The translations under genes were made by a program, and so were the position numbers. Shown here piece by piece: positions 1 to 64,000 of a stretch of DNA of 64,000 bases. Under the pieces are notes generated by a model that saw nothing but the letters and a program-made list of their open reading frames with translations, had not been told where the DNA came from and did not search any database. This DNA comes from Anaerolineae bacterium UTCFX2 (lineage in GTDB: Bacteria; Chloroflexota; Anaerolineae; Anaerolineales; UBA4823): assembly GCA_002050125.1 (NCBI GenBank), contig MWTA01000027.1, positions 1 through 64,000 of the forward strand, read 5' to 3'. Position 1 is the stretch's first letter; every line of letters begins with the position of its first letter.

Positions 1-1035
1 GAGCGCCACGTGGTGCGGTTCAAAATGCCCCAGGAAGGCTCGATCACCGTGCATGATTATTTACGGGGTGACATCACGGTTGAAAACCGCAGCCTCGATG
101 ATTATGTCCTGGTCAAATCCGATGGACTGGCGCTGTATCACCTCGCCGCGATGGTGGACGATCACCTGATGAAGATCAGCCATGTCATTCGGGGGGTCGA
201 ATGGCTGCCGACCTTCCCGCTGCATGTCCACTTATTGAAAGCCTTTGGGTGGGCGCCGCCGGAATTTGTCCACCTCTCGATATTCCTCAAGCCGAGCGGG
301 AAGGGCAAGATGAGCAAGCGTGAAGCGGCGCAGACGCTCAAAGATGGGTTTTCGATTTTCCTCGGAGATTTGCAGAACCTGGGTTACCTGCCGGAAGGGG
401 TGGCGAATTGGATTGCCTTGATGGGCTGGAGCTACGATGATCGAACCGAGTTCTTCACCCTGGCAGACCTGATCGAGAAGTTCAGCCTGGAGCGCCTGAA
501 CCCCTCCCCGGCGGCAATCAATTTCACCAAACTGGATCATTTCAACGGTTTGCACATCCGCAGCCTCAGCCCCGAAGACCTGGCTGGGCGTGTGCGCCCG
601 TTTCTGGAAGCCGCCGGTTATTCAGTCGACCCTGACCGGCTGCTGCGCATTGCTCCAATTATCCAGGAGCGTTTGGTTACGCTGGACGATGCAGTTCAAA
701 TGGCAGGTTTTTTCTTTCAGGCTGAGGTCCATCCCGAACCGGCAGACCTGGCCGGCGCAAAAATGTCCCCAGCCGAATCCGCCGCGGCGCTCCGGCGGGC
801 TTACGATTTGATCGCCGGGGTAGACGACATCAAACTGGAGACGGTCGAGCCGTGCATGCGCCTGCTGGCAGATGAACTCGGACTAAGCTCAGGTCAGCTT
901 TTTGGCATGATCCGGGTGGCGGTGACCGGTCAAAGGGTCAGCCCGCCGCTTTTCCAAAGCCTGGAGATCATTGGAAAGCCCCTCACTCTGCAGCGCCTCG
1001 AGCAGGCGATTGTACTGTTGAACGAGATGGCGTGA
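1..1035 (+). CDS. gltX: Glutamyl-tRNA synthetase, C-terminal part (5' truncated by window edge)
   Basis: Charges tRNA with glutamate in the cytoplasm. The frame is open from base 1, so the gene begins outside the window; 344 codons and a stop are visible. The visible part starts late in the catalytic domain: a segment on substrate pairing and the 'GVEW' region is followed by the class I signature KMSKR at about residues 100-104, then the helical anticodon-binding region to the C-terminus. A typical bacterial GluRS has about 470-500 residues, so roughly the N-terminal quarter with the HIGH motif is missing. It converges on glnS with a shared terminator hairpin between them. Whether it also misacylates tRNA-Gln cannot be read here; a GlnRS next door suggests that it need not. 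Confidence 0.93.
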   Translation, partial: ERHVVRFKMPQEGSITVHDYLRGDITVENRSLDDYVLVKSDGLALYHLAAMVDDHLMKISHVIRGVEWLPTFPLHVHLLKAFGWAPPEFVHLSIFLKPSGKGKMSKREAAQTLKDGFSIFLGDLQNLGYLPEGVANWIALMGWSYDDRTEFFTLADLIEKFSLERLNPSPAAINFTKLDHFNGLHIRSLSPEDLAGRVRPFLEAAGYSVDPDRLLRIAPIIQERLVTLDDAVQMAGFFFQAEVHPEPADLAGAKMSPAESAAALRRAYDLIAGVDDIKLETVEPCMRLLADELGLSSGQLFGMIRVAVTGQRVSPPLFQSLEIIGKPLTLQRLEQAIVLLNEMA

Positions 1036-1037
1036 AA

Positions 1038-1059
1038 AAAAGGCTATGCGGCGCCTTTT
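1038..1059. terminator. Bidirectional terminator between gltX and glnS
   Basis: AAAAGGC pairs with GCCTTTT across an 8-nt loop, giving A and T tracts on both sides. It lies in the 36-bp gap between two convergent stop codons, so it can serve both genes. The stem is short (7 bp). Confidence 0.6.
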
Positions 1060-1071
1060 CACCCTATTCGG

Positions 1072-2766
1072 CTATTGAAGACTTTTCTCGATCTTTGCCC
1101 AGGTATCTTTTAATGCCACGGTGCGGTTGAAAATTAACTTACCGCCCTCCCGCGAGTCGGAATCTACACAGAAATATCCCTGGCGCTCGAACTGGAAGCG
1201 GTCGCCTGGTGCTGAGTCAGCCAGGCTTGGTTCCAGGTAAGTCTGGGGGAGTACCTGCAGCGAATTTGGGTTCAGACAGGTGAGAAAATCCACCTCCTCT
1301 TCGGCGCTGCCCTCCGGATCGGGGCGTGAAAACAGCCGGTCGTACAACCGCACTTCAGCCGGGATGGCGTGAGCTGCAGACACCCAATGGATGGTGGATT
1401 TGACTTTGCGCCCATCCGGGGCGTCGCCGCCGCGGGTCGCTGGATCGTAGGTGCACAGCACTTCGATTACGTTTCCGTCTGCATCCTTGACAAAATCCTC
1501 GCACAGGACGAAATAGGCGTAGCGCAAGCGCACTTCGCGCCCTGGGGTGAGGCGAAAATATTTCGGCGGCGGATCTTCCCGGAAGTCTTCCTGCTCAATA
1601 TACAAGCTGCGTGAAAATGGCAGCTTGCGGGTCCCGGCTTGCGGGTCTTCCGGGTTGTTGAGCGCCTCCATCCATTCGACCTGTCCTTCGGGGTAGTTGG
1701 TGATCGTCAATTTAAGCGGATTGAGAACCGCCATTTTTCGGGGGGCGCGCTGGTTGAGGTCCTCGCGCACCGCCGCTTCCAGCAGGGCGATATCGATTAC
1801 GCTGTAGTTTTTCGCCACCCCAATGCGTTTGATGAAATCCAGGATGGCTTCAGGAGTGTAGCCGCGGCGGCGCAAGCCGCGCAGGGTGGGCATGCGCGGA
1901 TCGTCCCAACCGCTCACATAGCCATCGTTTACCAGCCGCAGCAGTTTGCGCTTGCTCATCACCGTGTAATTCATATTCAGGCGCGCGAATTCGAGCTGGC
2001 GCGGCGCGTAAATTTCGAGCTCTTTGAGGAACCATTCGTAGAGCGGACGGTGGTCTTCGTATTCAAGCGAGCAGAGCGAGTGAGTCACGCCTTCGATCGA
2101 ATCGCTCTGACCGTGGGCGAAATCGTACATCGGGTAGATGTTCCAATCGTAGCCGGTGCGATGGTGGGCTGGCTCGTGCAAGATGCGGTACATTACCGGG
2201 TCGCGCAGGTTGATATTCCCTGAAGCCATGTCAATTTTGGCGCGCAGCACACGCGATCCATCCGGAAATTCGCCGGCTTTCATGCGCTGGAACAAATCCA
2301 GGTTTTCCTCGATCGAACGGCTGCGGTAGGGGCTCTCGCGGCCTGGCTCGGTCAGCGTGCCGCGATATTCGCGGATCTGTTCGGCGGAAAGATCGTCCAC
2401 ATAGGCTTTGCCCTCGCGGATTAACTTTAGGGCATATTCGTAGAGCTGTGGAAAATAATCCGAAGCGTAGTATTCCCGGTCGTCCCAATCCCAGCCCAGC
2501 CAGCGAATATCCTCTTTGATCGAATCGACATATTCAACGTCTTCCTTTACCGGGTTGGTGTCGTCGTAGCGCAGGCTGCAAATGCCGTCGTAATCATGCG
2601 CGATGCCGAAGTCGATCGCCAGCGCCTTGGCGTGCCCGATGTGCAGATAGCCGTTCGGTTCGGGCGGAAAGCGCGTCTGAACCCGGTCAAAGCGTCCAGA
2701 AAGCAGATCCTGGTTGATCTCATCGCGAATAAAGTCAGTAGGGGCAGGCATGGGCTTTTTGGTCAT
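1072..2766 (-). CDS. glnS: Glutaminyl-tRNA synthetase
   Basis: Charges tRNA-Gln directly with glutamine. The protein (564 aa from the chosen start) follows E. coli GlnRS closely: [15 protein letters not shown] carries the HIGH motif near the N-terminus, DDTNP follows, VMSKRKL is the KMSKS equivalent, and the two beta-barrel anticodon-binding domains end in a motif like DTWAKI. The frame extends upstream to a TTG at 2802, but the ATG at 2766 starts [12 protein letters not shown], which matches the usual GlnRS N-terminus, with a GAGG 12 nt upstream. GlnRS is patchily distributed in bacteria, many of which use GatCAB transamidation. A tRNA-Gln gene lies 5 kb away and GluRS is adjacent. Confidence 0.96.
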
Positions 2767-2884
2767 GGATAAAAATTGCCTCGGTTCGTGAAATTTAGGC
2801 AATTATAACAGCGGTTGAGACCCGCCCTGAGGTGAAGCGGCGGCGCGCGCTCATAGTGAGGAACAGAAAGAGACGGCTTATTGA

Positions 2885-2957
2885 ATATCCTCTGCGAAAC
2901 GGAGAGGATATGAGCTATAATTTCGTTCTTAACGAAGTTGGCTTTGCTCGAGCAAAG
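2885..2957 (+). promoter_or_regulatory. Promoter/leader of the Mo-hydroxylase gene with three stacked palindromes
   Basis: A TATAAT at 2916-2921 is flanked by inverted repeats. Upstream, ATATCCTCT (2885-2893) and AGAGGATAT (2903-2911) are perfect arms 9 nt apart. Directly after the -10, TTCGTT-CTT-AACGAA spans 2922-2936, over the expected start of transcription. Then CTTTGCTCGAGCAAAG (2942-2957) is a perfect 16-bp palindrome in the leader. I see no convincing -35. The arrangement suggests repressor or activator binding and/or leader hairpins controlling the gene that starts at 2980; no cognate regulator is visible nearby. Confidence 0.5.
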
Positions 2958-2979
2958 GACAACATAATAGAGGTGTAAC

Positions 2980-5271
2980 GTGGATTCTCAACGCATAACC
3001 TTGACAAACGATCTGGTTTCCCGGAAGCCGGTTGGCGGCAGCGATCTTCGAATCGATTCGGTTTACAAAGTGACTGGTGAAACGCGTTATGTCGAAGATC
3101 AACGGCTCCCCGAAATGCTTTATGGGTTTGTTCTGCGCAGCCCGCACCATCACGCCCGGCTGCTCGACCTGGATGTTTCGCCGGCGTTGCGCATGCCTGG
3201 CGTGAGGCGGGTCATTACCGCCGCCGACATCCCCGGTGAAAATAGCCTGGGCGATTACAGCCGTGATGAACCGCTTCTGACCTCGATTGGCGCGGCGCTG
3301 AGACAGCGGGGCGCTCCGGTTGCATTAGTCGTTGCTGAAACGTTCGAAATCGCCCAGCGCGCCGCGGGCGCCATCCAGGCGGGCTACGAGATCCTCCCGC
3401 ACACATTTTCGGCGCAGGAAGCGCTTCAACCGGATGCAACCGCGATCTATCCGGATGGGAATTTGCTCAGCACTTTCACGCTGGCGCACGGCGACCTTCA
3501 AGCTGCATTTGAGCAATCCCAGGTCCTGATCGAAACAGAATATGCCACCGGCTACCTCGAACACTGTGCGATGGAGCGCGAAGCGACGCTGGGCTACCCG
3601 AGCGAGGGCGGAGGCGTGACGGTGATCGGCGGTACGCACGAACCGCACTGGCAGCAAGGCTATATTGCCCCGGCACTCGGGATCGATCCTGCCAGCGTGC
3701 GCGTGATTGTGCCGCCGACCGGCGGTTCGTTTGGGGGGCGGCAGGACCCCTGGCCCCTCGCCGCGGTGGGATTGATGGCATTTCTGGTTGGGAAACCGGT
3801 GCGGCTGAGCTACTCGCGCCGTGAGGTCTTCGTCGCGACGACAAAACGCCACCCGTATCATGTAAATTTCAAGCTTGGGGCAACGCGCCGCGGTAAATTG
3901 ACCGGCATTCAGGTTCGCGTGCTTGCCAACACCGGCGGATATGATAGCGCCGGCTATTACATCCCAAATTATGCCATCACCGCCAGCGGCGGGGCATATG
4001 CCTGGCAGGCAGTGGATGGACTGGCGCACGCGGTTTACACGAACGGGCCAAAAAGCGGTCAATTCCGGGGTTTTGGGACCTCGCAGAGCAATTTCGCTCT
4101 CGAATGTACGCTCGATGAACTGGCGCAAGCGCTTGACATGGATCCGCTCGATTTGCGCGCCCAGAACCATCTGCAGCAGGGGCAGGTTTCTTTTCTGGGT
4201 TACCCTGTGGCGGAATCGTTGGGTTATGCTGAAGTTTTGCAAGCCATTCAGCCAAGTTACCAGGCGTTTACTGAGGAGATGTGTTCATTCAACGCCGCGT
4301 CGGGCGCCTCTTCAATGCGGATGGGGGTCGGGCTGGCGGGGATGTGGTATCGCTTTGGCAAATCGGGTTCGCTGCGCATCGAAGCGCACGCAGAACTGGC
4401 GGAGGATGGCAGAATCGTCATTTACTGCTCCGCCCCCGATTATGGGCAGGGTATCGCCACGGTTATGGTTCAGCTTGCCGCGGAGGCGCTCGGTCTGCCG
4501 CGCAGCCAGGTTGTACTGGTGAATGCGGATACCGGTTTGGTTCCCGATAGCGGGGTCCAGGGCGCCTCGCGGGCGACTTACTTCACCGGCGGAGCCGTCT
4601 GTGTGGCTGCCGAGAACCTCAAGCGCGAGTTGTTCGCTGCCGCCGCAGAGATGCTGGACCATCATCCACAGGAGTTGCTGCTGAACGAGCGGGGCGTCTC
4701 GGTCATCACGAATCCTGAACAGCGCGTCACGCTGCAGGAGGTCGCCGCTGAATTCGACTTATTGGGAAAACCTCGCAGGGTGAATGGATTTTTTGACCTC
4801 AGCCCACAATTTCCCGAGGCGGGCAGACCGGAATACATCCCGCTGTTTGTCACCGGCGCCCAGGCAGCCCAGGTGATTGTGGATCTGGAGACCGGTATCG
4901 TCCAGGTCAAGCGCATTGCCGCGGCGCACGACGTTGGGCGGGTGATCAACCGGCTCGATGCCGTGGGTCAGGTTCAGGGCGCGATTGTCATGGGGATCGG
5001 CGGGGCGCTCAGCGAGGAATACATCCCCGGCGCGACGACCGGTTTCAGCGACTATATTTTGCCCATGATCGATGCCATCCCTGAAATTCAGGTTCATTTT
5101 GTTGAAGTGCCCAGCTACCACGGTCCGTTGGGCGCGAAAGGCTTAGGAGAAGCCGCTATGCTCCCGACCGCCCCCGCGGTGATCAACGCGGTTTCCAGGG
5201 CGATCGGCAAGCGCATCCGCCGCATTCCAGCTACCCCTTTGCGAGTTTTACAGGCGATCCAAAGCGCCTAA
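2980..5271 (+). CDS. Xanthine dehydrogenase-family molybdopterin-binding subunit (orphan)
   Basis: Large subunit of a molybdenum hydroxylase (XdhA/CoxL/aldehyde oxidoreductase group, COG1529), 763 aa, the usual length. An N-terminal aldehyde-oxidase a/b hammerhead domain (about 20-140) precedes the Mo-cofactor domain. Seen motifs are PPTGGSFGGRQDP (about 246-258), GQFRGFG (about 361), and near the C-terminus GAKGLGEA, whose Glu (about 723) is the usual catalytic base. The start is GTG with AGGTG 4 nt upstream. Such enzymes normally work with FeS and FAD subunits; neither is adjacent here, with glnS upstream and a metal ABC operon downstream, so partners must be elsewhere or the protein works differently. 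The substrate cannot be assigned from sequence alone. Confidence 0.88.
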   Translation: MDSQRITLTNDLVSRKPVGGSDLRIDSVYKVTGETRYVEDQRLPEMLYGFVLRSPHHHARLLDLDVSPALRMPGVRRVITAADIPGENSLGDYSRDEPLLTSIGAALRQRGAPVALVVAETFEIAQRAAGAIQAGYEILPHTFSAQEALQPDATAIYPDGNLLSTFTLAHGDLQAAFEQSQVLIETEYATGYLEHCAMEREATLGYPSEGGGVTVIGGTHEPHWQQGYIAPALGIDPASVRVIVPPTGGSFGGRQDPWPLAAVGLMAFLVGKPVRLSYSRREVFVATTKRHPYHVNFKLGATRRGKLTGIQVRVLANTGGYDSAGYYIPNYAITASGGAYAWQAVDGLAHAVYTNGPKSGQFRGFGTSQSNFALECTLDELAQALDMDPLDLRAQNHLQQGQVSFLGYPVAESLGYAEVLQAIQPSYQAFTEEMCSFNAASGASSMRMGVGLAGMWYRFGKSGSLRIEAHAELAEDGRIVIYCSAPDYGQGIATVMVQLAAEALGLPRSQVVLVNADTGLVPDSGVQGASRATYFTGGAVCVAAENLKRELFAAAAEMLDHHPQELLLNERGVSVITNPEQRVTLQEVAAEFDLLGKPRRVNGFFDLSPQFPEAGRPEYIPLFVTGAQAAQVIVDLETGIVQVKRIAAAHDVGRVINRLDAVGQVQGAIVMGIGGALSEEYIPGATTGFSDYILPMIDAIPEIQVHFVEVPSYHGPLGAKGLGEAAMLPTAPAVINAVSRAIGKRIRRIPATPLRVLQAIQSA

Positions 5272-5273
5272 GC

Positions 5274-5302
5274 TTGACAGCCAGAGTAAATTGTGGGGTA
5301 AT
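5274..5302 (+). promoter_or_regulatory. Promoter of the metal ABC transporter operon
   Basis: A consensus -35 TTGACA (5274-5279), 17-bp spacer and GGTAAT (5297-5302, 4/6) sit just after the previous stop codon and 27 bp before the ATG of the binding-protein gene. No clear Fur/Zur-type palindrome was found in the short leader. Confidence 0.55.
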
Positions 5303-5329
5303 AACTGAAAAAGGTCTACGGAGATCCCA

Positions 5330-6277
5330 ATGGGTAGTTCTTGGCGCGCGGCGTGCGCGCTTCTAATTTGTTTTTTGCTGGCTGCTTGCAGCGCTTCTCA
5401 ATTTGCTCGGAAAGACGACCGCCTGCAGGTTGTGACATCGACAACCATCATTGGCGACGTGGTGCAGCAGGTCGGCGGGGATGGGCTTGATCTGACTGTG
5501 CTGATGCCGGTTGGGGCTGACCCGCATACGTTCGAGCCGCGCCCGCGCGATATCGCCGCAATTAGCGACGCCGATCTGATCTTCCTCAACGGCTTGGGTC
5601 TGGAAGAAGCGCTTGCGCCCAGCCTGGAGGCGAATGCGACCGGGCGCGTGGTGCACGTATCGGATGGAATTGATGTCCTGGATTTCAACCCGGCGGGCTC
5701 TGCAGGGCTGAATGCTGGCGGAGCGGATTCGGACGATGAAGTGCATGCTCATGGCGACCCCCATACCTGGATGGATCCGAATAACGTGAAGGTTTGGGTG
5801 GAAAACATTCAGTCTGCCTTGGCAGCAGCCGACCCGGACAACTCGGACACCTACCGGTCGAATGCCGACAGCTATCTGGCGGAGTTGACCGCGTTGGATG
5901 AATGGGCGCGGGCAGAGACGAGCCGCGTTCCACCCGAACGGCGCAAGCTGGTGACTGACCATGCTTCTCTGGCTTATTTTGCGCGGCGTTATGGCTTCGA
6001 GCAGGCTGGCTTGATTGTCGCCTCCTTAAGCGCCGACGCCTCCCCGTCCGCTCAAGATCTGGCGCAGCTTGAAGATACCCTGCGCAATCTGCATATTCCG
6101 GCGGTGTTTGTGAGCACAACCGTCAACCCGGCGCTGGCGCAGCAGATTGCGAAAGATACCGGAACTCAGGTGGTGGCGCTCTACACTGGCTCGCTGGGCA
6201 AACCGGGCAGCGGCGCGGATACTTACCTCAATTTCATGAGATATAATGTTCGGGCAATTGTCGATGCTTTAGAGTGA
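5330..6277 (+). CDS. Zinc/manganese ABC transporter substrate-binding lipoprotein
   Basis: Extracytoplasmic metal-binding component (ZnuA/TroA/MntC cluster A-I family), 315 aa. The N-terminus is a lipoprotein signal with lipobox LLAAC (Cys20). The usual metal-ligand histidines are present: His66 in ADPHTFEP, His145 in GDPHTWMDP, and His211 in TDHASLAYF. A short acidic/His loop (DDEVHAHGD, about 135-143) precedes the second ligand; such loops are common in zinc-binding members but are usually longer. First gene of an operon with ATPase and permease, the ATPase GTG overlapping this stop codon. Zn2+ versus Mn2+ cannot be settled from sequence. Confidence 0.92.
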   Translation: MGSSWRAACALLICFLLAACSASQFARKDDRLQVVTSTTIIGDVVQQVGGDGLDLTVLMPVGADPHTFEPRPRDIAAISDADLIFLNGLGLEEALAPSLEANATGRVVHVSDGIDVLDFNPAGSAGLNAGGADSDDEVHAHGDPHTWMDPNNVKVWVENIQSALAAADPDNSDTYRSNADSYLAELTALDEWARAETSRVPPERRKLVTDHASLAYFARRYGFEQAGLIVASLSADASPSAQDLAQLEDTLRNLHIPAVFVSTTVNPALAQQIAKDTGTQVVALYTGSLGKPGSGADTYLNFMRYNVRAIVDALE

Positions 6278-7122
6278 TCCCCAATCAATATCTGGGAGAA
6301 ACCTTGTCTCCAAATATTCGCCATCAAGAAAACCAACCGGTTTTGGACGTCCATAAATTGAGCGTCCGCTATAACGGGCGCCTGGCGCTGGATAACCTGA
6401 CGTTTCATTTACACGCCGGCGAGCGGATCGCGGTGGTCGGTCCAAACGGGGCTGGCAAGAGCACCTTGTTCAAAGTCGTGGCAGGCGTGTTGACCCCCAG
6501 CAGCGGGGAGGTGAACATCTATGGCAGCGGTCCCCGCGGTCACGTCTGCATTGGTTATGTCCCTCAACGGAGCCAGGTGGATTGGCGTTTTCCGGTCACG
6601 GTGGCGGATGTGGCGATGATGGGGCGCGTCGCCCGCTTGGGCTGGCTGCGCATGCCTGGACGCAAGGATTGGGAGCTTGTCCACAGCGCTTTGAGCATGG
6701 TCGGTTTGGATGACCTGCACGACCGCCAGATCAGCCAGTTGTCCGGCGGACAACAGCAGCGCATGTTTATCGCCAGAGCGCTGGCGCAGGAAGCCGCGCT
6801 GATGTTGATGGATGAACCGTTCGCCGGCTTAGACCTGCCTTCCCGCGAGGAGATCTTGGATTTGTTGGACAAGCTCAAATCCCAGTCGGTGACGGTGATG
6901 GTCGCTACCCACGATCTCGAAGAAGCCGCGCGCTATTTCGATCGGATTATGCTGCTGAACCAGCGAATGTTCGGTTTTGGGACCGCCGACATCGTGCTGC
7001 AATACGACCGGCTGCGGGCGGCTTATGGAGAACGCTTACGGCAAGTGGACGAGGATGCTAAAGAGTGGACCGTGGCGGATACGTGCTGCGGCGAGGGGGA
7101 GACGAATGGAAACGCTCATTAA
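6274..7122 (+). CDS. Metal ABC transporter ATP-binding protein
   Basis: Cytoplasmic ATPase of the Zn/Mn importer (ZnuC/MntB-like), 282 aa. Walker A GPNGAGKST (about 56-64), Q-loop Gln98, signature LSGGQ (about 156-160), Walker B LMLMDE (about 176-181) and switch His213 (ATHDLEEA) are all intact. The GTG start overlaps the upstream TGA by 4 bp (GTGA), indicating translational coupling. The C-terminal tail after about residue 250 contains Cys-Cys (ADTCCGEGET), an unusual ending that might bind metal, though this is speculative. The permease start lies inside this gene's 3' end. Confidence 0.93.
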   Translation: MIPNQYLGETLSPNIRHQENQPVLDVHKLSVRYNGRLALDNLTFHLHAGERIAVVGPNGAGKSTLFKVVAGVLTPSSGEVNIYGSGPRGHVCIGYVPQRSQVDWRFPVTVADVAMMGRVARLGWLRMPGRKDWELVHSALSMVGLDDLHDRQISQLSGGQQQRMFIARALAQEAALMLMDEPFAGLDLPSREEILDLLDKLKSQSVTVMVATHDLEEAARYFDRIMLLNQRMFGFGTADIVLQYDRLRAAYGERLRQVDEDAKEWTVADTCCGEGETNGNAH

Positions 7123-7966
7123 CTGGCTGCTTGCGCCATATTCATACGCCTTCATGGCGCGCGGTTTAGCAGCCGCGACGCTGGTGGGAGTTGTGTGCGC
7201 GGTCGTGGGAACTTATGTGGTGTTGCGCGGCATGGCGTTTTTCGGCGATGCGCTGGCGCACACCATCCTGCCCGGGGTGGCGGTGGGCTATTTGTTTTCG
7301 GGTGGTGAGCGCGGCGCGTTGTTCTGGTGGGCGTTAGGCACCGCGTTGGCGAGTTCATTTGTGATCAGCGCCATCAGCCGGCGGGCGCAGATCAAGGAGG
7401 ACACCGCGATTGGAATTATCTTCGCGGGGATGTTTGCGCTCGGGATCGCGATCATTTCAACCGTTCGCAGTTACGCTGTGGATCTGAGCCACTTCTTATT
7501 CGGAGATGTGCTGGGCGTTTCTGCGGCTGACTTGATCCGCACTGCCATTTTCGGCGGGCTGGTGCTGTTGGCTATGCTGGCGTTTTACAAGGAATTTCTG
7601 GTGCTTTCGTTCGATCCCGTTCTGGCGGCGACGCTGAGGCTGCCAGTTGGTTTTCTGAACAACTTGCTGCTGGCGTTGATCGCTGTGACGGTCGCCGCGT
7701 CGATCCAGACCGTGGGCGTGGCGCTGGTGGTTGCCATGCTCGTGACGCCCGCAGCTACCGCCTACCTGCTGACTAACCGGCTGCCGGTCATGATGGCGCT
7801 GGCGGCAGCGTTCGCGGCGCTTTCCGGATTGATCGGGCTGTATCTTTCATATTATCTGGGGATTGCCTCCGGGGCGGCGATTGTGCTGACCGCCACGCTG
7901 TTTTTCGGGCTGGTGTTTGCGATCCACAGCCTCAGAAATGCCTGGATCGCGCAGCCGGTTCGCTGA
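7106..7966 (+). CDS. Metal ABC transporter permease
   Basis: Membrane permease of the Zn/Mn importer (ZnuB/MntC, ABC-3 family), 286 aa with multiple hydrophobic segments. The family sequence GMAFFGDALAHTILPGVAVG occurs near residues 35-55, and AMLVTPAATAYLL near 210. The start ATG at 7106 gives METLINWLLAPY, typical of the family, and overlaps the ATPase gene by 17 bp; the frame runs further upstream but that stretch is a shadow of the ATPase gene. With the two preceding genes it makes a complete importer: binding protein, ATPase and permease. Confidence 0.92.
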   Translation: METLINWLLAPYSYAFMARGLAAATLVGVVCAVVGTYVVLRGMAFFGDALAHTILPGVAVGYLFSGGERGALFWWALGTALASSFVISAISRRAQIKEDTAIGIIFAGMFALGIAIISTVRSYAVDLSHFLFGDVLGVSAADLIRTAIFGGLVLLAMLAFYKEFLVLSFDPVLAATLRLPVGFLNNLLLALIAVTVAASIQTVGVALVVAMLVTPAATAYLLTNRLPVMMALAAAFAALSGLIGLYLSYYLGIASGAAIVLTATLFFGLVFAIHSLRNAWIAQPVR

Positions 7967-7976
7967 CGGCGGCGAT

Positions 7977-8005
7977 TTGACGAGACCCCTCATTCATGGT
8001 AAAAT
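7977..8005 (+). promoter_or_regulatory. Promoter of tRNA-Gln
   Basis: TTGACG (7977-7982), 17-bp spacer and TAAAAT (8000-8005), with TGG directly before the -10. The expected start is a few bases before the tRNA 5' end at 8017. Confidence 0.75.
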
Positions 8006-8016
8006 GCCCCGCACGT

Positions 8017-8087
8017 TGGGGATTCGTCTAGTGGTAGGACAGCAGACTCTGGATCTGTATGCCGTGGTTCGAATCCACGATCCCCAG
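8017..8087 (+). tRNA. tRNA-Gln (anticodon CTG)
   Basis: A full cloverleaf can be drawn. Acceptor TGGGGAT (8017-8023) pairs with ATCCCCA (8080-8086). The D-arm contains TAGTGGTAGGA. The anticodon stem GCAGA/TCTGT encloses loop CTCTGGA, giving anticodon CTG, which reads CAG (Gln). The T-arm GTGGTTCGAATCCAC is canonical. The discriminator base is G and the 3' CCA is not encoded (CAC follows), so CCA must be added; a CCA-adding enzyme fusion is encoded at 27.4 kb and GlnRS at 1.1 kb. Confidence 0.95.
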
Positions 8088-8090
8088 CAC

Positions 8091-8118
8091 GGATGGCGCA
8101 GCTAATACTGCGCCATCC
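8091..8118 (+). terminator. Hairpin after tRNA-Gln, probable terminator
   Basis: GGATGGCGCAG (8091-8101) and CTGCGCCATCC (8108-8118) form a perfect 11-bp stem with a 6-nt loop. Only a weak T-rich stretch (TCTTAATCTC) follows, so termination may be inefficient or factor-assisted. Ten bases of each arm recur in the hairpin at 56655-56688. Confidence 0.6.
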
Positions 8119-8133
8119 CGTCTTAATCTCGCA

Positions 8134-8142
8134 TGGTATAAT
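8134..8142 (+). promoter_or_regulatory. Extended -10 promoter for sucCD
   Basis: TGGTATAAT is a perfect -10 with the TGn extension. No good -35 lies 16-18 bp upstream, which fits an extended -10 promoter. Transcription would start near 8149, giving a leader of about 100 nt before sucC. Confidence 0.6.
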
Positions 8143-8249
8143 TTGTGCGAAAATTGATCTTCTGATCGATTTGATACCCAGTTTTGTCCTTCTAAAGAAT
8201 GTGTTTAAGCGATGAAACCTGAAGCTGAAGACGAGGAGAGACGGCTTGC

Positions 8250-9404
8250 ATGAAGCTGCATGAGTATCAGTCAAAACAAATCTTTGCCAGGTATGGCATC
8301 CCGATCCCGAAGGGACGGGTGGCGGCTACCGCAGACGAAGCGAAACAAATCGCAAAAGAGTTGGGTAGCCGCGTTGTAATTAAATCGCAGGTGCTGGTGG
8401 GCGGGCGCGGCAAAGCCGGCGGTATCCGGCTGGCTAAAAGCCCCGACGAAGCCGGCGAGTTGGCGGGGCAGATCCTGGCGATGGAAATCAAAGGGCTGCC
8501 AGTGCGCAAGGTGCTGGTGGACGAAGCTGCCAACATCGAGACCGAGATCTATCTGGGGATCACCAACGATCGGACCGCCCGCCGTCCGGTGATGATGGCT
8601 TCCGCCGCCGGCGGGGTCGAGATTGAAGAAGTGGCGCGCCTGACCCCCGAAAAGATCATCCGCGTCCACGTCGACCCGCTGCTCGGTCTGCGCGACTACC
8701 AGGCGCGCGACATTGCCGCCGGGATTGACCTGCCGCGCGAGCACTGGCGGCTTTTCGGTCAGATCGCCCGCGGTCTGTGGCAGGCGTACATGGATTGCGA
8801 CGCAACCCTGGCGGAGATCAACCCGCTCGTGATCACCTCCGAGAACCAGCTTCTGGCGGTGGATGGCAAGATGCTGATCGACGACAACGCCCAATTCCGC
8901 CAGCAGGCGCTCTTCGAGATGCGTGACCTGGATGCCGAAGCGCCATCAGAGATCGAAGCCCGGCGCTACGGTCTCTCATTCATCAAACTGGATGGAAACA
9001 TCGGCTGCATGGTGAATGGGGCTGGGTTAGCGATGACCAGCATGGACATCATTAAGCTGTTCGGAGGCGCACCGGCAAATTTCCTGGACATCGGTGGCGG
9101 CGCCAGCGCGGAAAAAGTGGCTGCAGCGCTGCGCATCATCCTGGCAGACCCGAACGTGAAAGCTGTGCTGTTCAATATCTTCGGGGGGATCACGCGCGGT
9201 GACGAAGTGGCGCGCGGCATCCTCACAGCGCTGAAAGAAGTCGACACGCAAGTGCCAATGGTCATTCGCCTGGTGGGGACGCACGCCGAGGAAGGCCGCC
9301 AGATCCTGGCGGATGCGCATATGATCACTGCCGAGACGCTGGTCGACGCGGCGCAAAAGGCGGTCGCAGTCGCAATGGACGCGCCGACGGCTTCGGGAGG
9401 CTGA
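8250..9404 (+). CDS. sucC: Succinyl-CoA synthetase (ADP/GDP-forming), beta subunit
   Basis: Beta subunit of succinyl-CoA ligase, interconverting succinyl-CoA and succinate with substrate-level phosphorylation; 384 aa, normal length. It starts with the family N-terminus [20 protein letters not shown], then an ATP-grasp domain ([16 protein letters not shown] near 190) and a CoA-ligase domain ([15 protein letters not shown]). GGAGAG lies upstream of the ATG. sucD starts 4 bp after the stop codon, so the two subunits are cotranscribed. The enzyme belongs with citrate synthase, malate dehydrogenase and PEP carboxykinase, also in this window, though those are transcribed separately. Confidence 0.97.
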
Positions 9405-9408
9405 ACCG

Positions 9409-10278
9409 ATGAGCATTTTGATTAATAAACACACCCGTTTGCTCGTTCAGGGCATCACCGGTAACGAGGGTTTGTTTCATACTGAGCAGATGTTAGCGTT
9501 TGGCACGAACGTCGTCGCCGGCGTCACCCCCGGCAAGGGCGGGGAGTGGGTGTTGAACGATAAAATCCCAGTGTTTGATTCGGTCAAAATGGCAGTCGAT
9601 GCGACCGGCGCTAACACGAGCGTGATCTTCGTGCCAGCTCGCTTCGCCCCGGATGCGATTTATGAAGCTGCCGACGCCGGTCTGGAACTAGTGGTGTGCA
9701 TCACGGAAGGCATCCCGGTGCAGGATATGATGCGCGTGCGCGAATATCTGGACCAGAGGCTGGTGCGGCTGGTAGGTCCGAACTGCCCGGGTTTGCTAAC
9801 GCCTGGTGAGAGCAAAGTGGGGATTATCCCGGGCAACATTGCGATTCCGGGAAATGTCGGTGTGGTGTCCCGCTCGGGAACGCTGACCTACGAGGTGCTG
9901 TATGCGCTCATGCTGGTCAATATGGGGGTCAGCACCTGCGTCGGCATCGGCGGCGATCCGGTCAATGGGACGAATTTCATCGATTGCCTGCAGATGTTTG
10001 AAGAAGATTCGCAGACAGAGAAGATCGTGATGATCGGCGAAATCGGCGGGACCGACGAGGAGCGCGCCGCCGAATACATTCTGGATCGCCTGACCAAACC
10101 GGTCGTCAGCTTCATCGCCGGGCAGACCGCCCCGCCCGGCAAACGCATGGGTCACGCCGGCGCGATCATCGAAGGAGGCGCGGGCACTGCCGAGGAAAAA
10201 GTCAAGGCGCTGCGCAACGCCGGGGTCGAAGTGGCTCGCCATCCGGAGGAGATCCCTGAACTGCTCAAGTGCTGTTAG
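9409..10278 (+). CDS. sucD: Succinyl-CoA synthetase, alpha subunit
   Basis: Alpha subunit, carrying CoA binding and the phosphohistidine intermediate; 289 aa. The Rossmann CoA-binding part opens with [13 protein letters not shown] (about 9-21) and [14 protein letters not shown]. The active-site His is His249 in RMGHAGAI, followed by the conserved Gly-rich GGAGTAEEK. Immediately downstream of sucC and closed by a strong hairpin terminator shared with the convergent acpP. Confidence 0.97.
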
Positions 10279-10309
10279 GCAAATCCAGGCAGAATTAAAA
10301 AAACAAGAT

Positions 10310-10350
10310 AAGGGTTGTTGTGTGGTCATAACCGCACAACAACCCTTTTT
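10310..10350. terminator. Strong terminator between sucD and acpP
   Basis: AAGGGTTGTTGTGTGG (10310-10325) pairs with CCGCACAACAACCCTT (one G-U pair) over a 6-nt loop, followed by TTTTT. An A-run lies upstream, so it may also stop acpP transcripts arriving on the other strand. Confidence 0.85.
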
Positions 10351-10381
10351 ATCTCGAGTTTGGCTGATTTAAAAAGGTGAA

Positions 10382-10618
10382 TTACTTCATGTGTGAGTCG
10401 ATGTAGCTAACCGCCTCACCCACGGTCGTGATTTTCTGTGCGTCTTCGTCGGAAATCTCACCGCCGAATTTATCCTCGAATGCCATGATCAGCTCGACCA
10501 GGTCCAATGAGTCCGCTTCAAGGTCTTCGCGAAAACGCGCTTCCGGTGTTACTTTACTCTCATCTACGTTGAGCAGTTCGACGATGACTTCTTTGATCTC
10601 GCCATAAGTGTCTGCCAT
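10382..10618 (-). CDS. acpP: Acyl carrier protein
   Basis: Carrier of growing acyl chains in fatty acid synthesis, 78 aa and strongly acidic. The phosphopantetheine attachment site is Ser37 in [10 protein letters not shown], followed by the conserved helix II/III sequence ending in [11 protein letters not shown] strong ribosome-binding site (GGAGG, 8 nt before the ATG) and a near-consensus promoter (10659-10686) fit the high expression expected. It stands alone, not in a fab cluster. Confidence 0.97.
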
Positions 10619-10658
10619 GAAATATCCTCCTTAAGAATATTAATTTCCGACCAGCCCA

Positions 10659-10686
10659 ATTGTAATCTTGGGGGCTGATCTGTCAA
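10659..10686 (-). promoter_or_regulatory. Promoter of acpP
   Basis: On the minus strand, a perfect -35 TTGACA (10686-10681), 16-bp spacer and TACAAT (10664-10659). An imperfect inverted repeat (CAGCCC / GGGCTG) overlaps the spacer and -10. The leader is about 35 nt. Confidence 0.75.
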
Positions 10687-10757
10687 GCCTGTTTCAGCCG
10701 CCTTTGCCGGTTTTTTTTTTGAGCACCGCTGCTAGAAAGGCAGCGCGACAGCGACCG

Positions 10758-10786
10758 TTGACAGGGCATAATCCGGCTGGTAAGAT
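10758..10786 (+). promoter_or_regulatory. Promoter of the isopentenyl-diphosphate isomerase gene
   Basis: Perfect -35 TTGACA (10758-10763), 17-bp spacer, and TAAGAT (10781-10786, 4/6) preceded by TGG, an extended -10. It lies 27 bp before the ATG. A 10-T run at 10711-10720 separates it from the divergent acpP promoter. Confidence 0.65.
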
Positions 10787-10812
10787 AACTTCTCAATAAG
10801 GAACACTCATCC

Positions 10813-11841
10813 ATGCCAGAAGTTACGCCGATTGGGGCGCGAAAATCAGATCATATTCGAATCAACCTCGAGGAAGACGTCCGCTCTGGTCTCACAACGG
10901 GTTTGGAACGCTATCGCTTTCAGCATCGGGCTTTGCCTGAGCTGGACCTGGAGGCGGTGAACCTGAGCCAGGAGCTCTTCGGGCGAAAGCTCGCCGCGCC
11001 AATTTTGATCTCATCCATGACCGGCGGAACGGAAGAGGCGGCTGCGATTAACCGGCGCTTGGCGCAGGCAGCCCAGCAAACCGGCGTCGCAATGGGGGTG
11101 GGATCCCAGCGGGCGGCGATAGAACATCCGGAACTTGCGGGAACCTTCCAGGTCCGCCGCGAGGCGCCGGACGTATTGTTGTTTGCCAACCTGGGCGCCG
11201 TTCAGCTCAATTATGGCTACGGGGTGGACGAATGCCGCCGGGCAATCGAAATGATCGAAGCCGACGCATTGATCTTGCACTTGAACGCCTTGCAGGAAGC
11301 CGTTCAGCCGGAAGGCGATACGCGCTTTGCGGGGCTGACGCAGCGCATCGAACAGGTCTGCCGGGACCTGACGGTGCCGGTCATTGCCAAAGAGGTGGGT
11401 TGGGGCTTCTCCGAAGCGGATGTCCGCTTGCTGGCGGACGCCGGCGTCGCAGCGATCGATGTAGCCGGCGCCGGCGGCACCTCCTGGTCGCAGGTGGAGC
11501 TGCACCGGGCGAAAACCGACAGCCAGAAACGCCTGGCGGCGGCTTTCGTGAATTGGGGCATCCCGACCAGCGAGGCGATTCTGGAGGTCAGGCGAGCAGC
11601 CCCGCAAATGACGGTGATCGCTTCCGGCGGTTTGCGCAGCGGGGTGGACGTTGCCAAGTGCATCGCGCTCGGCGCGCGGCTGGGCGGGATGGCAAGCCCG
11701 TTTCTAAAAGCGGCAGCAGTATCTGTGGAAGATACCATCCAGACCATTCAAGAATTGCGCTGGGAAATCCAGGTCTGTATGTTTGTGGCTGGCGCAGGCG
11801 ACTTGAACTCCCTGCAGCAGCTTACCCTAATTCGAGACTGA
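10813..11841 (+). CDS. fni: Isopentenyl-diphosphate delta-isomerase, type 2 (FMN)
   Basis: Interconverts IPP and DMAPP to supply isoprenoid synthesis; 342 aa, FMN-dependent TIM barrel. The N-terminus has the family's [14 protein letters not shown] and later [14 protein letters not shown]. Also seen are ISSMTGGT (about 66-73), [25 protein letters not shown] (about 155-170, including the substrate/flavin Asn and Gln) and the flavin-phosphate loop [12 protein letters not shown] near 220. The next gene is a prenyl diphosphate synthase 58 bp downstream, consistent with a two-gene isoprenoid operon. Confidence 0.94.
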
Positions 11842-11899
11842 AGAAGCAGATCAGCCTAAGAGCTAAAGACCCCATCACAAGTTGTCTCTGGAGTAAGCA

Positions 11900-12916
11900 A
11901 TGAGCGCTTTGAAACGAGTGTCTGATCTTATGCTGCCGGTCATTGAGAGGGAGCTTCAGCAGACGATCGCTCAAGCTCACGCGCCACACCTGTTTGAAAT
12001 GCAGCGAATGCTGGCGTACCACATGGGCTGGGAGGCTGAGGCGGCTGGCGTCGAGGCGCGCGGGAAGCGGATTCGACCGCTGTTGACGTTGCTTTGCACC
12101 ATGGCGGCGGGTGGAGAGTGGGAGCGGGCGCTTTCAGGGGCGGCGGCGGTCGAGCTGGTGCATAATTTTTCGCTGCTGCACGATGACATCCAGGATGAGA
12201 GCCCCACGCGCCGCGGCAGACCCACCGTCTGGACGATCTGGGGGGTGGCTCAGGCAATCAACGCCGGCGATGCGTTGTTCGCGCTGGCGCAACTGACAGT
12301 GCTCGATTTAGGCGAGATCGTTTCAAAAGAGGCTGGGCTGGCAGCCAGCCGGGTTCTGCAACAAACCTGCCTGCACCTGACCCAGGGGCAATTTCTGGAT
12401 CTGTACTATGAGCAGCAGCCGGACCTCGGGGTCAAGGATTACTGGCCCATGGTCGCGGGCAAGACGGCTGCGCTGCTTTCGGCTTCGACCCAAATCGGGG
12501 CGATCGCCGCCCAGGCTCCGCCTGCCAGGGTCGACGCCTACCGCCGGTTCGGCGAACTGCTCGGTTTCGCATTTCAAGTTCAGGACGACCTGCTAGGGAT
12601 TTGGGGGGACGCAGCCTTGACCGGCAAATCGACTGACAGCGACCTAGTATCGGGGAAAAAATCGCTGCCGGTGCTGTTTGGTCTGGAAAAGAAAGGCGAA
12701 TTCGCAAAGCGCTGGGCGCGAGGCAGAATCGAGCCTGATGAAGTTGAACACCTGGCAATGCTGCTCGAAGCTGAAGGGGGGCGTTCATTTGTGGAACAAG
12801 AAGCCGACCAACTCACGCGCCAGGCGTTAGAAGCGCTGGGCGAGGCGCAGCCGCGGGGTGAAGCGAAAAATGCATTGGAAGAACTTGCGCATTATCTGCT
12901 AAAACGCAAACTGTAG
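11900..12916 (+). CDS. Polyprenyl (probably geranylgeranyl) diphosphate synthase
   Basis: Trans-prenyltransferase condensing DMAPP/allylic diphosphates with IPP; 338 aa, all-helical fold. The first Asp-rich motif is LLHDDIQDES (Asp95, 96, 99) followed by the conserved RRGRPTVW. The second is QDDLLGIWGD (Asp229, 230 and 237), where the third Asp of a classical DDxxD is Gly; I recall this form from actinobacterial and Chloroflexi GGPP-type synthases, so it need not mean loss of activity. KSLPVLF after it is also conserved. Product chain length cannot be fixed from sequence. It converges on hemW; a small hairpin (GCCGC...GCGGC) without T-run lies between. Confidence 0.9.
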   Translation: MSALKRVSDLMLPVIERELQQTIAQAHAPHLFEMQRMLAYHMGWEAEAAGVEARGKRIRPLLTLLCTMAAGGEWERALSGAAAVELVHNFSLLHDDIQDESPTRRGRPTVWTIWGVAQAINAGDALFALAQLTVLDLGEIVSKEAGLAASRVLQQTCLHLTQGQFLDLYYEQQPDLGVKDYWPMVAGKTAALLSASTQIGAIAAQAPPARVDAYRRFGELLGFAFQVQDDLLGIWGDAALTGKSTDSDLVSGKKSLPVLFGLEKKGEFAKRWARGRIEPDEVEHLAMLLEAEGGRSFVEQEADQLTRQALEALGEAQPRGEAKNALEELAHYLLKRKL

Positions 12917-12976
12917 AAAGCGTCCAGGCGGTTTTACAGGATGTCTCGCAAAGCCGCTATGTGACCATTGCGGCGG

Positions 12977-14188
12977 TCAGATAAATTCCCGGAAGACCTG
13001 GTTCCCCAGCAGACGCCCGGCGCGGGTCAGGCGCAGATGACGGCTCTGAGGGTCTTGGATCCACTCTAAAAGCCCGAGGTTGATGAGCTGTTCGATTTGA
13101 CGGGCAAATTTATCTTCCAGGGAAAGCTCGAACCGTTGTTCGAACTGCTTCTCTGAGACGCCTTCGCGCGTGAGCCGCAGCCTCATCATCAAAGTTTCTG
13201 CAATTTCAGCCGAAAGATCGATCTGAACTAGATTTTGCGTGGCGGGGGAGCGTGGAAAAGGGGGCCTTTTCGGCGCATCCATGCGCAGCGCTTTGATGTA
13301 GGCGGCGGGGGAAAGGAGGTTTGCGGTGCGGTATTGATGCGCATAGCCGTGTGCGCCCGCCGCTCCGAAGCCCAGGTAAGGCAAGTTGCGCCAGTATTGT
13401 AGATTATGGCGGCAAGCCAGCGCGGGAGATTGCGAAGTCTGGTTTTGATCGGCGGGCAAGGCCCGCGCCCAATTTGAGATCTCATACTGAATACATCCTG
13501 CGGCCTCCAGGCGGTCGGTCGCATAATCGTACATATCGGCTGCCAAGTCAGGATCCGGCGACGAAAGCAAACCGTGCGCCGCCCAATGACTGAAAGGCGT
13601 GCCGTGTTCCAGGCTCAGCGCATAGAGTGAAAGGTGTTCCGGTTGAAGACCCAGGGCGAGTTCAAGGGTGGTCTGCCAGGTTGCACGCTTTTGTTCCGGC
13701 AAGCCATAGATCAGATCCAGATTAAGGTTATCAAAACCTGCCCGGCGCGCCCACAACACACTCTGGATTACATCGGGGTAATCGTGCGTCCGTTCGAGCA
13801 GTCTCAACTCGCCCGGGTGAGCCGACTGCACCCCCAAGCTGAGGCGATTGACGCCCGCTTCGCGCAAGCCTGAAAGATAATTCTGAGACAGGGTTTCGGG
13901 GTTGGCTTCCAGCGAGACCTCCGTTTCGGAGGTTAACGCGAAGAATTGTTCGATCGTATTCAGTATCTGCCTGACCGCGTTAACGGGCAGCAGCGACGGC
14001 GTTCCGCCGCCGAAAAAAACCGTATGAACTGGAAGCGGGTCAGATGCGGCTTGCGCCAGGCTGCGGACCTCGACGCACAGCGCCTCCACATAATCAGGAA
14101 TCAGCGTTTCGAGACTGGCATAGGTGTTGAAATCACAATACCCACAACGGTGACGGCAAAAGGGGATATGAAGATAGAGGCTATACAT
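12977..14188 (-). CDS. hemW: HemW-like radical SAM heme chaperone
   Basis: Radical SAM protein of the HemN/HemW family, 403 aa. The cluster motif is CRHRCGYCDF (Cys11, 15, 18). The residue after the third Cys pair is Phe rather than the extra Cys of true coproporphyrinogen oxidase HemN (CxxxCxxCxC), pointing to HemW, a heme-binding chaperone, rather than an oxidase. FFGGGTPSLL (about 58-67) and NLDLIYGLPEQ (about 155-165) are family motifs, and a HemN C-terminal domain closes the protein. Older annotations call such genes coproporphyrinogen III oxidase. Single gene with an upstream region of about 170 bp shared with the divergent LysM gene. Confidence 0.92.
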   Translation of the reverse strand: MYSLYLHIPFCRHRCGYCDFNTYASLETLIPDYVEALCVEVRSLAQAASDPLPVHTVFFGGGTPSLLPVNAVRQILNTIEQFFALTSETEVSLEANPETLSQNYLSGLREAGVNRLSLGVQSAHPGELRLLERTHDYPDVIQSVLWARRAGFDNLNLDLIYGLPEQKRATWQTTLELALGLQPEHLSLYALSLEHGTPFSHWAAHGLLSSPDPDLAADMYDYATDRLEAAGCIQYEISNWARALPADQNQTSQSPALACRHNLQYWRNLPYLGFGAAGAHGYAHQYRTANLLSPAAYIKALRMDAPKRPPFPRSPATQNLVQIDLSAEIAETLMMRLRLTREGVSEKQFEQRFELSLEDKFARQIEQLINLGLLEWIQDPQSRHLRLTRAGRLLGNQVFREFI

Positions 14189-14307
14189 CTTTCAGACCGT
14201 AACTGTTCATCCGGGCTTCAATAAGATGGGTTTCTACAAGAAAATTTACCCGGCAGCGCAAATATACTATCATAGAGTCAGGTGCATTTTAGGTTAAGAG
14301 AGCCTGA

Positions 14308-14335
14308 TTGACGAATTATCAAAGGCTGGTATAAT
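14308..14335 (+). promoter_or_regulatory. Promoter of the zinc-ribbon/LysM gene
   Basis: TTGACG (14308-14313), 16-bp spacer, TATAAT (14330-14335) preceded by TGG. The ATG is 22 nt after the -10, so the leader is only about 15 nt, with no visible Shine-Dalgarno sequence. Confidence 0.75.
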
Positions 14336-14357
14336 CGCCACGTTCAACCAACATTCT

Positions 14358-15518
14358 ATGAGCCCTGAATCAAAATCAACTCCAACTCGACTCTGTCCAA
14401 CTTGCGGAACGCGCGTTAGTATCGATGCAGCCCGCTGCCTGGTTTGTGGAACCGATCTTTCGGAGAGCAGCAAGGACCGCGGCGCGTATTCCACGAAGGG
14501 TGTGCAGGGCAGCCGGATGCCTGAGATTACGCTCAGCCTCCCGGCAGTGGTGGGGTTGCTGGCGCTTTTCCTGGCAACTGGCGCAATTCTGGTTTATCTG
14601 GCTTTGAATGCTACCAGCGCCCCTGCCGCGGAAGCGACCGCCTCGCCAACCGTTACGCTGACCGAGACGCCTACCCTGACCTCCACGCCGGTCACCCCGA
14701 CCGCCACCTGGACCCCAGAGCCCAGTCCAACACCTCTCGTTTACACTGTTCAGCTTGGAGATAACTGCGGGACCATTGCCTACAGTTTTGGAGTGTCGAT
14801 CCAGAGCATTGTGCTTTTGAATAACCTGCCGGCGGATTGCAGCACGCTTTATGAAAATCAAAAACTGCTGATCCCGCAGCCAACCCCCACCGCGACTGCC
14901 CAACCAACGTCTACGCTGAGCCCGGCAGAGGCAACCGATGCGGCTTGCCAGAAGCTGGATTATACCGTTCAGGAAAACGATACTCTGAGTTCGATTTCTC
15001 TAAACTACAACGTACCGGCTGATGCGCTACGCGAATACAACGGACTGGTCAATGACGTGGTCCGGTTTGGTCAGGTGATAACGATCCCGCTTTGCCGCCG
15101 CAACGCCACGCCAGGACCGAGCCCAACCCCCACGCTTCCACCGCCGTATCCCGCAGTCAACCTGCTGCTTCCGCCGGATGGATCGCCGTTTGGGTTGAAC
15201 AACGCGGTGATCGCGCTGCAATGGGCAGCGGTTGGGGCGCTGCGGGAGAATGAAGCGTATGCGGTCAATCTGGAAGATATCACCCAAGAGGAAGGGCGCC
15301 GCCTGGTTAATTATGTGAGGGACACCAAGTTTGTCGTACCGGCTTCGTTCTTACCTAACGATGGCGTCCCGCACGTGATCCGCTGGTGGATCGTGCCGGT
15401 GCGCCAGATTGGGACCGACAATGATGGGAACCCAATTTGGGACCCGGCGGGCGCGGTTAGCAACCCGCGGGTTTTCACCTGGTTAAGCGCCGGTCTGGCG
15501 GCGACGCCAACGCCATAA
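14358..15518 (+). CDS. Zinc-ribbon, single-TM, double-LysM surface protein
   Basis: 386 aa of unknown specific role. In order: a zinc ribbon with Cys13, Cys16, Cys27 and Cys30 (CPTCG...CLVCG); one TM helix (about 60-83); a Thr/Pro-rich linker (about 90-126); LysM 1 (about 128-172); a second Thr/Pro linker; LysM 2 (about 201-245); and a C-terminal beta-rich domain (about 265-375). LysM domains bind peptidoglycan-like glycans, so the C-terminal part should face the cell wall and the zinc ribbon the cytoplasm. There is no signal peptidase site, so it is probably a single-pass membrane protein. A LysM also appears in the sigma-like fusion at 50.7-53.2 kb. No operon partners. Confidence 0.85.
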   Translation: MSPESKSTPTRLCPTCGTRVSIDAARCLVCGTDLSESSKDRGAYSTKGVQGSRMPEITLSLPAVVGLLALFLATGAILVYLALNATSAPAAEATASPTVTLTETPTLTSTPVTPTATWTPEPSPTPLVYTVQLGDNCGTIAYSFGVSIQSIVLLNNLPADCSTLYENQKLLIPQPTPTATAQPTSTLSPAEATDAACQKLDYTVQENDTLSSISLNYNVPADALREYNGLVNDVVRFGQVITIPLCRRNATPGPSPTPTLPPPYPAVNLLLPPDGSPFGLNNAVIALQWAAVGALRENEAYAVNLEDITQEEGRRLVNYVRDTKFVVPASFLPNDGVPHVIRWWIVPVRQIGTDNDGNPIWDPAGAVSNPRVFTWLSAGLAATPTP

Positions 15519-15566
15519 CTTGCCTTCTTGCAGGCTGAACTAATTCTCTCTTTATCTTCCTTAAAT

Positions 15567-15593
15567 AAAAAAGGCGGGTGTTCCCCGCCTTTT
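15567..15593. terminator. Bidirectional terminator, LysM gene / citrate synthase
   Basis: GGCGGG and CCCGCC form the core stem with a 5-nt loop (TGTTC), flanked by A6 and T4 runs. It sits between two convergent stop codons. Confidence 0.8.
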
Positions 15594-15606
15594 ACGCTGA
15601 CATCTT

Positions 15607-16923
15607 TTACTTCCTTGCGGCTGCTTCCAGCATGGCTGTAGTCAAGGATTTTGGCCGTTCCAGCGGCTGGTTGAGGGCGCGCGCCCAAACCGCGTTGGCA
15701 GTCACGCCCAGCGCCCGGCTCACTCCAAAAAGGACGGTGTAGAAGCCGCATCCGCCATGAGCGTCGCAATCCTGTACCCCAAAATGATGCTGTAAAGATC
15801 CGCTGATCGCATCGACATTGGGCCAGGGGTTCTTCGCTTTGCCTTGTTCGCGCAAGACATCCGGCACGACGTCGTAGACCATGCTGGCGAGCTTGAAAAT
15901 TGGATCCTCAGGGAAATAAGCCCGTCCGAATTCAAGCTGTACAGTGAAACGTGGATCGGTTTTGCGCAGAACTGCATGACCATAGCCGGGAATGACCTGT
16001 CCCGCATCGAGCGTCTCCCAGGCGAATTTTCTCAACTCGTCTACGCTCGGCACCCTTCCGTGCTGTTCATAAACGTGTAACAGCCAGCTCAGCGATTCCT
16101 GGTTGGCGCGCCCATGCAGAGGACCCGCCAGCGCATTCATCCCTCCCGAGACTGCATAGAAAACATCGGAGAGGGTGGAGCCGATCAGATGGGTTGCGTG
16201 AGCGCTGGCATTGCCGCTTTCGTGGTCGGAATGGATGATGAAATATAGCCGGCAGAGGTCCGGGTATAAAGGATCGTGAACATCCATCATATGGGCAAAG
16301 TTGGCGCTCCAATCCAGGGACTTATCTGGCACGGGCACTTTACCCTCTTTGTGTTTCAAATTATAAATGAACGCCGCGATGATGGGCAGATTGGCGGTCA
16401 TGGTTAGGCTGTCTTCGAGAGTGGGTCGCCAGTAGTCCTCTTTTTGCAGGACTTCATTGTACATGCGAGTGAACGCCGAGTCGGTCTGCATGGCAAGAAT
16501 CGCCTGAGAGAACATAGTCATCGCCGGGGCGCTTGAGGGCATCTGGCGCAGGACGTTGAACACATGCTCGGGGACGCGGTAACGGGCGCTCCACTCCTGC
16601 TCGACCGCTTGAGCCTGCTCCAGGGTCGGCATTTCCCCAATGAGCAGCAGATAGAATAAACCGCTCACCAGCGGCATTTTTGCCCCTGGCAGGCAGGGCA
16701 GGCGGGCGAGCGTCTCGTCAATCGTATAGCCTCTTAAACGAATCCCTTCCACTGGATCGACATACGAGATATCCGTCACCAGACTCTTAATATTGCGCAT
16801 TCCGCTGTACACCTGACCAATCGTAACCTGGTCAACGACGACGGATTCGGATGATTCGAGTAAATTCTTTACCCGCTCTCTCCAGGCTGGGATCTGGGCA
16901 GCTAGTTTTTCTTCTAAGATCAT
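15607..16923 (-). CDS. gltA: Citrate synthase, mitochondrial/eukaryotic type
   Basis: Condenses oxaloacetate and acetyl-CoA to citrate; 438 aa. The sequence resembles mitochondrial citrate synthase more than E. coli GltA: HSDHESGNASAHATHLIGS, AGPLHGRANQE, VIPGYGHAVLRKTDPRF and EQGKAKNPWPNVDA all align with the animal enzyme. The catalytic triad is His270 (GPLHG), His316 (GYGHA) and Asp371 (NVDA). Compared with animal enzymes there is a Cys-rich insertion shortly after (QDCDAHGGCGFY). The ATG is 6 nt after AAAGGAGA and 12 bp behind mdh, so mdh-gltA form an operon. Such eukaryote-like enzymes are known in some bacteria; the direction of transfer cannot be told here. Confidence 0.93.
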   Translation of the reverse strand: MILEEKLAAQIPAWRERVKNLLESSESVVVDQVTIGQVYSGMRNIKSLVTDISYVDPVEGIRLRGYTIDETLARLPCLPGAKMPLVSGLFYLLLIGEMPTLEQAQAVEQEWSARYRVPEHVFNVLRQMPSSAPAMTMFSQAILAMQTDSAFTRMYNEVLQKEDYWRPTLEDSLTMTANLPIIAAFIYNLKHKEGKVPVPDKSLDWSANFAHMMDVHDPLYPDLCRLYFIIHSDHESGNASAHATHLIGSTLSDVFYAVSGGMNALAGPLHGRANQESLSWLLHVYEQHGRVPSVDELRKFAWETLDAGQVIPGYGHAVLRKTDPRFTVQLEFGRAYFPEDPIFKLASMVYDVVPDVLREQGKAKNPWPNVDAISGSLQHHFGVQDCDAHGGCGFYTVLFGVSRALGVTANAVWARALNQPLERPKSLTTAMLEAAARK

Positions 16924-16935
16924 GGGGTATCTCCT

Positions 16936-17928
<993 letters not shown>

Positions 17929-18939
17929 TTACGGATGCTTGAGCGCAGCCTTGTTTGGAGATGTATCTGCTGCCAGATCATCTAAATAATGATTGGCTTG
18001 AATGGCTGCCGCCGCGCCCATCCCGGCGGAGGTAACCACCTGGCGGTAGACCGGGTCGGCTGCTTCGCCGGCTGCGAAGACGCCTGGGATATTTGTGTGC
18101 ATGAGCTTGTCGGTTACGATGTAGCCGGCGGAATCCATTTCTAGCTGCCCGTCGAACAATTCCGTGTTAGGGGTGTGACCGATGAAAATGAAAACGCCAT
18201 CGGTTTGGAACTCTTGCTCGGCGCCGCTTTGCACATTTTTAATTCGGATGGATTTAACGGCGTCCTTGCCAACGATCTCGGTCAGCACGCTGTCCCAGAT
18301 GAATTTGATCTTGGGGTTACCAAAGGCGCGTTCTTGCAGAATCGCGCCGGCGCGCAACTCGTCTCTGCGGTGGACGATCGTCACGGTGTTGGCGAAGCGC
18401 GTCAGGAAGATCGCTTCTTCGACTGCGCTGTCGCCGCCTCCGACGACAACCACCTCCTTGCCCTTGAAGAACCAGCCATCGCAGGTCGCACAATAGGAAA
18501 CCCCGCGCCCGGTAAGCTCGCGCTCACCTGGAATTTCAAGATGCCGGGGCGTTGCGCCGGTTGTGACAATGAGCGTGTCTGCGAGATAGGTAGTGTTGTA
18601 CGTCTCTACTCGGAACGGGCGCTGCGATAGGTTCACACGGGTTGCCGTATCGTACTCCAGAATCGCGCCAAATTTTTCAGCCTGTTTTTGGAACAGCTCA
18701 GTCATCTCGGTTCCGCTTACCCCGTCTGGAAAACCAGGATAATTTTCAACGATGTAGGTCAGCGACACCTGCCCGCCATGCTGCATACCGGTGAGCACAA
18801 CCGGACTTAGTTCTGCTCGGGCGGCGTATAAAGCAGCAGATAAACCAGCCGGACCGGTACCTAGAATCAATACTTTGACGTGTTTCTCTTCATTTTGATT
18901 GGGTTGAGAGTGAGTAGGCTCGATGTTTAAATCCATCAT
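17929..18939 (-). CDS. trxB: Thioredoxin reductase (NADPH)
   Basis: FAD- and NADPH-dependent reductase of thioredoxin; 336 aa. The FAD-binding GTGPAGLSAALYAARA (about 27-42) follows a 20-residue polar N-terminal tail. The redox pair is Cys150-Ala-Thr-Cys153 (SYCATCDG), the typical bacterial TrxR site. NADPH recognition is seen in GGGDSAVEEA and HRRDELRA. The second FAD motif reads FAAGEAADPVYRQ, where most TrxRs have GDV; conservative. Two adjacent ATGs (18939 and 18936) are possible starts. A TGATACAAT about 30 nt upstream looks like an extended -10. No thioredoxin gene is in the window. Confidence 0.94.
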   Translation of the reverse strand: MMDLNIEPTHSQPNQNEEKHVKVLILGTGPAGLSAALYAARAELSPVVLTGMQHGGQVSLTYIVENYPGFPDGVSGTEMTELFQKQAEKFGAILEYDTATRVNLSQRPFRVETYNTTYLADTLIVTTGATPRHLEIPGERELTGRGVSYCATCDGWFFKGKEVVVVGGGDSAVEEAIFLTRFANTVTIVHRRDELRAGAILQERAFGNPKIKFIWDSVLTEIVGKDAVKSIRIKNVQSGAEQEFQTDGVFIFIGHTPNTELFDGQLEMDSAGYIVTDKLMHTNIPGVFAAGEAADPVYRQVVTSAGMGAAAAIQANHYLDDLAADTSPNKAALKHP

Positions 18940-19047
18940 TTCTTTAGTATCCTCGCAAATCGATCTATTGTATCAGATGAGGCGTGACCGCTAAACGTTA
19001 CATGGAAAAGTGTTGGTGGTTCGCCATTTGCTTCAAGCCGTGTGATT

Positions 19048-20658
19048 TCAGGATTGGATTCTGGGACCCGAATCAATCACCGCACGGGTTACCGAGTTGG
19101 TGAAGTGGCTGAAATTCTCCTGGAATTTGGTTACCAACAGGCTGGCTTGACGGTCGTAGGCTTCCGGATCAGCCCAGGTGTTTCGAGGATATAAGATCTC
19201 ATCGGGAACACCCGGAACATGGTCGGGAACAGCGATTCCGAAGAACGGGTCGATGTGCATTGAAACGTTGTCCAGCCTGCCCTCCAGGGCAGCCCGGATC
19301 ATGGCGCGGGTGTGTGGAATTCGGACGCGCGAACCCACTCCGTATGCTCCGCCGGTCCAGCCGGTGTTGACTAACCACACCTTCGATTTGTGCTGGGCAA
19401 GCTTTTCTCCAAGCAGATTGGCATACACCGATGGGTGGAGCGGCAGGAACGGCGCTCCGAAACAGGTCGAGAAGGTGGTTTGGGGCTCTTGCACACCTGC
19501 CTCGGTGCCAGCCAGTTTGGAAGTGTACCCTGAAAGGAAATAATACATCGCCTGGTCGGGGGTCAGGCTGGCGATTGGCGGCATTACCCCGAATGCGTCG
19601 GCGGTCAGGAAGAAAAGGTTGATCGGGTGACCGCCGCGGCCGCTCGGCACGATGTTGTCCAGGAAACCGATCGGGTAAGCGGCGCGGGTGTTTTCGGTCA
19701 GGCTGTTGTCATTGAAGTTGACGCGGCGAGTGTACTGGTCGATGGTTACGTTCTCCAATACGGCGCCGAAGCGGCGGGTCGCTTTCCAGATCAGCGGCTC
19801 ATCCTCGGCGCTCAGGTTGATCGTCTTGGCGTAGCAGCCGCCCTCGAAATTGAACACCCCGTCATCCCCCCAACCGTGTTCATCGTCGCCGATCAGAGAG
19901 CGCTCGGGGTCGGAAGAAAGGGTGGTTTTTCCGGTTCCTGAGAGGCCGAAAAAGAGGGCTGTATCGCCGCCTTTTCCGATGTTGGCGGAGCAGTGCATCG
20001 AGAGGATGCCCTTTTGCGGCAGCAAGTAATTCAAAGTGGTAAAGATCGATTTCTTTATCTCACCCGCATAGCTGGTGCCGCCGATCAAGATCAAACGTTT
20101 TTCGAGGTTCAAGATGACAAAGGCTTCGGAGTTGGTGCCGTCCACGTCTGGGTCGGCGTGAAAACTGGGTGCGTGAATAATGGTAAATTCAGGCACATGG
20201 TCTGCCAGCTCTCCCGGTGCAACCCGGATAAAAAGGTTGCGCGCAAAAAGGTTATGCCAGGAGGTCTCGGTGATGACCCGGATCGGCAGCCGGTAATCCG
20301 GGTGGGCGCAGGCGGTCGTGTCCTGAATAAACACATCCCGTCCCTGGAAATAAGACAGCATCAAGTTGTGCAGACGATTGAAATTTTCGGGGGGGAATTC
20401 CTTGTTGATCTTACCCCACCAGATCTGATCGTGATCTTCCTGACAGCACACGACAAACTTATCGTTGGGCGCTCGCCCGGTATGACTGCCGGTGCGCACG
20501 ATCAAAGCGCCTTCGTGGGCAATGATTCCTTCCCGGCGGGATACAATCCGCTCGATCAGCGCCGGGGTCGTGAGGTTCCAATAGCTCATATTTAAATTCC
20601 GAAACCCTTGGCGTTCGACCCCATAGCTGCTCGGCATTCCCATTTTGTTTACAGTCAT
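19048..20658 (-). CDS. pckA: Phosphoenolpyruvate carboxykinase (ATP)
   Basis: Converts oxaloacetate and ATP to PEP and CO2, the first committed step of gluconeogenesis; 536 aa. The kinase-1a P-loop is GLSGTGKTTLSSDPE, with GDDEHGW metal-binding Asp/Glu just after, and RIGLIGGTSYAG-like strand sequence before it; the C-terminal nucleotide loop reads NTGWTGGAYGVGSRV. GGAGG lies 6-7 nt before the ATG. It lies 69 bp downstream of a CBS-domain gene on the same strand, with no convincing terminator between, so they may be cotranscribed. Confidence 0.97.
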   Translation of the reverse strand: MTVNKMGMPSSYGVERQGFRNLNMSYWNLTTPALIERIVSRREGIIAHEGALIVRTGSHTGRAPNDKFVVCCQEDHDQIWWGKINKEFPPENFNRLHNLMLSYFQGRDVFIQDTTACAHPDYRLPIRVITETSWHNLFARNLFIRVAPGELADHVPEFTIIHAPSFHADPDVDGTNSEAFVILNLEKRLILIGGTSYAGEIKKSIFTTLNYLLPQKGILSMHCSANIGKGGDTALFFGLSGTGKTTLSSDPERSLIGDDEHGWGDDGVFNFEGGCYAKTINLSAEDEPLIWKATRRFGAVLENVTIDQYTRRVNFNDNSLTENTRAAYPIGFLDNIVPSGRGGHPINLFFLTADAFGVMPPIASLTPDQAMYYFLSGYTSKLAGTEAGVQEPQTTFSTCFGAPFLPLHPSVYANLLGEKLAQHKSKVWLVNTGWTGGAYGVGSRVRIPHTRAMIRAALEGRLDNVSMHIDPFFGIAVPDHVPGVPDEILYPRNTWADPEAYDRQASLLVTKFQENFSHFTNSVTRAVIDSGPRIQS

Positions 20659-20727
20659 AATTCGCCTCCTTCGGCAACAACTTTGAAATAAACGGTTTAT
20701 AAAAAAGACCGTTAAGTAACAAGCTCT

Positions 20728-21129
20728 TTAAGATTTGCGGGTCATATGATAGACAATATCGGCGGCAGAGACCACTGAAATTGGAAGGTTTTGCTCCGGA
20801 TATTTTTTTACGACCACCACGCGGTGGATCTGGCGATCTAATAGAATGTTAGCGACTTCTTGAATGGAGGCGTCTTCAGAGACGGTTACAACGTCCGGGT
20901 TCATGTACTCGGCAACCGACCGATTTTGCCAGTTTTGATCATCGATCAGGGCGCGCATCAGGTCAGTGCGAGAGATGAGGCCTTGCAAGCTGCCATCTGA
21001 ACCTACCACGACCAGGGCGCTGATATCCTCTTCAACCATCCGCTGTGCTGCCAATAACAAAGACGCCTGCGGATCGCAGCTCACAACCCCGTATCGCTTG
21101 GCTTCCAGCACGGTTTGTTCGATTGCCAT
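20728..21129 (-). CDS. Two-CBS-domain protein
   Basis: 133 aa made almost entirely of a CBS pair (about 8-60 and 70-130), with motifs such as LVVVGSDGSLQGLISRTDLM and VVVKKYPEQNLPISVVSAADI. CBS pairs bind adenine nucleotides (AMP, ATP, SAM) and usually regulate a partner. No catalytic domain is attached. It lies between pnp (upstream, terminator between) and pckA (downstream), so it could sense energy charge for that gene, but this is only positional inference. Confidence 0.85.
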   Translation of the reverse strand: MAIEQTVLEAKRYGVVSCDPQASLLLAAQRMVEEDISALVVVGSDGSLQGLISRTDLMRALIDDQNWQNRSVAEYMNPDVVTVSEDASIQEVANILLDRQIHRVVVVKKYPEQNLPISVVSAADIVYHMTRKS

Positions 21130-21189
21130 TTCAACACCTCATTCCATTTACTGCCGCTCACCCAAAAGGGTGGCTTCCGCCGCGAAATT

Positions 21190-21218
21190 ATAATGCAATC
21201 AGAGGGGAATCGCGTCAA
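21190..21218 (-). promoter_or_regulatory. Possible promoter of the CBS-domain gene
   Basis: On the minus strand TTGACG (21218-21213), 17-bp spacer and CATTAT (21195-21190, 4/6). A perfect TATAAT overlaps three bases further on (21192-21187) but at 20-bp spacing. It lies between the pnp terminator and the gene. Confidence 0.45.
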
Positions 21219-21234
21219 AATTGCAGCCCGGCGA

Positions 21235-21275
21235 AAAAAAGACCTTGGAGAATTAACCCTCAAGGTCTTTTTATT
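21235..21275 (-). terminator. Terminator of pnp
   Basis: AAAAAGACCTTG and CAAGGTCTTTTT form a 12-bp stem with an additional GAG/CTC inner pairing. The A/T runs make it functional in either direction. It directly follows the pnp stop codon. Confidence 0.8.
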
Positions 21276-21294
21276 ATTGATCCTTTTGAAATGA

Positions 21295-23505
21295 TCAGCG
21301 CCGCGGGGGCTTGCGACCGCCGCGGCGGTCATCGCCGCGACCTCCGCTGGGACGGTTCCCTCCGGGGCGCCCGCCGCCGCGCGGCCGGTCGTGCTCTGCC
21401 GCCTCTTCGACCGTCCAGCCTTCAAGAACAGCCTGGCGTGAAAGCCGAATTTTACCCTGTTCATCGATGTCGGTGACCATCACGGTGATTTCGTCGCCGA
21501 GGCGGACGACGTCCTCGACCTTGTTCACCCGCTGGCTGTCGAGCTGGGAGATGTGGACCAAACCGTCGATGTTGGGCAGGATTTCTACAAATGCCCCGAA
21601 ATCGGTCACTCTCACAACCTTTCCCGTGTAAATGCGCCCCACCACCGCTGATTCAGTCAACTCTTCGATCCGTTCGCGCGCCATGCGGGCGCTTTCGCCG
21701 TCAGAAGTGGCGATGAAAACTGTCCCGTCTTCCGCGATGTCGATTTTAGCGCCGGTGTCTTCCTGAATGCTGCGGATCATTTTTCCACCAGGACCGATGA
21801 TTGCGCCGATTTTATCGGTCGGGATCTGGATCACGGTGATGCGCGGCGCATGTGGTTTGAGATCCGGCCGCGGGGCTGGGATGACCTTCATCATCTCGTC
21901 CAGGATTGCCAGACGGGCTACCCGCGCCTGGTCGAGAGCTTGCCGCATGATCTCCGAAGTGATGCCGCGGATCTTGATATCCATCTGCAGCGCAGTGATG
22001 CCTCGATCGGTCCCGGCTACCTTGAAATCCATATCCCCAAGGTGATCTTCCATGCCGAGGATATCCGTCAGCACGCTGAAACGCTCATTTTCTTTGATGA
22101 GCCCCATGGCAACCCCGGCAACCGGGGCTTTGATCGGCACACCCGTGTCCATCAGCGCGAGCGTCGACCCGCAAACCGAAGCCATCGACGAGGAGCCATT
22201 AGAGGAGAGCACCTCGGATACCAGCCGTAAGGCATAGGGGAAAACCGTTTCCGCGGGGATTACCGGTACCAGGGCGCGTTCGGCGAGCGCGCCGTGACCA
22301 ATATCGCGGCGGGAAGCGCCGCGCAGCGGGCGCACTTCGCCGGTCGAGAAGGGTGGGAAATTATAATGGTGCATGTAGCGCTTGGTTTCAGCCGGGGTGA
22401 GGGTGTCCAATTCCTGGGCTTCGCGCGGTGTACCCAGGGTTGCCAGGGTAAGCACCTGCGTTTCTCCGCGGGTGAACAACCCGGACCCGTGAGCGCGTGG
22501 ACTGACATCCACCTCGCACCAGATAGGGCGGATTTCGGTCAGGCTGCGACCATCCGGACGCACGCCCTGATCGAGGATGCGCGCCCGCACGACGGTCTTC
22601 AGCGCCTCTTCGAACGCGGTCTTTACCTCGGGGATCAAGGTCTCATCCTCGGCTGCCAGTTCGGCGACGAGTTCATCCCGAATTTGATCGATCCCTTCGT
22701 AGCGCGCCGCTTTCTCGTATGGCTGGTCGAACAGTTTTTCCAGCGGCGCCTTAGCGCGTTGATAGACCTCAGCCTGGAGGTCCTGGTTTGTCCCGAAGGA
22801 TTCATAAAAGCGTTTGGGTTTGCCCGCCTCGGCAGCCATGCGCTCCTGCAAATCGATGAGCGGTTGGATCGCGGCATGACCAAATTCAAGCGCTTCGAGC
22901 ATGCGGGATTCTGAAATCTCACTTGCGCCGCACTCGACCATTAAGATCGCATCCCGCGTGCCAGCCACCCGCAGATCGAGGTCCGAGCGTTCGATTTCGT
23001 CGAAGGTAGGGTTGGCGATGAATTCCCCGCCGATCTGGGCGACGCGCACTGCGCCAATCGGTCCGACAAAGGGGATGTCCGAGATCATCAGCGCGGCTGA
23101 GGCGGCATTGATCGCCAGGATGTCAATGGGATTGACACCGTCTGCCGAGAACGAGTAGAGGATGACCTGAACATCGTTGCGCATGTCTTTTGGAAAGAGC
23201 GGCCGGATCGGGCGATCTGTCAGACGGGCGGTCAGAATGGCTTCCTCGCTTGGTCGTCCTTCGCGCCGAAAGAAAGAGCCTGGAATGCGCCCGCCGGCGT
23301 ACATGCGCTCTTCATAGTCTACGGTCAGAGGGAAAAAATCGATCCCGGTTCGAATGGTATCGCTCATCGTAGCGGAGGCAAATACCATGGTGTCGCCCAC
23401 GCGCAGCGTGACCGCCCCGCCAGCCTGAGCGGCAAGACGGCCCGTTTCGAAATGGAAATCTTTGCCGCCGATGGCGGCATGGAACTGTTTACTTTCTGGT
23501 TGCAT
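21295..23505 (-). CDS. pnp: Polyribonucleotide nucleotidyltransferase (PNPase)
   Basis: 3'-5' phosphorolytic exoribonuclease; 736 aa. Two RNase PH domains (about 10-230 and 310-545) flank a helical linker; the second holds FSTGEVRPLRGASRRDIGHG and LGMEDHLGDMDFKVAGT with catalytic Asp residues. A KH domain (GPGGKMIRSIQEDTGAKIDI, about 560-620) and an S1 domain (GRIYTGKVVRVTDFGAFVEI, about 625-695) follow. The C-terminus is a Gly/Arg/Pro-rich tail of about 35 residues, probably extra RNA binding. It lies downstream of rpsO, the common rpsO-pnp order, separated by 155 bp. Confidence 0.97.
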   Translation of the reverse strand: MQPESKQFHAAIGGKDFHFETGRLAAQAGGAVTLRVGDTMVFASATMSDTIRTGIDFFPLTVDYEERMYAGGRIPGSFFRREGRPSEEAILTARLTDRPIRPLFPKDMRNDVQVILYSFSADGVNPIDILAINAASAALMISDIPFVGPIGAVRVAQIGGEFIANPTFDEIERSDLDLRVAGTRDAILMVECGASEISESRMLEALEFGHAAIQPLIDLQERMAAEAGKPKRFYESFGTNQDLQAEVYQRAKAPLEKLFDQPYEKAARYEGIDQIRDELVAELAAEDETLIPEVKTAFEEALKTVVRARILDQGVRPDGRSLTEIRPIWCEVDVSPRAHGSGLFTRGETQVLTLATLGTPREAQELDTLTPAETKRYMHHYNFPPFSTGEVRPLRGASRRDIGHGALAERALVPVIPAETVFPYALRLVSEVLSSNGSSSMASVCGSTLALMDTGVPIKAPVAGVAMGLIKENERFSVLTDILGMEDHLGDMDFKVAGTDRGITALQMDIKIRGITSEIMRQALDQARVARLAILDEMMKVIPAPRPDLKPHAPRITVIQIPTDKIGAIIGPGGKMIRSIQEDTGAKIDIAEDGTVFIATSDGESARMARERIEELTESAVVGRIYTGKVVRVTDFGAFVEILPNIDGLVHISQLDSQRVNKVEDVVRLGDEITVMVTDIDEQGKIRLSRQAVLEGWTVEEAAEHDRPRGGGRPGGNRPSGGRGDDRRGGRKPPRR

Positions 23506-23660
23506 AACGAATATTCTCCTGTTTGTTGCCCACCTGGTCAGGGACTGAAAGCCGCCGACAATGGTTTTTGTCTCCGCCTTTCAATTCCCAACCTTGGGGC
23601 ATGGGCTTAAAATTAATGAGCAGATGAGGGACCTGCGCCCCATCTACTCGATTGATTGCT

Positions 23661-23933
23661 CTATTTTCGGCGGATGCTCAGCCGGTCTGTGAGAGCCATG
23701 TAACGCTGATAATCTTTCCGGCGGATGTAAGCCAGTAACCTGCGCCGCTGTCCAACCAGCTTCAACAAGCCTCGCCGCGATGATTCGTCTTGGGTGTTGA
23801 TGCGCAGATGATCCGTCAGTTGCGTGATCCGTTTGGTTAATATCGCGATCTGAACTTCTGGCGATCCTGTATCGTCTTGATGGCGCGCGAATTCCTCAAT
23901 TAATTGGGTTTTTGTTTCCTTATCCAGTGCCAT
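23661..23933 (-). CDS. rpsO: Ribosomal protein S15
   Basis: Small-subunit protein binding 16S rRNA helices; 90 aa, near the usual 89. The start ATG at 23933 gives [18 protein letters not shown], and AAGGAG lies 10 nt upstream; upstream in-frame codons are leader. Conserved [16 protein letters not shown] and [18 protein letters not shown] are present. It precedes pnp. Confidence 0.98.
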
Positions 23934-24027
23934 GACATCTGCACTCCTTTCTAAAATTCGATCGACTAAGCAGGTCTCCATGTCGGCAGCCTGTTATACC
24001 GCCGGCAGGTCTAGTCAGGGTGGAGCG

Positions 24028-24036
24028 ATTATACCA
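24028..24036 (-). promoter_or_regulatory. Extended -10 promoter of rpsO-pnp
   Basis: On the minus strand, TGGTATAAT. A good -35 is not visible. The leader to rpsO would be about 88 nt, long enough for S15 autoregulation as known in other bacteria, though I see no diagnostic structure. Confidence 0.55.
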
Positions 24037-24101
24037 TAATCAAAACGTTCCACTGCGAATCAACACGTTTCGGCGATCCGGATTGAATAGCAAATGGAAG
24101 A

Positions 24102-24914
24102 TTATCGATTTTCAACGGACTGTCTTTCTGCAGCCCGAAGGGTTTGCTGAAGCTCAGGGGGAAATTCGTCCAGCGATTGACGGATCAACCAGGCTGTGTC
24201 CTCTGAATCGGGCATGTTCAGCGTCTGCTGCAGGAAGAACCCGGTTTCCTGGGGTGAGCGGCGGGCGAGGGCGACCAACACGTCCAGCAGATCCGGTCTC
24301 AGGACGCTCGGAGTTTGGCTGGTGAGCGGCTGAATGAGGCGGAAAAAGACCGGCATATTTTGAAATTCCGGGTTCTCGATCAACGGCAGCAGCGCGCGCA
24401 GCCCCAACTGCTTGTAAAAAGGATCTTTCAGCGCCAGCCAATCTTGGATCAGGCGGACGATGGAGCGCGGCTGTTCCTTTTGCAGCCTGACAAACGAATT
24501 CTTCATCACCGCGTCGATCAAGAAAAACTCAAGGTTAGGGGCGAGCCAGGCTAGAATGCGTTCCAGTATCTGCGCTGGCGGTTCGGCAGGAATCTGCCCG
24601 AGCAGCATCGCTGCCAGAAGGCGCGGTTCGAGGTAAGGCTCCGCCCATAAAGAATCGCATAACGCCAACCCGGCTCGTGGTTCTTCGATCGCCAAAGGGA
24701 TAAGCTGCTGCAGGATCATGCGCAGAACTGGCGGGCGGACTTTATAGGCTGTAATTATCGGCGGGGGGGCGCCCGATTGACCCGGATGGCGCGCCCGGTC
24801 GGCGTAAAAGCCTAGCAGATGATGCAGCGAGCGGATAAAAACTGGCGGATCTGCGAAATGCTCCGCCAGTTCTGCCGCCTGCTGCCGCAGGAGAGCTGGT
24901 TGGATGGCAGGCAT
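24102..24914 (-). CDS. Unknown helical-repeat protein
   Basis: 270 aa, not recognised. It is Leu/Pro/Ala-rich with a repeating pattern of helices of about 35-40 residues (for example ERILAWLAPNLEFFLIDAVM, DPFYKQLGLRALLPLIENPE, RPDLLDVLVALARRSPQETG), which looks like a HEAT/ARM-type alpha-solenoid; such proteins usually bind other proteins or nucleic acids. No signal peptide or TM helix. The ATG at 24914 lies 2 bp after the proS stop, so it is probably the last gene of the proS unit. Confidence 0.6.
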   Translation of the reverse strand: MPAIQPALLRQQAAELAEHFADPPVFIRSLHHLLGFYADRARHPGQSGAPPPIITAYKVRPPVLRMILQQLIPLAIEEPRAGLALCDSLWAEPYLEPRLLAAMLLGQIPAEPPAQILERILAWLAPNLEFFLIDAVMKNSFVRLQKEQPRSIVRLIQDWLALKDPFYKQLGLRALLPLIENPEFQNMPVFFRLIQPLTSQTPSVLRPDLLDVLVALARRSPQETGFFLQQTLNMPDSEDTAWLIRQSLDEFPPELQQTLRAAERQSVENR

Positions 24915-24916
24915 GG

Positions 24917-26428
<1,512 letters not shown>

Positions 26429-26453
26429 TCACGGCTCCGCCCAGGATCAGAAA

Positions 26454-26984
26454 TCAGCGCCAGGTAGACAAAATATGCAGCGCCTGTTCAGGGTTGTCGG
26501 CAAAGCTCAGCCAGGTGCGCTGGTTTTCAGGAACGAAATTATTGAACGCTTGAAAGAACATATCGATTACATCTTGCCAGCCGGCGCCAACCAGGATTAA
26601 CGGTCGGGGAGTGATTGCATCGGTCAACAAAAGATTCCAGGTCAGGGCAATTTCAGCCAACGTGCCCGGTCCACCCGGCAGGGCGATGGCTGCGTCACAG
26701 CCGTCGATCAAGGCAAACAGGCGTTCTCGCAAGGTCTCGAAACGCCGCTCCTCACTGATCCACTGATTGGGTCCACCGGAACGCCAGTTTTCGATCTGGT
26801 TGCAGGTCACGCCGATGACGTGCGCTCCGGCTTCGGCGGCGCCTTTCGAGACGGCTTCCATTGAACCGATGTACCCTCCGGTGAGAACCGCATGTCCTGC
26901 TTTTCCGAGCAGGAAACCCAGGTGCTCGGCTTGTTGGTAGCCGGTTGAATCGGGGTGGGAACCTCCAAATACGACAACGTTCAT
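26454..26984 (-). CDS. LOG-family Rossmann protein
   Basis: 176 aa. The fold begins MNVVVFGGS and carries the diagnostic ALPGGPGTLAEI (PGGxGTxxE), which defines the LOG/TIGR00730 family. Some members release free cytokinin-type bases from nucleotide monophosphates (phosphoribohydrolase); others were misnamed lysine decarboxylases. The true substrate is unknown. Its ATG overlaps the stop of the preceding pyrophosphohydrolase gene (ATGA), so the two are translationally coupled, which suggests a joint role in nucleotide clean-up (inference). GGAGG is 10-11 nt upstream. Confidence 0.85.
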   Translation of the reverse strand: MNVVVFGGSHPDSTGYQQAEHLGFLLGKAGHAVLTGGYIGSMEAVSKGAAEAGAHVIGVTCNQIENWRSGGPNQWISEERRFETLRERLFALIDGCDAAIALPGGPGTLAEIALTWNLLLTDAITPRPLILVGAGWQDVIDMFFQAFNNFVPENQRTWLSFADNPEQALHILSTWR

Positions 26985-27292
26985 ACCTGATCTTGCCTCC
27001 AATTCCTGCCGTAGTTTTTTTCGAGCTTCTCAAGGACGGCTTTTTCCAGGTCTATGCCGGTTATGCTGGCAATCTGGAGCAAATACAACATCACGTCGGC
27101 TAACTCATCCGATAACCCTTGCAAATCATCCAGCCGGTCGCTCCATTGAAAATGCTCCAATACCTCATTCGCCTCCAGGCTCAATGAGATGGCTAGGTTG
27201 CGCGGGGTTTGAGGGCGCGGGCTTTCTGGATCGTACCACCCCTGGGCGGTTACGAAATCATGCATAGCCTGGGTCAATTCCTGAATATCCAT
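26981..27292 (-). CDS. MazG-like nucleotide pyrophosphohydrolase
   Basis: 103 aa, all-alpha NTP pyrophosphatase fold (RS21-C6/MazG superfamily, probably removing non-canonical dNTPs). The metal motif is EANEVLEHF (ExxE) followed by SDELADVMLYLLQ (ExxD). The chosen ATG at 27292 gives MDIQELTQAMHDF; longer alternatives would run into the promoter. That promoter puts the ATG 7 nt after the -10, so the mRNA is probably leaderless and needs no Shine-Dalgarno sequence. Translationally coupled to the downstream LOG gene. Confidence 0.85.
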   Translation of the reverse strand: MDIQELTQAMHDFVTAQGWYDPESPRPQTPRNLAISLSLEANEVLEHFQWSDRLDDLQGLSDELADVMLYLLQIASITGIDLEKAVLEKLEKNYGRNWRQDQV

Positions 27293-27299
27293 GCGGTCG

Positions 27300-27328
27300 A
27301 TTATATGGGGCAGGTCGAGATTCGTCAA
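27300..27328 (-). promoter_or_regulatory. Near-perfect promoter giving a leaderless mRNA
   Basis: On the minus strand TTGACG (27328-27323), exactly 17 bp, TATAAT (27305-27300). Only 7 nt separate the -10 from the ATG at 27292, so transcription should begin at or next to the A of the start codon. Confidence 0.75.
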
Positions 27329-27360
27329 TTATGCCATAAAGACGAGCATCCAATATCCTT

Positions 27361-27366
27361 TATAAT
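27361..27366 (+). promoter_or_regulatory. -10 element placed for a leaderless mRNA, CCA-fusion gene
   Basis: TATAAT is followed by 7 nt and the ATG at 27374. No clear -35 is found. It mirrors the divergent promoter at 27300-27328, with the same 7-nt spacing. Confidence 0.6.
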
Positions 27367-27373
27367 TGTTGTG

Positions 27374-30010
27374 ATGCAGATCATTTTGACCCACGAACAG
27401 ACGGATTTCGATGCGCTGGCATCCCTGCTTGGGGCATACCTGTTGTATGAGCATGCCCTCCCGGTCTTGCCGCGCCGGATGAACCGCAACGTGCGCGCTT
27501 TTCTGGCTCTTTATGGCGCCGAACTGCCGTTTGTTGACCCGCGCGATCTTCCCAATCAGGAGATTGAGAAGCTGATCTTAGTCGATACGCAGTCCCCGGT
27601 AACCCTGAAAGGCATGACGGCAGCAACTCAGATTGAAGTCATCGATCATCACCCGGTGCGCGACAGCCTGCCGGAAAGCTGGGTTGTCACCACCCAGGAC
27701 GTTGGCGCGACCACGACGATCCTGATCGATGCGTTGCTCGAGCGTAATGGTACACTGAACCCGATCTATGCAACCTTGATGCTTCTGGGGATTTACGAAG
27801 ATACCGGTTCGCTGACGTATTCACGCACCACGCCGCGCGACTTGCGCGCCGCCGCGCTGCTGATCGAGCAAGGGGCGAGCCTGACAATCGTCAGCGATTT
27901 CATCAACCAGCCGCTCTCACAAGCGCAGCAGGCGCTTTACGACCGCCTGCGATCCTCAGCCGAGCATTATCACATTCACGGTTTTACGGTCATTGTGGCA
28001 ACCGGTCATGCTCAGGATATGGAAGAAGAGTTGTCTTCGGTTGCCCACAAATTGCGCGATTTGCTCGACCCCGATGCCATATTCGTGCTGGTCACGACGC
28101 GCGGCGGTGTGCAGATCATCGCGCGTTCGACAACGGACAACATCGATGTGGCGGCGCTGATCAGCACCTTTGGCGGAGGCGGACACGAGCGCGCCGCGGC
28201 AGGGTTGATTCGCGGGCAGGAACTGTCTGAAGTGCGTGACGAACTCGTGCGCCGTTTGCCGGAATTTGTTCAGCCGGCGATCACAGTAGCCCAAATCATG
28301 TCGAGCGGGCCGCAGGTGCTTGGGACCCACACCACCGTTCAAGAAGCCGCGCAGCGCATGCGCCGTTATGGCTATGAAGGTTATCCCGTGGTGGAAGAAG
28401 GCAAAGTGGTTGGGCTGCTCACCCGCCGGGCAGTCGACCGGGCGATTGCACATCGCTTGGATTATTCGGTGGGTCAGTTGATGGAGAAAGGGAATTATTC
28501 CGTCCAACCTGACGATTCAATCGACCAGCTGCAACGGCTTGTCACCGAAACCGGCTGGGGTCAGATCCCCGTGGTTGACGCCGAAAGCGGAGAAGTGATC
28601 GGAATCGTCACCCGCACGGACTTGTTGAAAAACCTTGCGCCGGGACCCAAGCCCTCGGGTGTATTGAACCTGGCAAACCGGTTGGAATCGGTGTTACCCC
28701 ATGAGCGGCTGGCTTTGTTGAAGAAAATTGCCGGGGTTGCACACGAACACCATGCGGCGCTATACATCGTTGGTGGATTCCTGCGTGATCTGCTGCTCGA
28801 GCGCCCCAGTCTGGATTTTGACCTGGTTGTAGAAGGCGATGCCATTCAACTGGCGCGCTCCCTGGCAAAGCGCTATGGCGGGCGGGTCACCGGGCATGCC
28901 CGTTTTGGAACCGCGAAATGGCACCTTGGCGAGCCAGGCGAACGGAAACCGTCTGCGGTAATCAGCGTTGAAGGATTGCCGTTCGTGGATTTGGTCTCTG
29001 CCCGGACGGAGTTTTACACCCACCCTACGGCTCTGCCCACGGTTGAGCGCGGCAGCATCAAGCTGGATCTGCACCGCCGAGATTTCACGATTAACACCCT
29101 GGCAATGCGTCTGGACGGGCGTCATTACGGCGACCTGCACGATTATTGGGGCGGTTTGAATGACCTGCGGACCGGGCTGGTGCGCGTGCTGCATTCGCTT
29201 TCATTTGTGGACGATCCAACCCGCATACTGAGGGCGGTGCGGTTCGAGCAGCGCTTTGCCTTTCGGATCGAAGAAAGGACTATGGAGCTGCTGCTGGAAG
29301 CCCGACCGTTGATTGAGCGGCTCTCCGGCGACCGGGTTCGCCATGAACTGAATTACATTCTTGAATCCTCGTTTGCGCCCCAAATTCTCAGCCGGTTGGC
29401 GAGCCTGGGATTGGTTCAAGCGATCCATCCGGCATTGAACTGGGAGGATTGGCACTACAACCAAATCGAAGCCTTGCAGAATATCGATCCGGGCGCAGAA
29501 TGGGACCTGCCATATAGCGGCAAGCCGCTGCGGCGCGATCTGAGCTACGTTCTTTGGATGATCCAGCTCAGCCCGCAGGAAGTGGAAGGGGTGATCCGCC
29601 GTTTGAAGCTTCCAACCCCGCTCATGGAATCCGTTCATTCCGCCTGCCAGTTGTGGCAGGAACGCGCTGCGCTTAAAAACTCCCCCCCCAGCCAGGTCGT
29701 GCGAAAGCTAGAGAGCAAGCCGATGCTTGCCTGTTACGCCCTTTATTTAGCCGCCTGGGACCCCGAACTGCGCAAGGCGCTGCTTGCTTACGTACAGAAT
29801 TGGCGCAAAATCGAACCGGCGATTGACGGTCATTACCTCAAAGCCATCGGCATACCGCCAGGACCGGTCTATCGAGTTTTGCTCGGCAAATTGCGCGAGG
29901 CTTGGCTGGATGGAAAAATCAAAAACGCCGAAGAGGAAAAAGTCTGTCTCGCAGCCCTGCTCGAAGGGCATTCAACCGCCAGCGAGACGCCGAAACCCCG
30001 CCTGGAGTGA
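27374..30010 (+). CDS. DHH phosphoesterase - CBS pair - CCA-adding enzyme fusion
   Basis: 878 aa in three modules. First, a DHH/DHHA1 phosphoesterase (about 1-310): THEQTDFDALASL, IDHHPV, and FGGGGHERAAAG. Second, a CBS pair (about 315-430). Third, a class II poly(A) polymerase/tRNA nucleotidyltransferase (about 450-870) with GGFLRDLLLE and DFDLVVEGDA, the nucleotidyl-transfer carboxylates, and RRDFTINTLAMRL. The last module should add or repair tRNA 3' CCA; tRNA-Gln in this window does not encode CCA. The DHH module may degrade nano-RNA or pAp. Such three-part fusions are known from several thermophiles and Deltaproteobacteria. The ATG at 27374 starts MQIILTHEQ, the usual beginning of this family. 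Confidence 0.92.
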   Translation: MQIILTHEQTDFDALASLLGAYLLYEHALPVLPRRMNRNVRAFLALYGAELPFVDPRDLPNQEIEKLILVDTQSPVTLKGMTAATQIEVIDHHPVRDSLPESWVVTTQDVGATTTILIDALLERNGTLNPIYATLMLLGIYEDTGSLTYSRTTPRDLRAAALLIEQGASLTIVSDFINQPLSQAQQALYDRLRSSAEHYHIHGFTVIVATGHAQDMEEELSSVAHKLRDLLDPDAIFVLVTTRGGVQIIARSTTDNIDVAALISTFGGGGHERAAAGLIRGQELSEVRDELVRRLPEFVQPAITVAQIMSSGPQVLGTHTTVQEAAQRMRRYGYEGYPVVEEGKVVGLLTRRAVDRAIAHRLDYSVGQLMEKGNYSVQPDDSIDQLQRLVTETGWGQIPVVDAESGEVIGIVTRTDLLKNLAPGPKPSGVLNLANRLESVLPHERLALLKKIAGVAHEHHAALYIVGGFLRDLLLERPSLDFDLVVEGDAIQLARSLAKRYGGRVTGHARFGTAKWHLGEPGERKPSAVISVEGLPFVDLVSARTEFYTHPTALPTVERGSIKLDLHRRDFTINTLAMRLDGRHYGDLHDYWGGLNDLRTGLVRVLHSLSFVDDPTRILRAVRFEQRFAFRIEERTMELLLEARPLIERLSGDRVRHELNYILESSFAPQILSRLASLGLVQAIHPALNWEDWHYNQIEALQNIDPGAEWDLPYSGKPLRRDLSYVLWMIQLSPQEVEGVIRRLKLPTPLMESVHSACQLWQERAALKNSPPSQVVRKLESKPMLACYALYLAAWDPELRKALLAYVQNWRKIEPAIDGHYLKAIGIPPGPVYRVLLGKLREAWLDGKIKNAEEEKVCLAALLEGHSTASETPKPRLE

Positions 30011-30537
30011 ATGGCTTGGATACGCCGGAATGGGTTTCGCAAATTCAAATTCGCAACGCGGAAGAACGTGACCTTCCAGCGCTCGAATGGGAGGGTGAGT
30101 TCATCCATTATCGGAGGCTTTACAGTCAGATTTTTCAAACCACGCGCGAAGGACGGGCGCTGATTTGGATCGCCGAATGGGGTGAGGTTGGCTTGATCGG
30201 GCAGGTCTTTGTCCAGCTTGCCAGCGAGCGCTTTGATCTTGCAGATGGAAATAAACTGGCATATATTTACGGTTTCAGAGTTAAATCCGCATATCGAAAC
30301 GTTGGAGTTGGCTCAAAGATATTGGGTTTTATCGAGGACGATTTATTCCGGCGGCTTTATGAACGGGCAACGTTGAATGTTGCCCAGACAAACAGATTAG
30401 CGCTGCAGTTCTACCTTCGGCATGGATATAAAATCATTGGAACTGAACCGGGGCAGTGGGCATACATCGATCATCTGGGGGTGCGCCGCGAGGTCAATGA
30501 ACCTGCCTGGCGCATGGAGAAATTGCTGCTGGGGTAG
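30007..30537 (+). CDS. GNAT-family N-acetyltransferase
   Basis: 176 aa with the GNAT core: IQIRNAEERDLPALEWE at the N-terminus, the acetyl-CoA loop VKSAYRNVGVGSKILGFIE (R/Q-x-x-G-x-G/A type), then NVAQTNRLALQFYLRHGYKIIG, the typical last strand-helix. The GTG start overlaps the previous stop (GTGA), so it is coupled to the CCA-fusion gene. The acceptor substrate is unknown; RimI-like protein acetylation or small-molecule acetylation are both possible. Confidence 0.88.
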   Translation: MNGLDTPEWVSQIQIRNAEERDLPALEWEGEFIHYRRLYSQIFQTTREGRALIWIAEWGEVGLIGQVFVQLASERFDLADGNKLAYIYGFRVKSAYRNVGVGSKILGFIEDDLFRRLYERATLNVAQTNRLALQFYLRHGYKIIGTEPGQWAYIDHLGVRREVNEPAWRMEKLLLG

Positions 30538-30651
30538 TACGTTAATACAAGGTTAGACTGAATTCCAGACCAGCAATCCGCTTGCATTGCGAATATATTT
30601 ATGCTAAAATTCAACTGGTTCTCGGAAGTGGCTACGATACCGGCATTGATG

Positions 30652-30674
30652 AAAAGTGGGCGATCCCCACTTTT
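30652..30674 (+). promoter_or_regulatory. Conserved-type hairpin in the nusA leader
   Basis: AAAAGTGGG and CCCACTTTT form a perfect 9-bp stem with loop CGATC, 46 nt before the nusA ATG. Its form resembles the hairpin found upstream of rimP-nusA in many bacteria (rimP-leader type, from memory), although no rimP lies here. TGCATGTA occurs twice just after it. Whether it is an attenuator or a processing site is open. Confidence 0.5.
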
Positions 30675-30720
30675 CTGCATGTAGCACAAGTTGCATGTAC
30701 CAGGTGGAGATGTTTGAAAA

Positions 30721-32697
30721 ATGAAGAACGAGTTCGCTTTAGCTTTTAATGAAGTGCTTGAAGAAAAAGGCTTGCCAAAAGAAATTGTGGTCGAGGCGCT
30801 TCAAGCGGCATTGGCATCTGCTTACCGCAGGCATGTCAACGCTTCGAATGCCCAACGCGTCGACGCAGTCATCGACCCGGAAACCGGTCGGATGACGATC
30901 TTCGCGGAGAAAGAGATCGTTGAAGACGTTGAAGATGAGCGGACGGAGGTTTCGCTTACGGATGCCCGCCAGGTCGACGAGAATGCCGTCCTGGGCGATA
31001 TGCTGGTGGTTGAGACCACGCCCAATAACTTTGGCAGAGTGGCAGCCCAAACCGCCCGGCAGGTTATTCAGCAGCGCATTCGGGAAGCGGAGCGCGAGGC
31101 GCAATTCAATTATTTTAGTAAACAAATCGGTGAAATCGTAAGCGGAGTCGTTCAGGCGGTGAATTCCCAGGCGGTGACCCTGGGACTGGAGATGAAGGCA
31201 GAAGGTCAGATGCCCCGCGCCCAGCAAATCCTGGGCGAGCGATTTCGGGTGCACGACCGCGTGCGGGCTTTGCTGTTAGAGGTGGTGGTCACGCCGCGCG
31301 GCCCGCAAATCATTCTTTCACGGGCTCACCGGAATTTTTTGCGGCGGTTGTTAGAGAACGAAGTTCCGGAAATCTATCACGGGTTGGTTGAAATTCGCTC
31401 GATTGCCCGCGAGCCAGGGCAGCGCTCTAAGGTGGCTGTGGCAGCGCTGCAATCGGGAGTTGATCCGGTGGGCGCCTGTGTGGGCATCCGCGGGGTGCGC
31501 ATCCAGGCGATCGTGCGCGAGCTCAACGACGAAAAGATCGATGTCATTGAGTGGAGTTCAGATCCAGCAGTCTACATCGCCAAAGCATTGAGCCCGGCGC
31601 GGGTCTCAGGCGTCTATCTAAACGAACACGCTAAGGGAGTAAAGACGGCAACTGTTGTAGTTCCTGAGGATCAGCTCAGCCTGGCAATCGGGCGGGATGG
31701 GCAGAATGCGCGTTTAGGCGCAAAGCTGACTGCCTGGAAGATCGATATCAAAAGCCTGCCAGAAGCGGCTTCGGATGCGCTTAACAAGCTGCAAAACGAC
31801 CCCGACTACGCCAGCATTGCCGTCAGCGAAGAGAGCGGCGCTCCGCAGGTGGAAGCTATCCTGGCTAAGAAGTCTGAGGGTCGCCCGGTGACGCCTGAAG
31901 AATACCATCTCCTTATCCAGTTTGTAGACCGGGTGGAGCGTGGATTAATTCGCCAGCGCGAAAGCGAATTGCAAGCGGAAAAAGAGGAAGAACTCAAGGC
32001 GCGGGCAAACATCCAAGACGAAGCTTTCAAGATTGCGCTGGAAGATTTCGATATTTCCGACCGCGTCTATGCGGTGATTAGTGAGACCGGTTTGCAGACC
32101 GTTGGTGATCTGATGCTCCAAATGGCGCTCGATGAGGATTCGATCTGGAAACTGAGCGGCATGGGTCCCAAAGCCATGCAGGAATTGAAAGCGGCGCTTG
32201 AGAAGGTTCAGGAAGAGTTACGCAGTGCAGAAGAAGCTGCGGCTGCGGAGGAAGCTGAACCCTCCGCCGAAACGGCGCCGACTGAGGAAGCGGAAATTGC
32301 GCCTCTCGAAATCGAGCAGGCGCCTGTTGCAGGTGATTTAGTCGAAGCAGAAGCCGCGCAGCCTGTCGAGCTTGAATTGCCAGAGCCGCTGGAAGCCGCG
32401 GTCCCCGAAATGGAAGCAGAATTAGTTGCGGAAGTCGAACCTGCCAGCGGGGAACAAGAGCCCGAGGAGGAACCGAGCTCGCTGGACGATATCTTTGCTC
32501 TACGACCGGAGATTCTGGAATATTCTCTTGCGGATGAAGATACTGAACAGGAAGAAGAAGGCGCTGCGGACACCAAAAAGAAGAAGGGCAAGAAAAAGAA
32601 AAAATTCGTGGAAGTCGAGTACGATCCCGATCAAGATGTGCTTCTAATGAAGAAGAAGCACAAGCGCGGCGAACCGGGTTGGGAAGAAGGGTGGTAG
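30721..32697 (+). CDS. nusA: Transcription factor NusA with long charged C-terminal tail
   Basis: RNA polymerase-associated elongation/termination factor, 658 aa. It has an N-terminal RNAP-binding domain (1-about 125), S1 (about 135-200), KH1 and KH2 (about 205-350, with [11 protein letters not shown] and [15 protein letters not shown]). A helix-hairpin-helix-like domain follows (about 435-490; [19 protein letters not shown]). The last about 160 residues are unusual: a Glu/Ala/Pro-rich acidic stretch, then [10 protein letters not shown], and a basic/acidic end. Typical NusA without this tail has 350-500 residues. First gene of a ten-gene translation/RNA operon. Confidence 0.95.
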
Positions 32698-32725
32698 TTT
32701 CTGAATTATCCGGTTTGGTGAGCGT

Positions 32726-33049
32726 GTGGCAAAGAAGAAACCTGGACCAAGGCGCAAACATATCCCATTGCGCACCTGTGTTGGCTGCCGTAAGGTGCTC
32801 GCCAAGCGTTCGCTCACGCGGGTGGTTCGGACGGCTGAGGGTCTAAAGATCGATCCGAGTGGTAAGATGGCTGGCAGGGGCGCTTACTTGCACAACCTGC
32901 GCTCTTGTTGGACAAGCGGCATAAAAGGTGGTTTAGCTCATGCGTTGAAAATGGAGCTGACCGAAAAAGATTTAGACATCTTGAAGAGTTATATGGAGAC
33001 ACTACCCGAAATTGATCCATATGCTGAGGACCAGGTCAATAATGGGTAA
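32726..33049 (+). CDS. rnpM: RnpM/YlxR family RNA-binding protein
   Basis: 107 aa, DUF448 family. The family sequence IPLRTCVGCRKVLAKRSLTRVVR is followed by KMAGRGAYLHNLRSCW, matching YlxR, recently described as an RNase P modulator (RnpM). GTG start giving MAKKKPGPRRKH, a strongly basic N-terminus. It sits between nusA and infB, its normal place. A 48-codon ORF overlaps its stop codon. Confidence 0.93.
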   Translation: MAKKKPGPRRKHIPLRTCVGCRKVLAKRSLTRVVRTAEGLKIDPSGKMAGRGAYLHNLRSCWTSGIKGGLAHALKMELTEKDLDILKSYMETLPEIDPYAEDQVNNG

Positions 33050-33188
33050 AAACAGCGAGGCAGGAAACCTGTCTTATCAGGAAACCCGCCAGATGTTGTT
33101 GAAAAATGAAAATTTATCTAAAGGCTTGCTGACAGACTATTCCTGTCTGTCAGCAACCGAGTTACTCCGGACCAAGATGAACGTGTAG
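33042..33188 (+). CDS. Possible small ORF (48 aa) between rnpM and infB
   Basis: An ATG inside the last codons of rnpM (overlap 8 bp) opens a frame of 48 codons ending at TAG 33188. The upstream GGACCAGGT could act as a weak ribosome-binding site. The peptide begins MGKNSEAGNLSYQETRQ and has no recognisable domain; it is not similar to the L7Ae-type protein RplGA that often occupies this spot. A perfect 12-bp inverted repeat lies inside the frame, so the segment may instead be a structured spacer. Coding is plausible because of the overlap, but unproven. Confidence 0.4.
   Translation: MGKNSEAGNLSYQETRQMLLKNENLSKGLLTDYSCLSATELLRTKMNV
33126..33156 (+). repeat. Perfect 12-bp inverted repeat in the rnpM-infB spacer
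   Basis: TTGCTGACAGAC (33126-33137) and GTCTGTCAGCAA (33145-33156) with a 7-nt loop. There is no T-run afterwards and the operon continues, so it is probably an mRNA processing or stability hairpin rather than a terminator. It lies 100 nt before infB. Confidence 0.8.
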
Positions 33189-33256
33189 CAACCTGCGCGC
33201 TGCTCAGATCGCTCATCAAGGCACGGAATTGTAAGTTATGAAATAGGAGGTGCCAT

Positions 33257-35062
33257 ATGAGTGATATTGAGCGTCACCCGAAAACGATCGAATTACCCCC
33301 AACAATCACCGTTAGAGAACTGGCAAATTCGATTCAATCAAGCCCCATCGAGGTCATCAAGAGTTTGATGTCGAATGGGGTTATGGCGAACATCAACCAA
33401 CAAATCGATTTTGACACTGCCGCAATAATCGCCGCAGAGATGGGTTACGAAGCCACGCTGGAAACGCTGGAAGATGAGGAAGAAGAACGGGGCGAAATCC
33501 CATTATGGCGGCGGATGATCGCCGGCGAGGATCAAGCCGCTCTGACCCAGCGCCCGCCAGTCGTCACCATCCTGGGGCACGTGGATCACGGCAAAACGAC
33601 TTTATTGGATGCCATACGCCACACCGATGTGGCTGCCGGCGAGGCAGGCGGAATTACCCAACATATCGGCGCATATCAGGTGGAGTTTAACGGCAGGACA
33701 ATCACATTTCTGGACACGCCGGGTCACTCTGCGTTTACGGCAATGCGCGCGCGCGGCGCACAGGGTGCTGACATTGTGATCCTGGTCGTCGCCGCGGATG
33801 ACGGGGTAATGCCGCAAACCCGGGAAGCAATCGCACACGCCAAAGCCGCGCGCGTCCCGATCATTGTGGCGTTGAATAAAACCGACCGACCCAATGCGGA
33901 TCAAGAACGAGTTAAGCAGCAATTGGCGGAAAACGGTCTGGTCCCCGATGATTGGGATGGCGATACGATCGTTGTGCCAATTTCTGCCAAGAAGCAGCAA
34001 GGCATCGAAGATTTACTGGAAGCAATCCTACTGGTGGCAGAGAATATGGATATTCAAGCCAATCCAAAAGGAAAAGTGATCGGCACCGTGATCGAAGCCG
34101 AACTGGACAAATCGAAAGGCGTCCTGGCTTCGCTTTTGGTTCAAAACGGAACCCTGAAAGTGGGCGACGAGGTAGTCGCCGGTATAGCTTTCGGTCGTTT
34201 GCGGGCGATGTTCGATCATTATGGGCGCAAGATTAGCAAAGCCGGGCCCTCAACGCCTGTCTCCGTGATGGGTCTCAGCGAGGTGCCTCCGGCAGGTGAA
34301 TTGTTTTATGTCGTTGATTCGGAGCGAGAAGCGCGCGACATCGTCAACGAACGGCACCAGGCAATGGACAAAGCCAGCGCTTCACCCAAGAGCGCCGTCA
34401 CTTTGGAACAGCTCTTCGACCGTTTTCAGGCTGGCGAAGTTCGCGAACTGCGCATGATCATCAAGGCAGATGTTCAGGGTTCGCTTGAACCGATTGTTTC
34501 CAGCTTAAATGACTTGAGCAGCGGCGATATCAATATCAACATCCTGCACGCCGAAACCGGAAACATCACCGAGAGCGATGTGATGCTGGCTGCCGCCTCA
34601 AAAGCGGTGGTGATCGGTTTCAACGTTTCGGCGGATGCAGCCGCGCGCCGGCTGGCGGAAGCGGAAGGGATTTCGATCCGTAACTACGAAATTATCTACC
34701 GGCTCACCGAGGATGTCGAAAAAGCGCTGAAGGGCATGCTTCCTCCTGAAGAGAAGGAAAATACGCTTGGTCACGCCGAGGTCAGAGCGGTGTTTCGCAT
34801 TTCGAAGCTGGGTAATATCGCGGGCTGCAAAGTCGTCGATGGAGAAATCCGCCGTAATGCCCGCATCCGCGTTTTCCGTCAGGGCAAGGTTATTCATGAG
34901 GGACCAATCTCATCTTTGAAGCATTTGCAGGAGGACGTGCGCGAAGTCCGGACGGGCTTTGAATGCGGCATCGGAATTAAAAACTTTGATGGGATCGAAG
35001 TTGGCGATAAACTGGAATGCTATACTATCGAAAAAGCGGCGGTAGAAGAGTCGGTGTTCTAG
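33257..35062 (+). CDS. infB: Translation initiation factor IF-2 (short form)
   Basis: GTPase placing initiator tRNA on the ribosome; 601 aa, much shorter than E. coli IF2 (890) because the long N-terminal region is missing. An IF2-N-like domain (about 10-75) is followed by the G domain: GHVDHGKTT (about 106-114), [12 protein letters not shown] and SAKK. Domains II, III and the C-terminal fMet-tRNA-binding domain complete it. GGAGGT stands 5 nt before the ATG. rbfA follows after 20 bp. Confidence 0.97.
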
Positions 35063-35082
35063 GCTGCGAAACGAGGTGCATT

Positions 35083-35511
35083 GTGGTTTCAAAACTGCGT
35101 TTGGAGCGGATTGCTGAGCGTATACGCGAAGACCTGGCTGAGATACTACATCAGGAGGCTTTAGACCCGCGGCTGGATGGTTTGCTGATTACCGGTGTAA
35201 AAGTTGATCGAGAATTGGCATATGCCGACATCCATGTGTCAATTCTGGAAGGTGAAGAGCGATCGAAAGAGGTCCTGGACGGCTTGAAGCACGCTTCAGG
35301 ATATTTGCGCTCAAGCCTGGCGCAGCGGATCGAACTGCACACTTTTCCGCGGCTGCGCTTTTATTGGGATTCGACGGCGGAAAAAGCCGCGCGCATCGAA
35401 GAGATTATCGCTTCACTGCACTCGGAAGAAAGCCAGACCGACATCCCGGCTGGAACCACACCGGACACCCCGGAGGATAAGGATACCTCTAGAATCGAAA
35501 ATGCAGAGTAA
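35083..35511 (+). CDS. rbfA: Ribosome-binding factor A
   Basis: Assists 30S maturation by binding near the 5' helix of 16S rRNA; 142 aa with an acidic C-terminal tail of about 25 residues. The KH-like core shows RLERIAERIREDLAEIL, DPRL and VKVDRELAYADIHVSIL. The GTG at 35083 is chosen because it gives VSKLRLERI and GAGGTG precedes it; further upstream the frame only overlaps infB. The next gene starts 11 bp before this stop. Confidence 0.94.
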   Translation: MVSKLRLERIAERIREDLAEILHQEALDPRLDGLLITGVKVDRELAYADIHVSILEGEERSKEVLDGLKHASGYLRSSLAQRIELHTFPRLRFYWDSTAEKAARIEEIIASLHSEESQTDIPAGTTPDTPEDKDTSRIENAE

Positions 35512-36469
35512 ATATCCCAATCGGAAAGCTGTTGAGAAGATCCAACAGTCAAATCGAATATTGCTGGTTACGCACATCAAACCGGATGGGGATGCCGTTG
35601 GCTCTTTGCTCGGGTTGGGTCTGGCGCTTCAAGAGAGCGGGCGTCAGGTCCAAATGGTAATTGAGGACGGTATCCCTCTCAGCTTGCGGCGCCTGACGGG
35701 GAGCGATCAGATTCGAAAGAAAGCCGAAGGCGAGTTTGATCTTGTGATTGTCGTGGATTGTTCGGACTTGGGTCGCGTTGGCAAAGCTTTGGATGGCAAG
35801 CCTGCTCCGGATATCAATATCGATCATCACATCACAAATGAAGAGTTTGCCGAGTTAAACCTGGTGGACGCGCATGCGGTTGCCACTGCAGAGATCATTT
35901 ACGCTCTGTTGAACGATTTAGAATTGAGCCTAACCCCGCCCGTTGCTGCGGCGCTGCTGACTGGCTTGATTACCGATACGCTGGGCTTCAGGACCTCGAA
36001 CGTACGCCCCGAGACCTTTTATCTGGTAGCGCGGCTGATGGAAACAAGCGTGGACTTACCAGAACTTTACCGGCGCGCGCTGGTGAGCCGGTCTTTCGAA
36101 GCGGTAAAATTCTGGAGTTTTGGGCTGGCGAAACTCGAACAAGCGGATCGCCTGGTCTGGACCAGCCTGACAATGAACGACCGGCGGGCAGCCAACTATC
36201 CGGGCCGCGATGATGCGGATTTAATTAATGTGCTATCATCCATTGATGAGATGGATGTTTCGATGATCTTTGTCGAACAGCCAAATGGAAATATTAAAGT
36301 GAGCTGGCGAGCCCAACCGGGTTTTGATGTAGCGGTGGTGGCGAAAGAATTTGGCGGCGGTGGTCATGCCGCGGCTGCTGGAGCGGAAATCCCGGGCGCG
36401 ATGCAGGAAGTGCAAGACAAAGCGCTCGAACGGACTCGACTGGCTTTAACGGGAGGACGTCATGTTTAA
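35501..36469 (+). CDS. nrnA: NrnA-like DHH phosphoesterase (oligoribonuclease / pAp phosphatase)
   Basis: 322 aa. DHH motifs: VTHIKPDGDAVGSLLG (about 23-38), VVDCSD (about 85-90), NIDHHITN (106-113) and DTLGFRTSN. The DHHA1 domain carries the closing GGGGHAAAAG. Degrades nano-RNAs to mononucleotides and can hydrolyse pAp in characterised relatives. Overlaps rbfA by 11 bp and truB by 8 bp, the same rbfA-nrnA-truB order seen in Firmicutes. Confidence 0.93.
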   Translation: MQSKYPNRKAVEKIQQSNRILLVTHIKPDGDAVGSLLGLGLALQESGRQVQMVIEDGIPLSLRRLTGSDQIRKKAEGEFDLVIVVDCSDLGRVGKALDGKPAPDINIDHHITNEEFAELNLVDAHAVATAEIIYALLNDLELSLTPPVAAALLTGLITDTLGFRTSNVRPETFYLVARLMETSVDLPELYRRALVSRSFEAVKFWSFGLAKLEQADRLVWTSLTMNDRRAANYPGRDDADLINVLSSIDEMDVSMIFVEQPNGNIKVSWRAQPGFDVAVVAKEFGGGGHAAAAGAEIPGAMQEVQDKALERTRLALTGGRHV

Positions 36470-37412
36470 TAATGATCCTTTACAAGACCCAAAAAACAAG
36501 CGAGAAGATCGCGAGAATATCAAGAATGTGGTTTCTGGCGTTCTGGTTGTGGACAAACCAATCGGTCTCACATCGCACGATGTGGTTCAGATTATTCGGC
36601 GCGGCACGGGCATCCGGCGGGCGGGTCACACCGGCACGTTGGATCCGCGCGCCTCGGGTGTGCTGGTCATTTTGATTGGTCCGGCGGTGCGGTTGAGCGA
36701 ATATGTCTCAGCCTCGGATAAACGCTATCAGGCGACGATCCGGCTGGGGAGTTCGACCGATACTTATGACGCTGAAGGCAGCATCACTGATTCAGCCTCG
36801 ATTGAGGATATTACTGAGGAGCGGTTCAACGAGGTGCTGCAACAGTTTGTCGGTGAGATCGAGCAAATCCCGCCCCCATATTCCGCAGTGAAAGTTCAGG
36901 GGCGCAAAGCGTACGACATGGCACGCGACGGCGAGGAATTCGAGCTCGAGCCGCGCATGATCAACGTCTACAGCCTGGAAGTGCTGGAATGGGCGCCGCC
37001 GGAAGTGGTCATCGATGTCTATTGCTCCTCTGGCACTTACGTGCGCTCGCTGGCAAACGACATGGGCAAAGCGCTGGGGACCGGCGCTCACCTGGTGGGG
37101 CTCAGGCGGACGAAAAGCGGGCGTTTCACTTTGCGCGATGCCGTGCCGCTCCGGAGGCTGCAAGAGGCTTTCGAAGCCGGAGACTGGTACCGCCAACTCA
37201 TCCCCGCCGCGGAAGCCCTGACCGACTGGCCCATGATCGAACTGGATGCAGATCAGGTCGAGTTGATCCGCCACGGTCACCGAATTGCGGCTGGACCCGA
37301 CCAGAAAGGGCTGGCGCGCGGTGTCAGCCAGCAAGGGGATCTGGTGGCGCTGCTGGAAATCGATCCTGAAACGCAGGAATGGCAGCCGCGCAAAGTATTC
37401 TTCCAATCTTAA
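36462..37412 (+). CDS. truB: tRNA pseudouridine(55) synthase
   Basis: Makes pseudouridine 55 in the T-loop of tRNAs; 316 aa. The catalytic Asp is Asp61 in GHTGTLDPRASG; VDKPIGLTSHDVV and SAVKVQGRKAYDMAR are the other TruB motifs, with CSSGTYVRSLANDMG in the second half and a PUA-like C-terminal part. About 22 polar residues precede the usual start. Overlaps nrnA; ribF follows after 84 bp. Confidence 0.96.
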   Translation: MFNNDPLQDPKNKREDRENIKNVVSGVLVVDKPIGLTSHDVVQIIRRGTGIRRAGHTGTLDPRASGVLVILIGPAVRLSEYVSASDKRYQATIRLGSSTDTYDAEGSITDSASIEDITEERFNEVLQQFVGEIEQIPPPYSAVKVQGRKAYDMARDGEEFELEPRMINVYSLEVLEWAPPEVVIDVYCSSGTYVRSLANDMGKALGTGAHLVGLRRTKSGRFTLRDAVPLRRLQEAFEAGDWYRQLIPAAEALTDWPMIELDADQVELIRHGHRIAAGPDQKGLARGVSQQGDLVALLEIDPETQEWQPRKVFFQS

Positions 37413-37496
37413 CGGTCTTCGATCAAGAAGCGCTACGGATTTGGTTCCTGGCTTGATCTTCTCTGGGCGGAACGGGATTTCAAGGGACAGCAAACG

Positions 37497-38462
37497 ATGC
37501 AGCATCTATGGTCGATCGATGGGCTAGGTCTGAGCGGATCGTGGTTGACAATCGGGTCATTCGATGGCGTTCACCTTGGACACCAGAAGATTGTGAACCA
37601 GATCGTCCACGGCGCGCGTGAAGATCACGTCCCCTCGGTTGTGCTAACCTTTTATCCCCATCCGGGCGTCGTGCTTGGCAAACGATCCGGCGCTTTTTAT
37701 CTCACTACGCCGGAGGAGAAGGCTCAGCTATTGGCTGAAATGGGTCTGGATTACATGATCAGCCATCCTTTCAATCGGCAATTGGCGCAGCTATCGGCGC
37801 GGGATTTCGTAAGCTATTTGCATCAAAGGCTGGGCTTCAAGCGCCTGTGCATCGGGAGTGATTTTGCGCTGGGTCACAACCGTGAGGGCGATCTTCCCCG
37901 GTTGGAACAGCTTGGCAGGCAGTTTGGTTACCGCGTCCAGGCGCTGCAGCCGGTGACCTTGGACGGGCGGGTTGTCTCTTCAAGCTGGGTGCGCCAGGCG
38001 CTGAGCGAAGGAGATGTCAGTACCGTCCAAAGGTTGCTGAGCCGACCATACCAGATATCCGGCGAGGTGGTGCATGGGGATGGGCGGGGCAAAACGCTTG
38101 GCATCCCAACTGCCAATCTTGAAGTATGGCGGGAGCGCGCACTGCTAAAACCAGGGGTGTATGCCGGCTGGGCAGCCGTGGATGGCAGCGCGCATCCGGC
38201 TGTTTCCAACATTGGATACCGACCCACTTTTGACCAACAAGAGGAGTATCCCCACGTTGAAGCTCACATAATCGATTTCGACCAGGACCTGTATCGTAAG
38301 CAGGTATCACTTTCATTCTTATTCCGTCTGCGGGACGAACAGCGCTTCGAGAACATCGAGGGATTGGTCCAGCAGGTTCATCAGGATATAGAAAAAGCCA
38401 GATCGTTATTAGAGGTGAGCCGACATGAGACAATATCTGGAATTGCTCGACCATCTTCTTGA
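37497..38462 (+). CDS. ribF: Bifunctional riboflavin kinase / FAD synthetase
   Basis: Makes FMN and FAD from riboflavin; 321 aa. The N-terminal adenylyltransferase has [11 protein letters not shown] (about 20-30) and FYPHPG; the C-terminal flavokinase has [17 protein letters not shown] and [11 protein letters not shown]. Usual length and usual neighbour of truB. Its 3' end overlaps thyA by 38 bp. Confidence 0.96.
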
Positions 38463-39219
38463 ATCGGGGGACGCCAAGGATGATCGCACCGGGACGGGTA
38501 CGCTCTCGGTTTTTGGATACCAGATGCGCTTTAATCTTGCGGATGGTTTTCCCATCCTCACGACGAAGAAGCTGCACCTGCGTTCGATCATTTATGAGCT
38601 TCTGTGGTTTTTGAAGGGTGAAACGAACATCGCCTACCTCACCGAGCATGGGGTGCGCATCTGGGACGAATGGGCGGATGAGGATGGGAATCTGGGCCCA
38701 GTATATGGCAGCCAGTGGCGCAACTGGCAGACCAACGACGGTCGCTCTATCGATCAAATCACCTGGGTGGTGGAACAAATCAAGAAAAACCCGACCTCGC
38801 GCCGGCTGATTGTGAGCGCCTGGAACCCGGCTGAAATCAATCGGATGGCGCTGCCGCCCTGCCACACTTTGTTCCAATTCTATGTGTCGCGCGGTCGCCT
38901 CTCGTGCCAGCTATATCAACGTTCAGCCGATGTCTTCCTGGGCGTCCCGTTTAACATCGCCTCGTATTCGCTCCTGGCGATGATGGTAGCGCAGGTGTGC
39001 GACCTGCAGCCGGGAGATTTTGTGCATACGTTTGGAGACGTTCACCTGTACTGTAACCATATTGAACAAGCCAAGCTGCAGCTTACGCGTTCACCGTTTC
39101 CGCTCCCGCAAATGAAAATCAACCCTCAAGTCAAGTCGATCTTTGACTTTAGTTTCGAGGACTTCGAACTGGTGGATTACCAGGCTCACCCGCACATCAA
39201 GGCGGAGGTCTCGGTGTGA
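38425..39219 (+). CDS. thyA: Thymidylate synthase
   Basis: Methylates dUMP to dTMP using methylene-tetrahydrofolate; 264 aa like E. coli ThyA. The nucleophile is Cys146 in [37 protein letters not shown] and [12 protein letters not shown] are diagnostic. It is followed with a 4-bp GTGA overlap by folA, which regenerates tetrahydrofolate from the dihydrofolate formed here. Confidence 0.98.
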
Positions 39220-39737
39220 TTATCTCGCTGGTCGCAGCGGTGGATCTTCGGAATGGGATTGGGAAAGAAGGTCGCCTCCCCTGGCATTTGCGCGCAGACC
39301 TAAAGCTGTTCAAAGCGATCACCAGCGGGCACCATATGCTGATGGGGCGTAAAACGTACGAATCGATCGGGCGAAGCCTGCCAGGCAGGACGACAATTGT
39401 GCTGACCCGCAATGAGGATTTTTCCGCCCCGGGTATCCTGCGAGCAACCAGCCTCAACGCCGCGATTGAACTGGCAGAGGCGCGTGGTGAAGTCGAACTC
39501 ATGGTGGTTGGCGGCGGGCAGGTTTTTGCGGGAGTCCTTCCGCAGGCAGATCAAATCTATCTGACGCGCGTGCAAGTGGACGCAGGCTGCGATGTGTTCT
39601 TTCCGGATATGGATTGGAACGGTTGGGTTGAGTTGGAGCGCAGCCATCATCCCCAAAATCCAGAAAATGACTACGCCTTTGATTTTTCCCGATTGGTGCG
39701 GATTGATGCAGGTAAAAATGTGGAAAGCCGCCCTTGA
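39216..39737 (+). CDS. folA: Dihydrofolate reductase
   Basis: Reduces dihydrofolate with NADPH; 173 aa. [29 protein letters not shown] shows the family's N-terminus (positions 2-30), [16 protein letters not shown] binds NADPH and [15 protein letters not shown] follows. GTG start within the thyA stop (GTGA), so the two are coupled. Last gene of the nusA operon; the promoter of the T-box/trpB2 unit overlaps its stop codon. Confidence 0.97.
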
Positions 39738-39761
39738 CAGATTTGGAGCTTGGCTTATAAT
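39734..39761 (+). promoter_or_regulatory. Consensus promoter of the T-box/trpB2 transcript
   Basis: Perfect TTGACA (39734-39739), 16-bp spacer, perfect TATAAT (39756-39761). It overlaps the folA stop. Transcription should start near 39768, giving a leader of about 440 nt. Confidence 0.85.
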
Positions 39762-39799
39762 CCACCCAATCTGATCCAAAAAATTGATCTCTAAAAAAC

Positions 39800-40125
39800 T
39801 ACGAAGAGGGCGAGTAAGCATCGCACCGGCGGTACAGAGAGCGGCAGCAGGTGAAAAGCCGCCCGCACGGAGATGCGGAATGGACCTTGGAGTTGCAGGG
39901 TGAAAGACCGCTAAAGTCGAGTAGCCTGCGCCGGAGTTGCCACCGTTATCAGGGCAAAGGGTATGTTAGTACCCGAAACGAGTGAGGCTGGTCTCCAACA
40001 AAATCCCTGTCGCATCACCGGCAGGTTTTTTCATTAAGGTGGAGCGAGCCTAACCGGGGTGGCACCACGGGCGTGGATTGAAAAAATCCCAGAGCGTTCG
40101 TCCCCAATTGGGACGAGCGTTTTTT
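39800..40125 (+). promoter_or_regulatory. T-box riboswitch, tryptophan specifier, before trpB2
   Basis: This leader fills the 471-bp gap between folA and trpB2. Stem I elements occur in order: AGTA (39813-39816), AGAGAG (39836-39841) and GGTG (39850-39853). The putative specifier loop reads GAA-TGG-ACC, with TGG (Trp) at 39881-39883. CCGTTATC of the stem III region follows near 39943. The T-box sequence GGTGGCACCACGG (40059-40071) resembles the conserved GGTGGnACCGCG. The terminator CGTTCGTCCC/GGGACGAGCG plus T6 spans 40095-40125. Uncharged tRNA-Trp should pair with specifier and T-box and prevent termination, so low tryptophan charging switches the gene on. The downstream product fits a Trp specifier. 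Confidence 0.88.
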
Positions 40126-40208
40126 ATTACCCGCTGCCGGTCAGAACGGCTCGTCCGCTGAGACAAGCAAGTGAGTTCGTCGATCAAAATCAAAGTTCGG
40201 AGGAAAAC

Positions 40209-41597
40209 ATGAACACTCAATCATCCAATCAAACCCGTTTTATTCTCGGTGAAGCCGATCTGCCGAAGTTCTGGTACAACATCAACGCGGACAGCCCAGT
40301 CCCGCCGGCGCCGGTGCTTCACCCCCAAACGTTGGAGCCGGTCACCCCGGACTTCCTATCTGTGCTCTTCCCGATGGATCTGATCCTTCAAGAGATCAGC
40401 ACAGAGCGTTATATCGAGATCCCCGAAGAAGTGCGCGAGATTTACCGACTGTACCGCCCCACGCCGTTGTTGCGCGCCCGCCGGCTCGAGAAAGCGCTGG
40501 ACACCCCGGCGCACATCTACTTCAAGCACGAAGGGGTATCCCCAGCCGGCAGCCACAAACCCAATACAGCGATTGCCCAGGCGTATTACAACAAGCTCGC
40601 AGGAACAAAGGCGTTGACAACCGAAACCGGCGCGGGACAATGGGGATCCGCTCTGGCTTTAGCCTGCAGCTTCTTCAATCTAGACCTTGAAGTTTACATG
40701 GTCCGGGTTTCTTATGACCAAAAACCCTACCGCCGGTTGATGATGGAGACTTATGGCGCTCAGGTGTTCGCCAGCCCGACCGATCGCACCAATTATGGGC
40801 GCAGCCTGCTTGCGCAAGACCCTGAAACACCCGGCTCGCTCGGCATTGCGATCTCAGAGGCGGTCGAGGTTGCCGCAACATCTGGAGGCGCAAAGAAATA
40901 CAGCCTCGGATCTGTGTTGCATCACGTGCTGCTTCACCAGAGCGTCATCGGCGAGGAAGCGTTGAAGCAGATGGATATGGCTGGCGAGTATCCAGACGTT
41001 GTGATCGGCTGCGTTGGCGGCGGATCGAATTTTGCAGGGATTGCTTTTCCGTTTCTGCGTCAGAATTTGCGGGAAGGGAAGAATACCCGTCTGGTAGCAG
41101 TGGAGCCAGACGCGACCCCCTCCCTTACGCGCGGCATATATACTTTCGATTATGGCGACACTGCCCAAATGGCGCCGATTGTCAAAATGCACACGCTTGG
41201 ACATGCCTTTATGCCGCCCGCGATTCACGCCGGCGGACTGCGCTATCATGGTATGGCGCCCACCTTATGCGCGCTTTATGATGCGGGTCACATCCAGGCA
41301 GTGGCGCTGCCCCAGTTGCCTACGTTCGAAGCCGCGATTCTTTTTGCCCGTTCAGAGGGGATCATCCCTGCCCCTGAAAGCGCGCATGCCATCCGAACTG
41401 CGATCGATGAAGCGCTGGACGCCAAGGAGAAGGGCGAGAAGCGGGTTATTCTCTTTAACCTTTCGGGGCATGGGAACTTCGATATGGCGGCTTATGAAGC
41501 CTATTTTGGCGGCAAACTGGAAAATTATGTTTTTCCAGAAGCAGCCTTGCAGGCGTCGCTTAGACATTTGCCGAGGGTCGCGCTGCCGCTCGAGTAA
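40209..41597 (+). CDS. Tryptophan synthase beta chain, TrpB2 type
   Basis: PLP enzyme making tryptophan from indole and serine; 462 aa. TrpB2-type features are the long N-terminal extension with [11 protein letters not shown], the sequence [16 protein letters not shown], and PLP-lysine context [11 protein letters not shown] (Lys about 112). [11 protein letters not shown] is the PLP-phosphate loop and [15 protein letters not shown] and LSGHGNFDM are typical of this branch. CGGAGG lies 5 nt before ATG 40209; the frame extends up into the T-box but that is not coding. No trpA or other trp gene is adjacent, in keeping with TrpB2 acting alone, perhaps salvaging indole. Controlled by the Trp T-box upstream. 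Confidence 0.93.
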
Positions 41598-41624
41598 TTT
41601 TCAACTGCGCCGCCTGATATTTTT

Positions 41625-41663
41625 CGTGTGCCATCTCACAGCAATGCTGCGGGATGGCACACG
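41625..41663. terminator. Hairpin between convergent trpB2 and M50 protease genes
   Basis: CGTGTGCCATC (41625-41635) and GATGGCACACG (41653-41663) form a perfect 11-bp stem; AGCA/TGCT can pair in the 17-nt loop. No T-run follows on either strand (a TTTTT precedes it), so it is an atypical terminator, like those at 8091 and 56655. Confidence 0.5.
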
Positions 41664-41694
41664 CTAATGGTAAGGTTATGAGGGTGTTCTCAGG

Positions 41695-42813
41695 CTACAT
41701 CTTGAGGGCGCTGCGCAGCTTCAAATAGCTCGCGATGTTTTCTCTTGACAAAATACCAACTAGCCTATCATCATCGACAACTGACACTTGGGTGAGGTTC
41801 GCCTCTTCCATTTTTTGGAGAGCCGCGAGGAGCTCCATGTCCGTGTCGACGGTGACAAGTTTGTGAAGCGGGGTCATGACGGTTTGAGCGGTAGTAAACC
41901 GCCACTGAAGCTGGGGGATCTGGGTGATGTCCTGAAGGGTCAGCGCGCCGATGTTCGTCCCGCTGAAATCTGTGACAAAAAAGGAGTGCTGGCCGCGCGA
42001 GAGCACGCGTTCCTGAACAATCTGGTTCAAGGTCATCAACCCGGGGACTTGAGCGCAGTCCCGGCTCATCGCCTGGGCGACGGTAGACCCGCGCAGCCGC
42101 TCCTGCACGTTAACCTGTTGGGCAGCGGAGGCGGCGGCGTTCTGCAAGAACCATCCGATGAAAGCCAGCCAAAGACCGTTCAGCAACTGTCCGTTGAAAA
42201 CGGACAAGATACCAAAGGCAATAAAGCCAAAGGCGACCATCTGTCCGCCGGCGGAGGCGATTTGGGTGGAGCGCAGGTAATTGCCGCTGAGCTTCCACAC
42301 GATTGACCGCAGCACCCGTCCACCATCCAATGGGAAGCCGGGAATCATATTGAAAACTCCCAGGATCAGATTGATGCGCATGAGGTACAGGCTGGGAGCA
42401 GCCAGATAGGGGATGTGCTGACCGAGCAGGTACAGACCGCCGAACAGCCCGCCCAGGAACAGGCTGGCGAGCGGACCGGCGATGGCGATGCGGAACTCAG
42501 CCCCGGGCGTTTTGGGGTCCCGCCCGATTTGAGCGACACCGCCAAAAATGAAAAGGGTGATGCTTTTTACCGGGATCTGGTTGCGCAGCGCGATCAACGA
42601 GTGACCCAGTTCGTGAAACAAGACTGAGCCGAAAAACAGCAAGCTGGTGGCAACTGCCAGAATTATTATGACCCCGGTCGGAATTTGAGGATATTCTTGC
42701 GGCAGATAACCGGACGCCAGGCTCCATGTGACCAGAAAGAAGACCAGGAACCAACTGGCGTGTATCCCAATGGGAATCCCTTTGATCTTTCCGAGATTGA
42801 AATTTGCGTTCAT
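41695..42813 (-). CDS. Site-2 protease family (M50) metalloprotease with CBS pair
   Basis: Intramembrane zinc protease of the S2P/SpoIVFB-CBS type, 372 aa. The active site HELGH is at 67-71 within a TM helix, and the third ligand Asp is Asp163 in GFPLDGGRV. Five to six hydrophobic segments span about 15-235. A CBS pair (about 240-370) probably senses nucleotides and gates activity. S2Ps cut membrane-bound anti-sigma factors or transcription factors in other bacteria; membrane-tethered sigma-like proteins are encoded 6-11 kb away, so they are candidate substrates, but nothing in sequence proves a link. Confidence 0.92.
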   Translation of the reverse strand: MNANFNLGKIKGIPIGIHASWFLVFFLVTWSLASGYLPQEYPQIPTGVIIILAVATSLLFFGSVLFHELGHSLIALRNQIPVKSITLFIFGGVAQIGRDPKTPGAEFRIAIAGPLASLFLGGLFGGLYLLGQHIPYLAAPSLYLMRINLILGVFNMIPGFPLDGGRVLRSIVWKLSGNYLRSTQIASAGGQMVAFGFIAFGILSVFNGQLLNGLWLAFIGWFLQNAAASAAQQVNVQERLRGSTVAQAMSRDCAQVPGLMTLNQIVQERVLSRGQHSFFVTDFSGTNIGALTLQDITQIPQLQWRFTTAQTVMTPLHKLVTVDTDMELLAALQKMEEANLTQVSVVDDDRLVGILSRENIASYLKLRSALKM

Positions 42814-42902
42814 TGACTTCTCCGTTCCTTTACCTGTAATGCAACTGATCTCTCTTTAGATAGATACGAATGCTTCGACGATAAAACAACGCTTGCAGAT
42901 AC

Positions 42903-42931
42903 ATCATAGCATAATGCGGCGACCAAGTAAA
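42903..42931 (-). promoter_or_regulatory. Promoter of the M50 protease gene
   Basis: On the minus strand TTTACT (42931-42926, 4/6), 17-bp spacer and TATGAT (42908-42903) preceded by TGC. It gives a leader of about 85 nt. A palindrome lies 10 bp upstream of the -35. Confidence 0.55.
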
Positions 42932-42941
42932 TATTCTGTGC

Positions 42942-42970
42942 ATATATCGTATAGATTTCTAACGATATAT
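42942..42970. promoter_or_regulatory. Operator-like palindrome upstream of the M50 gene
   Basis: ATATATCGT (42942-42950) and ACGATATAT (42962-42970) are perfect arms with an 11-bp spacer, centred about two helical turns upstream of the -35. The geometry fits a dimeric regulator acting as activator, or a repressor. I do not recognise the factor. Confidence 0.45.
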
Positions 42971-43017
42971 TTACATCTCTCTAACACGAATCTGACAATA
43001 GGGGATCGTTTTATCGA

Positions 43018-44283
43018 TCAGGCTGCTGATTTTTGAGGCGTCCAAAAGGCAAACAGGCAGAAGCCGGCTAACCGGATTCCGGTGGCGACGAACAACGCCC
43101 CGCTCAATCCGATTTGAGACGCCAGAAAAGTCCCCAGGATTGGCGCCAGGATGGCTGAGGCGTATTGCAAGCTTTGAGCGAGCGAGACAAATGTGGCGCT
43201 GAATTCCACCGGGACGGTTTTCATCAACTCATCAAAGAAAACCAGATCAATCCCTGCCTGGAAGATCCCCGCAAGACCCGCGAATAATATGATCCAGTTC
43301 ACCTGGTGGGTAAGCGCCACGATTGCCGGATAAAGGCTGAGACCCAAGGTGGTGATCGTGAGGACAAATCGGGATCCGCGCTTGCGGTTCTGGCGCGTCC
43401 ACAGCGCATACCCGATCAGCAGCACCGCGGTTTGCGCCATGTTGATCATGCCGATGGCGGAATCGCTGGCGTCGAGCTCGCGCACAAAATATAACGGGAA
43501 TAGAGGGATCGCGAGCGTCGTACCGGTCATGTACACGAAACGCTTGAGCGAAAATTGGATGAAATCCGGATGCTCCCCAATCAACTTGAAGTAATCCTGG
43601 CTGCGCTGGACAATGGATCTGCCTGGCGGCGAAGTTCTGGGCGGAGTATCGGGGATTTTCAGGCGGCTGGAGAAAATGAAACTGAGCAGTCCGCCGGCAG
43701 AAAGACCGATAAAGACGATCTGATAATTGATCGGGAAATTGACCAGATCCAGAACCCGCCCGACCAGCGCGACGGTGACCGCTGACGTCAAGCCGAGCAC
43801 AGACCAGCGGCGGCTCATCAAGTCGTAGCGGAAAGAGGGACCCGCCACCGAGTTCATCACCACCGAAAAGGCAACTGCGACCGCCGTCTGCGGTATCGTC
43901 ACCATTGCCCAAATCGCTAAAATGGTCGTGATGAGAAGGTCTCCCGAGACGAGGAAGGGCGCCAGACCCGTGGCGGCGTAGGCGGATACCACCATCAAGC
44001 GCGCGGCGCTAAACCAGGGAACGATGTTGCGGCGGGATTGCAGAAAATTCCCCACCAGAATGGCGAGCACGAGACCCGTTGCAGCCGGCATGGCGGTCAG
44101 CAAGCCGACCTGAAAGTTGGTAGCGCCCAGCCGGGCTAGAAACACGGGCAAGAACGGGCTGGCGGCGTTGGCAAGCCCGATCCCGATTGCGTCGATTTGA
44201 ACGTATAGAAAATTTCTCTCTTGAGCAAGTGGCGCGCCGGTAGGCGCGACCTGGAAATTAAGTTTACGCAGAATTCGCAGCAT
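43018..44283 (-). CDS. Major facilitator superfamily transporter
   Basis: 421 aa with about 12 hydrophobic segments, consistent with an MFS permease. A cytoplasmic N-terminus of about 25 residues precedes TM1 (IDAIGIGLANAASPFLPVFLA). The loop between TM2 and TM3 reads GNFLQSRRNIVPWFSAARL, and a longer central loop (about 215-250) separates the halves. There is no diagnostic substrate motif; drug, sugar or metabolite export are all possible. The upstream gene (44296-44877) ends 12 bp before it, so they are probably cotranscribed. Confidence 0.8.
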   Translation of the reverse strand: MLRILRKLNFQVAPTGAPLAQERNFLYVQIDAIGIGLANAASPFLPVFLARLGATNFQVGLLTAMPAATGLVLAILVGNFLQSRRNIVPWFSAARLMVVSAYAATGLAPFLVSGDLLITTILAIWAMVTIPQTAVAVAFSVVMNSVAGPSFRYDLMSRRWSVLGLTSAVTVALVGRVLDLVNFPINYQIVFIGLSAGGLLSFIFSSRLKIPDTPPRTSPPGRSIVQRSQDYFKLIGEHPDFIQFSLKRFVYMTGTTLAIPLFPLYFVRELDASDSAIGMINMAQTAVLLIGYALWTRQNRKRGSRFVLTITTLGLSLYPAIVALTHQVNWIILFAGLAGIFQAGIDLVFFDELMKTVPVEFSATFVSLAQSLQYASAILAPILGTFLASQIGLSGALFVATGIRLAGFCLFAFWTPQKSAA

Positions 44284-44295
44284 TTTTCTTCGAGT

Positions 44296-44877
44296 TCAGG
44301 CTCCTTGATCGACCCGCAGCGAGCCGTATAGATACCAAAAACGCGCTTTGGGGAAACTGGGTTTGAAGATCGGTTCCCAAACGAAATCACCGGGGATGAA
44401 GATGGCATTCAGGAGTACGTCCAAGCCGTTTAGCGCGTCTCGATCCGCCTTGGGCAACTCGAATATTTCCTCCATGAGCAGATCGAGCTGTACCCGCCGT
44501 GTGACTTCATACGGAAAGCGATCGAGGTTGTCTGTAGGGTCGGTTTCAAAATCGTTCAGGAAGTTGGTCCACAGGTTCAGCCGGGATCTGAATTCTGCGG
44601 CGGCTTTGTTGCTCCAGGCGGTGCGCCATTTCGAGCGAACCACCTCCATTTCCGCCTCCAACCGCTTAAGTTCGGATTGCTGTTTGCTCGTTTGGCTGAC
44701 TGCGCGAGCTCTCAACTGGAAAAGCAACAGCCACCCGAGGGTCAGTTGAGGGTATGGGGGTTCACTGGCTTTGTTTGGAATCCCGATGGGGCGAAAAACA
44801 TCCCGCGAGAGCAGATAACTTTCGAGCTGCTCGATGCCTGCCTTCATGAACCGCAGTTCATATTCCGCGTCGCTCAT
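44296..44877 (-). CDS. Unknown protein (193 aa)
   Basis: Not recognised. No signal peptide or clear TM helix. The first half (about 10-100) is helical, with SKQQSELKRLEAEMEVVRSK looking like a short coiled coil and the aromatic cluster WRTAW...NLWTNFLNDFE after it. The C-terminal half is rich in Leu and aromatic residues (LDVLLNAIFIPGDFVWEPIF, RFWYLYGSLRV). It may be a lineage-specific Chloroflexi protein. Followed by the MFS gene on the same strand; a terminator separates it from the pdh operon upstream. Confidence 0.65.
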   Translation of the reverse strand: MSDAEYELRFMKAGIEQLESYLLSRDVFRPIGIPNKASEPPYPQLTLGWLLLFQLRARAVSQTSKQQSELKRLEAEMEVVRSKWRTAWSNKAAAEFRSRLNLWTNFLNDFETDPTDNLDRFPYEVTRRVQLDLLMEEIFELPKADRDALNGLDVLLNAIFIPGDFVWEPIFKPSFPKARFWYLYGSLRVDQGA

Positions 44878-44904
44878 TGTTCACTCCGTTTTCCATGAGT
44901 AAAG

Positions 44905-44926
44905 GGGCGCAATTGAATGCGCCCCT
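44905..44926 (-). terminator. Terminator of the 2-oxoacid dehydrogenase operon
   Basis: GGGGCGCA and TGCGCCCC form a perfect 8-bp stem with a 6-nt loop; on the minus strand TTTAC follows. Lies 62 bp after the E2 stop. Confidence 0.65.
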
Positions 44927-44988
44927 GCTATTCCCAGAACCAGCTATGCCTGATTTGATTTTTTTCGACAGCCGACTCTGGCTGTGGG

Positions 44989-46320
44989 TTACAACAGGAG
45001 CTTCAACGGCTCCTCTAAATAATCAGCCAGAGCCTGCATAAAGCGGGCTGCCTCTGCTCCGTCGCTGACGCGGTGATCGACCGAGATGGTTGCTTTCATC
45101 CTCCAGCCAATCGTAAGGCTTTCGTGTTTTACGACTGGTACCTGGCGCGCTGAGCCAACCGCCAGGATTGCGGCTTCGGGCGGGTTGATAATCGCGCTGA
45201 AATTCTCTACGTCGAACATTCCCAGGTTGCTGATCGAGAAGGTAGAACCTTCGATGTCTTCAGGACGGACCTTGCCCTCGCGCGCCCGGGAAGCCAGCGT
45301 GCGCACCTCGACTGCGATCTGGCGCAGCGGTTTATGATCCGCATCGCGGCAAACGACCGTCAGCAAGCCGCCCTCGACTGCGACCGCGACGCCGATGTTG
45401 ACCGCGCCGTGCCGGATGACCTGGTCGTCGTTTTTCGAGGCGTTCAGGTTGGGAAATTGACGCAAGGCAAGCGCCACGCCCTTGACAATGAAATCATTGA
45501 CCGAAATCTTCTCATCCTCTTGGAGCATCGAATTGGCTTGTTGGCGCAGCGCCATCAGGGCATCCACGTCATATTCGTGCGTGATGTAAAAGTGGGGCGC
45601 CTGCTGCTTCGCTTCGACCATCCGCCGCCCGATCGCCAGGCGCAGCCGGTTGAGTGGAACGATCTCGTCGGCAGGGGTTTCTGCGCCAGAGAGTGTAGGC
45701 AGCGGCGCTAGAGGCGTCAGAGGCTTTACAGCTTTCTCGGCAAGCTGAGGGGCTGGTTCCCCTCTGGCTGGCGCTGACGCAGCCGCCTTTGCCAGCGCGG
45801 GCGCCTGTAAGTAAGCCATAATGTCTTTCTTGACAATTCGACCGCTCGGTCCTGAACCGGCGACTTGGCTGAGGTTGACCCTGGCGTCAGACGCCATGCG
45901 CCGGGCGATTGGCGAGGCGCGGACGCCCTCCGGAAGCCTGGCGTCTTCGGACGTTTCCGCCTCAGCGGCTGGGGCGGGCGCTGGAGCGGTCTCCGCGGCT
46001 TTCTCTTCGCTTGCAGGTTCGGTTTCTGGAAGGGTGATTGCCTGCGCTTCAGGCGATTCAGAGGCTTTTTTCACATCCTCGCCCGGCGCGGCAATGATCG
46101 CGATCGGTGAGTTGACCGGTACAATTGCGCCGGCTTCCACCAGGTGGCGGGCAACCACGCCTTCATAGTTTGATTCCACCTCGACTGTGGCTTTGTCGGT
46201 TTCGATTTCCGCCAGGACGCTCCCCTTCTCGACTTTCTCGCCCTCCTGGACCACCCATTTGATCAATGTGCCTTCCGCCATATCAAAGCCCAGCTTGGGC
46301 ATCTTGACGATTTCCGCCAT
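44989..46320 (-). CDS. pdhC: 2-Oxoacid (pyruvate) dehydrogenase E2, dihydrolipoamide acyltransferase
   Basis: Core acyltransferase of the complex, 443 aa. One lipoyl domain (1-80) with Lys43 in EIETDKATVEVES; an Ala/Pro/Glu linker; a peripheral-subunit-binding domain (about 128-165, RASPIARRMASDARVNLSQV); a second Ala/Pro linker; and the catalytic domain (about 205-443) ending with SVDHRVSDGAEAARF, whose His and Asp are catalytic. The ATG at 46320 overlaps the E1beta stop (TGATG) with AAGGAGGTG upstream. Substrate may be pyruvate, branched-chain 2-oxoacid or acetoin; pyruvate is assumed from gene order only. Confidence 0.92.
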   Translation of the reverse strand: MAEIVKMPKLGFDMAEGTLIKWVVQEGEKVEKGSVLAEIETDKATVEVESNYEGVVARHLVEAGAIVPVNSPIAIIAAPGEDVKKASESPEAQAITLPETEPASEEKAAETAPAPAPAAEAETSEDARLPEGVRASPIARRMASDARVNLSQVAGSGPSGRIVKKDIMAYLQAPALAKAAASAPARGEPAPQLAEKAVKPLTPLAPLPTLSGAETPADEIVPLNRLRLAIGRRMVEAKQQAPHFYITHEYDVDALMALRQQANSMLQEDEKISVNDFIVKGVALALRQFPNLNASKNDDQVIRHGAVNIGVAVAVEGGLLTVVCRDADHKPLRQIAVEVRTLASRAREGKVRPEDIEGSTFSISNLGMFDVENFSAIINPPEAAILAVGSARQVPVVKHESLTIGWRMKATISVDHRVSDGAEAARFMQALADYLEEPLKLLL

Positions 46321-47291
46321 CAAAGCACCTCCTTAACCGCCTGGACGACATCCTCCACCTGGGGCAGCGCGAGCTGTTCCAGGGTTCGATTGTAGGGAAG
46401 CGGGACTTCTTTTTGGGCTACGCGTTGAATGGGCGCGTCCACGTAATCGAAAGCCTCTTCGTAGATGCGCGCCGTCACCTCAGCCCCAACCCCGTAAGAG
46501 CGCCACCCTTCCTCAACAATCACGGCGCGATTGGTTTTACGAAAAGATTCCAGCACCGGCTCCATGTCGAGCGGTCGCAGCGTTCGCAAATCGATGATCT
46601 CGGCTTCGATGCCCATCCCGGAGAGTTGTTCGGCGGCTTTGCTCGAGGTTTCGAGCATTTTGCTGTAAGTCACAATGGTGACGTCTCGGCCTTCACGATG
46701 GACTTTAGATTTTCCGATCGGGGTGATGTAATCTCCGTCAGGCACCTCGGCGCGGGTCTGATACAGGGTGGCATGTTCGATGAAAAAGATCGGATCGTTG
46801 GAACGGATGGCTGATTTTAGCAAGCCTTTGGCGTCTTCCGGCGTTCCAGGCGCGACCACTTTGAGACCGGGAAAATGGGCAAAGATAGCATCGGGGGTTT
46901 GGGAGTGGGTCGCGCCAAGCTGCCGGCCTCCGCCGCCAACCGTTCGAATGACCAGCGGGAGTATCAGTTGGCCCCCAAACATGTAGTGCAGTTTGGCAGC
47001 CTGATTGACGATGTGATCCATGGCAGAAAAGGCGAAGTTGATCGTCATGATTTCGGCGATCGGGCGCAGACCGGTGAGCGCGGAGCCGATCGCGGCGCCT
47101 ACAATGGTCGATTCTGAAATCGGGGTATCGCGCACGCGCTTTTCGCCAAAATGGTCATAAAAGCCCTTGGTAACGGCATAAGAGCCGCCCCAAACACCAA
47201 CTTCCTCGCCCAGGATAAAGACATCGGGATCGCGCTCCATCTCCTCCCACATTGCCTGGGAGATCGCTTCGCGCATTGTTATTCGGGTCAT
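46320..47291 (-). CDS. pdhB: 2-Oxoacid (pyruvate) dehydrogenase E1 beta subunit
   Basis: Transketolase-like half of the thiamine-diphosphate E1 enzyme; 323 aa. MREAISQAMWEEMERDPDVFILGEEVGVWGG is the family's N-terminal region (positions 5-35; cofactor Glu in LGEEVG), followed by SESTIVGAAIGSALTG and IFFIEHATLYQ; the C-terminal transketolase domain contains GIEAEIIDLRTLRPLD. Coupled to E2 by a TGATG overlap and 85 bp downstream of E1 alpha. Confidence 0.95.
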   Translation of the reverse strand: MTRITMREAISQAMWEEMERDPDVFILGEEVGVWGGSYAVTKGFYDHFGEKRVRDTPISESTIVGAAIGSALTGLRPIAEIMTINFAFSAMDHIVNQAAKLHYMFGGQLILPLVIRTVGGGGRQLGATHSQTPDAIFAHFPGLKVVAPGTPEDAKGLLKSAIRSNDPIFFIEHATLYQTRAEVPDGDYITPIGKSKVHREGRDVTIVTYSKMLETSSKAAEQLSGMGIEAEIIDLRTLRPLDMEPVLESFRKTNRAVIVEEGWRSYGVGAEVTARIYEEAFDYVDAPIQRVAQKEVPLPYNRTLEQLALPQVEDVVQAVKEVL

Positions 47292-47376
47292 GTTTTCTTC
47301 CTTATGAATTCAATATTCTCAGTATGTTCGATAAGTTCGGTTGTTCAAATGAATTTCAGCGAAATCAAGCGAGATT

Positions 47377-48336
47377 TCAATTGTCGACATAGATGTTCGT
47401 GAACAGCTCTTCGGGTGCAGGTTCAGGGCTGTTCTCGGCAAACTGGATGGCTGCCTTAACTTCATCGGCTGCTTTTTGATCAAGTTGATCCAGTTCTGCC
47501 GCGCTGGCGATCTTTTCTGACGTCAGATAATGGCGGAAAATCCCGATTGGGTCGTTTTCTTCCCACTGTTTTACTTCATCCTGCTTGCGGTAACGTTCGG
47601 GGTCGCCCATTGAGTGACCCTGGAAACGATAAGTTTCGATTTCCAAGAAGTACGGCCCTTTTCCGGCGCGGATTTCCGCGAGAATGCGTTCGGCAGCCTG
47701 GCGGACTTTCATAATGTTCATGCCATCCACGACCTCGTTTGGGATGCAATAGCCCTCGGCTTTCTGACGGATGTCCGAAACCGCAGAAGCCCGGTCAACC
47801 GCGGTGCCCATACCATACTGGTTGTTTTCGCAGACCCAGAGGACCGGGAGGTTCCAGACCTTCGAGAGGTTCAGCGCTTCGTGAAAATAGCCAATGTTCG
47901 TTGCGCCATCGCCAAACATACAGATGGTCACGCCATCCGTCTCCTGATATTGGTCGCCCAGCGCCAATCCGGCGGCAATCGGCAGGTGCGCCCCGACGAT
48001 TGCGTGACCGCCCCAGAAGTTCTTTTCGACATCAGCCATGTGCATCGAACCGCCTTTGCCTTTCGAAATTCCGGTCGCCTTGCCGAGCAGCTCAGCCATT
48101 ACCAAATCCGCCGAGACGCCGCAATTGATTGCCACTCCGTGGTCGCGGTAGGCGGTGATCACCCGGTCTTGCGGCAGACGCGCTGAGATCAGCCCGGTGC
48201 TGACCGCTTCCTGCCCGATGTAAAGGTGCAGGAACCCGCCAATCTTTCCTTCCTGATAGAGCGGAATTGCTGCTTCTTCGACGCGCCGGATCAACACCAT
48301 CTGGTAGTATAGATCTAAATATTCTTCTTTTTTCAT
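47377..48336 (-). CDS. pdhA: 2-Oxoacid (pyruvate) dehydrogenase E1 alpha subunit
   Basis: Binds thiamine diphosphate; 319 aa. GDG at 142-144 and Asn172 in CENNQYG are the ThDP/Mg motif. GQEAVSTGLI and YRDHGVAINCG near the N-terminus, KGGSMHMADVEKNFWGGHAIVG and the phosphorylation-loop-like YRFQGHSMGDPERYR complete it. First gene of E1alpha-E1beta-E2; no E3 (lipoamide dehydrogenase) follows, so E3 must come from elsewhere. A hairpin lies in its leader. Confidence 0.95.
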   Translation of the reverse strand: MKKEEYLDLYYQMVLIRRVEEAAIPLYQEGKIGGFLHLYIGQEAVSTGLISARLPQDRVITAYRDHGVAINCGVSADLVMAELLGKATGISKGKGGSMHMADVEKNFWGGHAIVGAHLPIAAGLALGDQYQETDGVTICMFGDGATNIGYFHEALNLSKVWNLPVLWVCENNQYGMGTAVDRASAVSDIRQKAEGYCIPNEVVDGMNIMKVRQAAERILAEIRAGKGPYFLEIETYRFQGHSMGDPERYRKQDEVKQWEENDPIGIFRHYLTSEKIASAAELDQLDQKAADEVKAAIQFAENSPEPAPEELFTNIYVDN

Positions 48337-48369
48337 GTTTCAGCCTCGATAATTTTGGTGGCACAGAGC

Positions 48370-48438
48370 GCGTCTGGCAGAACCAGACGCCGGCATCTGG
48401 TACTTTATTCCCTTCTGGTAAACCTTAAGATTTTACCA
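48370..48438 (-). promoter_or_regulatory. Promoter and leader hairpin of the pdh operon
   Basis: On the minus strand TGGTAAAAT (48438-48430) is an extended -10. The leader of about 85 nt contains a hairpin: GCGTCTGG (48370-48377), loop CAGAA, CCAGACGC (48383-48390). No T-run follows, so the hairpin is not a typical attenuator. Confidence 0.5.
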
Positions 48439-48502
48439 TCCTTTTGCAGTCCCCGTATTAAGCGTGTATATAAAAATAGCTTCAAATAGGAGGCGAGGGT
48501 TT

Positions 48503-50704
48503 TTATGGCGTGGACAAACCGGCGCACTCTTCCAGACCGCCCATCTGGCGCGGAAACTTGACGCCCCAATTGGCGATGAGCCAATCCTGCGGCAGCGGCT
48601 CAGACATGCCGACGCTGCCCGCTCGGAAGGAGATTTGACCGGTTCGCACATGGACGACGAGCGTTTCCAGCGGGTCCCCGCGCTCAACTGTTCCCACGAG
48701 CGCCAGCGATTCGCCGTCCGGGCTCCAGACCAGGCTGCCCGCCTCAGCCAGTGGTATAACCAGTTGGTATTCACCCAGGATGAGATCGATCAAGTAAATT
48801 CCGGTTGTGTTTTCATCGCTGGTTGTCACAAAGGCGGCAACCCTGCGGCTGTCGGAAGCAAAGGCGAAAGACTGTACATTCAACCCTGGGACGGGCACAT
48901 AGATCCTGGATGGGTCGCGCAAGTCCAACCAGCGCAGGTTTGCGTCCGGAATGGATGTGCCATCGGAGCCGGTGTTAAAAGCCAGCAGGTAGCGGTTCGG
49001 AGAGCGCTCGCAGCGCAGCATCCAGGGCAAGCCAAATGTCGTTTCAGCCAGCCGATACCCATCGGCAATGATCACCGCTGGAACGCGGGCTGTGTCAGCT
49101 TGAATGTTGGTCGCATCCAGGTTGTTTGGGAATTGAAACACAAGCTGGCTGGAAGCTGGATCGAAACCCGGAGGGGCGGGTTCGGTTCGAGGCGCCTGTC
49201 TTATGCTGGCTGTCAGCACCGGGGTCGGGGTGGGTTCTATAACTCGATTGCTTGCCGCGGGGTTGTTGGGCGGTGAGGCGCCGACATTGCGCATCTCGGT
49301 GGATAAATGCGCCGGCGGAAAATTTTGGTCATATTGTATTTCGATGACGATGCTGTCGCTGATGAGCAGAGAAAAATCCGCGCCGCCGAAAATCTGGCTG
49401 CGCAGGATCAACCCTGTCCGGCTGTCGATCCACAGGCGCGCTTCGCGCTGACCGAATTCGTTGAACCAATCCACGATCAGCGTACTGATGTTGAGAATTT
49501 GGCTGGTGTCATACGCGCGGAAGGCGCCCTTGCGCAACATCCAGGGGGATTCGCCCGGGAAAACCATTTGACGCAGGTTTTCGTTGCGTATCAATGTGGA
49601 GGGCGAAGGGCTGTCTTCGCTGGCGAGTGTGAGGTTGAGGAACGGGTTGGAATACGTGATGCGGTCTTCGGAAAAGGTGTGCACGCTGCTGGGCGGCTGT
49701 GAATGTAAGCCGAAGAGTTCGATGGATTGGTCCGGGAGCGAGATCCAGGCTTGAGAGCGATAAATGCGCGGGGCGCCGAAATAACCCGCCGGACCGTAGT
49801 TGCTGGTCTGCACGTCGATCCACAGCGTGCGCCATAACTGGTCGCTTTCATGCAGCCGCAGCGAGATTTCCTCCGGTTTGGAGAACCAGAACAAGGGCAC
49901 AGCCCGGCGGATTTGCACAAGCGGAGCAGGGCGGGTTGCTGCCGGTGCAGCTTGAAAACGCCTCAGCAGATCCGCGCCAAACAACAGGAGTGAACTCGAC
50001 AGGCAAAGGATCACCAGCAGCACGCTTAAAATCGCAAATAAAATGGGCAGGCTAATCCGCTCGGTCCGGGCTGCTGCGGTTTGAGGCGCTGCCTGACGCG
50101 CCCGGTCAATCCATTCGCTCACCTCAGCCGCAGTCAGGTTGGCGGTTTCGAACCTTCTCCGCAGCGAAGCTTCGATCCCTTCCCGGTCTGCCGGTAAATC
50201 TCCGAACGCGGTTCTGAATTGCCGTTCGAAGATCGAGAGTTGGGTTCGGACCGCGCTGGCGTTCACCTTAAGCAAACGCGCGCAATCCTCAGCGCTCCAA
50301 CCAAGCGCGTAAAAGGTTGCACAAAGCAGCCGTTCGCGTTCGTCGTAGGAAACCAGAGACCGCCACAATCTCGAATCCACCTCATTGGATGGTTTCAACT
50401 CGTTTATGGGCGCCAGGCGTTTCAGAGGGCGGCTGTCCTTGATGATCCGCTGGTAAATCCACGGCAGGCTGGGCGCTGCGCGCGTTTGAAGTGCGCGTTG
50501 GATTGTCCTTTCAATTGTGGACTGGAGAGCCTGCAGGGCTAGATTTCGATTATCGATGATGGCGTAGCCGATTGTGAACAGCTCTGAAGCGTGCTCGCGC
50601 AACAGCAGTTCCGCCGCGGCAAGGAACTGCGTTTCGGGCATGGCCTCTGAGTTATCTGGGTCTACGCTTTGGCGAGGTTTGTCAGACATATACCCACTGC
50701 TCAC
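48503..50704 (-). CDS. Membrane-anchored ECF-sigma-like / TolB beta-propeller fusion (copy 1)
   Basis: 733 aa, function unknown. Cytoplasmic part: a sigma region-2-like segment (about 30-95) and a region-4-like helix-turn-helix (about 120-168; DERERLLCATFYALGWSAED...). One TM helix (about 218-245). Extracytoplasmic: a LolA/RseB-like domain (about 290-470; LWIDSRTGLILRSQIFG) and, after a Pro/Thr linker, a TolB/WD40-like propeller (about 510-733; LVWSPDGESLALVG). It could be a tethered transcription regulator sensing the envelope, or a sigma relict used only as an anchor. GTG start overlaps the stop of the upstream paralogue; an in-frame ATG at 50689 is an alternative. The paralogue carries a LysM that this copy lacks. 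Confidence 0.75.
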   Translation of the reverse strand: MSSGYMSDKPRQSVDPDNSEAMPETQFLAAAELLLREHASELFTIGYAIIDNRNLALQALQSTIERTIQRALQTRAAPSLPWIYQRIIKDSRPLKRLAPINELKPSNEVDSRLWRSLVSYDERERLLCATFYALGWSAEDCARLLKVNASAVRTQLSIFERQFRTAFGDLPADREGIEASLRRRFETANLTAAEVSEWIDRARQAAPQTAAARTERISLPILFAILSVLLVILCLSSSLLLFGADLLRRFQAAPAATRPAPLVQIRRAVPLFWFSKPEEISLRLHESDQLWRTLWIDVQTSNYGPAGYFGAPRIYRSQAWISLPDQSIELFGLHSQPPSSVHTFSEDRITYSNPFLNLTLASEDSPSPSTLIRNENLRQMVFPGESPWMLRKGAFRAYDTSQILNISTLIVDWFNEFGQREARLWIDSRTGLILRSQIFGGADFSLLISDSIVIEIQYDQNFPPAHLSTEMRNVGASPPNNPAASNRVIEPTPTPVLTASIRQAPRTEPAPPGFDPASSQLVFQFPNNLDATNIQADTARVPAVIIADGYRLAETTFGLPWMLRCERSPNRYLLAFNTGSDGTSIPDANLRWLDLRDPSRIYVPVPGLNVQSFAFASDSRRVAAFVTTSDENTTGIYLIDLILGEYQLVIPLAEAGSLVWSPDGESLALVGTVERGDPLETLVVHVRTGQISFRAGSVGMSEPLPQDWLIANWGVKFPRQMGGLEECAGLSTP

Positions 50705-53229
50705 GAAAGGGGCGGTTTTGAACAGGCATCCAGGTTGCCCATCTCAACTGGGAATTCTACCCCCCAGTCGAGCACAAGCCAATCCCCGGCGGAATGAGAA
50801 AGCAGGTCGAGAGGCGCATTATACGTGATCTGCTCGGTTTCTACATCGAAGATCGTGACGTTTTCGAGATACGTGTCAGGTGACGCGCGCGAGATCATTG
50901 CCAGCCTCTCGCCGTCTGGGCTCCAGACCAGGCTTTTTACATCGCCAATGGATAGAACGGGTTTGTTCTGGTGGGTTGCGAGATCGATAATGCTTAACGT
51001 GCCGTTCCCGTGCGCGCCAGGGCGGATGAAATAGGCGAGGCGCCGGCTGTCGGGGGAAAAAGCGAAATCAGTCACTCCCTGCTCAGAATTTGGCGAGGTG
51101 TAAGATTGGGCTGGATCGGCAAGGTTGAAGTAAATTAAAGGCTCTCGGGCGGCATTTTCTTCAGCAGGTATGCTCACGTAAGCCAGCCAATTCCCATCTG
51201 GAGAACGCTGGCAAAGCGTCTGCCAGGGATTGCCGAACAGAACCGGTCTCAGCGAATAACCGTCCGCGAGCAATTCGATGATTGTGGGCGGCGAATCCGG
51301 CGAATAGAAAGGCGGAAATTGAAACAACAACCGGCTTTGAGCCCGATCGAAATTTAGCGGCGCCGGCTCAGCATTAAATCGCACGTGCTTCGAATCGAGG
51401 CGTGGGGGCTGCTCCTGAATATCTGCCGGGGCGCCGGATGAGTCGCTGGCAAATCCGCCCCGCCAGGGCAGGCGCGCGTCAAAGAGACCTGGCGGCAGTT
51501 CGAAATCATAAGCGACTGATGCGACCTGAACTTCGAAAATCGGTCTCAGCTCTTCTCCTGGGTGAAAGATGATCCTTCGCAGGATCATCCCGCGGCTGTC
51601 GTCATACCAGATGCGATCGGTCTGCAAGCCCTCTTCGTTGAAGACCTCCAGGACAAGCGCCTGGACGCCAGCCTGTTCTTCGCGCCCCGATACGCTTATG
51701 CGGCTGTCCTCCAGAGAATACCTATCGAAAAGCGTTTGTTTCATGCGCAGCAGGATTCTGAAGGAAGGGCTGTTGGTTTCTGGAGTATCGCCCCATTCCG
51801 AAAACCAGGCAGGATTGGCTTGGGGGCGGGTAAATTGCCAGGAATTTCCTATCCGAAGCTCCACCGCTTGAGGGAGTTGACCCGCATAGCCAATCAAATC
51901 CAGCGATTGTTCTTGGCTCTCCCATACCTGCCCCTGGAAGACGCCTGGCGGACCGATATAGCTCAACGGGCCGTAATCGATGGCCCTGGCGTCAATCCAC
52001 AGTGTGTTGTATCTGCGTTCTTCCAGTGACAGGCGCTGGTGGACTAAATCGACGGGATAAGGATCCTCCAGAGGCAGGGCGGAAGCTTTTCGCGGACCTG
52101 GAGTCGGAGGAGGGCTGTTCACAGACGCCCAATGACCGGGCAATAGCAGGCGCTGACCGGCTTCAAGGATAACGTCATCCGGCAGGCGGTTAAGCTCCCG
52201 AAGAGAGTCTGGTGGGATGTTGAGCCTTTTTGCGAGATCTTCGAGGCGTTCTCCCGTCCGCTTAATGGTGTATTGACGGAATAAAGGCTGGTGCGGTTGT
52301 CCCGTGGATATTGGACCGATTGGATGATGTCTTGGTACGACGGTGATATTTTTATGGACGATTTTCGTGACCAATACCGTTTCCAGCGTCACGTTCGCGG
52401 GTTTAGGGGTTGCCTGGGTTTCGCCCAAGACATTCATCCCCCAGGCGATCCCCGCCCCAACCAGGATGATCAGCACAACCAAGCCGATTTCCAGCGCGGA
52501 AAACACGCCCCGGCGGCGGGTTTGCATTGCCCGCGTCCGGCGGTTGATCTGCGCCAGAATCCTTCCCTGGTCTGGTTGATTGAGACTAACCGGCAGCCAG
52601 CGCCTTTCGAGTGAGGCTTTCAGGGTTGCGGCAAACTCATCTGAAATGGGCGGTTGTTCGCGCCCCTCGATGGGTTGAGCTGAGCTCATTTCAACTTGCA
52701 GGGTTTTCTGAATCTCATGGATCGCGTCGGACACAGCTTCCGCGTTGTTGCCAGTCAACGCTTCGATCGTAGCGGGCTGCCAGTCCATGAGCAATCCCAA
52801 TATCAGAACCTGCCGCAAACTGGTTTCCAACCCATCCACAGCCAGCCAAATTTCCGCATCCACCTCGTTTTCGGGGAGTGTGTCTCCCAGCAGATTGAAA
52901 TTGGTCAAGAATGGAAGGGTAGAAACGAGCTTTCTGAGCCGCTCCAACGAATCGTGCGCGCTGGCGCACTCCTCCAGCGCCAGGCGATATAGCCATAGCT
53001 CGATGCCCTGTTGGGGGCGGTAGCGGTGCAACTCGAGCAATGCGCGGGCGAAGACCCTACCGGCGATTTGGCGGGCGGCGCGCCGGTTGTCGAGGGTGGC
53101 AAAAGCCAGGTGGAATACGCCCGGATAATACTCGCTGATCAGAGCTTCGAGCAGCGTCTCTTGTGAGACCTGCCCGCTCTGCAGCATCCACTCAAGATCC
53201 GGAGCGTAATCGGAGGTTGGGGTGTGCAT
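50701..53229 (-). CDS. Membrane-anchored ECF-sigma-like / LysM / TolB beta-propeller fusion (copy 2)
   Basis: 842 aa, upstream paralogue of the protein at 48503-50704. Sigma region-2-like part (about 25-95; YYPGVFHLAFATLDNRRAAR, WLYRLALEE) and region-4-like part (about 125-180). TM helix at about 244-266. Then LysM (about 318-364; RQYTIKRTGERLEDLAKRLN), the LolA/RseB-like domain (about 405-585; RIWYDDSRGMILRRIIFHPG) and the propeller (about 615-842; FAFSPDSRRLAYF, LVWSPDGERLAMI). Shared strings such as NTLWIDARAIDYGPLSYIGP versus RTLWIDVQTSNYGPAGYFGA show tandem duplication. The LysM suggests cell-wall contact. The two stop/start codons overlap (GTGA). Confidence 0.75.
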   Translation of the reverse strand: MHTPTSDYAPDLEWMLQSGQVSQETLLEALISEYYPGVFHLAFATLDNRRAARQIAGRVFARALLELHRYRPQQGIELWLYRLALEECASAHDSLERLRKLVSTLPFLTNFNLLGDTLPENEVDAEIWLAVDGLETSLRQVLILGLLMDWQPATIEALTGNNAEAVSDAIHEIQKTLQVEMSSAQPIEGREQPPISDEFAATLKASLERRWLPVSLNQPDQGRILAQINRRTRAMQTRRRGVFSALEIGLVVLIILVGAGIAWGMNVLGETQATPKPANVTLETVLVTKIVHKNITVVPRHHPIGPISTGQPHQPLFRQYTIKRTGERLEDLAKRLNIPPDSLRELNRLPDDVILEAGQRLLLPGHWASVNSPPPTPGPRKASALPLEDPYPVDLVHQRLSLEERRYNTLWIDARAIDYGPLSYIGPPGVFQGQVWESQEQSLDLIGYAGQLPQAVELRIGNSWQFTRPQANPAWFSEWGDTPETNSPSFRILLRMKQTLFDRYSLEDSRISVSGREEQAGVQALVLEVFNEEGLQTDRIWYDDSRGMILRRIIFHPGEELRPIFEVQVASVAYDFELPPGLFDARLPWRGGFASDSSGAPADIQEQPPRLDSKHVRFNAEPAPLNFDRAQSRLLFQFPPFYSPDSPPTIIELLADGYSLRPVLFGNPWQTLCQRSPDGNWLAYVSIPAEENAAREPLIYFNLADPAQSYTSPNSEQGVTDFAFSPDSRRLAYFIRPGAHGNGTLSIIDLATHQNKPVLSIGDVKSLVWSPDGERLAMISRASPDTYLENVTIFDVETEQITYNAPLDLLSHSAGDWLVLDWGVEFPVEMGNLDACSKPPLS

Positions 53230-53293
53230 TTAGAACGATTCTACCAACAATGTTCAAGCATTTGGGCGTTAAGAGCAGAGGATAGTTTTATTC

Positions 53294-53308
53294 GTATACG
53301 AGGTATAC
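53294..53308. promoter_or_regulatory. Palindromic site in the divergent region of the envelope module
   Basis: GTATAC-GAG-GTATAC lies in the 206-bp gap between the divergent fusion gene (53229) and propeller lipoprotein (53436). A TTGACA at 53332-53337 has no matching -10. The site could be a shared operator. Confidence 0.35.
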
Positions 53309-53435
53309 TGATTCTGATCGACGAAGAATCTTTGACAGGTGCTGACCGCCATCGGGAACTTCGCCCCGAGTTGCGGCGTCGTGGGAAAGGATCGTCCAGG
53401 AGAACCGAGGATCAATGAAAGGCGCAGGAGGTAGG

Positions 53436-54782
53436 ATGAAAGGGAAAAAGAAAATCAGGGTCTATCTGCTTACGTTTGGAGTGTTGCTGACCAGCGTAGC
53501 CTGTGCCTTTTCCGGAAAACCTGCACCAACCCCAACCGTTACTATTCTTCCAATACTGCCAACCTCTACCATCGCCTCATCTGGGGTGGTCGAAACGCCA
53601 GGTTCCGTTCCAGAGACCCAACCGCCAACGCCCGATACAGGCGCGTTGATCGTGGCTTATACCAACGAGAATAACGTATCTATCTGGTTGCAAGGGGCGA
53701 TCAAGCAGTTGACCACTTCCAGCGACGCCTATGAGCCGCGGCTTTCCCCGGATGGGAAAATAATCGCCTTTTTACGGACGATCGATGCCTTTCATCTGGA
53801 AATCTGGGCGGTCGATTCGAACGGTGAGAACCAGCGCCGGCTTGTCGGCGTGGAGGATCTGGACGCAATTGGGGGTGGTGTGCGCGATCCCGCCGCGCTG
53901 GCGATTATCCCTTACCGTTTCCGCTGGATTCCGGGTTCTCACAACCTGGCGTTCAACACCCAACAGGTATTTCAAGGACCTGGCTTGAGTTTGCTAAACG
54001 ATTTATACGTGGTGGACGCCGACAGCCTGCAAATTAATCACTTGTTCCTGTCAGGCTGGGGCGGCGAATTCTTTTATTCACCCGATGGGTCTCAGATCGC
54101 CATCTCCCAGCCGGATCAAATACTCCTGACGAACGCGGATGGCAGCCAATACCGCTCGGCGTTGCGCTATGATCCGGTCACGACCTATTCCGAATACCGA
54201 TTTTATGCCAGACCGGTCTGGGCGCCGGATGGTTCTTTTTTGTTGGCAGCGATCCCCCCGGTTGATCCCCTGGCTCAGCCGCCACAAGCGACCGAAATCT
54301 GGCGCATTTCAGCCGATGATACATCGCCGGCGCTGGCAGGCAGCGTGTTCGCCGTGCCCTTCCAGGAACAATCGGTGGCTTTTTCGCCCGATCTTGAACG
54401 GATTGCGTTCCTTAAAGAGACCGGTCAGCCGCAGGAGAACTTGCGCGAGCTGCACTTAGCCACCGTGGATGGGTTGGGTGATTTCGTCTATTCAAAAGCC
54501 AGTCCGATCGTTTTTCAGAGCTGGTCAACCGATTCGACCCGCTTTGTCTACTCAACCGGACTGGCGCCTGAGACGTGGATCGGCAGCCTTGAAGAGACCC
54601 CTCTGGGTCTCAGCCCCGACTTCAACGGCGCGCAAGGGCTATCTTGGGTAAATTCTACACAGTTTCTTTTCTGGCTGCCGGCTGGAAACGGGTTCGAGCT
54701 GCATCTGGCAGACATCGATGGCGGCTCAAAGCTCCTGGATACCGTCTTTGGGGTACGACCCTTCTTTTCGTTTCATCGATAA
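53436..54782 (+). CDS. TolB-like beta-propeller lipoprotein
   Basis: 448 aa. N-terminus MKGKKKIRVYLLTFGVLL followed by TSVAC: a lipoprotein signal with Cys23 (lipobox imperfect, Ser at -3). A Pro/Thr-rich spacer (about 30-70) leads to a WD40/TolB-like propeller: YEPRLSPDGKIIAFL, FFYSPDGSQIAI, PVWAPDGSFLLAA and SVAFSPDLERIAFL mark blades. No enzyme motif. The start at 53436 follows GGAGG; an in-frame ATG at 53415 is also possible. It faces the sigma-propeller fusions across a divergent promoter region, and its propeller resembles theirs in type, so it probably belongs to the same envelope module. Confidence 0.8.
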   Translation: MKGKKKIRVYLLTFGVLLTSVACAFSGKPAPTPTVTILPILPTSTIASSGVVETPGSVPETQPPTPDTGALIVAYTNENNVSIWLQGAIKQLTTSSDAYEPRLSPDGKIIAFLRTIDAFHLEIWAVDSNGENQRRLVGVEDLDAIGGGVRDPAALAIIPYRFRWIPGSHNLAFNTQQVFQGPGLSLLNDLYVVDADSLQINHLFLSGWGGEFFYSPDGSQIAISQPDQILLTNADGSQYRSALRYDPVTTYSEYRFYARPVWAPDGSFLLAAIPPVDPLAQPPQATEIWRISADDTSPALAGSVFAVPFQEQSVAFSPDLERIAFLKETGQPQENLRELHLATVDGLGDFVYSKASPIVFQSWSTDSTRFVYSTGLAPETWIGSLEETPLGLSPDFNGAQGLSWVNSTQFLFWLPAGNGFELHLADIDGGSKLLDTVFGVRPFFSFHR

Positions 54783-54896
54783 TTGATAAAAATCGTTTAT
54801 ACTCAAGATAACCAACTATTTTGGATATTCTCTCCCTGGAATGTCCTGTCTTGAGAGACCGTCTTTGGCATAAGGGTTGCATCTTGATCATCAGCT

Positions 54897-56132
54897 ATGA
54901 CGGGCGAACGAATAAAACCTGACATTCAAGACCTGCCGCCTTTTTCTGGGCTGAATGCTGAGGCGCGCCGTTTTCTACAAAGCCGGCTGAGAAGCTATGT
55001 ATTCTCGGCTGGAGACACGATCGTCGGACGGGGAAAACGCGGCGGGTTTTGGGCGCTGGTCGGCTTTGGATTGATCGACCTTGATTTTGGAAATCAGAAC
55101 TTACAGACCTTGCTCCCTGGACAGGCGTTTGGGGAAGCCATGCTGTGCGAGGATGCGCCGAGCCAGGCTGCCGTAACCGCCCGCTCAGAGGCGGGGTTGT
55201 GGGTGCTCACGCGCACAGACTGGCTGGAAGCGGTTCGCCAGAGCCCATCCTTAAAACCGGTAAAAATATCCACAAAGAAGAATTTCCCCTGGGTTTGGCT
55301 GACTGCTGGATTGATCCTGTTGCTGTTCACGGTCTTTTTTGTCGGTTCGGACTTGCTCCAATTCACCAATGAGCGGGTGGTTGGATACACACTTAATGTG
55401 AACAGACCAGACTTGGCGGAAAGATATCTTGAATTTTCACTGAGATGGCAGCCGCGTACCGCCCTGCTGTACGACGCTTACGGGTACTCGCTGTATGTCC
55501 AGGGGAAACAGAGCCCGGCGATAAAGGCATTTGAGCAGGCAATCGCGGCTGACGCGCTGTTGGCTTCGGCTCAAAATAATCTGGGTGTGACACTCTTAGG
55601 GAGTTGGCAGACTTCGCAGGCAATTCAGCATTTGGAGCAAGCGGTAGAGCTTGACCCAGGCAACCCGGAGGCTTACTTCAACCTGGCGAACGCTTATCAG
55701 GCAGCCGGCAATCAGGAAGCGGCGATAAAAACTTATCATCGGGTGATCGAGCTTGCTCCCGACCGAATGGATGCCCAAGAACAGTGGGCAAGCCTGATGA
55801 TGAAAAAAGGGGAATATGACGCGGCTGAGCAGGTCTGGAATGAGGTCTTACAAGCGGATCCAGCCAATGCCAGGGCGCATCGCAATCTGGGGATCATGGC
55901 TGTGCTGGAAGATCGCTCCGGTGAAGCGCTGTTGGAATTGAAGCAGGCATATGAGGCGGGCGTCCGGGACGCGGAAATGTATCTTTATCTGGGATTGGCG
56001 TTCAGCGCGCTTGACCAGCCGGAGAAAGCCACGGCTGCCTTTGAAAGCGCCCTGACGTTAACCAACGATCCTGCGCTAATCCAATTGGTTCAATTTCATT
56101 TGCAGGATATCGGAGGGAAGACTGTGCCGTGA
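54897..56132 (+). CDS. CRP-like sensor domain - TM - extracytoplasmic TPR protein
   Basis: 411 aa, not recognised as a named family. Residues 10-115 form a cyclic-nucleotide-binding (CRP-type) beta-roll; the phosphate cassette reads PGQAFGEAMLCEDAPSQAAV (74-93), where the usual Arg is Gln, so cAMP binding in the standard way is doubtful. A TM helix (about 131-151) follows, then four to six TPR units (about 190-395; AQNNLGVTLLGSWQTSQAIQ, EAYFNLANAYQAAGNQEAAI). By the positive-inside rule (KISTKKNF before the TM) the sensor is cytoplasmic and the TPRs outside. It may relay a signal or hold surface proteins. No Shine-Dalgarno sequence is visible at the ATG. Confidence 0.8.
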   Translation: MTGERIKPDIQDLPPFSGLNAEARRFLQSRLRSYVFSAGDTIVGRGKRGGFWALVGFGLIDLDFGNQNLQTLLPGQAFGEAMLCEDAPSQAAVTARSEAGLWVLTRTDWLEAVRQSPSLKPVKISTKKNFPWVWLTAGLILLLFTVFFVGSDLLQFTNERVVGYTLNVNRPDLAERYLEFSLRWQPRTALLYDAYGYSLYVQGKQSPAIKAFEQAIAADALLASAQNNLGVTLLGSWQTSQAIQHLEQAVELDPGNPEAYFNLANAYQAAGNQEAAIKTYHRVIELAPDRMDAQEQWASLMMKKGEYDAAEQVWNEVLQADPANARAHRNLGIMAVLEDRSGEALLELKQAYEAGVRDAEMYLYLGLAFSALDQPEKATAAFESALTLTNDPALIQLVQFHLQDIGGKTVP

Positions 56133-56223
56133 TCGATTTCAAGAAAGGAGATGCCCAGCATTTAATTGACGTATGTTCAGTTTTCAATCAGACAATAATA
56201 TTCATTTTTAGGGAGAATGTGAA

Positions 56224-56646
56224 ATGACGAAAATCCGTATTCTGTTTGTTGCCGCGGTGCTCATCGCGGTGTTGATCCCCGTAGCAGCCAGCGCTGCAGG
56301 CGTGTTCTATTGCAGCACTTTGATCGGCTCCGGTGGAAATGGCACATATGCTTTCCCTTGGGCTTGCAGCACGAATGCCCAACTGCAGCATATCATCAAC
56401 GATATCATTTGCCAAACCTACCGGGGCGGTCATCTCTATCAGATCTTTTCCGGGTACTATGTCCATCACAGCATTGTTTGGGTTGGGACAGGACAGACCT
56501 GCACGGTAACTTCAACCGAATACCGCGGGTACCCGCCAAACACAGGTGTGGATTTGCCGCTTCCACTGATCCTGGCGGCGGTGGCTGTTGCCGGGGTCGC
56601 GCTGGTCGGGGCAGGAATGATGCTGAAGAGGAAATCTGCCAGCTAA
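56224..56646 (+). CDS. Small secreted protein with C-terminal sortase signal (YPPNTG)
   Basis: 140 aa. A signal peptide (1-about 25, cleavage near AASAA-G) precedes a mature region of about 80 residues with four cysteines (30, 48, 63, 93), likely two disulfides. The C-terminus has YPPNTG (103-108), a hydrophobic stretch (about 111-133) and the positive tail KRKSAS: a cell-wall sorting signal with PPNTG in place of LPxTG. Cleavage between Thr and Gly would leave the protein covalently attached. The sortase gene follows 79 bp downstream. AGGGAG precedes the ATG. Function of the mature part is unknown. Confidence 0.8.
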   Translation: MTKIRILFVAAVLIAVLIPVAASAAGVFYCSTLIGSGGNGTYAFPWACSTNAQLQHIINDIICQTYRGGHLYQIFSGYYVHHSIVWVGTGQTCTVTSTEYRGYPPNTGVDLPLPLILAAVAVAGVALVGAGMMLKRKSAS

Positions 56647-56654
56647 TTCTTTTT

Positions 56655-56688
56655 GAGCCTGCGCCATCCAGACAGATGGCGCAGGCTC
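56655..56688 (+). terminator. 14-bp hairpin between sortase substrate and sortase
   Basis: GAGCCTGCGCCATC (56655-56668), 6-nt loop, GATGGCGCAGGCTC (56675-56688), all perfect. No T-run follows. It may be a partial terminator or an mRNA stabiliser that lowers sortase expression relative to its substrate. Its inner arms match the hairpin at 8091-8118. Confidence 0.55.
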
Positions 56689-56725
56689 CCTCAATCCGAT
56701 CAATCTTGAATCACCCGGTCAATGG

Positions 56726-57622
56726 ATGAGTAATCCAGTGCGATCACCTGCCGTGCAAAGAAGAGACGTAAAAAAAGGGCGTTGGATCAGCGACCTGCTG
56801 GTCGCAGCCGGGTTGCTGCTGCTGGCTGGCGTGCTGCTGGCGTTGTTAAAGACCTCGCTGGCGACTTCTCAATTGAACGAGTTTCGCTATCTTCAATCCA
56901 ATATCGAGCTTGCAGGACCGCTCCCGACTTTGCCGCCTAAGATCGTTCCGCCTGAGCCTGTGCCGTTGATTTTCATGCCGATTGTCTTGAAAGCAGAATT
57001 ATCAGAAATTGCCGCGGCGCAACCGGCGGAAACCGATTTACCGGCAGGGGAAGAACCGCAAGAAAATCCGCAGGTGGAAGAAAGCCTGCCTCCAGGCGTC
57101 AGAGCGGGTCCCTCGGCTGGTCCGGTGGTTCGGATCGTGATACCGGATTTGCGCGTCGACCGGGCGGTGGTGCCGGTGGGATTAAAACGCAGTTCCGGTC
57201 AGCAATTAGAGTGGAACACCGATGCCCTTTTTTCAACGGCTAATAGATCGGACCTGGTGGGGCAGATCGAGGCTTCGGTCAATCCTGGCGATGGCGGCAA
57301 TATTGTCTTGTTGGGGCATAATTACAACAATGGCTGGTACGCAAACGCTGGGGTTTTTGTAAACTTACAAAATCTGAAACCCGGCAGCCAGATCACCGTG
57401 TACACCCAGGACGGAAGCGAATATCGTTACAGCGTTCAGGTCGTTAAAAAAATTCCCTGGCAGCAGCAAAGCGCCTCCGAACTGGAGAAACATCAAAAAT
57501 ACCTCTGGCCAACCGACCACGAACAATTGACCCTGGTCACGTGCGGTGGGGCGAATCTCCTGAACTGGTCTGCCAGAATTTACGTGGTTGCCACGCCGAT
57601 GCTCAACACCGCCGGCAATTGA
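56726..57622 (+). CDS. Sortase
   Basis: Membrane-anchored transpeptidase, 298 aa. A TM helix (about 22-43) at the N-terminus, then a Pro/Glu-rich spacer of about 80 residues, then the sortase beta-barrel (about 130-295). The catalytic triad is His198 (LLGHNYNN), Cys273 (TLVTCGG) and Arg284 (SARIYVVA). It resembles the small class D/E/F sortases more than SrtA. Within the spacer, PLIFMPIVLK resembles a motif I recall from many secreted Chloroflexi proteins. The upstream gene encodes the probable substrate. Its stop codon directly abuts the stop of the convergent rhodanese gene. Confidence 0.9.
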   Translation: MSNPVRSPAVQRRDVKKGRWISDLLVAAGLLLLAGVLLALLKTSLATSQLNEFRYLQSNIELAGPLPTLPPKIVPPEPVPLIFMPIVLKAELSEIAAAQPAETDLPAGEEPQENPQVEESLPPGVRAGPSAGPVVRIVIPDLRVDRAVVPVGLKRSSGQQLEWNTDALFSTANRSDLVGQIEASVNPGDGGNIVLLGHNYNNGWYANAGVFVNLQNLKPGSQITVYTQDGSEYRYSVQVVKKIPWQQQSASELEKHQKYLWPTDHEQLTLVTCGGANLLNWSARIYVVATPMLNTAGN

Positions 57623-58486
57623 TCAACCGTCATTTGCGCCGGTGGCAATCGGGCGCTGTCTGTCGGTAATCCACTCGCTCCATGAGCCAGCATAAACTTT
57701 AGCATCGCCCAAGCCAGCCAGCTTCATTGCCAACATATTGTGGATAGACGTCACCCCCGAACCGCAATAAAAAACTACTCGCTCGGCTGGCACACCTTCG
57801 GTCATTTTTCCGTAGAGGCGGCGCAGTTCTTCTGGGGATTTGAACGTGCCATCGGCGGCAAGGTTATCCGTATATGGAACATTGTGGGCGCCAGGAATAT
57901 GACCCGCGACGGGGTCAATCGGCTCTACCTCGCCGCGGAAGCGTTCGGGGGCGCGACCGTCGAGCAATCTGAAATTCGGATCCAGACGAATCCACTCAAC
58001 TTCTGCGGTGGTTACGAAGCAATCTAAAGGCGGCTGGGCGGCGAATTCTCTGGCACTCCGCTTTATTGTCCCGCCTTCTACTGGGCGGTCCTCTGCGAGC
58101 CATTTTTGCCAGCCTCCATCTAAAATCGCGGCGTTTTCATGACCCAGCCAGCGCAGCATCAGCCACAAGCGCACCGCCGCCAGCGAGCCGCCCAGGTCGT
58201 CGTAAGCCACGACCTGAACCCCGGGACCAATGCCAAGCGCCCCGAACCGACGGGCGGCGTCTGCGGGCGCCGGCAGCGGATGGCGCCCCGTGACGCCAGG
58301 GACAACTGGAGCTGAAAGATCGCGATCCAGGTGTACGTAGATCGCGCCCGGGATGTGCGCCCGTTGGTAGTCACTCTCTTTCTCGTCGGGTTTGGATAAG
58401 AGAAAACGGCAATCCGCAACGAGCCAGTCCGGGTCAGTCAAGTGTAAAGCGAGTTCTTCGGTCGAGATCAGTAGATTGTATGACAT
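57623..58486 (-). CDS. Two-domain sulfurtransferase (rhodanese / 3-mercaptopyruvate type)
   Basis: 287 aa, two rhodanese domains: an inactive N-terminal one (about 8-135) and an active C-terminal one with Cys241 in FYCGSGVTS. CGSGVT favours 3-mercaptopyruvate over thiosulfate (CRxGxR/T) as substrate. DCRFLL, HIPGAIYVHLDRDLS and LLDGRAPERFRGE are family motifs. It transfers sulfane sulfur in the cytoplasm; no signal peptide. AAGGTG precedes the ATG and TGATATAAT lies about 20 nt upstream. Confidence 0.92.
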   Translation of the reverse strand: MSYNLLISTEELALHLTDPDWLVADCRFLLSKPDEKESDYQRAHIPGAIYVHLDRDLSAPVVPGVTGRHPLPAPADAARRFGALGIGPGVQVVAYDDLGGSLAAVRLWLMLRWLGHENAAILDGGWQKWLAEDRPVEGGTIKRSAREFAAQPPLDCFVTTAEVEWIRLDPNFRLLDGRAPERFRGEVEPIDPVAGHIPGAHNVPYTDNLAADGTFKSPEELRRLYGKMTEGVPAERVVFYCGSGVTSIHNMLAMKLAGLGDAKVYAGSWSEWITDRQRPIATGANDG

Positions 58487-58789
58487 GGCATCACCTTCGC
58501 CCGAATTATATCAAAAGGCGCTTGTTCGATTGCGTTTGTTTAGAGTCCGCTTTACCACTTTCGTCCTCTATGGGATAATTCGCACAGACCGGATTGAATT
58601 CTTGCTTTCGCTGACAAATTGCCAGTCATTGATCCAACAAGCCAGGGGCTGGCGTGGGGTTCTTCGTGCGGATTGTATATAATGGCTTTCGTTCATCGGT
58701 GGGAAGATCATTGAGGAATATGTGGGCAGTCAGCGGGGAAAGCAACTTCTTATGGATACAATGTTCGGGGATCGTAACTTGGAGATGCG
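58487..58789. other. Divergent intergenic region, rhodanese / GH13 genes
   Basis: 303 bp without a convincing gene. It holds the minus-strand promoter TGATATAAT (58513-58505) for the sulfurtransferase and a plus-strand TATAAT (58678-58683) for the GH13 gene, whose leader would be about 100 nt. A 29-codon frame at 58720-58809 with three Trp codons overlaps the GH13 start; I do not consider it supported. No other structure was seen. Confidence 0.6.
58505..58513 (-). promoter_or_regulatory. Extended -10 promoter of the sulfurtransferase gene
   Basis: TGATATAAT on the minus strand, 18-20 nt before the ATG. No -35 found. Confidence 0.5.
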
Positions 58790-61700
58790 ATGAATCGGAT
58801 AAACGATAAGCGGCAAGCATATATGCTGGAGTTACATGTTTCGCGGCAGGCGCGTGAAAGATATCAATTCGATCAGGCGTTATTTGCGACAAATGGGAAT
58901 GTGATCTTTGCGGATTTTCGCGCCGCCCGGTTATTTGCCCAAAAACTGAATGAACAGCGCGGTGTTTCACGGCATCCCGAAAGAGCGGTGAAGGCAGGTC
59001 AGATCAATGCCATGGGTCTGATCGACGAAATTCTGCACGCAGTCGTCGACGAATATCGCAAACAGATCGATCCTCTTGTGGTGGAAAAAGCCCTCGCATG
59101 GCTGGAGCGCAAGTTTAGCGCTGAGGGGATGGATCGGCTCTTGCTGGAATTTGTGCAGCAGTTCCCTCCCATGGCAGTTTATCGCGGCCTGATGAGCGCT
59201 GAAGATTATTTGGCTGCGGCTTCGCTGCGAGAAGACGGCAGAACCACGCCGAATCGCGAGTTGGCGCTGGAAGAGCTTCTCATGCTCTGGCTGGCAAACG
59301 CGAATCCGGCTTTCGCCCCCACGCTCGAGCTGTTTGACGACCGCGATCTTGAGCGCACAACGGTCTACGCCGAAATATTTCCGGAGTTGGTGCGTTTCTT
59401 CGATACCCAGCCAAAGTTCGGTCCGGATTCAGAGAACCTGATCGAAATGCTTCAGAAACCTGCCAGGCTGCATCCACACTCATTAGCGGATCAGCTTGAT
59501 TTTATACGCCGGAAGTGGGGGAAGTTGATTTCCTTTATTATCATTCGCTTGTTGAGCAGCCTGGATTTGATCCGCGAAGAAACCAAACCGGTTTTTGGCG
59601 TGGGCGGTCAGCCGCAGACATGGGTTTATGAGTTTCGCGGTCCCGAATATGAATTCGAGCCGGAGCGCTTCAGCCAGGATGTTTACTGGATGCCCAACCT
59701 GGTGCTCTTGGCTAAGAACTCGTATGTCTGGCTCGACCAGCTTTCGCGCAAATATAGCCGGGCGATTGTCCGCTTGGACCAGATCCCTGAAGCGGAGTTT
59801 GAAACCCTGGCGCGCTGGGGGATCACCGGACTGTGGCTGATTGGTTTGTGGGAGCGCAGCCGGGCTTCACAGCGGATCAAGCAACTGCGCGGGAACGCAG
59901 AATCGATCGCGTCGGCTTATTCCTTGCTCAGTTACGATATCGCGGCTGATTTGGGTGGCGATGAGGCTTATCAGGCGTTGAAGGAGATGGCTGCCAGGCA
60001 CGGCATCCGGCTGGCTTCGGATATGGTGCCGAACCACATGGGGATCGATTCGCATTGGATGATCAACCACCCGGACTGGTTCATTCAGGTGCAAGACCCG
60101 CCGTTTCCGTCCTATTCATTCAACGGGCCCAATCTATCCTCCGATGACCGGGTAGGTATTTTCATCGAAGACCATTATTATGATAACAGCGATGCAGCTG
60201 TGGTTTTCAAACGCGTGGATTTCTGGACCGGTGAAGCGCGCTATATCTACCACGGCAACGACGGCACATCCATGCCCTGGAACGATACGGCGCAGCTCAA
60301 TTATCTGCTGCCCGAGGTGCGCGAGGCGGTGATCCAGACCATCCTGCACGTTGCACGTGGGTTTCCGATCATTCGCTTTGACGCCGCCATGACGCTGGCT
60401 AAACGACATTATCAGCGGCTTTGGTTCCCCGAGCCTGGCTCCGGAGGGGATATTCCCAGCCGGGCAGAATTCGGGATGACCAAACAGCAGTTCGATCAAG
60501 CCTTTCCAGAGGAGTTTTGGCGGATGGTTGTGGATCGCGTGGCGCAGGAGTTGCCGGATACCCTGCTGCTTGCCGAAGCGTTCTGGTTGATGGAAGGTTA
60601 TTTTGTGCGCACGCTTGGCATGCATCGCGTCTATAACAGCGCCTTCATGAACATGCTGCGCGACGAGAAAAACCAGGAGTACCGCCTGGTAATCAAGAAC
60701 ACGATGGAGTTCGACCCAGAGATCTTGAAGCGCTTTGTGAACTTTATGAACAATCCCGACGAGCGCACCGCGGTGGACCAGTTTGGCAAAGGCGATAAAT
60801 ACTTCGGAATTTGCACCCTGATGGCGACCATGCCCGGTTTGCCCATGTTCGGACATGGTCAGGTTGAAGGGTTCACCGAGAAATACGGCATGGAATTTCG
60901 TTATGCCAAATGGCATGAAGAACCGGATCACGCGCTGGTCGAGCGACACGTTCGCGAGATCTTCCCGCTGCTGCGCCAGCGTTACCTCTTCGCTGAAGTG
61001 GTCAATTTTCGATTGTATGATTTTTTTACCCAGGACGGTTACGTCAACGAGGACGTTTACGCGTTTTCAAACCGCGCCGGGGAGCGGACTGCCCTGGTCG
61101 TTTTCCACAACCGCTACGCCGAGGTGAGCGGTTGGATCCACCGGTCTGCGGCTTTTTCGATCAAGACGGGTCAGGATGAGCAGAAAATGCTGGTTCAAAC
61201 CTCCTTATCCGAGGATTTGCGGCTGCACGATGACCCGAATGCCTTTGTGATTTTCAGGGAGCACGTAAGCGGGCTGGAATTCATCCGCCCCAGCCAGATG
61301 CTAATAAAGCAGGGGATGTATTTCGAATTGCGCGCCTATCAATATCAGGTATTTCTCGATTTTCGCGAAGTATTTCAAGACGCCGCGCACCCTTATGCGG
61401 AATTGAACGGGATGCTCAACGGTCAGGGCACGCCGGACATCGCTGAAGCCCTGCGCGAATACTCGCTGCGGGATGTGCTGACGCCCTATCGCGAGATCGT
61501 CAATGCCGGCATGTTCAGATGGCTGATCGACAACCGCGCCGGATCGGACCGGTTCGAGCAGCCGAATTTGGACGCGGCAATTGCCGAGTTTGACCAAAAG
61601 TTGACCGCGCTCTTAGCCGCCATCCAGCCGCGGATTGGAAATGATGCCGCTCTCGATCCGGTGAGGAATGAAATCCACAACGACCTGGTTTTTGTTTTGA

Positions 61701-62329
61701 CAGCCGAAACGCTGGAGGTCGGCGCGCCGAAGAAGAAGCGCGCCAGCAAGACCCAGGATCGGGCGCTTCCTTTCTCAAGCGCTAAATTGGAACTCGACCT
61801 TTCTGGAGCCAGCCCGGAAGTATGGGGAACGCTGCTGTGCGCCATCATTACCGGCAAGCTGGGTAAACTTGGGGGGGAGGCTGGGTTTGCGTCCCGCAGC
61901 CGCGCCTGGCTCGACGACTGGCTGCTGGAGAAGGTCATCGCCAGGGCGTTGTCTGACATGGGGATGCAGCCGGACACTGCCAGAAGACAGACAGATCTGG
62001 CGCGGGTGATCCTCTCCAATCAAGGTTGGTCGGATTCGAAAGATGGCGCGCCCGCGCTTGCCAGTAACTTGCTCAATTCCTGGCTGGCAGACGAAGCTGC
62101 CAGGCGGTTCTTGCATACCCACCCCTACGACGGGATCTTATGGTTCAACCGGGAGGCTTTTGAGGAGTTAGCCTGGTGGACCGTTATTTTTGAATTGATC
62201 CAATGCAGAACTAATCCAAGGCTGGCTCCAGCCAGGCTGAGCAGAGCGATCACAGGTATTCGCGAAGTATGGGACGAGCTGAACAGTGCGAAGAAGCGAT
62301 CGGGGTATCAGTTGGAAAAATTAGTCTGA
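58790..62329 (+). CDS. Very large GH13-type (alpha-amylase family) protein
   Basis: 1179 aa. A TIM-barrel of the alpha-amylase family lies in the middle: region I DMVPNHMG (about 410-417), region II IIRFDAAM with the nucleophile Asp (about 531), region III LLAEAFW with acid/base Glu (about 597). Region IV, usually NHD, reads NNPDE (about 653), so a substrate-binding His is missing. The N-terminal 350 residues and the C-terminal 280 (helical, with a basic linker KKKRASK) are not recognised. No signal peptide, so probably cytoplasmic. Its neighbours, a GH57 protein and glycogen synthase, suggest alpha-glucan metabolism. GGAG precedes the ATG. Confidence 0.85.
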   Translation: MNRINDKRQAYMLELHVSRQARERYQFDQALFATNGNVIFADFRAARLFAQKLNEQRGVSRHPERAVKAGQINAMGLIDEILHAVVDEYRKQIDPLVVEKALAWLERKFSAEGMDRLLLEFVQQFPPMAVYRGLMSAEDYLAAASLREDGRTTPNRELALEELLMLWLANANPAFAPTLELFDDRDLERTTVYAEIFPELVRFFDTQPKFGPDSENLIEMLQKPARLHPHSLADQLDFIRRKWGKLISFIIIRLLSSLDLIREETKPVFGVGGQPQTWVYEFRGPEYEFEPERFSQDVYWMPNLVLLAKNSYVWLDQLSRKYSRAIVRLDQIPEAEFETLARWGITGLWLIGLWERSRASQRIKQLRGNAESIASAYSLLSYDIAADLGGDEAYQALKEMAARHGIRLASDMVPNHMGIDSHWMINHPDWFIQVQDPPFPSYSFNGPNLSSDDRVGIFIEDHYYDNSDAAVVFKRVDFWTGEARYIYHGNDGTSMPWNDTAQLNYLLPEVREAVIQTILHVARGFPIIRFDAAMTLAKRHYQRLWFPEPGSGGDIPSRAEFGMTKQQFDQAFPEEFWRMVVDRVAQELPDTLLLAEAFWLMEGYFVRTLGMHRVYNSAFMNMLRDEKNQEYRLVIKNTMEFDPEILKRFVNFMNNPDERTAVDQFGKGDKYFGICTLMATMPGLPMFGHGQVEGFTEKYGMEFRYAKWHEEPDHALVERHVREIFPLLRQRYLFAEVVNFRLYDFFTQDGYVNEDVYAFSNRAGERTALVVFHNRYAEVSGWIHRSAAFSIKTGQDEQKMLVQTSLSEDLRLHDDPNAFVIFREHVSGLEFIRPSQMLIKQGMYFELRAYQYQVFLDFREVFQDAAHPYAELNGMLNGQGTPDIAEALREYSLRDVLTPYREIVNAGMFRWLIDNRAGSDRFEQPNLDAAIAEFDQKLTALLAAIQPRIGNDAALDPVRNEIHNDLVFVLTAETLEVGAPKKKRASKTQDRALPFSSAKLELDLSGASPEVWGTLLCAIITGKLGKLGGEAGFASRSRAWLDDWLLEKVIARALSDMGMQPDTARRQTDLARVILSNQGWSDSKDGAPALASNLLNSWLADEAARRFLHTHPYDGILWFNREAFEELAWWTVIFELIQCRTNPRLAPARLSRAITGIREVWDELNSAKKRSGYQLEKLV

Positions 62330-62348
62330 ATCGATTGCCTGGAAGTCA

Positions 62349-63779
62349 TTAGTCGCCGTAGCCGATGCGGACTTCGTTCACCCCTTCGGCGCGGCGCAGA
62401 TGATGCTCGAATAAATATTCCGCGTTCAATTGAGTGTACTGGCTGACCACACGCCGTAAATCGGCAGCCGTGCGTTCCTCGAGGTTAATTCCAGTGGCGA
62501 GTTTTGCCAGGCGCACCGCCTGGGCGGCATACGCGACGTTGTTGCGCGGCTCGATGCGGTCGAAATCATCAAAAAACCAGCCGCATGAGGTAAACATGCG
62601 CTGGCGTTCACGCTGCGCTTCGAGCATCAGGTGGGTGCGGCGTAATTCCTCGCTCGTCAGCGCCCTGGAGGCGAGTTCGCTGACGAGCGCCTCGATCTTC
62701 ATCTGCCCCAGCATGACGTGGATGTAGCGGTTGCGCAGCAGCCACGGGTCCTTGAACAACGGTCGCGTGACCTCCAGGTACAGGCGGTCGAGGTCGTTTG
62801 CCAGACGTTCAAAGGCGTAGCGAAGCTGGATTTTCCATTCGCCATCGCCGGGTGTGCAGGCGCAGCGTCCCATCCAGCGCGTGATGCCGTGGTGACAGCT
62901 CCAGGAGGTGTATTCGCGGATCTTGACCACTTCTTCGGCGGGGTGCTGGCGCAGCCAGAGAGCGGGAAACGTGGGTTCAAGATTTAATCCTGCGCTGGCG
63001 CCGTCCACCAGCCGCGCCAGAAAATGTTCCCGAAGGCATTGATGGTGCCCGTACAACTCGCCGTCAGAGGCAATAAGGATGAGTTGCGGTTCAGAACGGC
63101 GGGTCTTTTCAGGATGTAGATACTCCTGCACCAGTTCCCTGACAAATACATCTGCATTGATAGTCGAAATTGGGTCAAAGCTAACCCTGGCGCTGAGATC
63201 GCGCTGGAAAAAGAACACCGAGATTTCTCTGCCGTTGGAAAGCTGCACCCGATACGGTTGGGTGGTATCCACGTCGGGCGCCTCAGCCTGCCAGGGCGCC
63301 AGGAGGGTGAACTTTATCCCATGCTTGGCGAGGATCTCGAGCGTCTCCAGATCCACCGCGGTTTCTGGCAGCCACATGCCGAGCGGAGCATGTTGGAAGC
63401 GGTGTACGAAATCGGCAATCCCCCATGAAATTTGGGTAACTTTGTCTTGGTACGATCCCAGCGGCAGGATGGTATGATTGTACGCCTGCGCAATCGCGTT
63501 GCCGACCTGGTAACGGCGCAGACTGACCTGGTTTTGCTCTACAATCTTTTGGCAGGTCAACGGATCAAATTTTTCCATCCAATTGAACAGGGTGGGCCCG
63601 ATATTGAAACTGATCTGCTCGAAATTTCGCAGTTCGGCATTTGGGCGATAGCACTCCGAGTGGATCCTTTCATTCCAATTTGAATACGGCGCCGCACTGG
63701 GCTCGATTGGAATGATGCCGGTTAAAGGATCTTCACGTGGAGGCTGGTAGAAGTGAGCATGAATTGCAAACGCGTTCAA
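62349..63779 (-). CDS. Glycoside hydrolase family 57 protein (DUF3536 type)
   Basis: 476 aa. HAHFYQPPREDPLTG (7-21) with the GH57 His-x-His, the nucleophile Glu139 in GMWLPETAVD and the acid Asp239 in ASDGELYGHH are typical. The rest matches the DUF3536-containing group, with SCHHGITRWMGRCAC in the middle. GH57 enzymes act on alpha-glucans (amylase, branching, 4-alpha-glucanotransferase); the exact reaction is open. The start is TTG at 63779: no in-frame ATG exists between it and the upstream stop, and relatives begin at the same residue (MN-). Convergent with the GH13 gene, 19 bp apart. Confidence 0.9.
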   Translation of the reverse strand: MNAFAIHAHFYQPPREDPLTGIIPIEPSAAPYSNWNERIHSECYRPNAELRNFEQISFNIGPTLFNWMEKFDPLTCQKIVEQNQVSLRRYQVGNAIAQAYNHTILPLGSYQDKVTQISWGIADFVHRFQHAPLGMWLPETAVDLETLEILAKHGIKFTLLAPWQAEAPDVDTTQPYRVQLSNGREISVFFFQRDLSARVSFDPISTINADVFVRELVQEYLHPEKTRRSEPQLILIASDGELYGHHQCLREHFLARLVDGASAGLNLEPTFPALWLRQHPAEEVVKIREYTSWSCHHGITRWMGRCACTPGDGEWKIQLRYAFERLANDLDRLYLEVTRPLFKDPWLLRNRYIHVMLGQMKIEALVSELASRALTSEELRRTHLMLEAQRERQRMFTSCGWFFDDFDRIEPRNNVAYAAQAVRLAKLATGINLEERTAADLRRVVSQYTQLNAEYLFEHHLRRAEGVNEVRIGYGD

Positions 63780-63816
63780 TCTGCTTGGTGCATTCTGTTA
63801 AGTAGTTTCGAGGAGT

Positions 63817-63845
63817 ATTGTATCCTGAAACACGCCAGCAGACAA
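63817..63845 (-). promoter_or_regulatory. Promoter of the GH57 gene
   Basis: On the minus strand TTGTCT (63845-63840, 4/6), 17-bp spacer, TACAAT (63822-63817). It leaves a leader of about 30 nt without Shine-Dalgarno sequence before the TTG start. Confidence 0.55.
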
Positions 63846-63892
63846 CTGGATACGGTACATTCGTACTATCAATCTTGAGAGTTCGATTAGAA

Positions 63893-63898
63893 TATAAT
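63893..63898 (+). promoter_or_regulatory. -10 element of glgA, leaderless geometry
   Basis: TATAAT ends 5 nt before the ATG at 63904. No matching -35 (a TTGAGA at 63875 is too close). Confidence 0.5.
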
Positions 63899-63903
63899 TA
63901 TTC

Positions 63904-64000
63904 ATGAGTAGATCATTGAAAGCGCTGTTCCTGGCTGCGGAAGCAGAGCCGTTTGTGAAGATTGGCGGGCTGGGCGATGTTGCCGGCTCGCTTCCACCGG
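63904..64000 (+). CDS. glgA: Glycogen synthase, N-terminus (truncated by window edge)
   Basis: Only 32 codons are visible. MSRSLKALFLAAEAEPFVKI followed by GGLGDVAGSLP matches the start of GlgA, including the K-x-G-G-L ADP-glucose-binding motif (here KIGGL, about 19-23). It would extend glucosyl chains from ADP- or UDP-glucose. It is divergent from the GH57 gene and completes the impression of a glycogen/alpha-glucan locus. Confidence 0.85.
   Translation, partial: MSRSLKALFLAAEAEPFVKIGGLGDVAGSLPP

Follow-up and report, generated by a model that had tools for sequence, protein, structure and literature searches.

Tandem membrane proteins of an Anaerolineae bacterium with a probable pseudo-sigma head and an apparent origin in a split sigma/anti-sigma pair

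Fusions of a sigma factor to a membrane sensor have precedents. Processing of IutY by Prc and RseP frees an active sigma factor (PMC5411451), and SCO4117 of group ECF52 combines a sigma domain, a zinc finger, a transmembrane (TM) helix and a carbohydrate-binding domain (PMC5826349). ECF48, ECF53 and some ECF36 members are also membrane sigma/anti-sigma fusions, and IutY is placed in ECF243 (PMC8999054). PhyR uses its sigma fold only for binding an anti-sigma factor, NepR, and it is mainly through region 2.2 that sigma factors contact the beta-prime coiled-coil (PMC4598750). A sequence-only reading of the locus described here had pointed to planctomycete sigma-WD40 fusions as a partial precedent; IutY, ECF48, ECF52, ECF53 and some ECF36 members are closer ones (PMC8999054).

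The window analyzed is a stretch of 64,000 nucleotides from Anaerolineae bacterium UTCFX2 (contig MWTA01000027.1, positions 1 to 64,000). Two of its genes, P1 and P2, overlap by 4 nucleotides, the start of P2 overlapping the stop of P1. The start codon of P2 is GTG, with an ATG at codon 6 as a possible alternative. The features of the locus are as follows.

50701-53229, minus strand: P1, 842 amino acids, with predicted pseudo-sigma, TM, LysM, RseB-like and propeller parts (open reading frame listing of the window, family matches, whole-protein AlphaFold2 model with mean pLDDT 82)
52678-53205, minus strand: P1 residues 9-184, sigma2 and sigma4 fold without the region 2.2 acidic pair (R53, Q54, G57, R58; SigW Z 15.3, residue comparison)
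52423-52641, minus strand: P1 residues 197-269, juxtamembrane segment (LKASLERRW) with the TM helix, related by homology to zf-HC2 anti-sigma/sensor proteins, both those that retain the zinc finger and those that have lost it (HHalign 97.1%; AlphaFold2 helices 197-210 and 218-269)
52138-52257, minus strand: P1 LysM domain, residues 325-364 (Pfam PF01476, E=2.6e-6, passing the cut-off)
51466-52050, minus strand: P1 RseB-like domain, residues 394-588 (RseB/MucB Z 12-13.6)
50704-51342, minus strand: P1 small TolB-like propeller, residues 630-842 (PD40 E=3.4e-7; TolB E=6.5e-4)
48503-50704, minus strand: P2, tandem paralogue, 733 amino acids, no LysM (open reading frame listing of the window; 31% identity to P1 over the outer part)
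49985-50614, minus strand: P2 predicted pseudo-sigma part and start of the juxtamembrane/TM region (A2 profile E=6.6e-19)
49265-49933, minus strand: P2 RseB-like domain, about residues 258-480 (homology to P1; weak MucB_RseB match, E=0.2)
48506-49147, minus strand: P2 small propeller, about residues 520-733 (homology to P1 and L084; weak TolB match, E=0.14)
44989-48336, minus strand: E1alpha, E1beta and E2 genes of a pyruvate/2-oxoacid dehydrogenase, downstream of P2 (Pfam, synteny)

This anatomy is well supported. In both proteins a single TM helix separates an ECF-sigma-like part in the cytoplasm from an RseB-like domain and a small TolB-like propeller outside, and the sigma part of P2 is the more degenerate. 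The TM helix of P1 (about residues 247-265) follows the segment RRTRAMQTRRR, so the protein is oriented with its N-terminus inside and its C-terminus outside. The sequence-only reading had described tandem proteins of this build, and family matches together with structural similarity to SigW and RseB confirm it, although its domain list missed the LysM domain of P1 and the juxtamembrane segment derived from an anti-sigma factor. A third paralogue in the same genome (L003, 1498-3072, minus strand, 524 amino acids) has a degenerate sigma part, a TM helix and LysM-like and RseB-like regions, the propeller being absent.

The cytoplasmic part of P1 has the sigma2 and sigma4 fold of an ECF sigma factor. 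Residues 23-181 match the sigma C family NF006930 (E=2.5e-10), the match to Sigma70_r2 (E=8.6e-4) falling below Pfam's cut-off. An AlphaFold2 model of residues 1-290 has a pLDDT of 89 and a pTM of 0.81, and its residues 9-184 superpose on the SigW chain of the SigW-RsiW crystal structure (5wuq_A) at Z 15.3 and 3.4 Å over 157 of 158 residues. RpoE-NepR and CnrH-CnrY also score highly and PhyR structures reach Z of about 10. Because the anti-sigma-bound sigmas score highly and the polymerase-bound ECF sigmas align by a single domain or at an rmsd of about 26 Å, the predicted sigma2-sigma4 arrangement of P1 is the inhibited, anti-sigma-bound one. The P2 N-terminus is weak when searched alone (Sigma70_r4_2, Pfam E=0.02); the profile of P1-like N-termini (A2) recovers it, and in the sigma tree P2 nests within the fused clade, so that its sigma assignment comes through the profile and that of P1 through structure. 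The Pfam model for the sigma-like domain of PhyR matches two fused members (best E 7.6e-6). Chance similarity to sigma factors was ruled out by the family E value, by the Z score over the whole fold and by the recurrence of the same architecture in about 28 homologues. Sigma similarity and a TM helix between the two halves, on which the sequence-only reading had staked its case, were both found.

Gene neighborhoods were examined in 38 stretches from relatives and from the genome itself. In several, a separate sigma gene (184-212 amino acids) lies immediately upstream of a gene for a TM protein; some of these partners match the outer domains of P1 or P2, and three carry zf-HC2 anti-sigma fingers. 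For the closest free-standing sigmas, the next gene encodes a zf-HC2 anti-sigma/sensor protein, and the ‘L..SL..RWP’ juxtamembrane segment and TM helix of those partners align with the fused proteins at the HHalign value listed above, to which the hydrophobic TM helix contributes. The sigma tree places all 28 fused sequences in a single group with moderate support (UFBoot 63), and this group joins five split sigmas of the sensor-paired kind at UFBoot 100. The P1 and P2 clades are sisters (89), and both contain more than one genus (80 and 99), which makes the tandem pair an old one. Intermediates survive and add support for a fused origin: in G041 an intact sigma is followed by a TAG stop and then by a same-frame membrane partner with DTLSESLQTRWP, lacking the zinc finger; G007 is fused with HLAGCQAC still present; and HxxxCxxC is also retained in L072 and L067. 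This zinc motif of zf-HC2 anti-sigmas is absent from the P1 and P2 sequences. An assembly artefact joining two genes was rejected, as the stop-free fused frame recurs in many genomes. The split pairs, the HHalign comparison and the tree together give good support to descent of P1 and P2, by fusion, from a split ECF sigma and zf-HC2 anti-sigma/sensor pair, as judged from sequence, and strongly uphold the earlier idea that separate sigma-system proteins became one chain; P1 holds the sigma part, the anti-sigma-derived segment, the TM helix and the outside domains together. The reading that we prefer, with a probability of about 0.6, is that P1 and P2 are membrane receptors with a pseudo-sigma output domain derived from such a pair, and not latent sigma factors.

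The residues with which a sigma factor contacts polymerase have largely disappeared from the fused family. Positions 53 and 54 of P1 are acidic in 18/18 and 17/18 split sigmas versus 3/28 and 3/28 fused members, figures that rest on these 28 fused and 18 split sequences plus the genome's own nine ECF sigmas (8/9 and 9/9). P1 reverses the charge there and P2 has L53 and Q54, so neither retains the region 2.2 acidic contacts of a functional ECF sigma. Region 2.2 varies among real ECF sigmas too, with Q57 in four of the genome's own nine. Asn86, basic or Ser/Thr positions of region 4 and many promoter-contact residues are also depleted, and region 4 was not recognizable in L074, L077 and L081. 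Some fused members may keep sigma functions, since 9 of the 28 still match Sigma70_r2 and 11 of the 28 Sigma70_r4_2 at E<=0.01. For the fused family as a whole, loss of sigma function is likely; its sigma-like fold without polymerase contacts is that of a PhyR-type mimic.

These residues bear on the possibility that P1 and P2 are latent membrane-bound sigma factors like IutY and SCO4117, in which an outside signal would have the chain cut within or close to the TM helix by regulated proteolysis, releasing an active sigma, perhaps for the dehydrogenase genes. Their layout equals that of known proteolytically activated fusions (PMC5411451, PMC8999054), the sigma2-sigma4 fold is intact in P1, and the domain is under purifying selection. 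However, the clamp acidic pair is gone in nearly all members, region 4 is lost in several, region 4 of P1 has a net charge of -7 versus a mean of +2 in split sigmas, and an ECF-like promoter pattern (GAAC-N16-CGT; a single pattern and a weak test) had no match near P1. Scans for promoters and terminators gave no more matches than chance. We regard a latent sigma factor as unlikely. Where the sequence-only reading had left the sigma half as either a releasable transcription part or a membrane-bound scaffold, the loss of the region 2.2 pair, of promoter contacts and in some members of region 4 weighs against the former, and the scaffold fits better.

The pseudo-sigma domain of the preferred reading is maintained, probably for another task, because its dN/dS is 0.06-0.30 in four pairs (rough figures, dS being high) and Trp14 has become fixed in the fused forms. 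Trp14 occurs in 23/28 fused versus 0/27 split sequences, the latter set including ten split sigmas picked by a motif of which the acidic pair is a part, which biases an acidic-pair comparison in that set. Pure decay of the sigma part is disfavored by both observations.

Outside the membrane, P1 residues 394-588 have the fold of the N-terminal domain of RseB (Z 13.6 against the Escherichia coli protein, in the AlphaFold2 model); no RseB C-terminal domain was detected in this part. RseB itself is a separate periplasmic protein that binds RseA/MucA, and here the RseB-like part shares a chain with the pseudo-sigma. The propeller of P1 has about 15 strands in the model, or some four blades, and is smaller than TolB. 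Both propellers of the pair are short (48506-49147 and 50704-51342, minus strand), and P1 and P2 might conceivably pair as half-propellers.

It is also conceivable that only the outer part works, as a surface protein binding lipid, lipoprotein or cell wall, the sigma part being a relic that serves as a cytoplasmic anchor. For the closest P2 pair, identity is 74-76% in the outer domains versus 54% in the sigma domain, sigma4 has been lost repeatedly, and L089 and L091, from another family of the order, have RseB-like proteins with a signal-peptide-like segment at the N-terminus and without a sigma match. Set against this, sigma-domain dN/dS is below 0.1 in two genus-g14 pairs, as low as in other parts of the protein; L12, W14, L16 and W79 are invariant in A2; and L094 (4931-6772, minus strand) preserves the N-terminal module while a C39-like domain and TPRs take the place of the RseB-like and propeller parts. 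We consider a mere anchor doubtful.

Among 350 sampled genomes of the order and 400 of the phylum, full-length matches to the P1 N-terminal profile were confined to the window's own GTDB family. One genome from a different family of the order (G055, L082) also has fused genes, of a more divergent kind. A narrower profile (A3) searched against genome contigs gave 8 loci, and the named records with matches are Chloroflexota metagenome-assembled genomes, several labeled Anaerolineales. Across many genera, 2-oxoacid (pyruvate-type) dehydrogenase genes are found downstream of the fused genes. A fused gene adjoins E1alpha-E1beta-E2 in L061, L063, L064, L066, L069, L071, L073, L082, L083 and L094, in some cases across a small ORF, as in the window. 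L094 retains the N-terminal module at this position despite its different outer part. The gene order suggests that the fused genes may be functionally linked to the dehydrogenase.

Other genes of the neighborhood encode a 193-residue protein with no Pfam match (44296-44877, minus strand), whose homologues lie near dehydrogenase genes in L061, L066, L071, L082 and L094; a divergent 455-residue protein with PD40/TolB-like repeats and a lipoprotein-like N-terminus (53415-54782, plus strand), with homologues in the same neighborhood in L062, L064, L069 and L071; a protein with a cyclic-nucleotide-binding-like domain, a hydrophobic segment and TPR repeats (54897-56132, plus strand); and a sortase-domain protein (56726-57622, plus strand; PF04203, E=1.7e-18).

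We propose that the outer domains (RseB-like, propeller and, in P1, LysM) are probably sensors for the condition of envelope lipid, lipoprotein or cell wall. On the cytoplasmic side, the sigma2-sigma4 fold would sit in the anti-sigma-bound arrangement that the model predicts, followed by the residual anti-sigma segment. As RNA polymerase-clamp and many promoter contacts are lost, the pseudo-sigma head most likely no longer starts transcription and is probably a protein-binding head, for example in P1-P2 pairing or in anti-sigma binding as in PhyR; candidate zf-HC2 proteins are encoded in the same genome. More tentatively, and with odds well below even, P1 and P2 might be transmembrane counterparts of PhyR, in which outside binding alters exposure of the pseudo-sigma so that it titrates a free anti-sigma or engages its tandem partner.

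The surviving intermediates show an envelope signaling system of sigma, anti-sigma and RseB-like sensor collapsing into one membrane protein, whose sigma half then shed its polymerase contacts while under selection. Should the pseudo-sigma head bind a partner, sigma mimicry would here take a membrane-anchored form. In Chloroflexota genomes, proteins of this type may pass for sigma factors or carry names based on LysM or TolB. In the literature searched, largely without subscription journals, we found neither a membrane sensor with a pseudo-sigma head nor a paper on LysM, beta-propeller and sigma factor together in Chloroflexi.

Like P1 and P2, IutY and ECF48/52/53 unite sigma, TM helix and outside sensor in one chain from a sigma/anti-sigma pair (PMC5411451, PMC5826349, PMC8999054). 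IutY and SCO4117 act in transcription by experiment (PMC5411451, PMC5826349), whereas the P1/P2 family has lost RNA polymerase-contact residues; its outer domains (LysM, RseB-like, propeller) also differ from theirs, and most fused members lack the zinc finger. ECF57 likewise joins a sigma to propeller-type (WD40-like, C-terminal) repeats, but is suggested to act via protein interactions and two conserved cysteines, with no RseB-like or LysM part described in the available part of the source (PMC8999054). PhyR likewise has a sigma2-sigma4 fold without working as a sigma factor (PMC4598750), as residue comparison suggests for P1 and P2. It is, however, a soluble protein under the control of a receiver domain, whereas P1 and P2 are membrane proteins for which an anti-sigma would be a candidate partner only. 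The SigmaE-RseA-RseB system has all its counterparts in P1 and P2, namely sigma, anti-sigma-derived segment and RseB-like domain, but here they form one chain in which the anti-sigma core is mostly lost and a propeller and, in P1, a LysM domain have been added.
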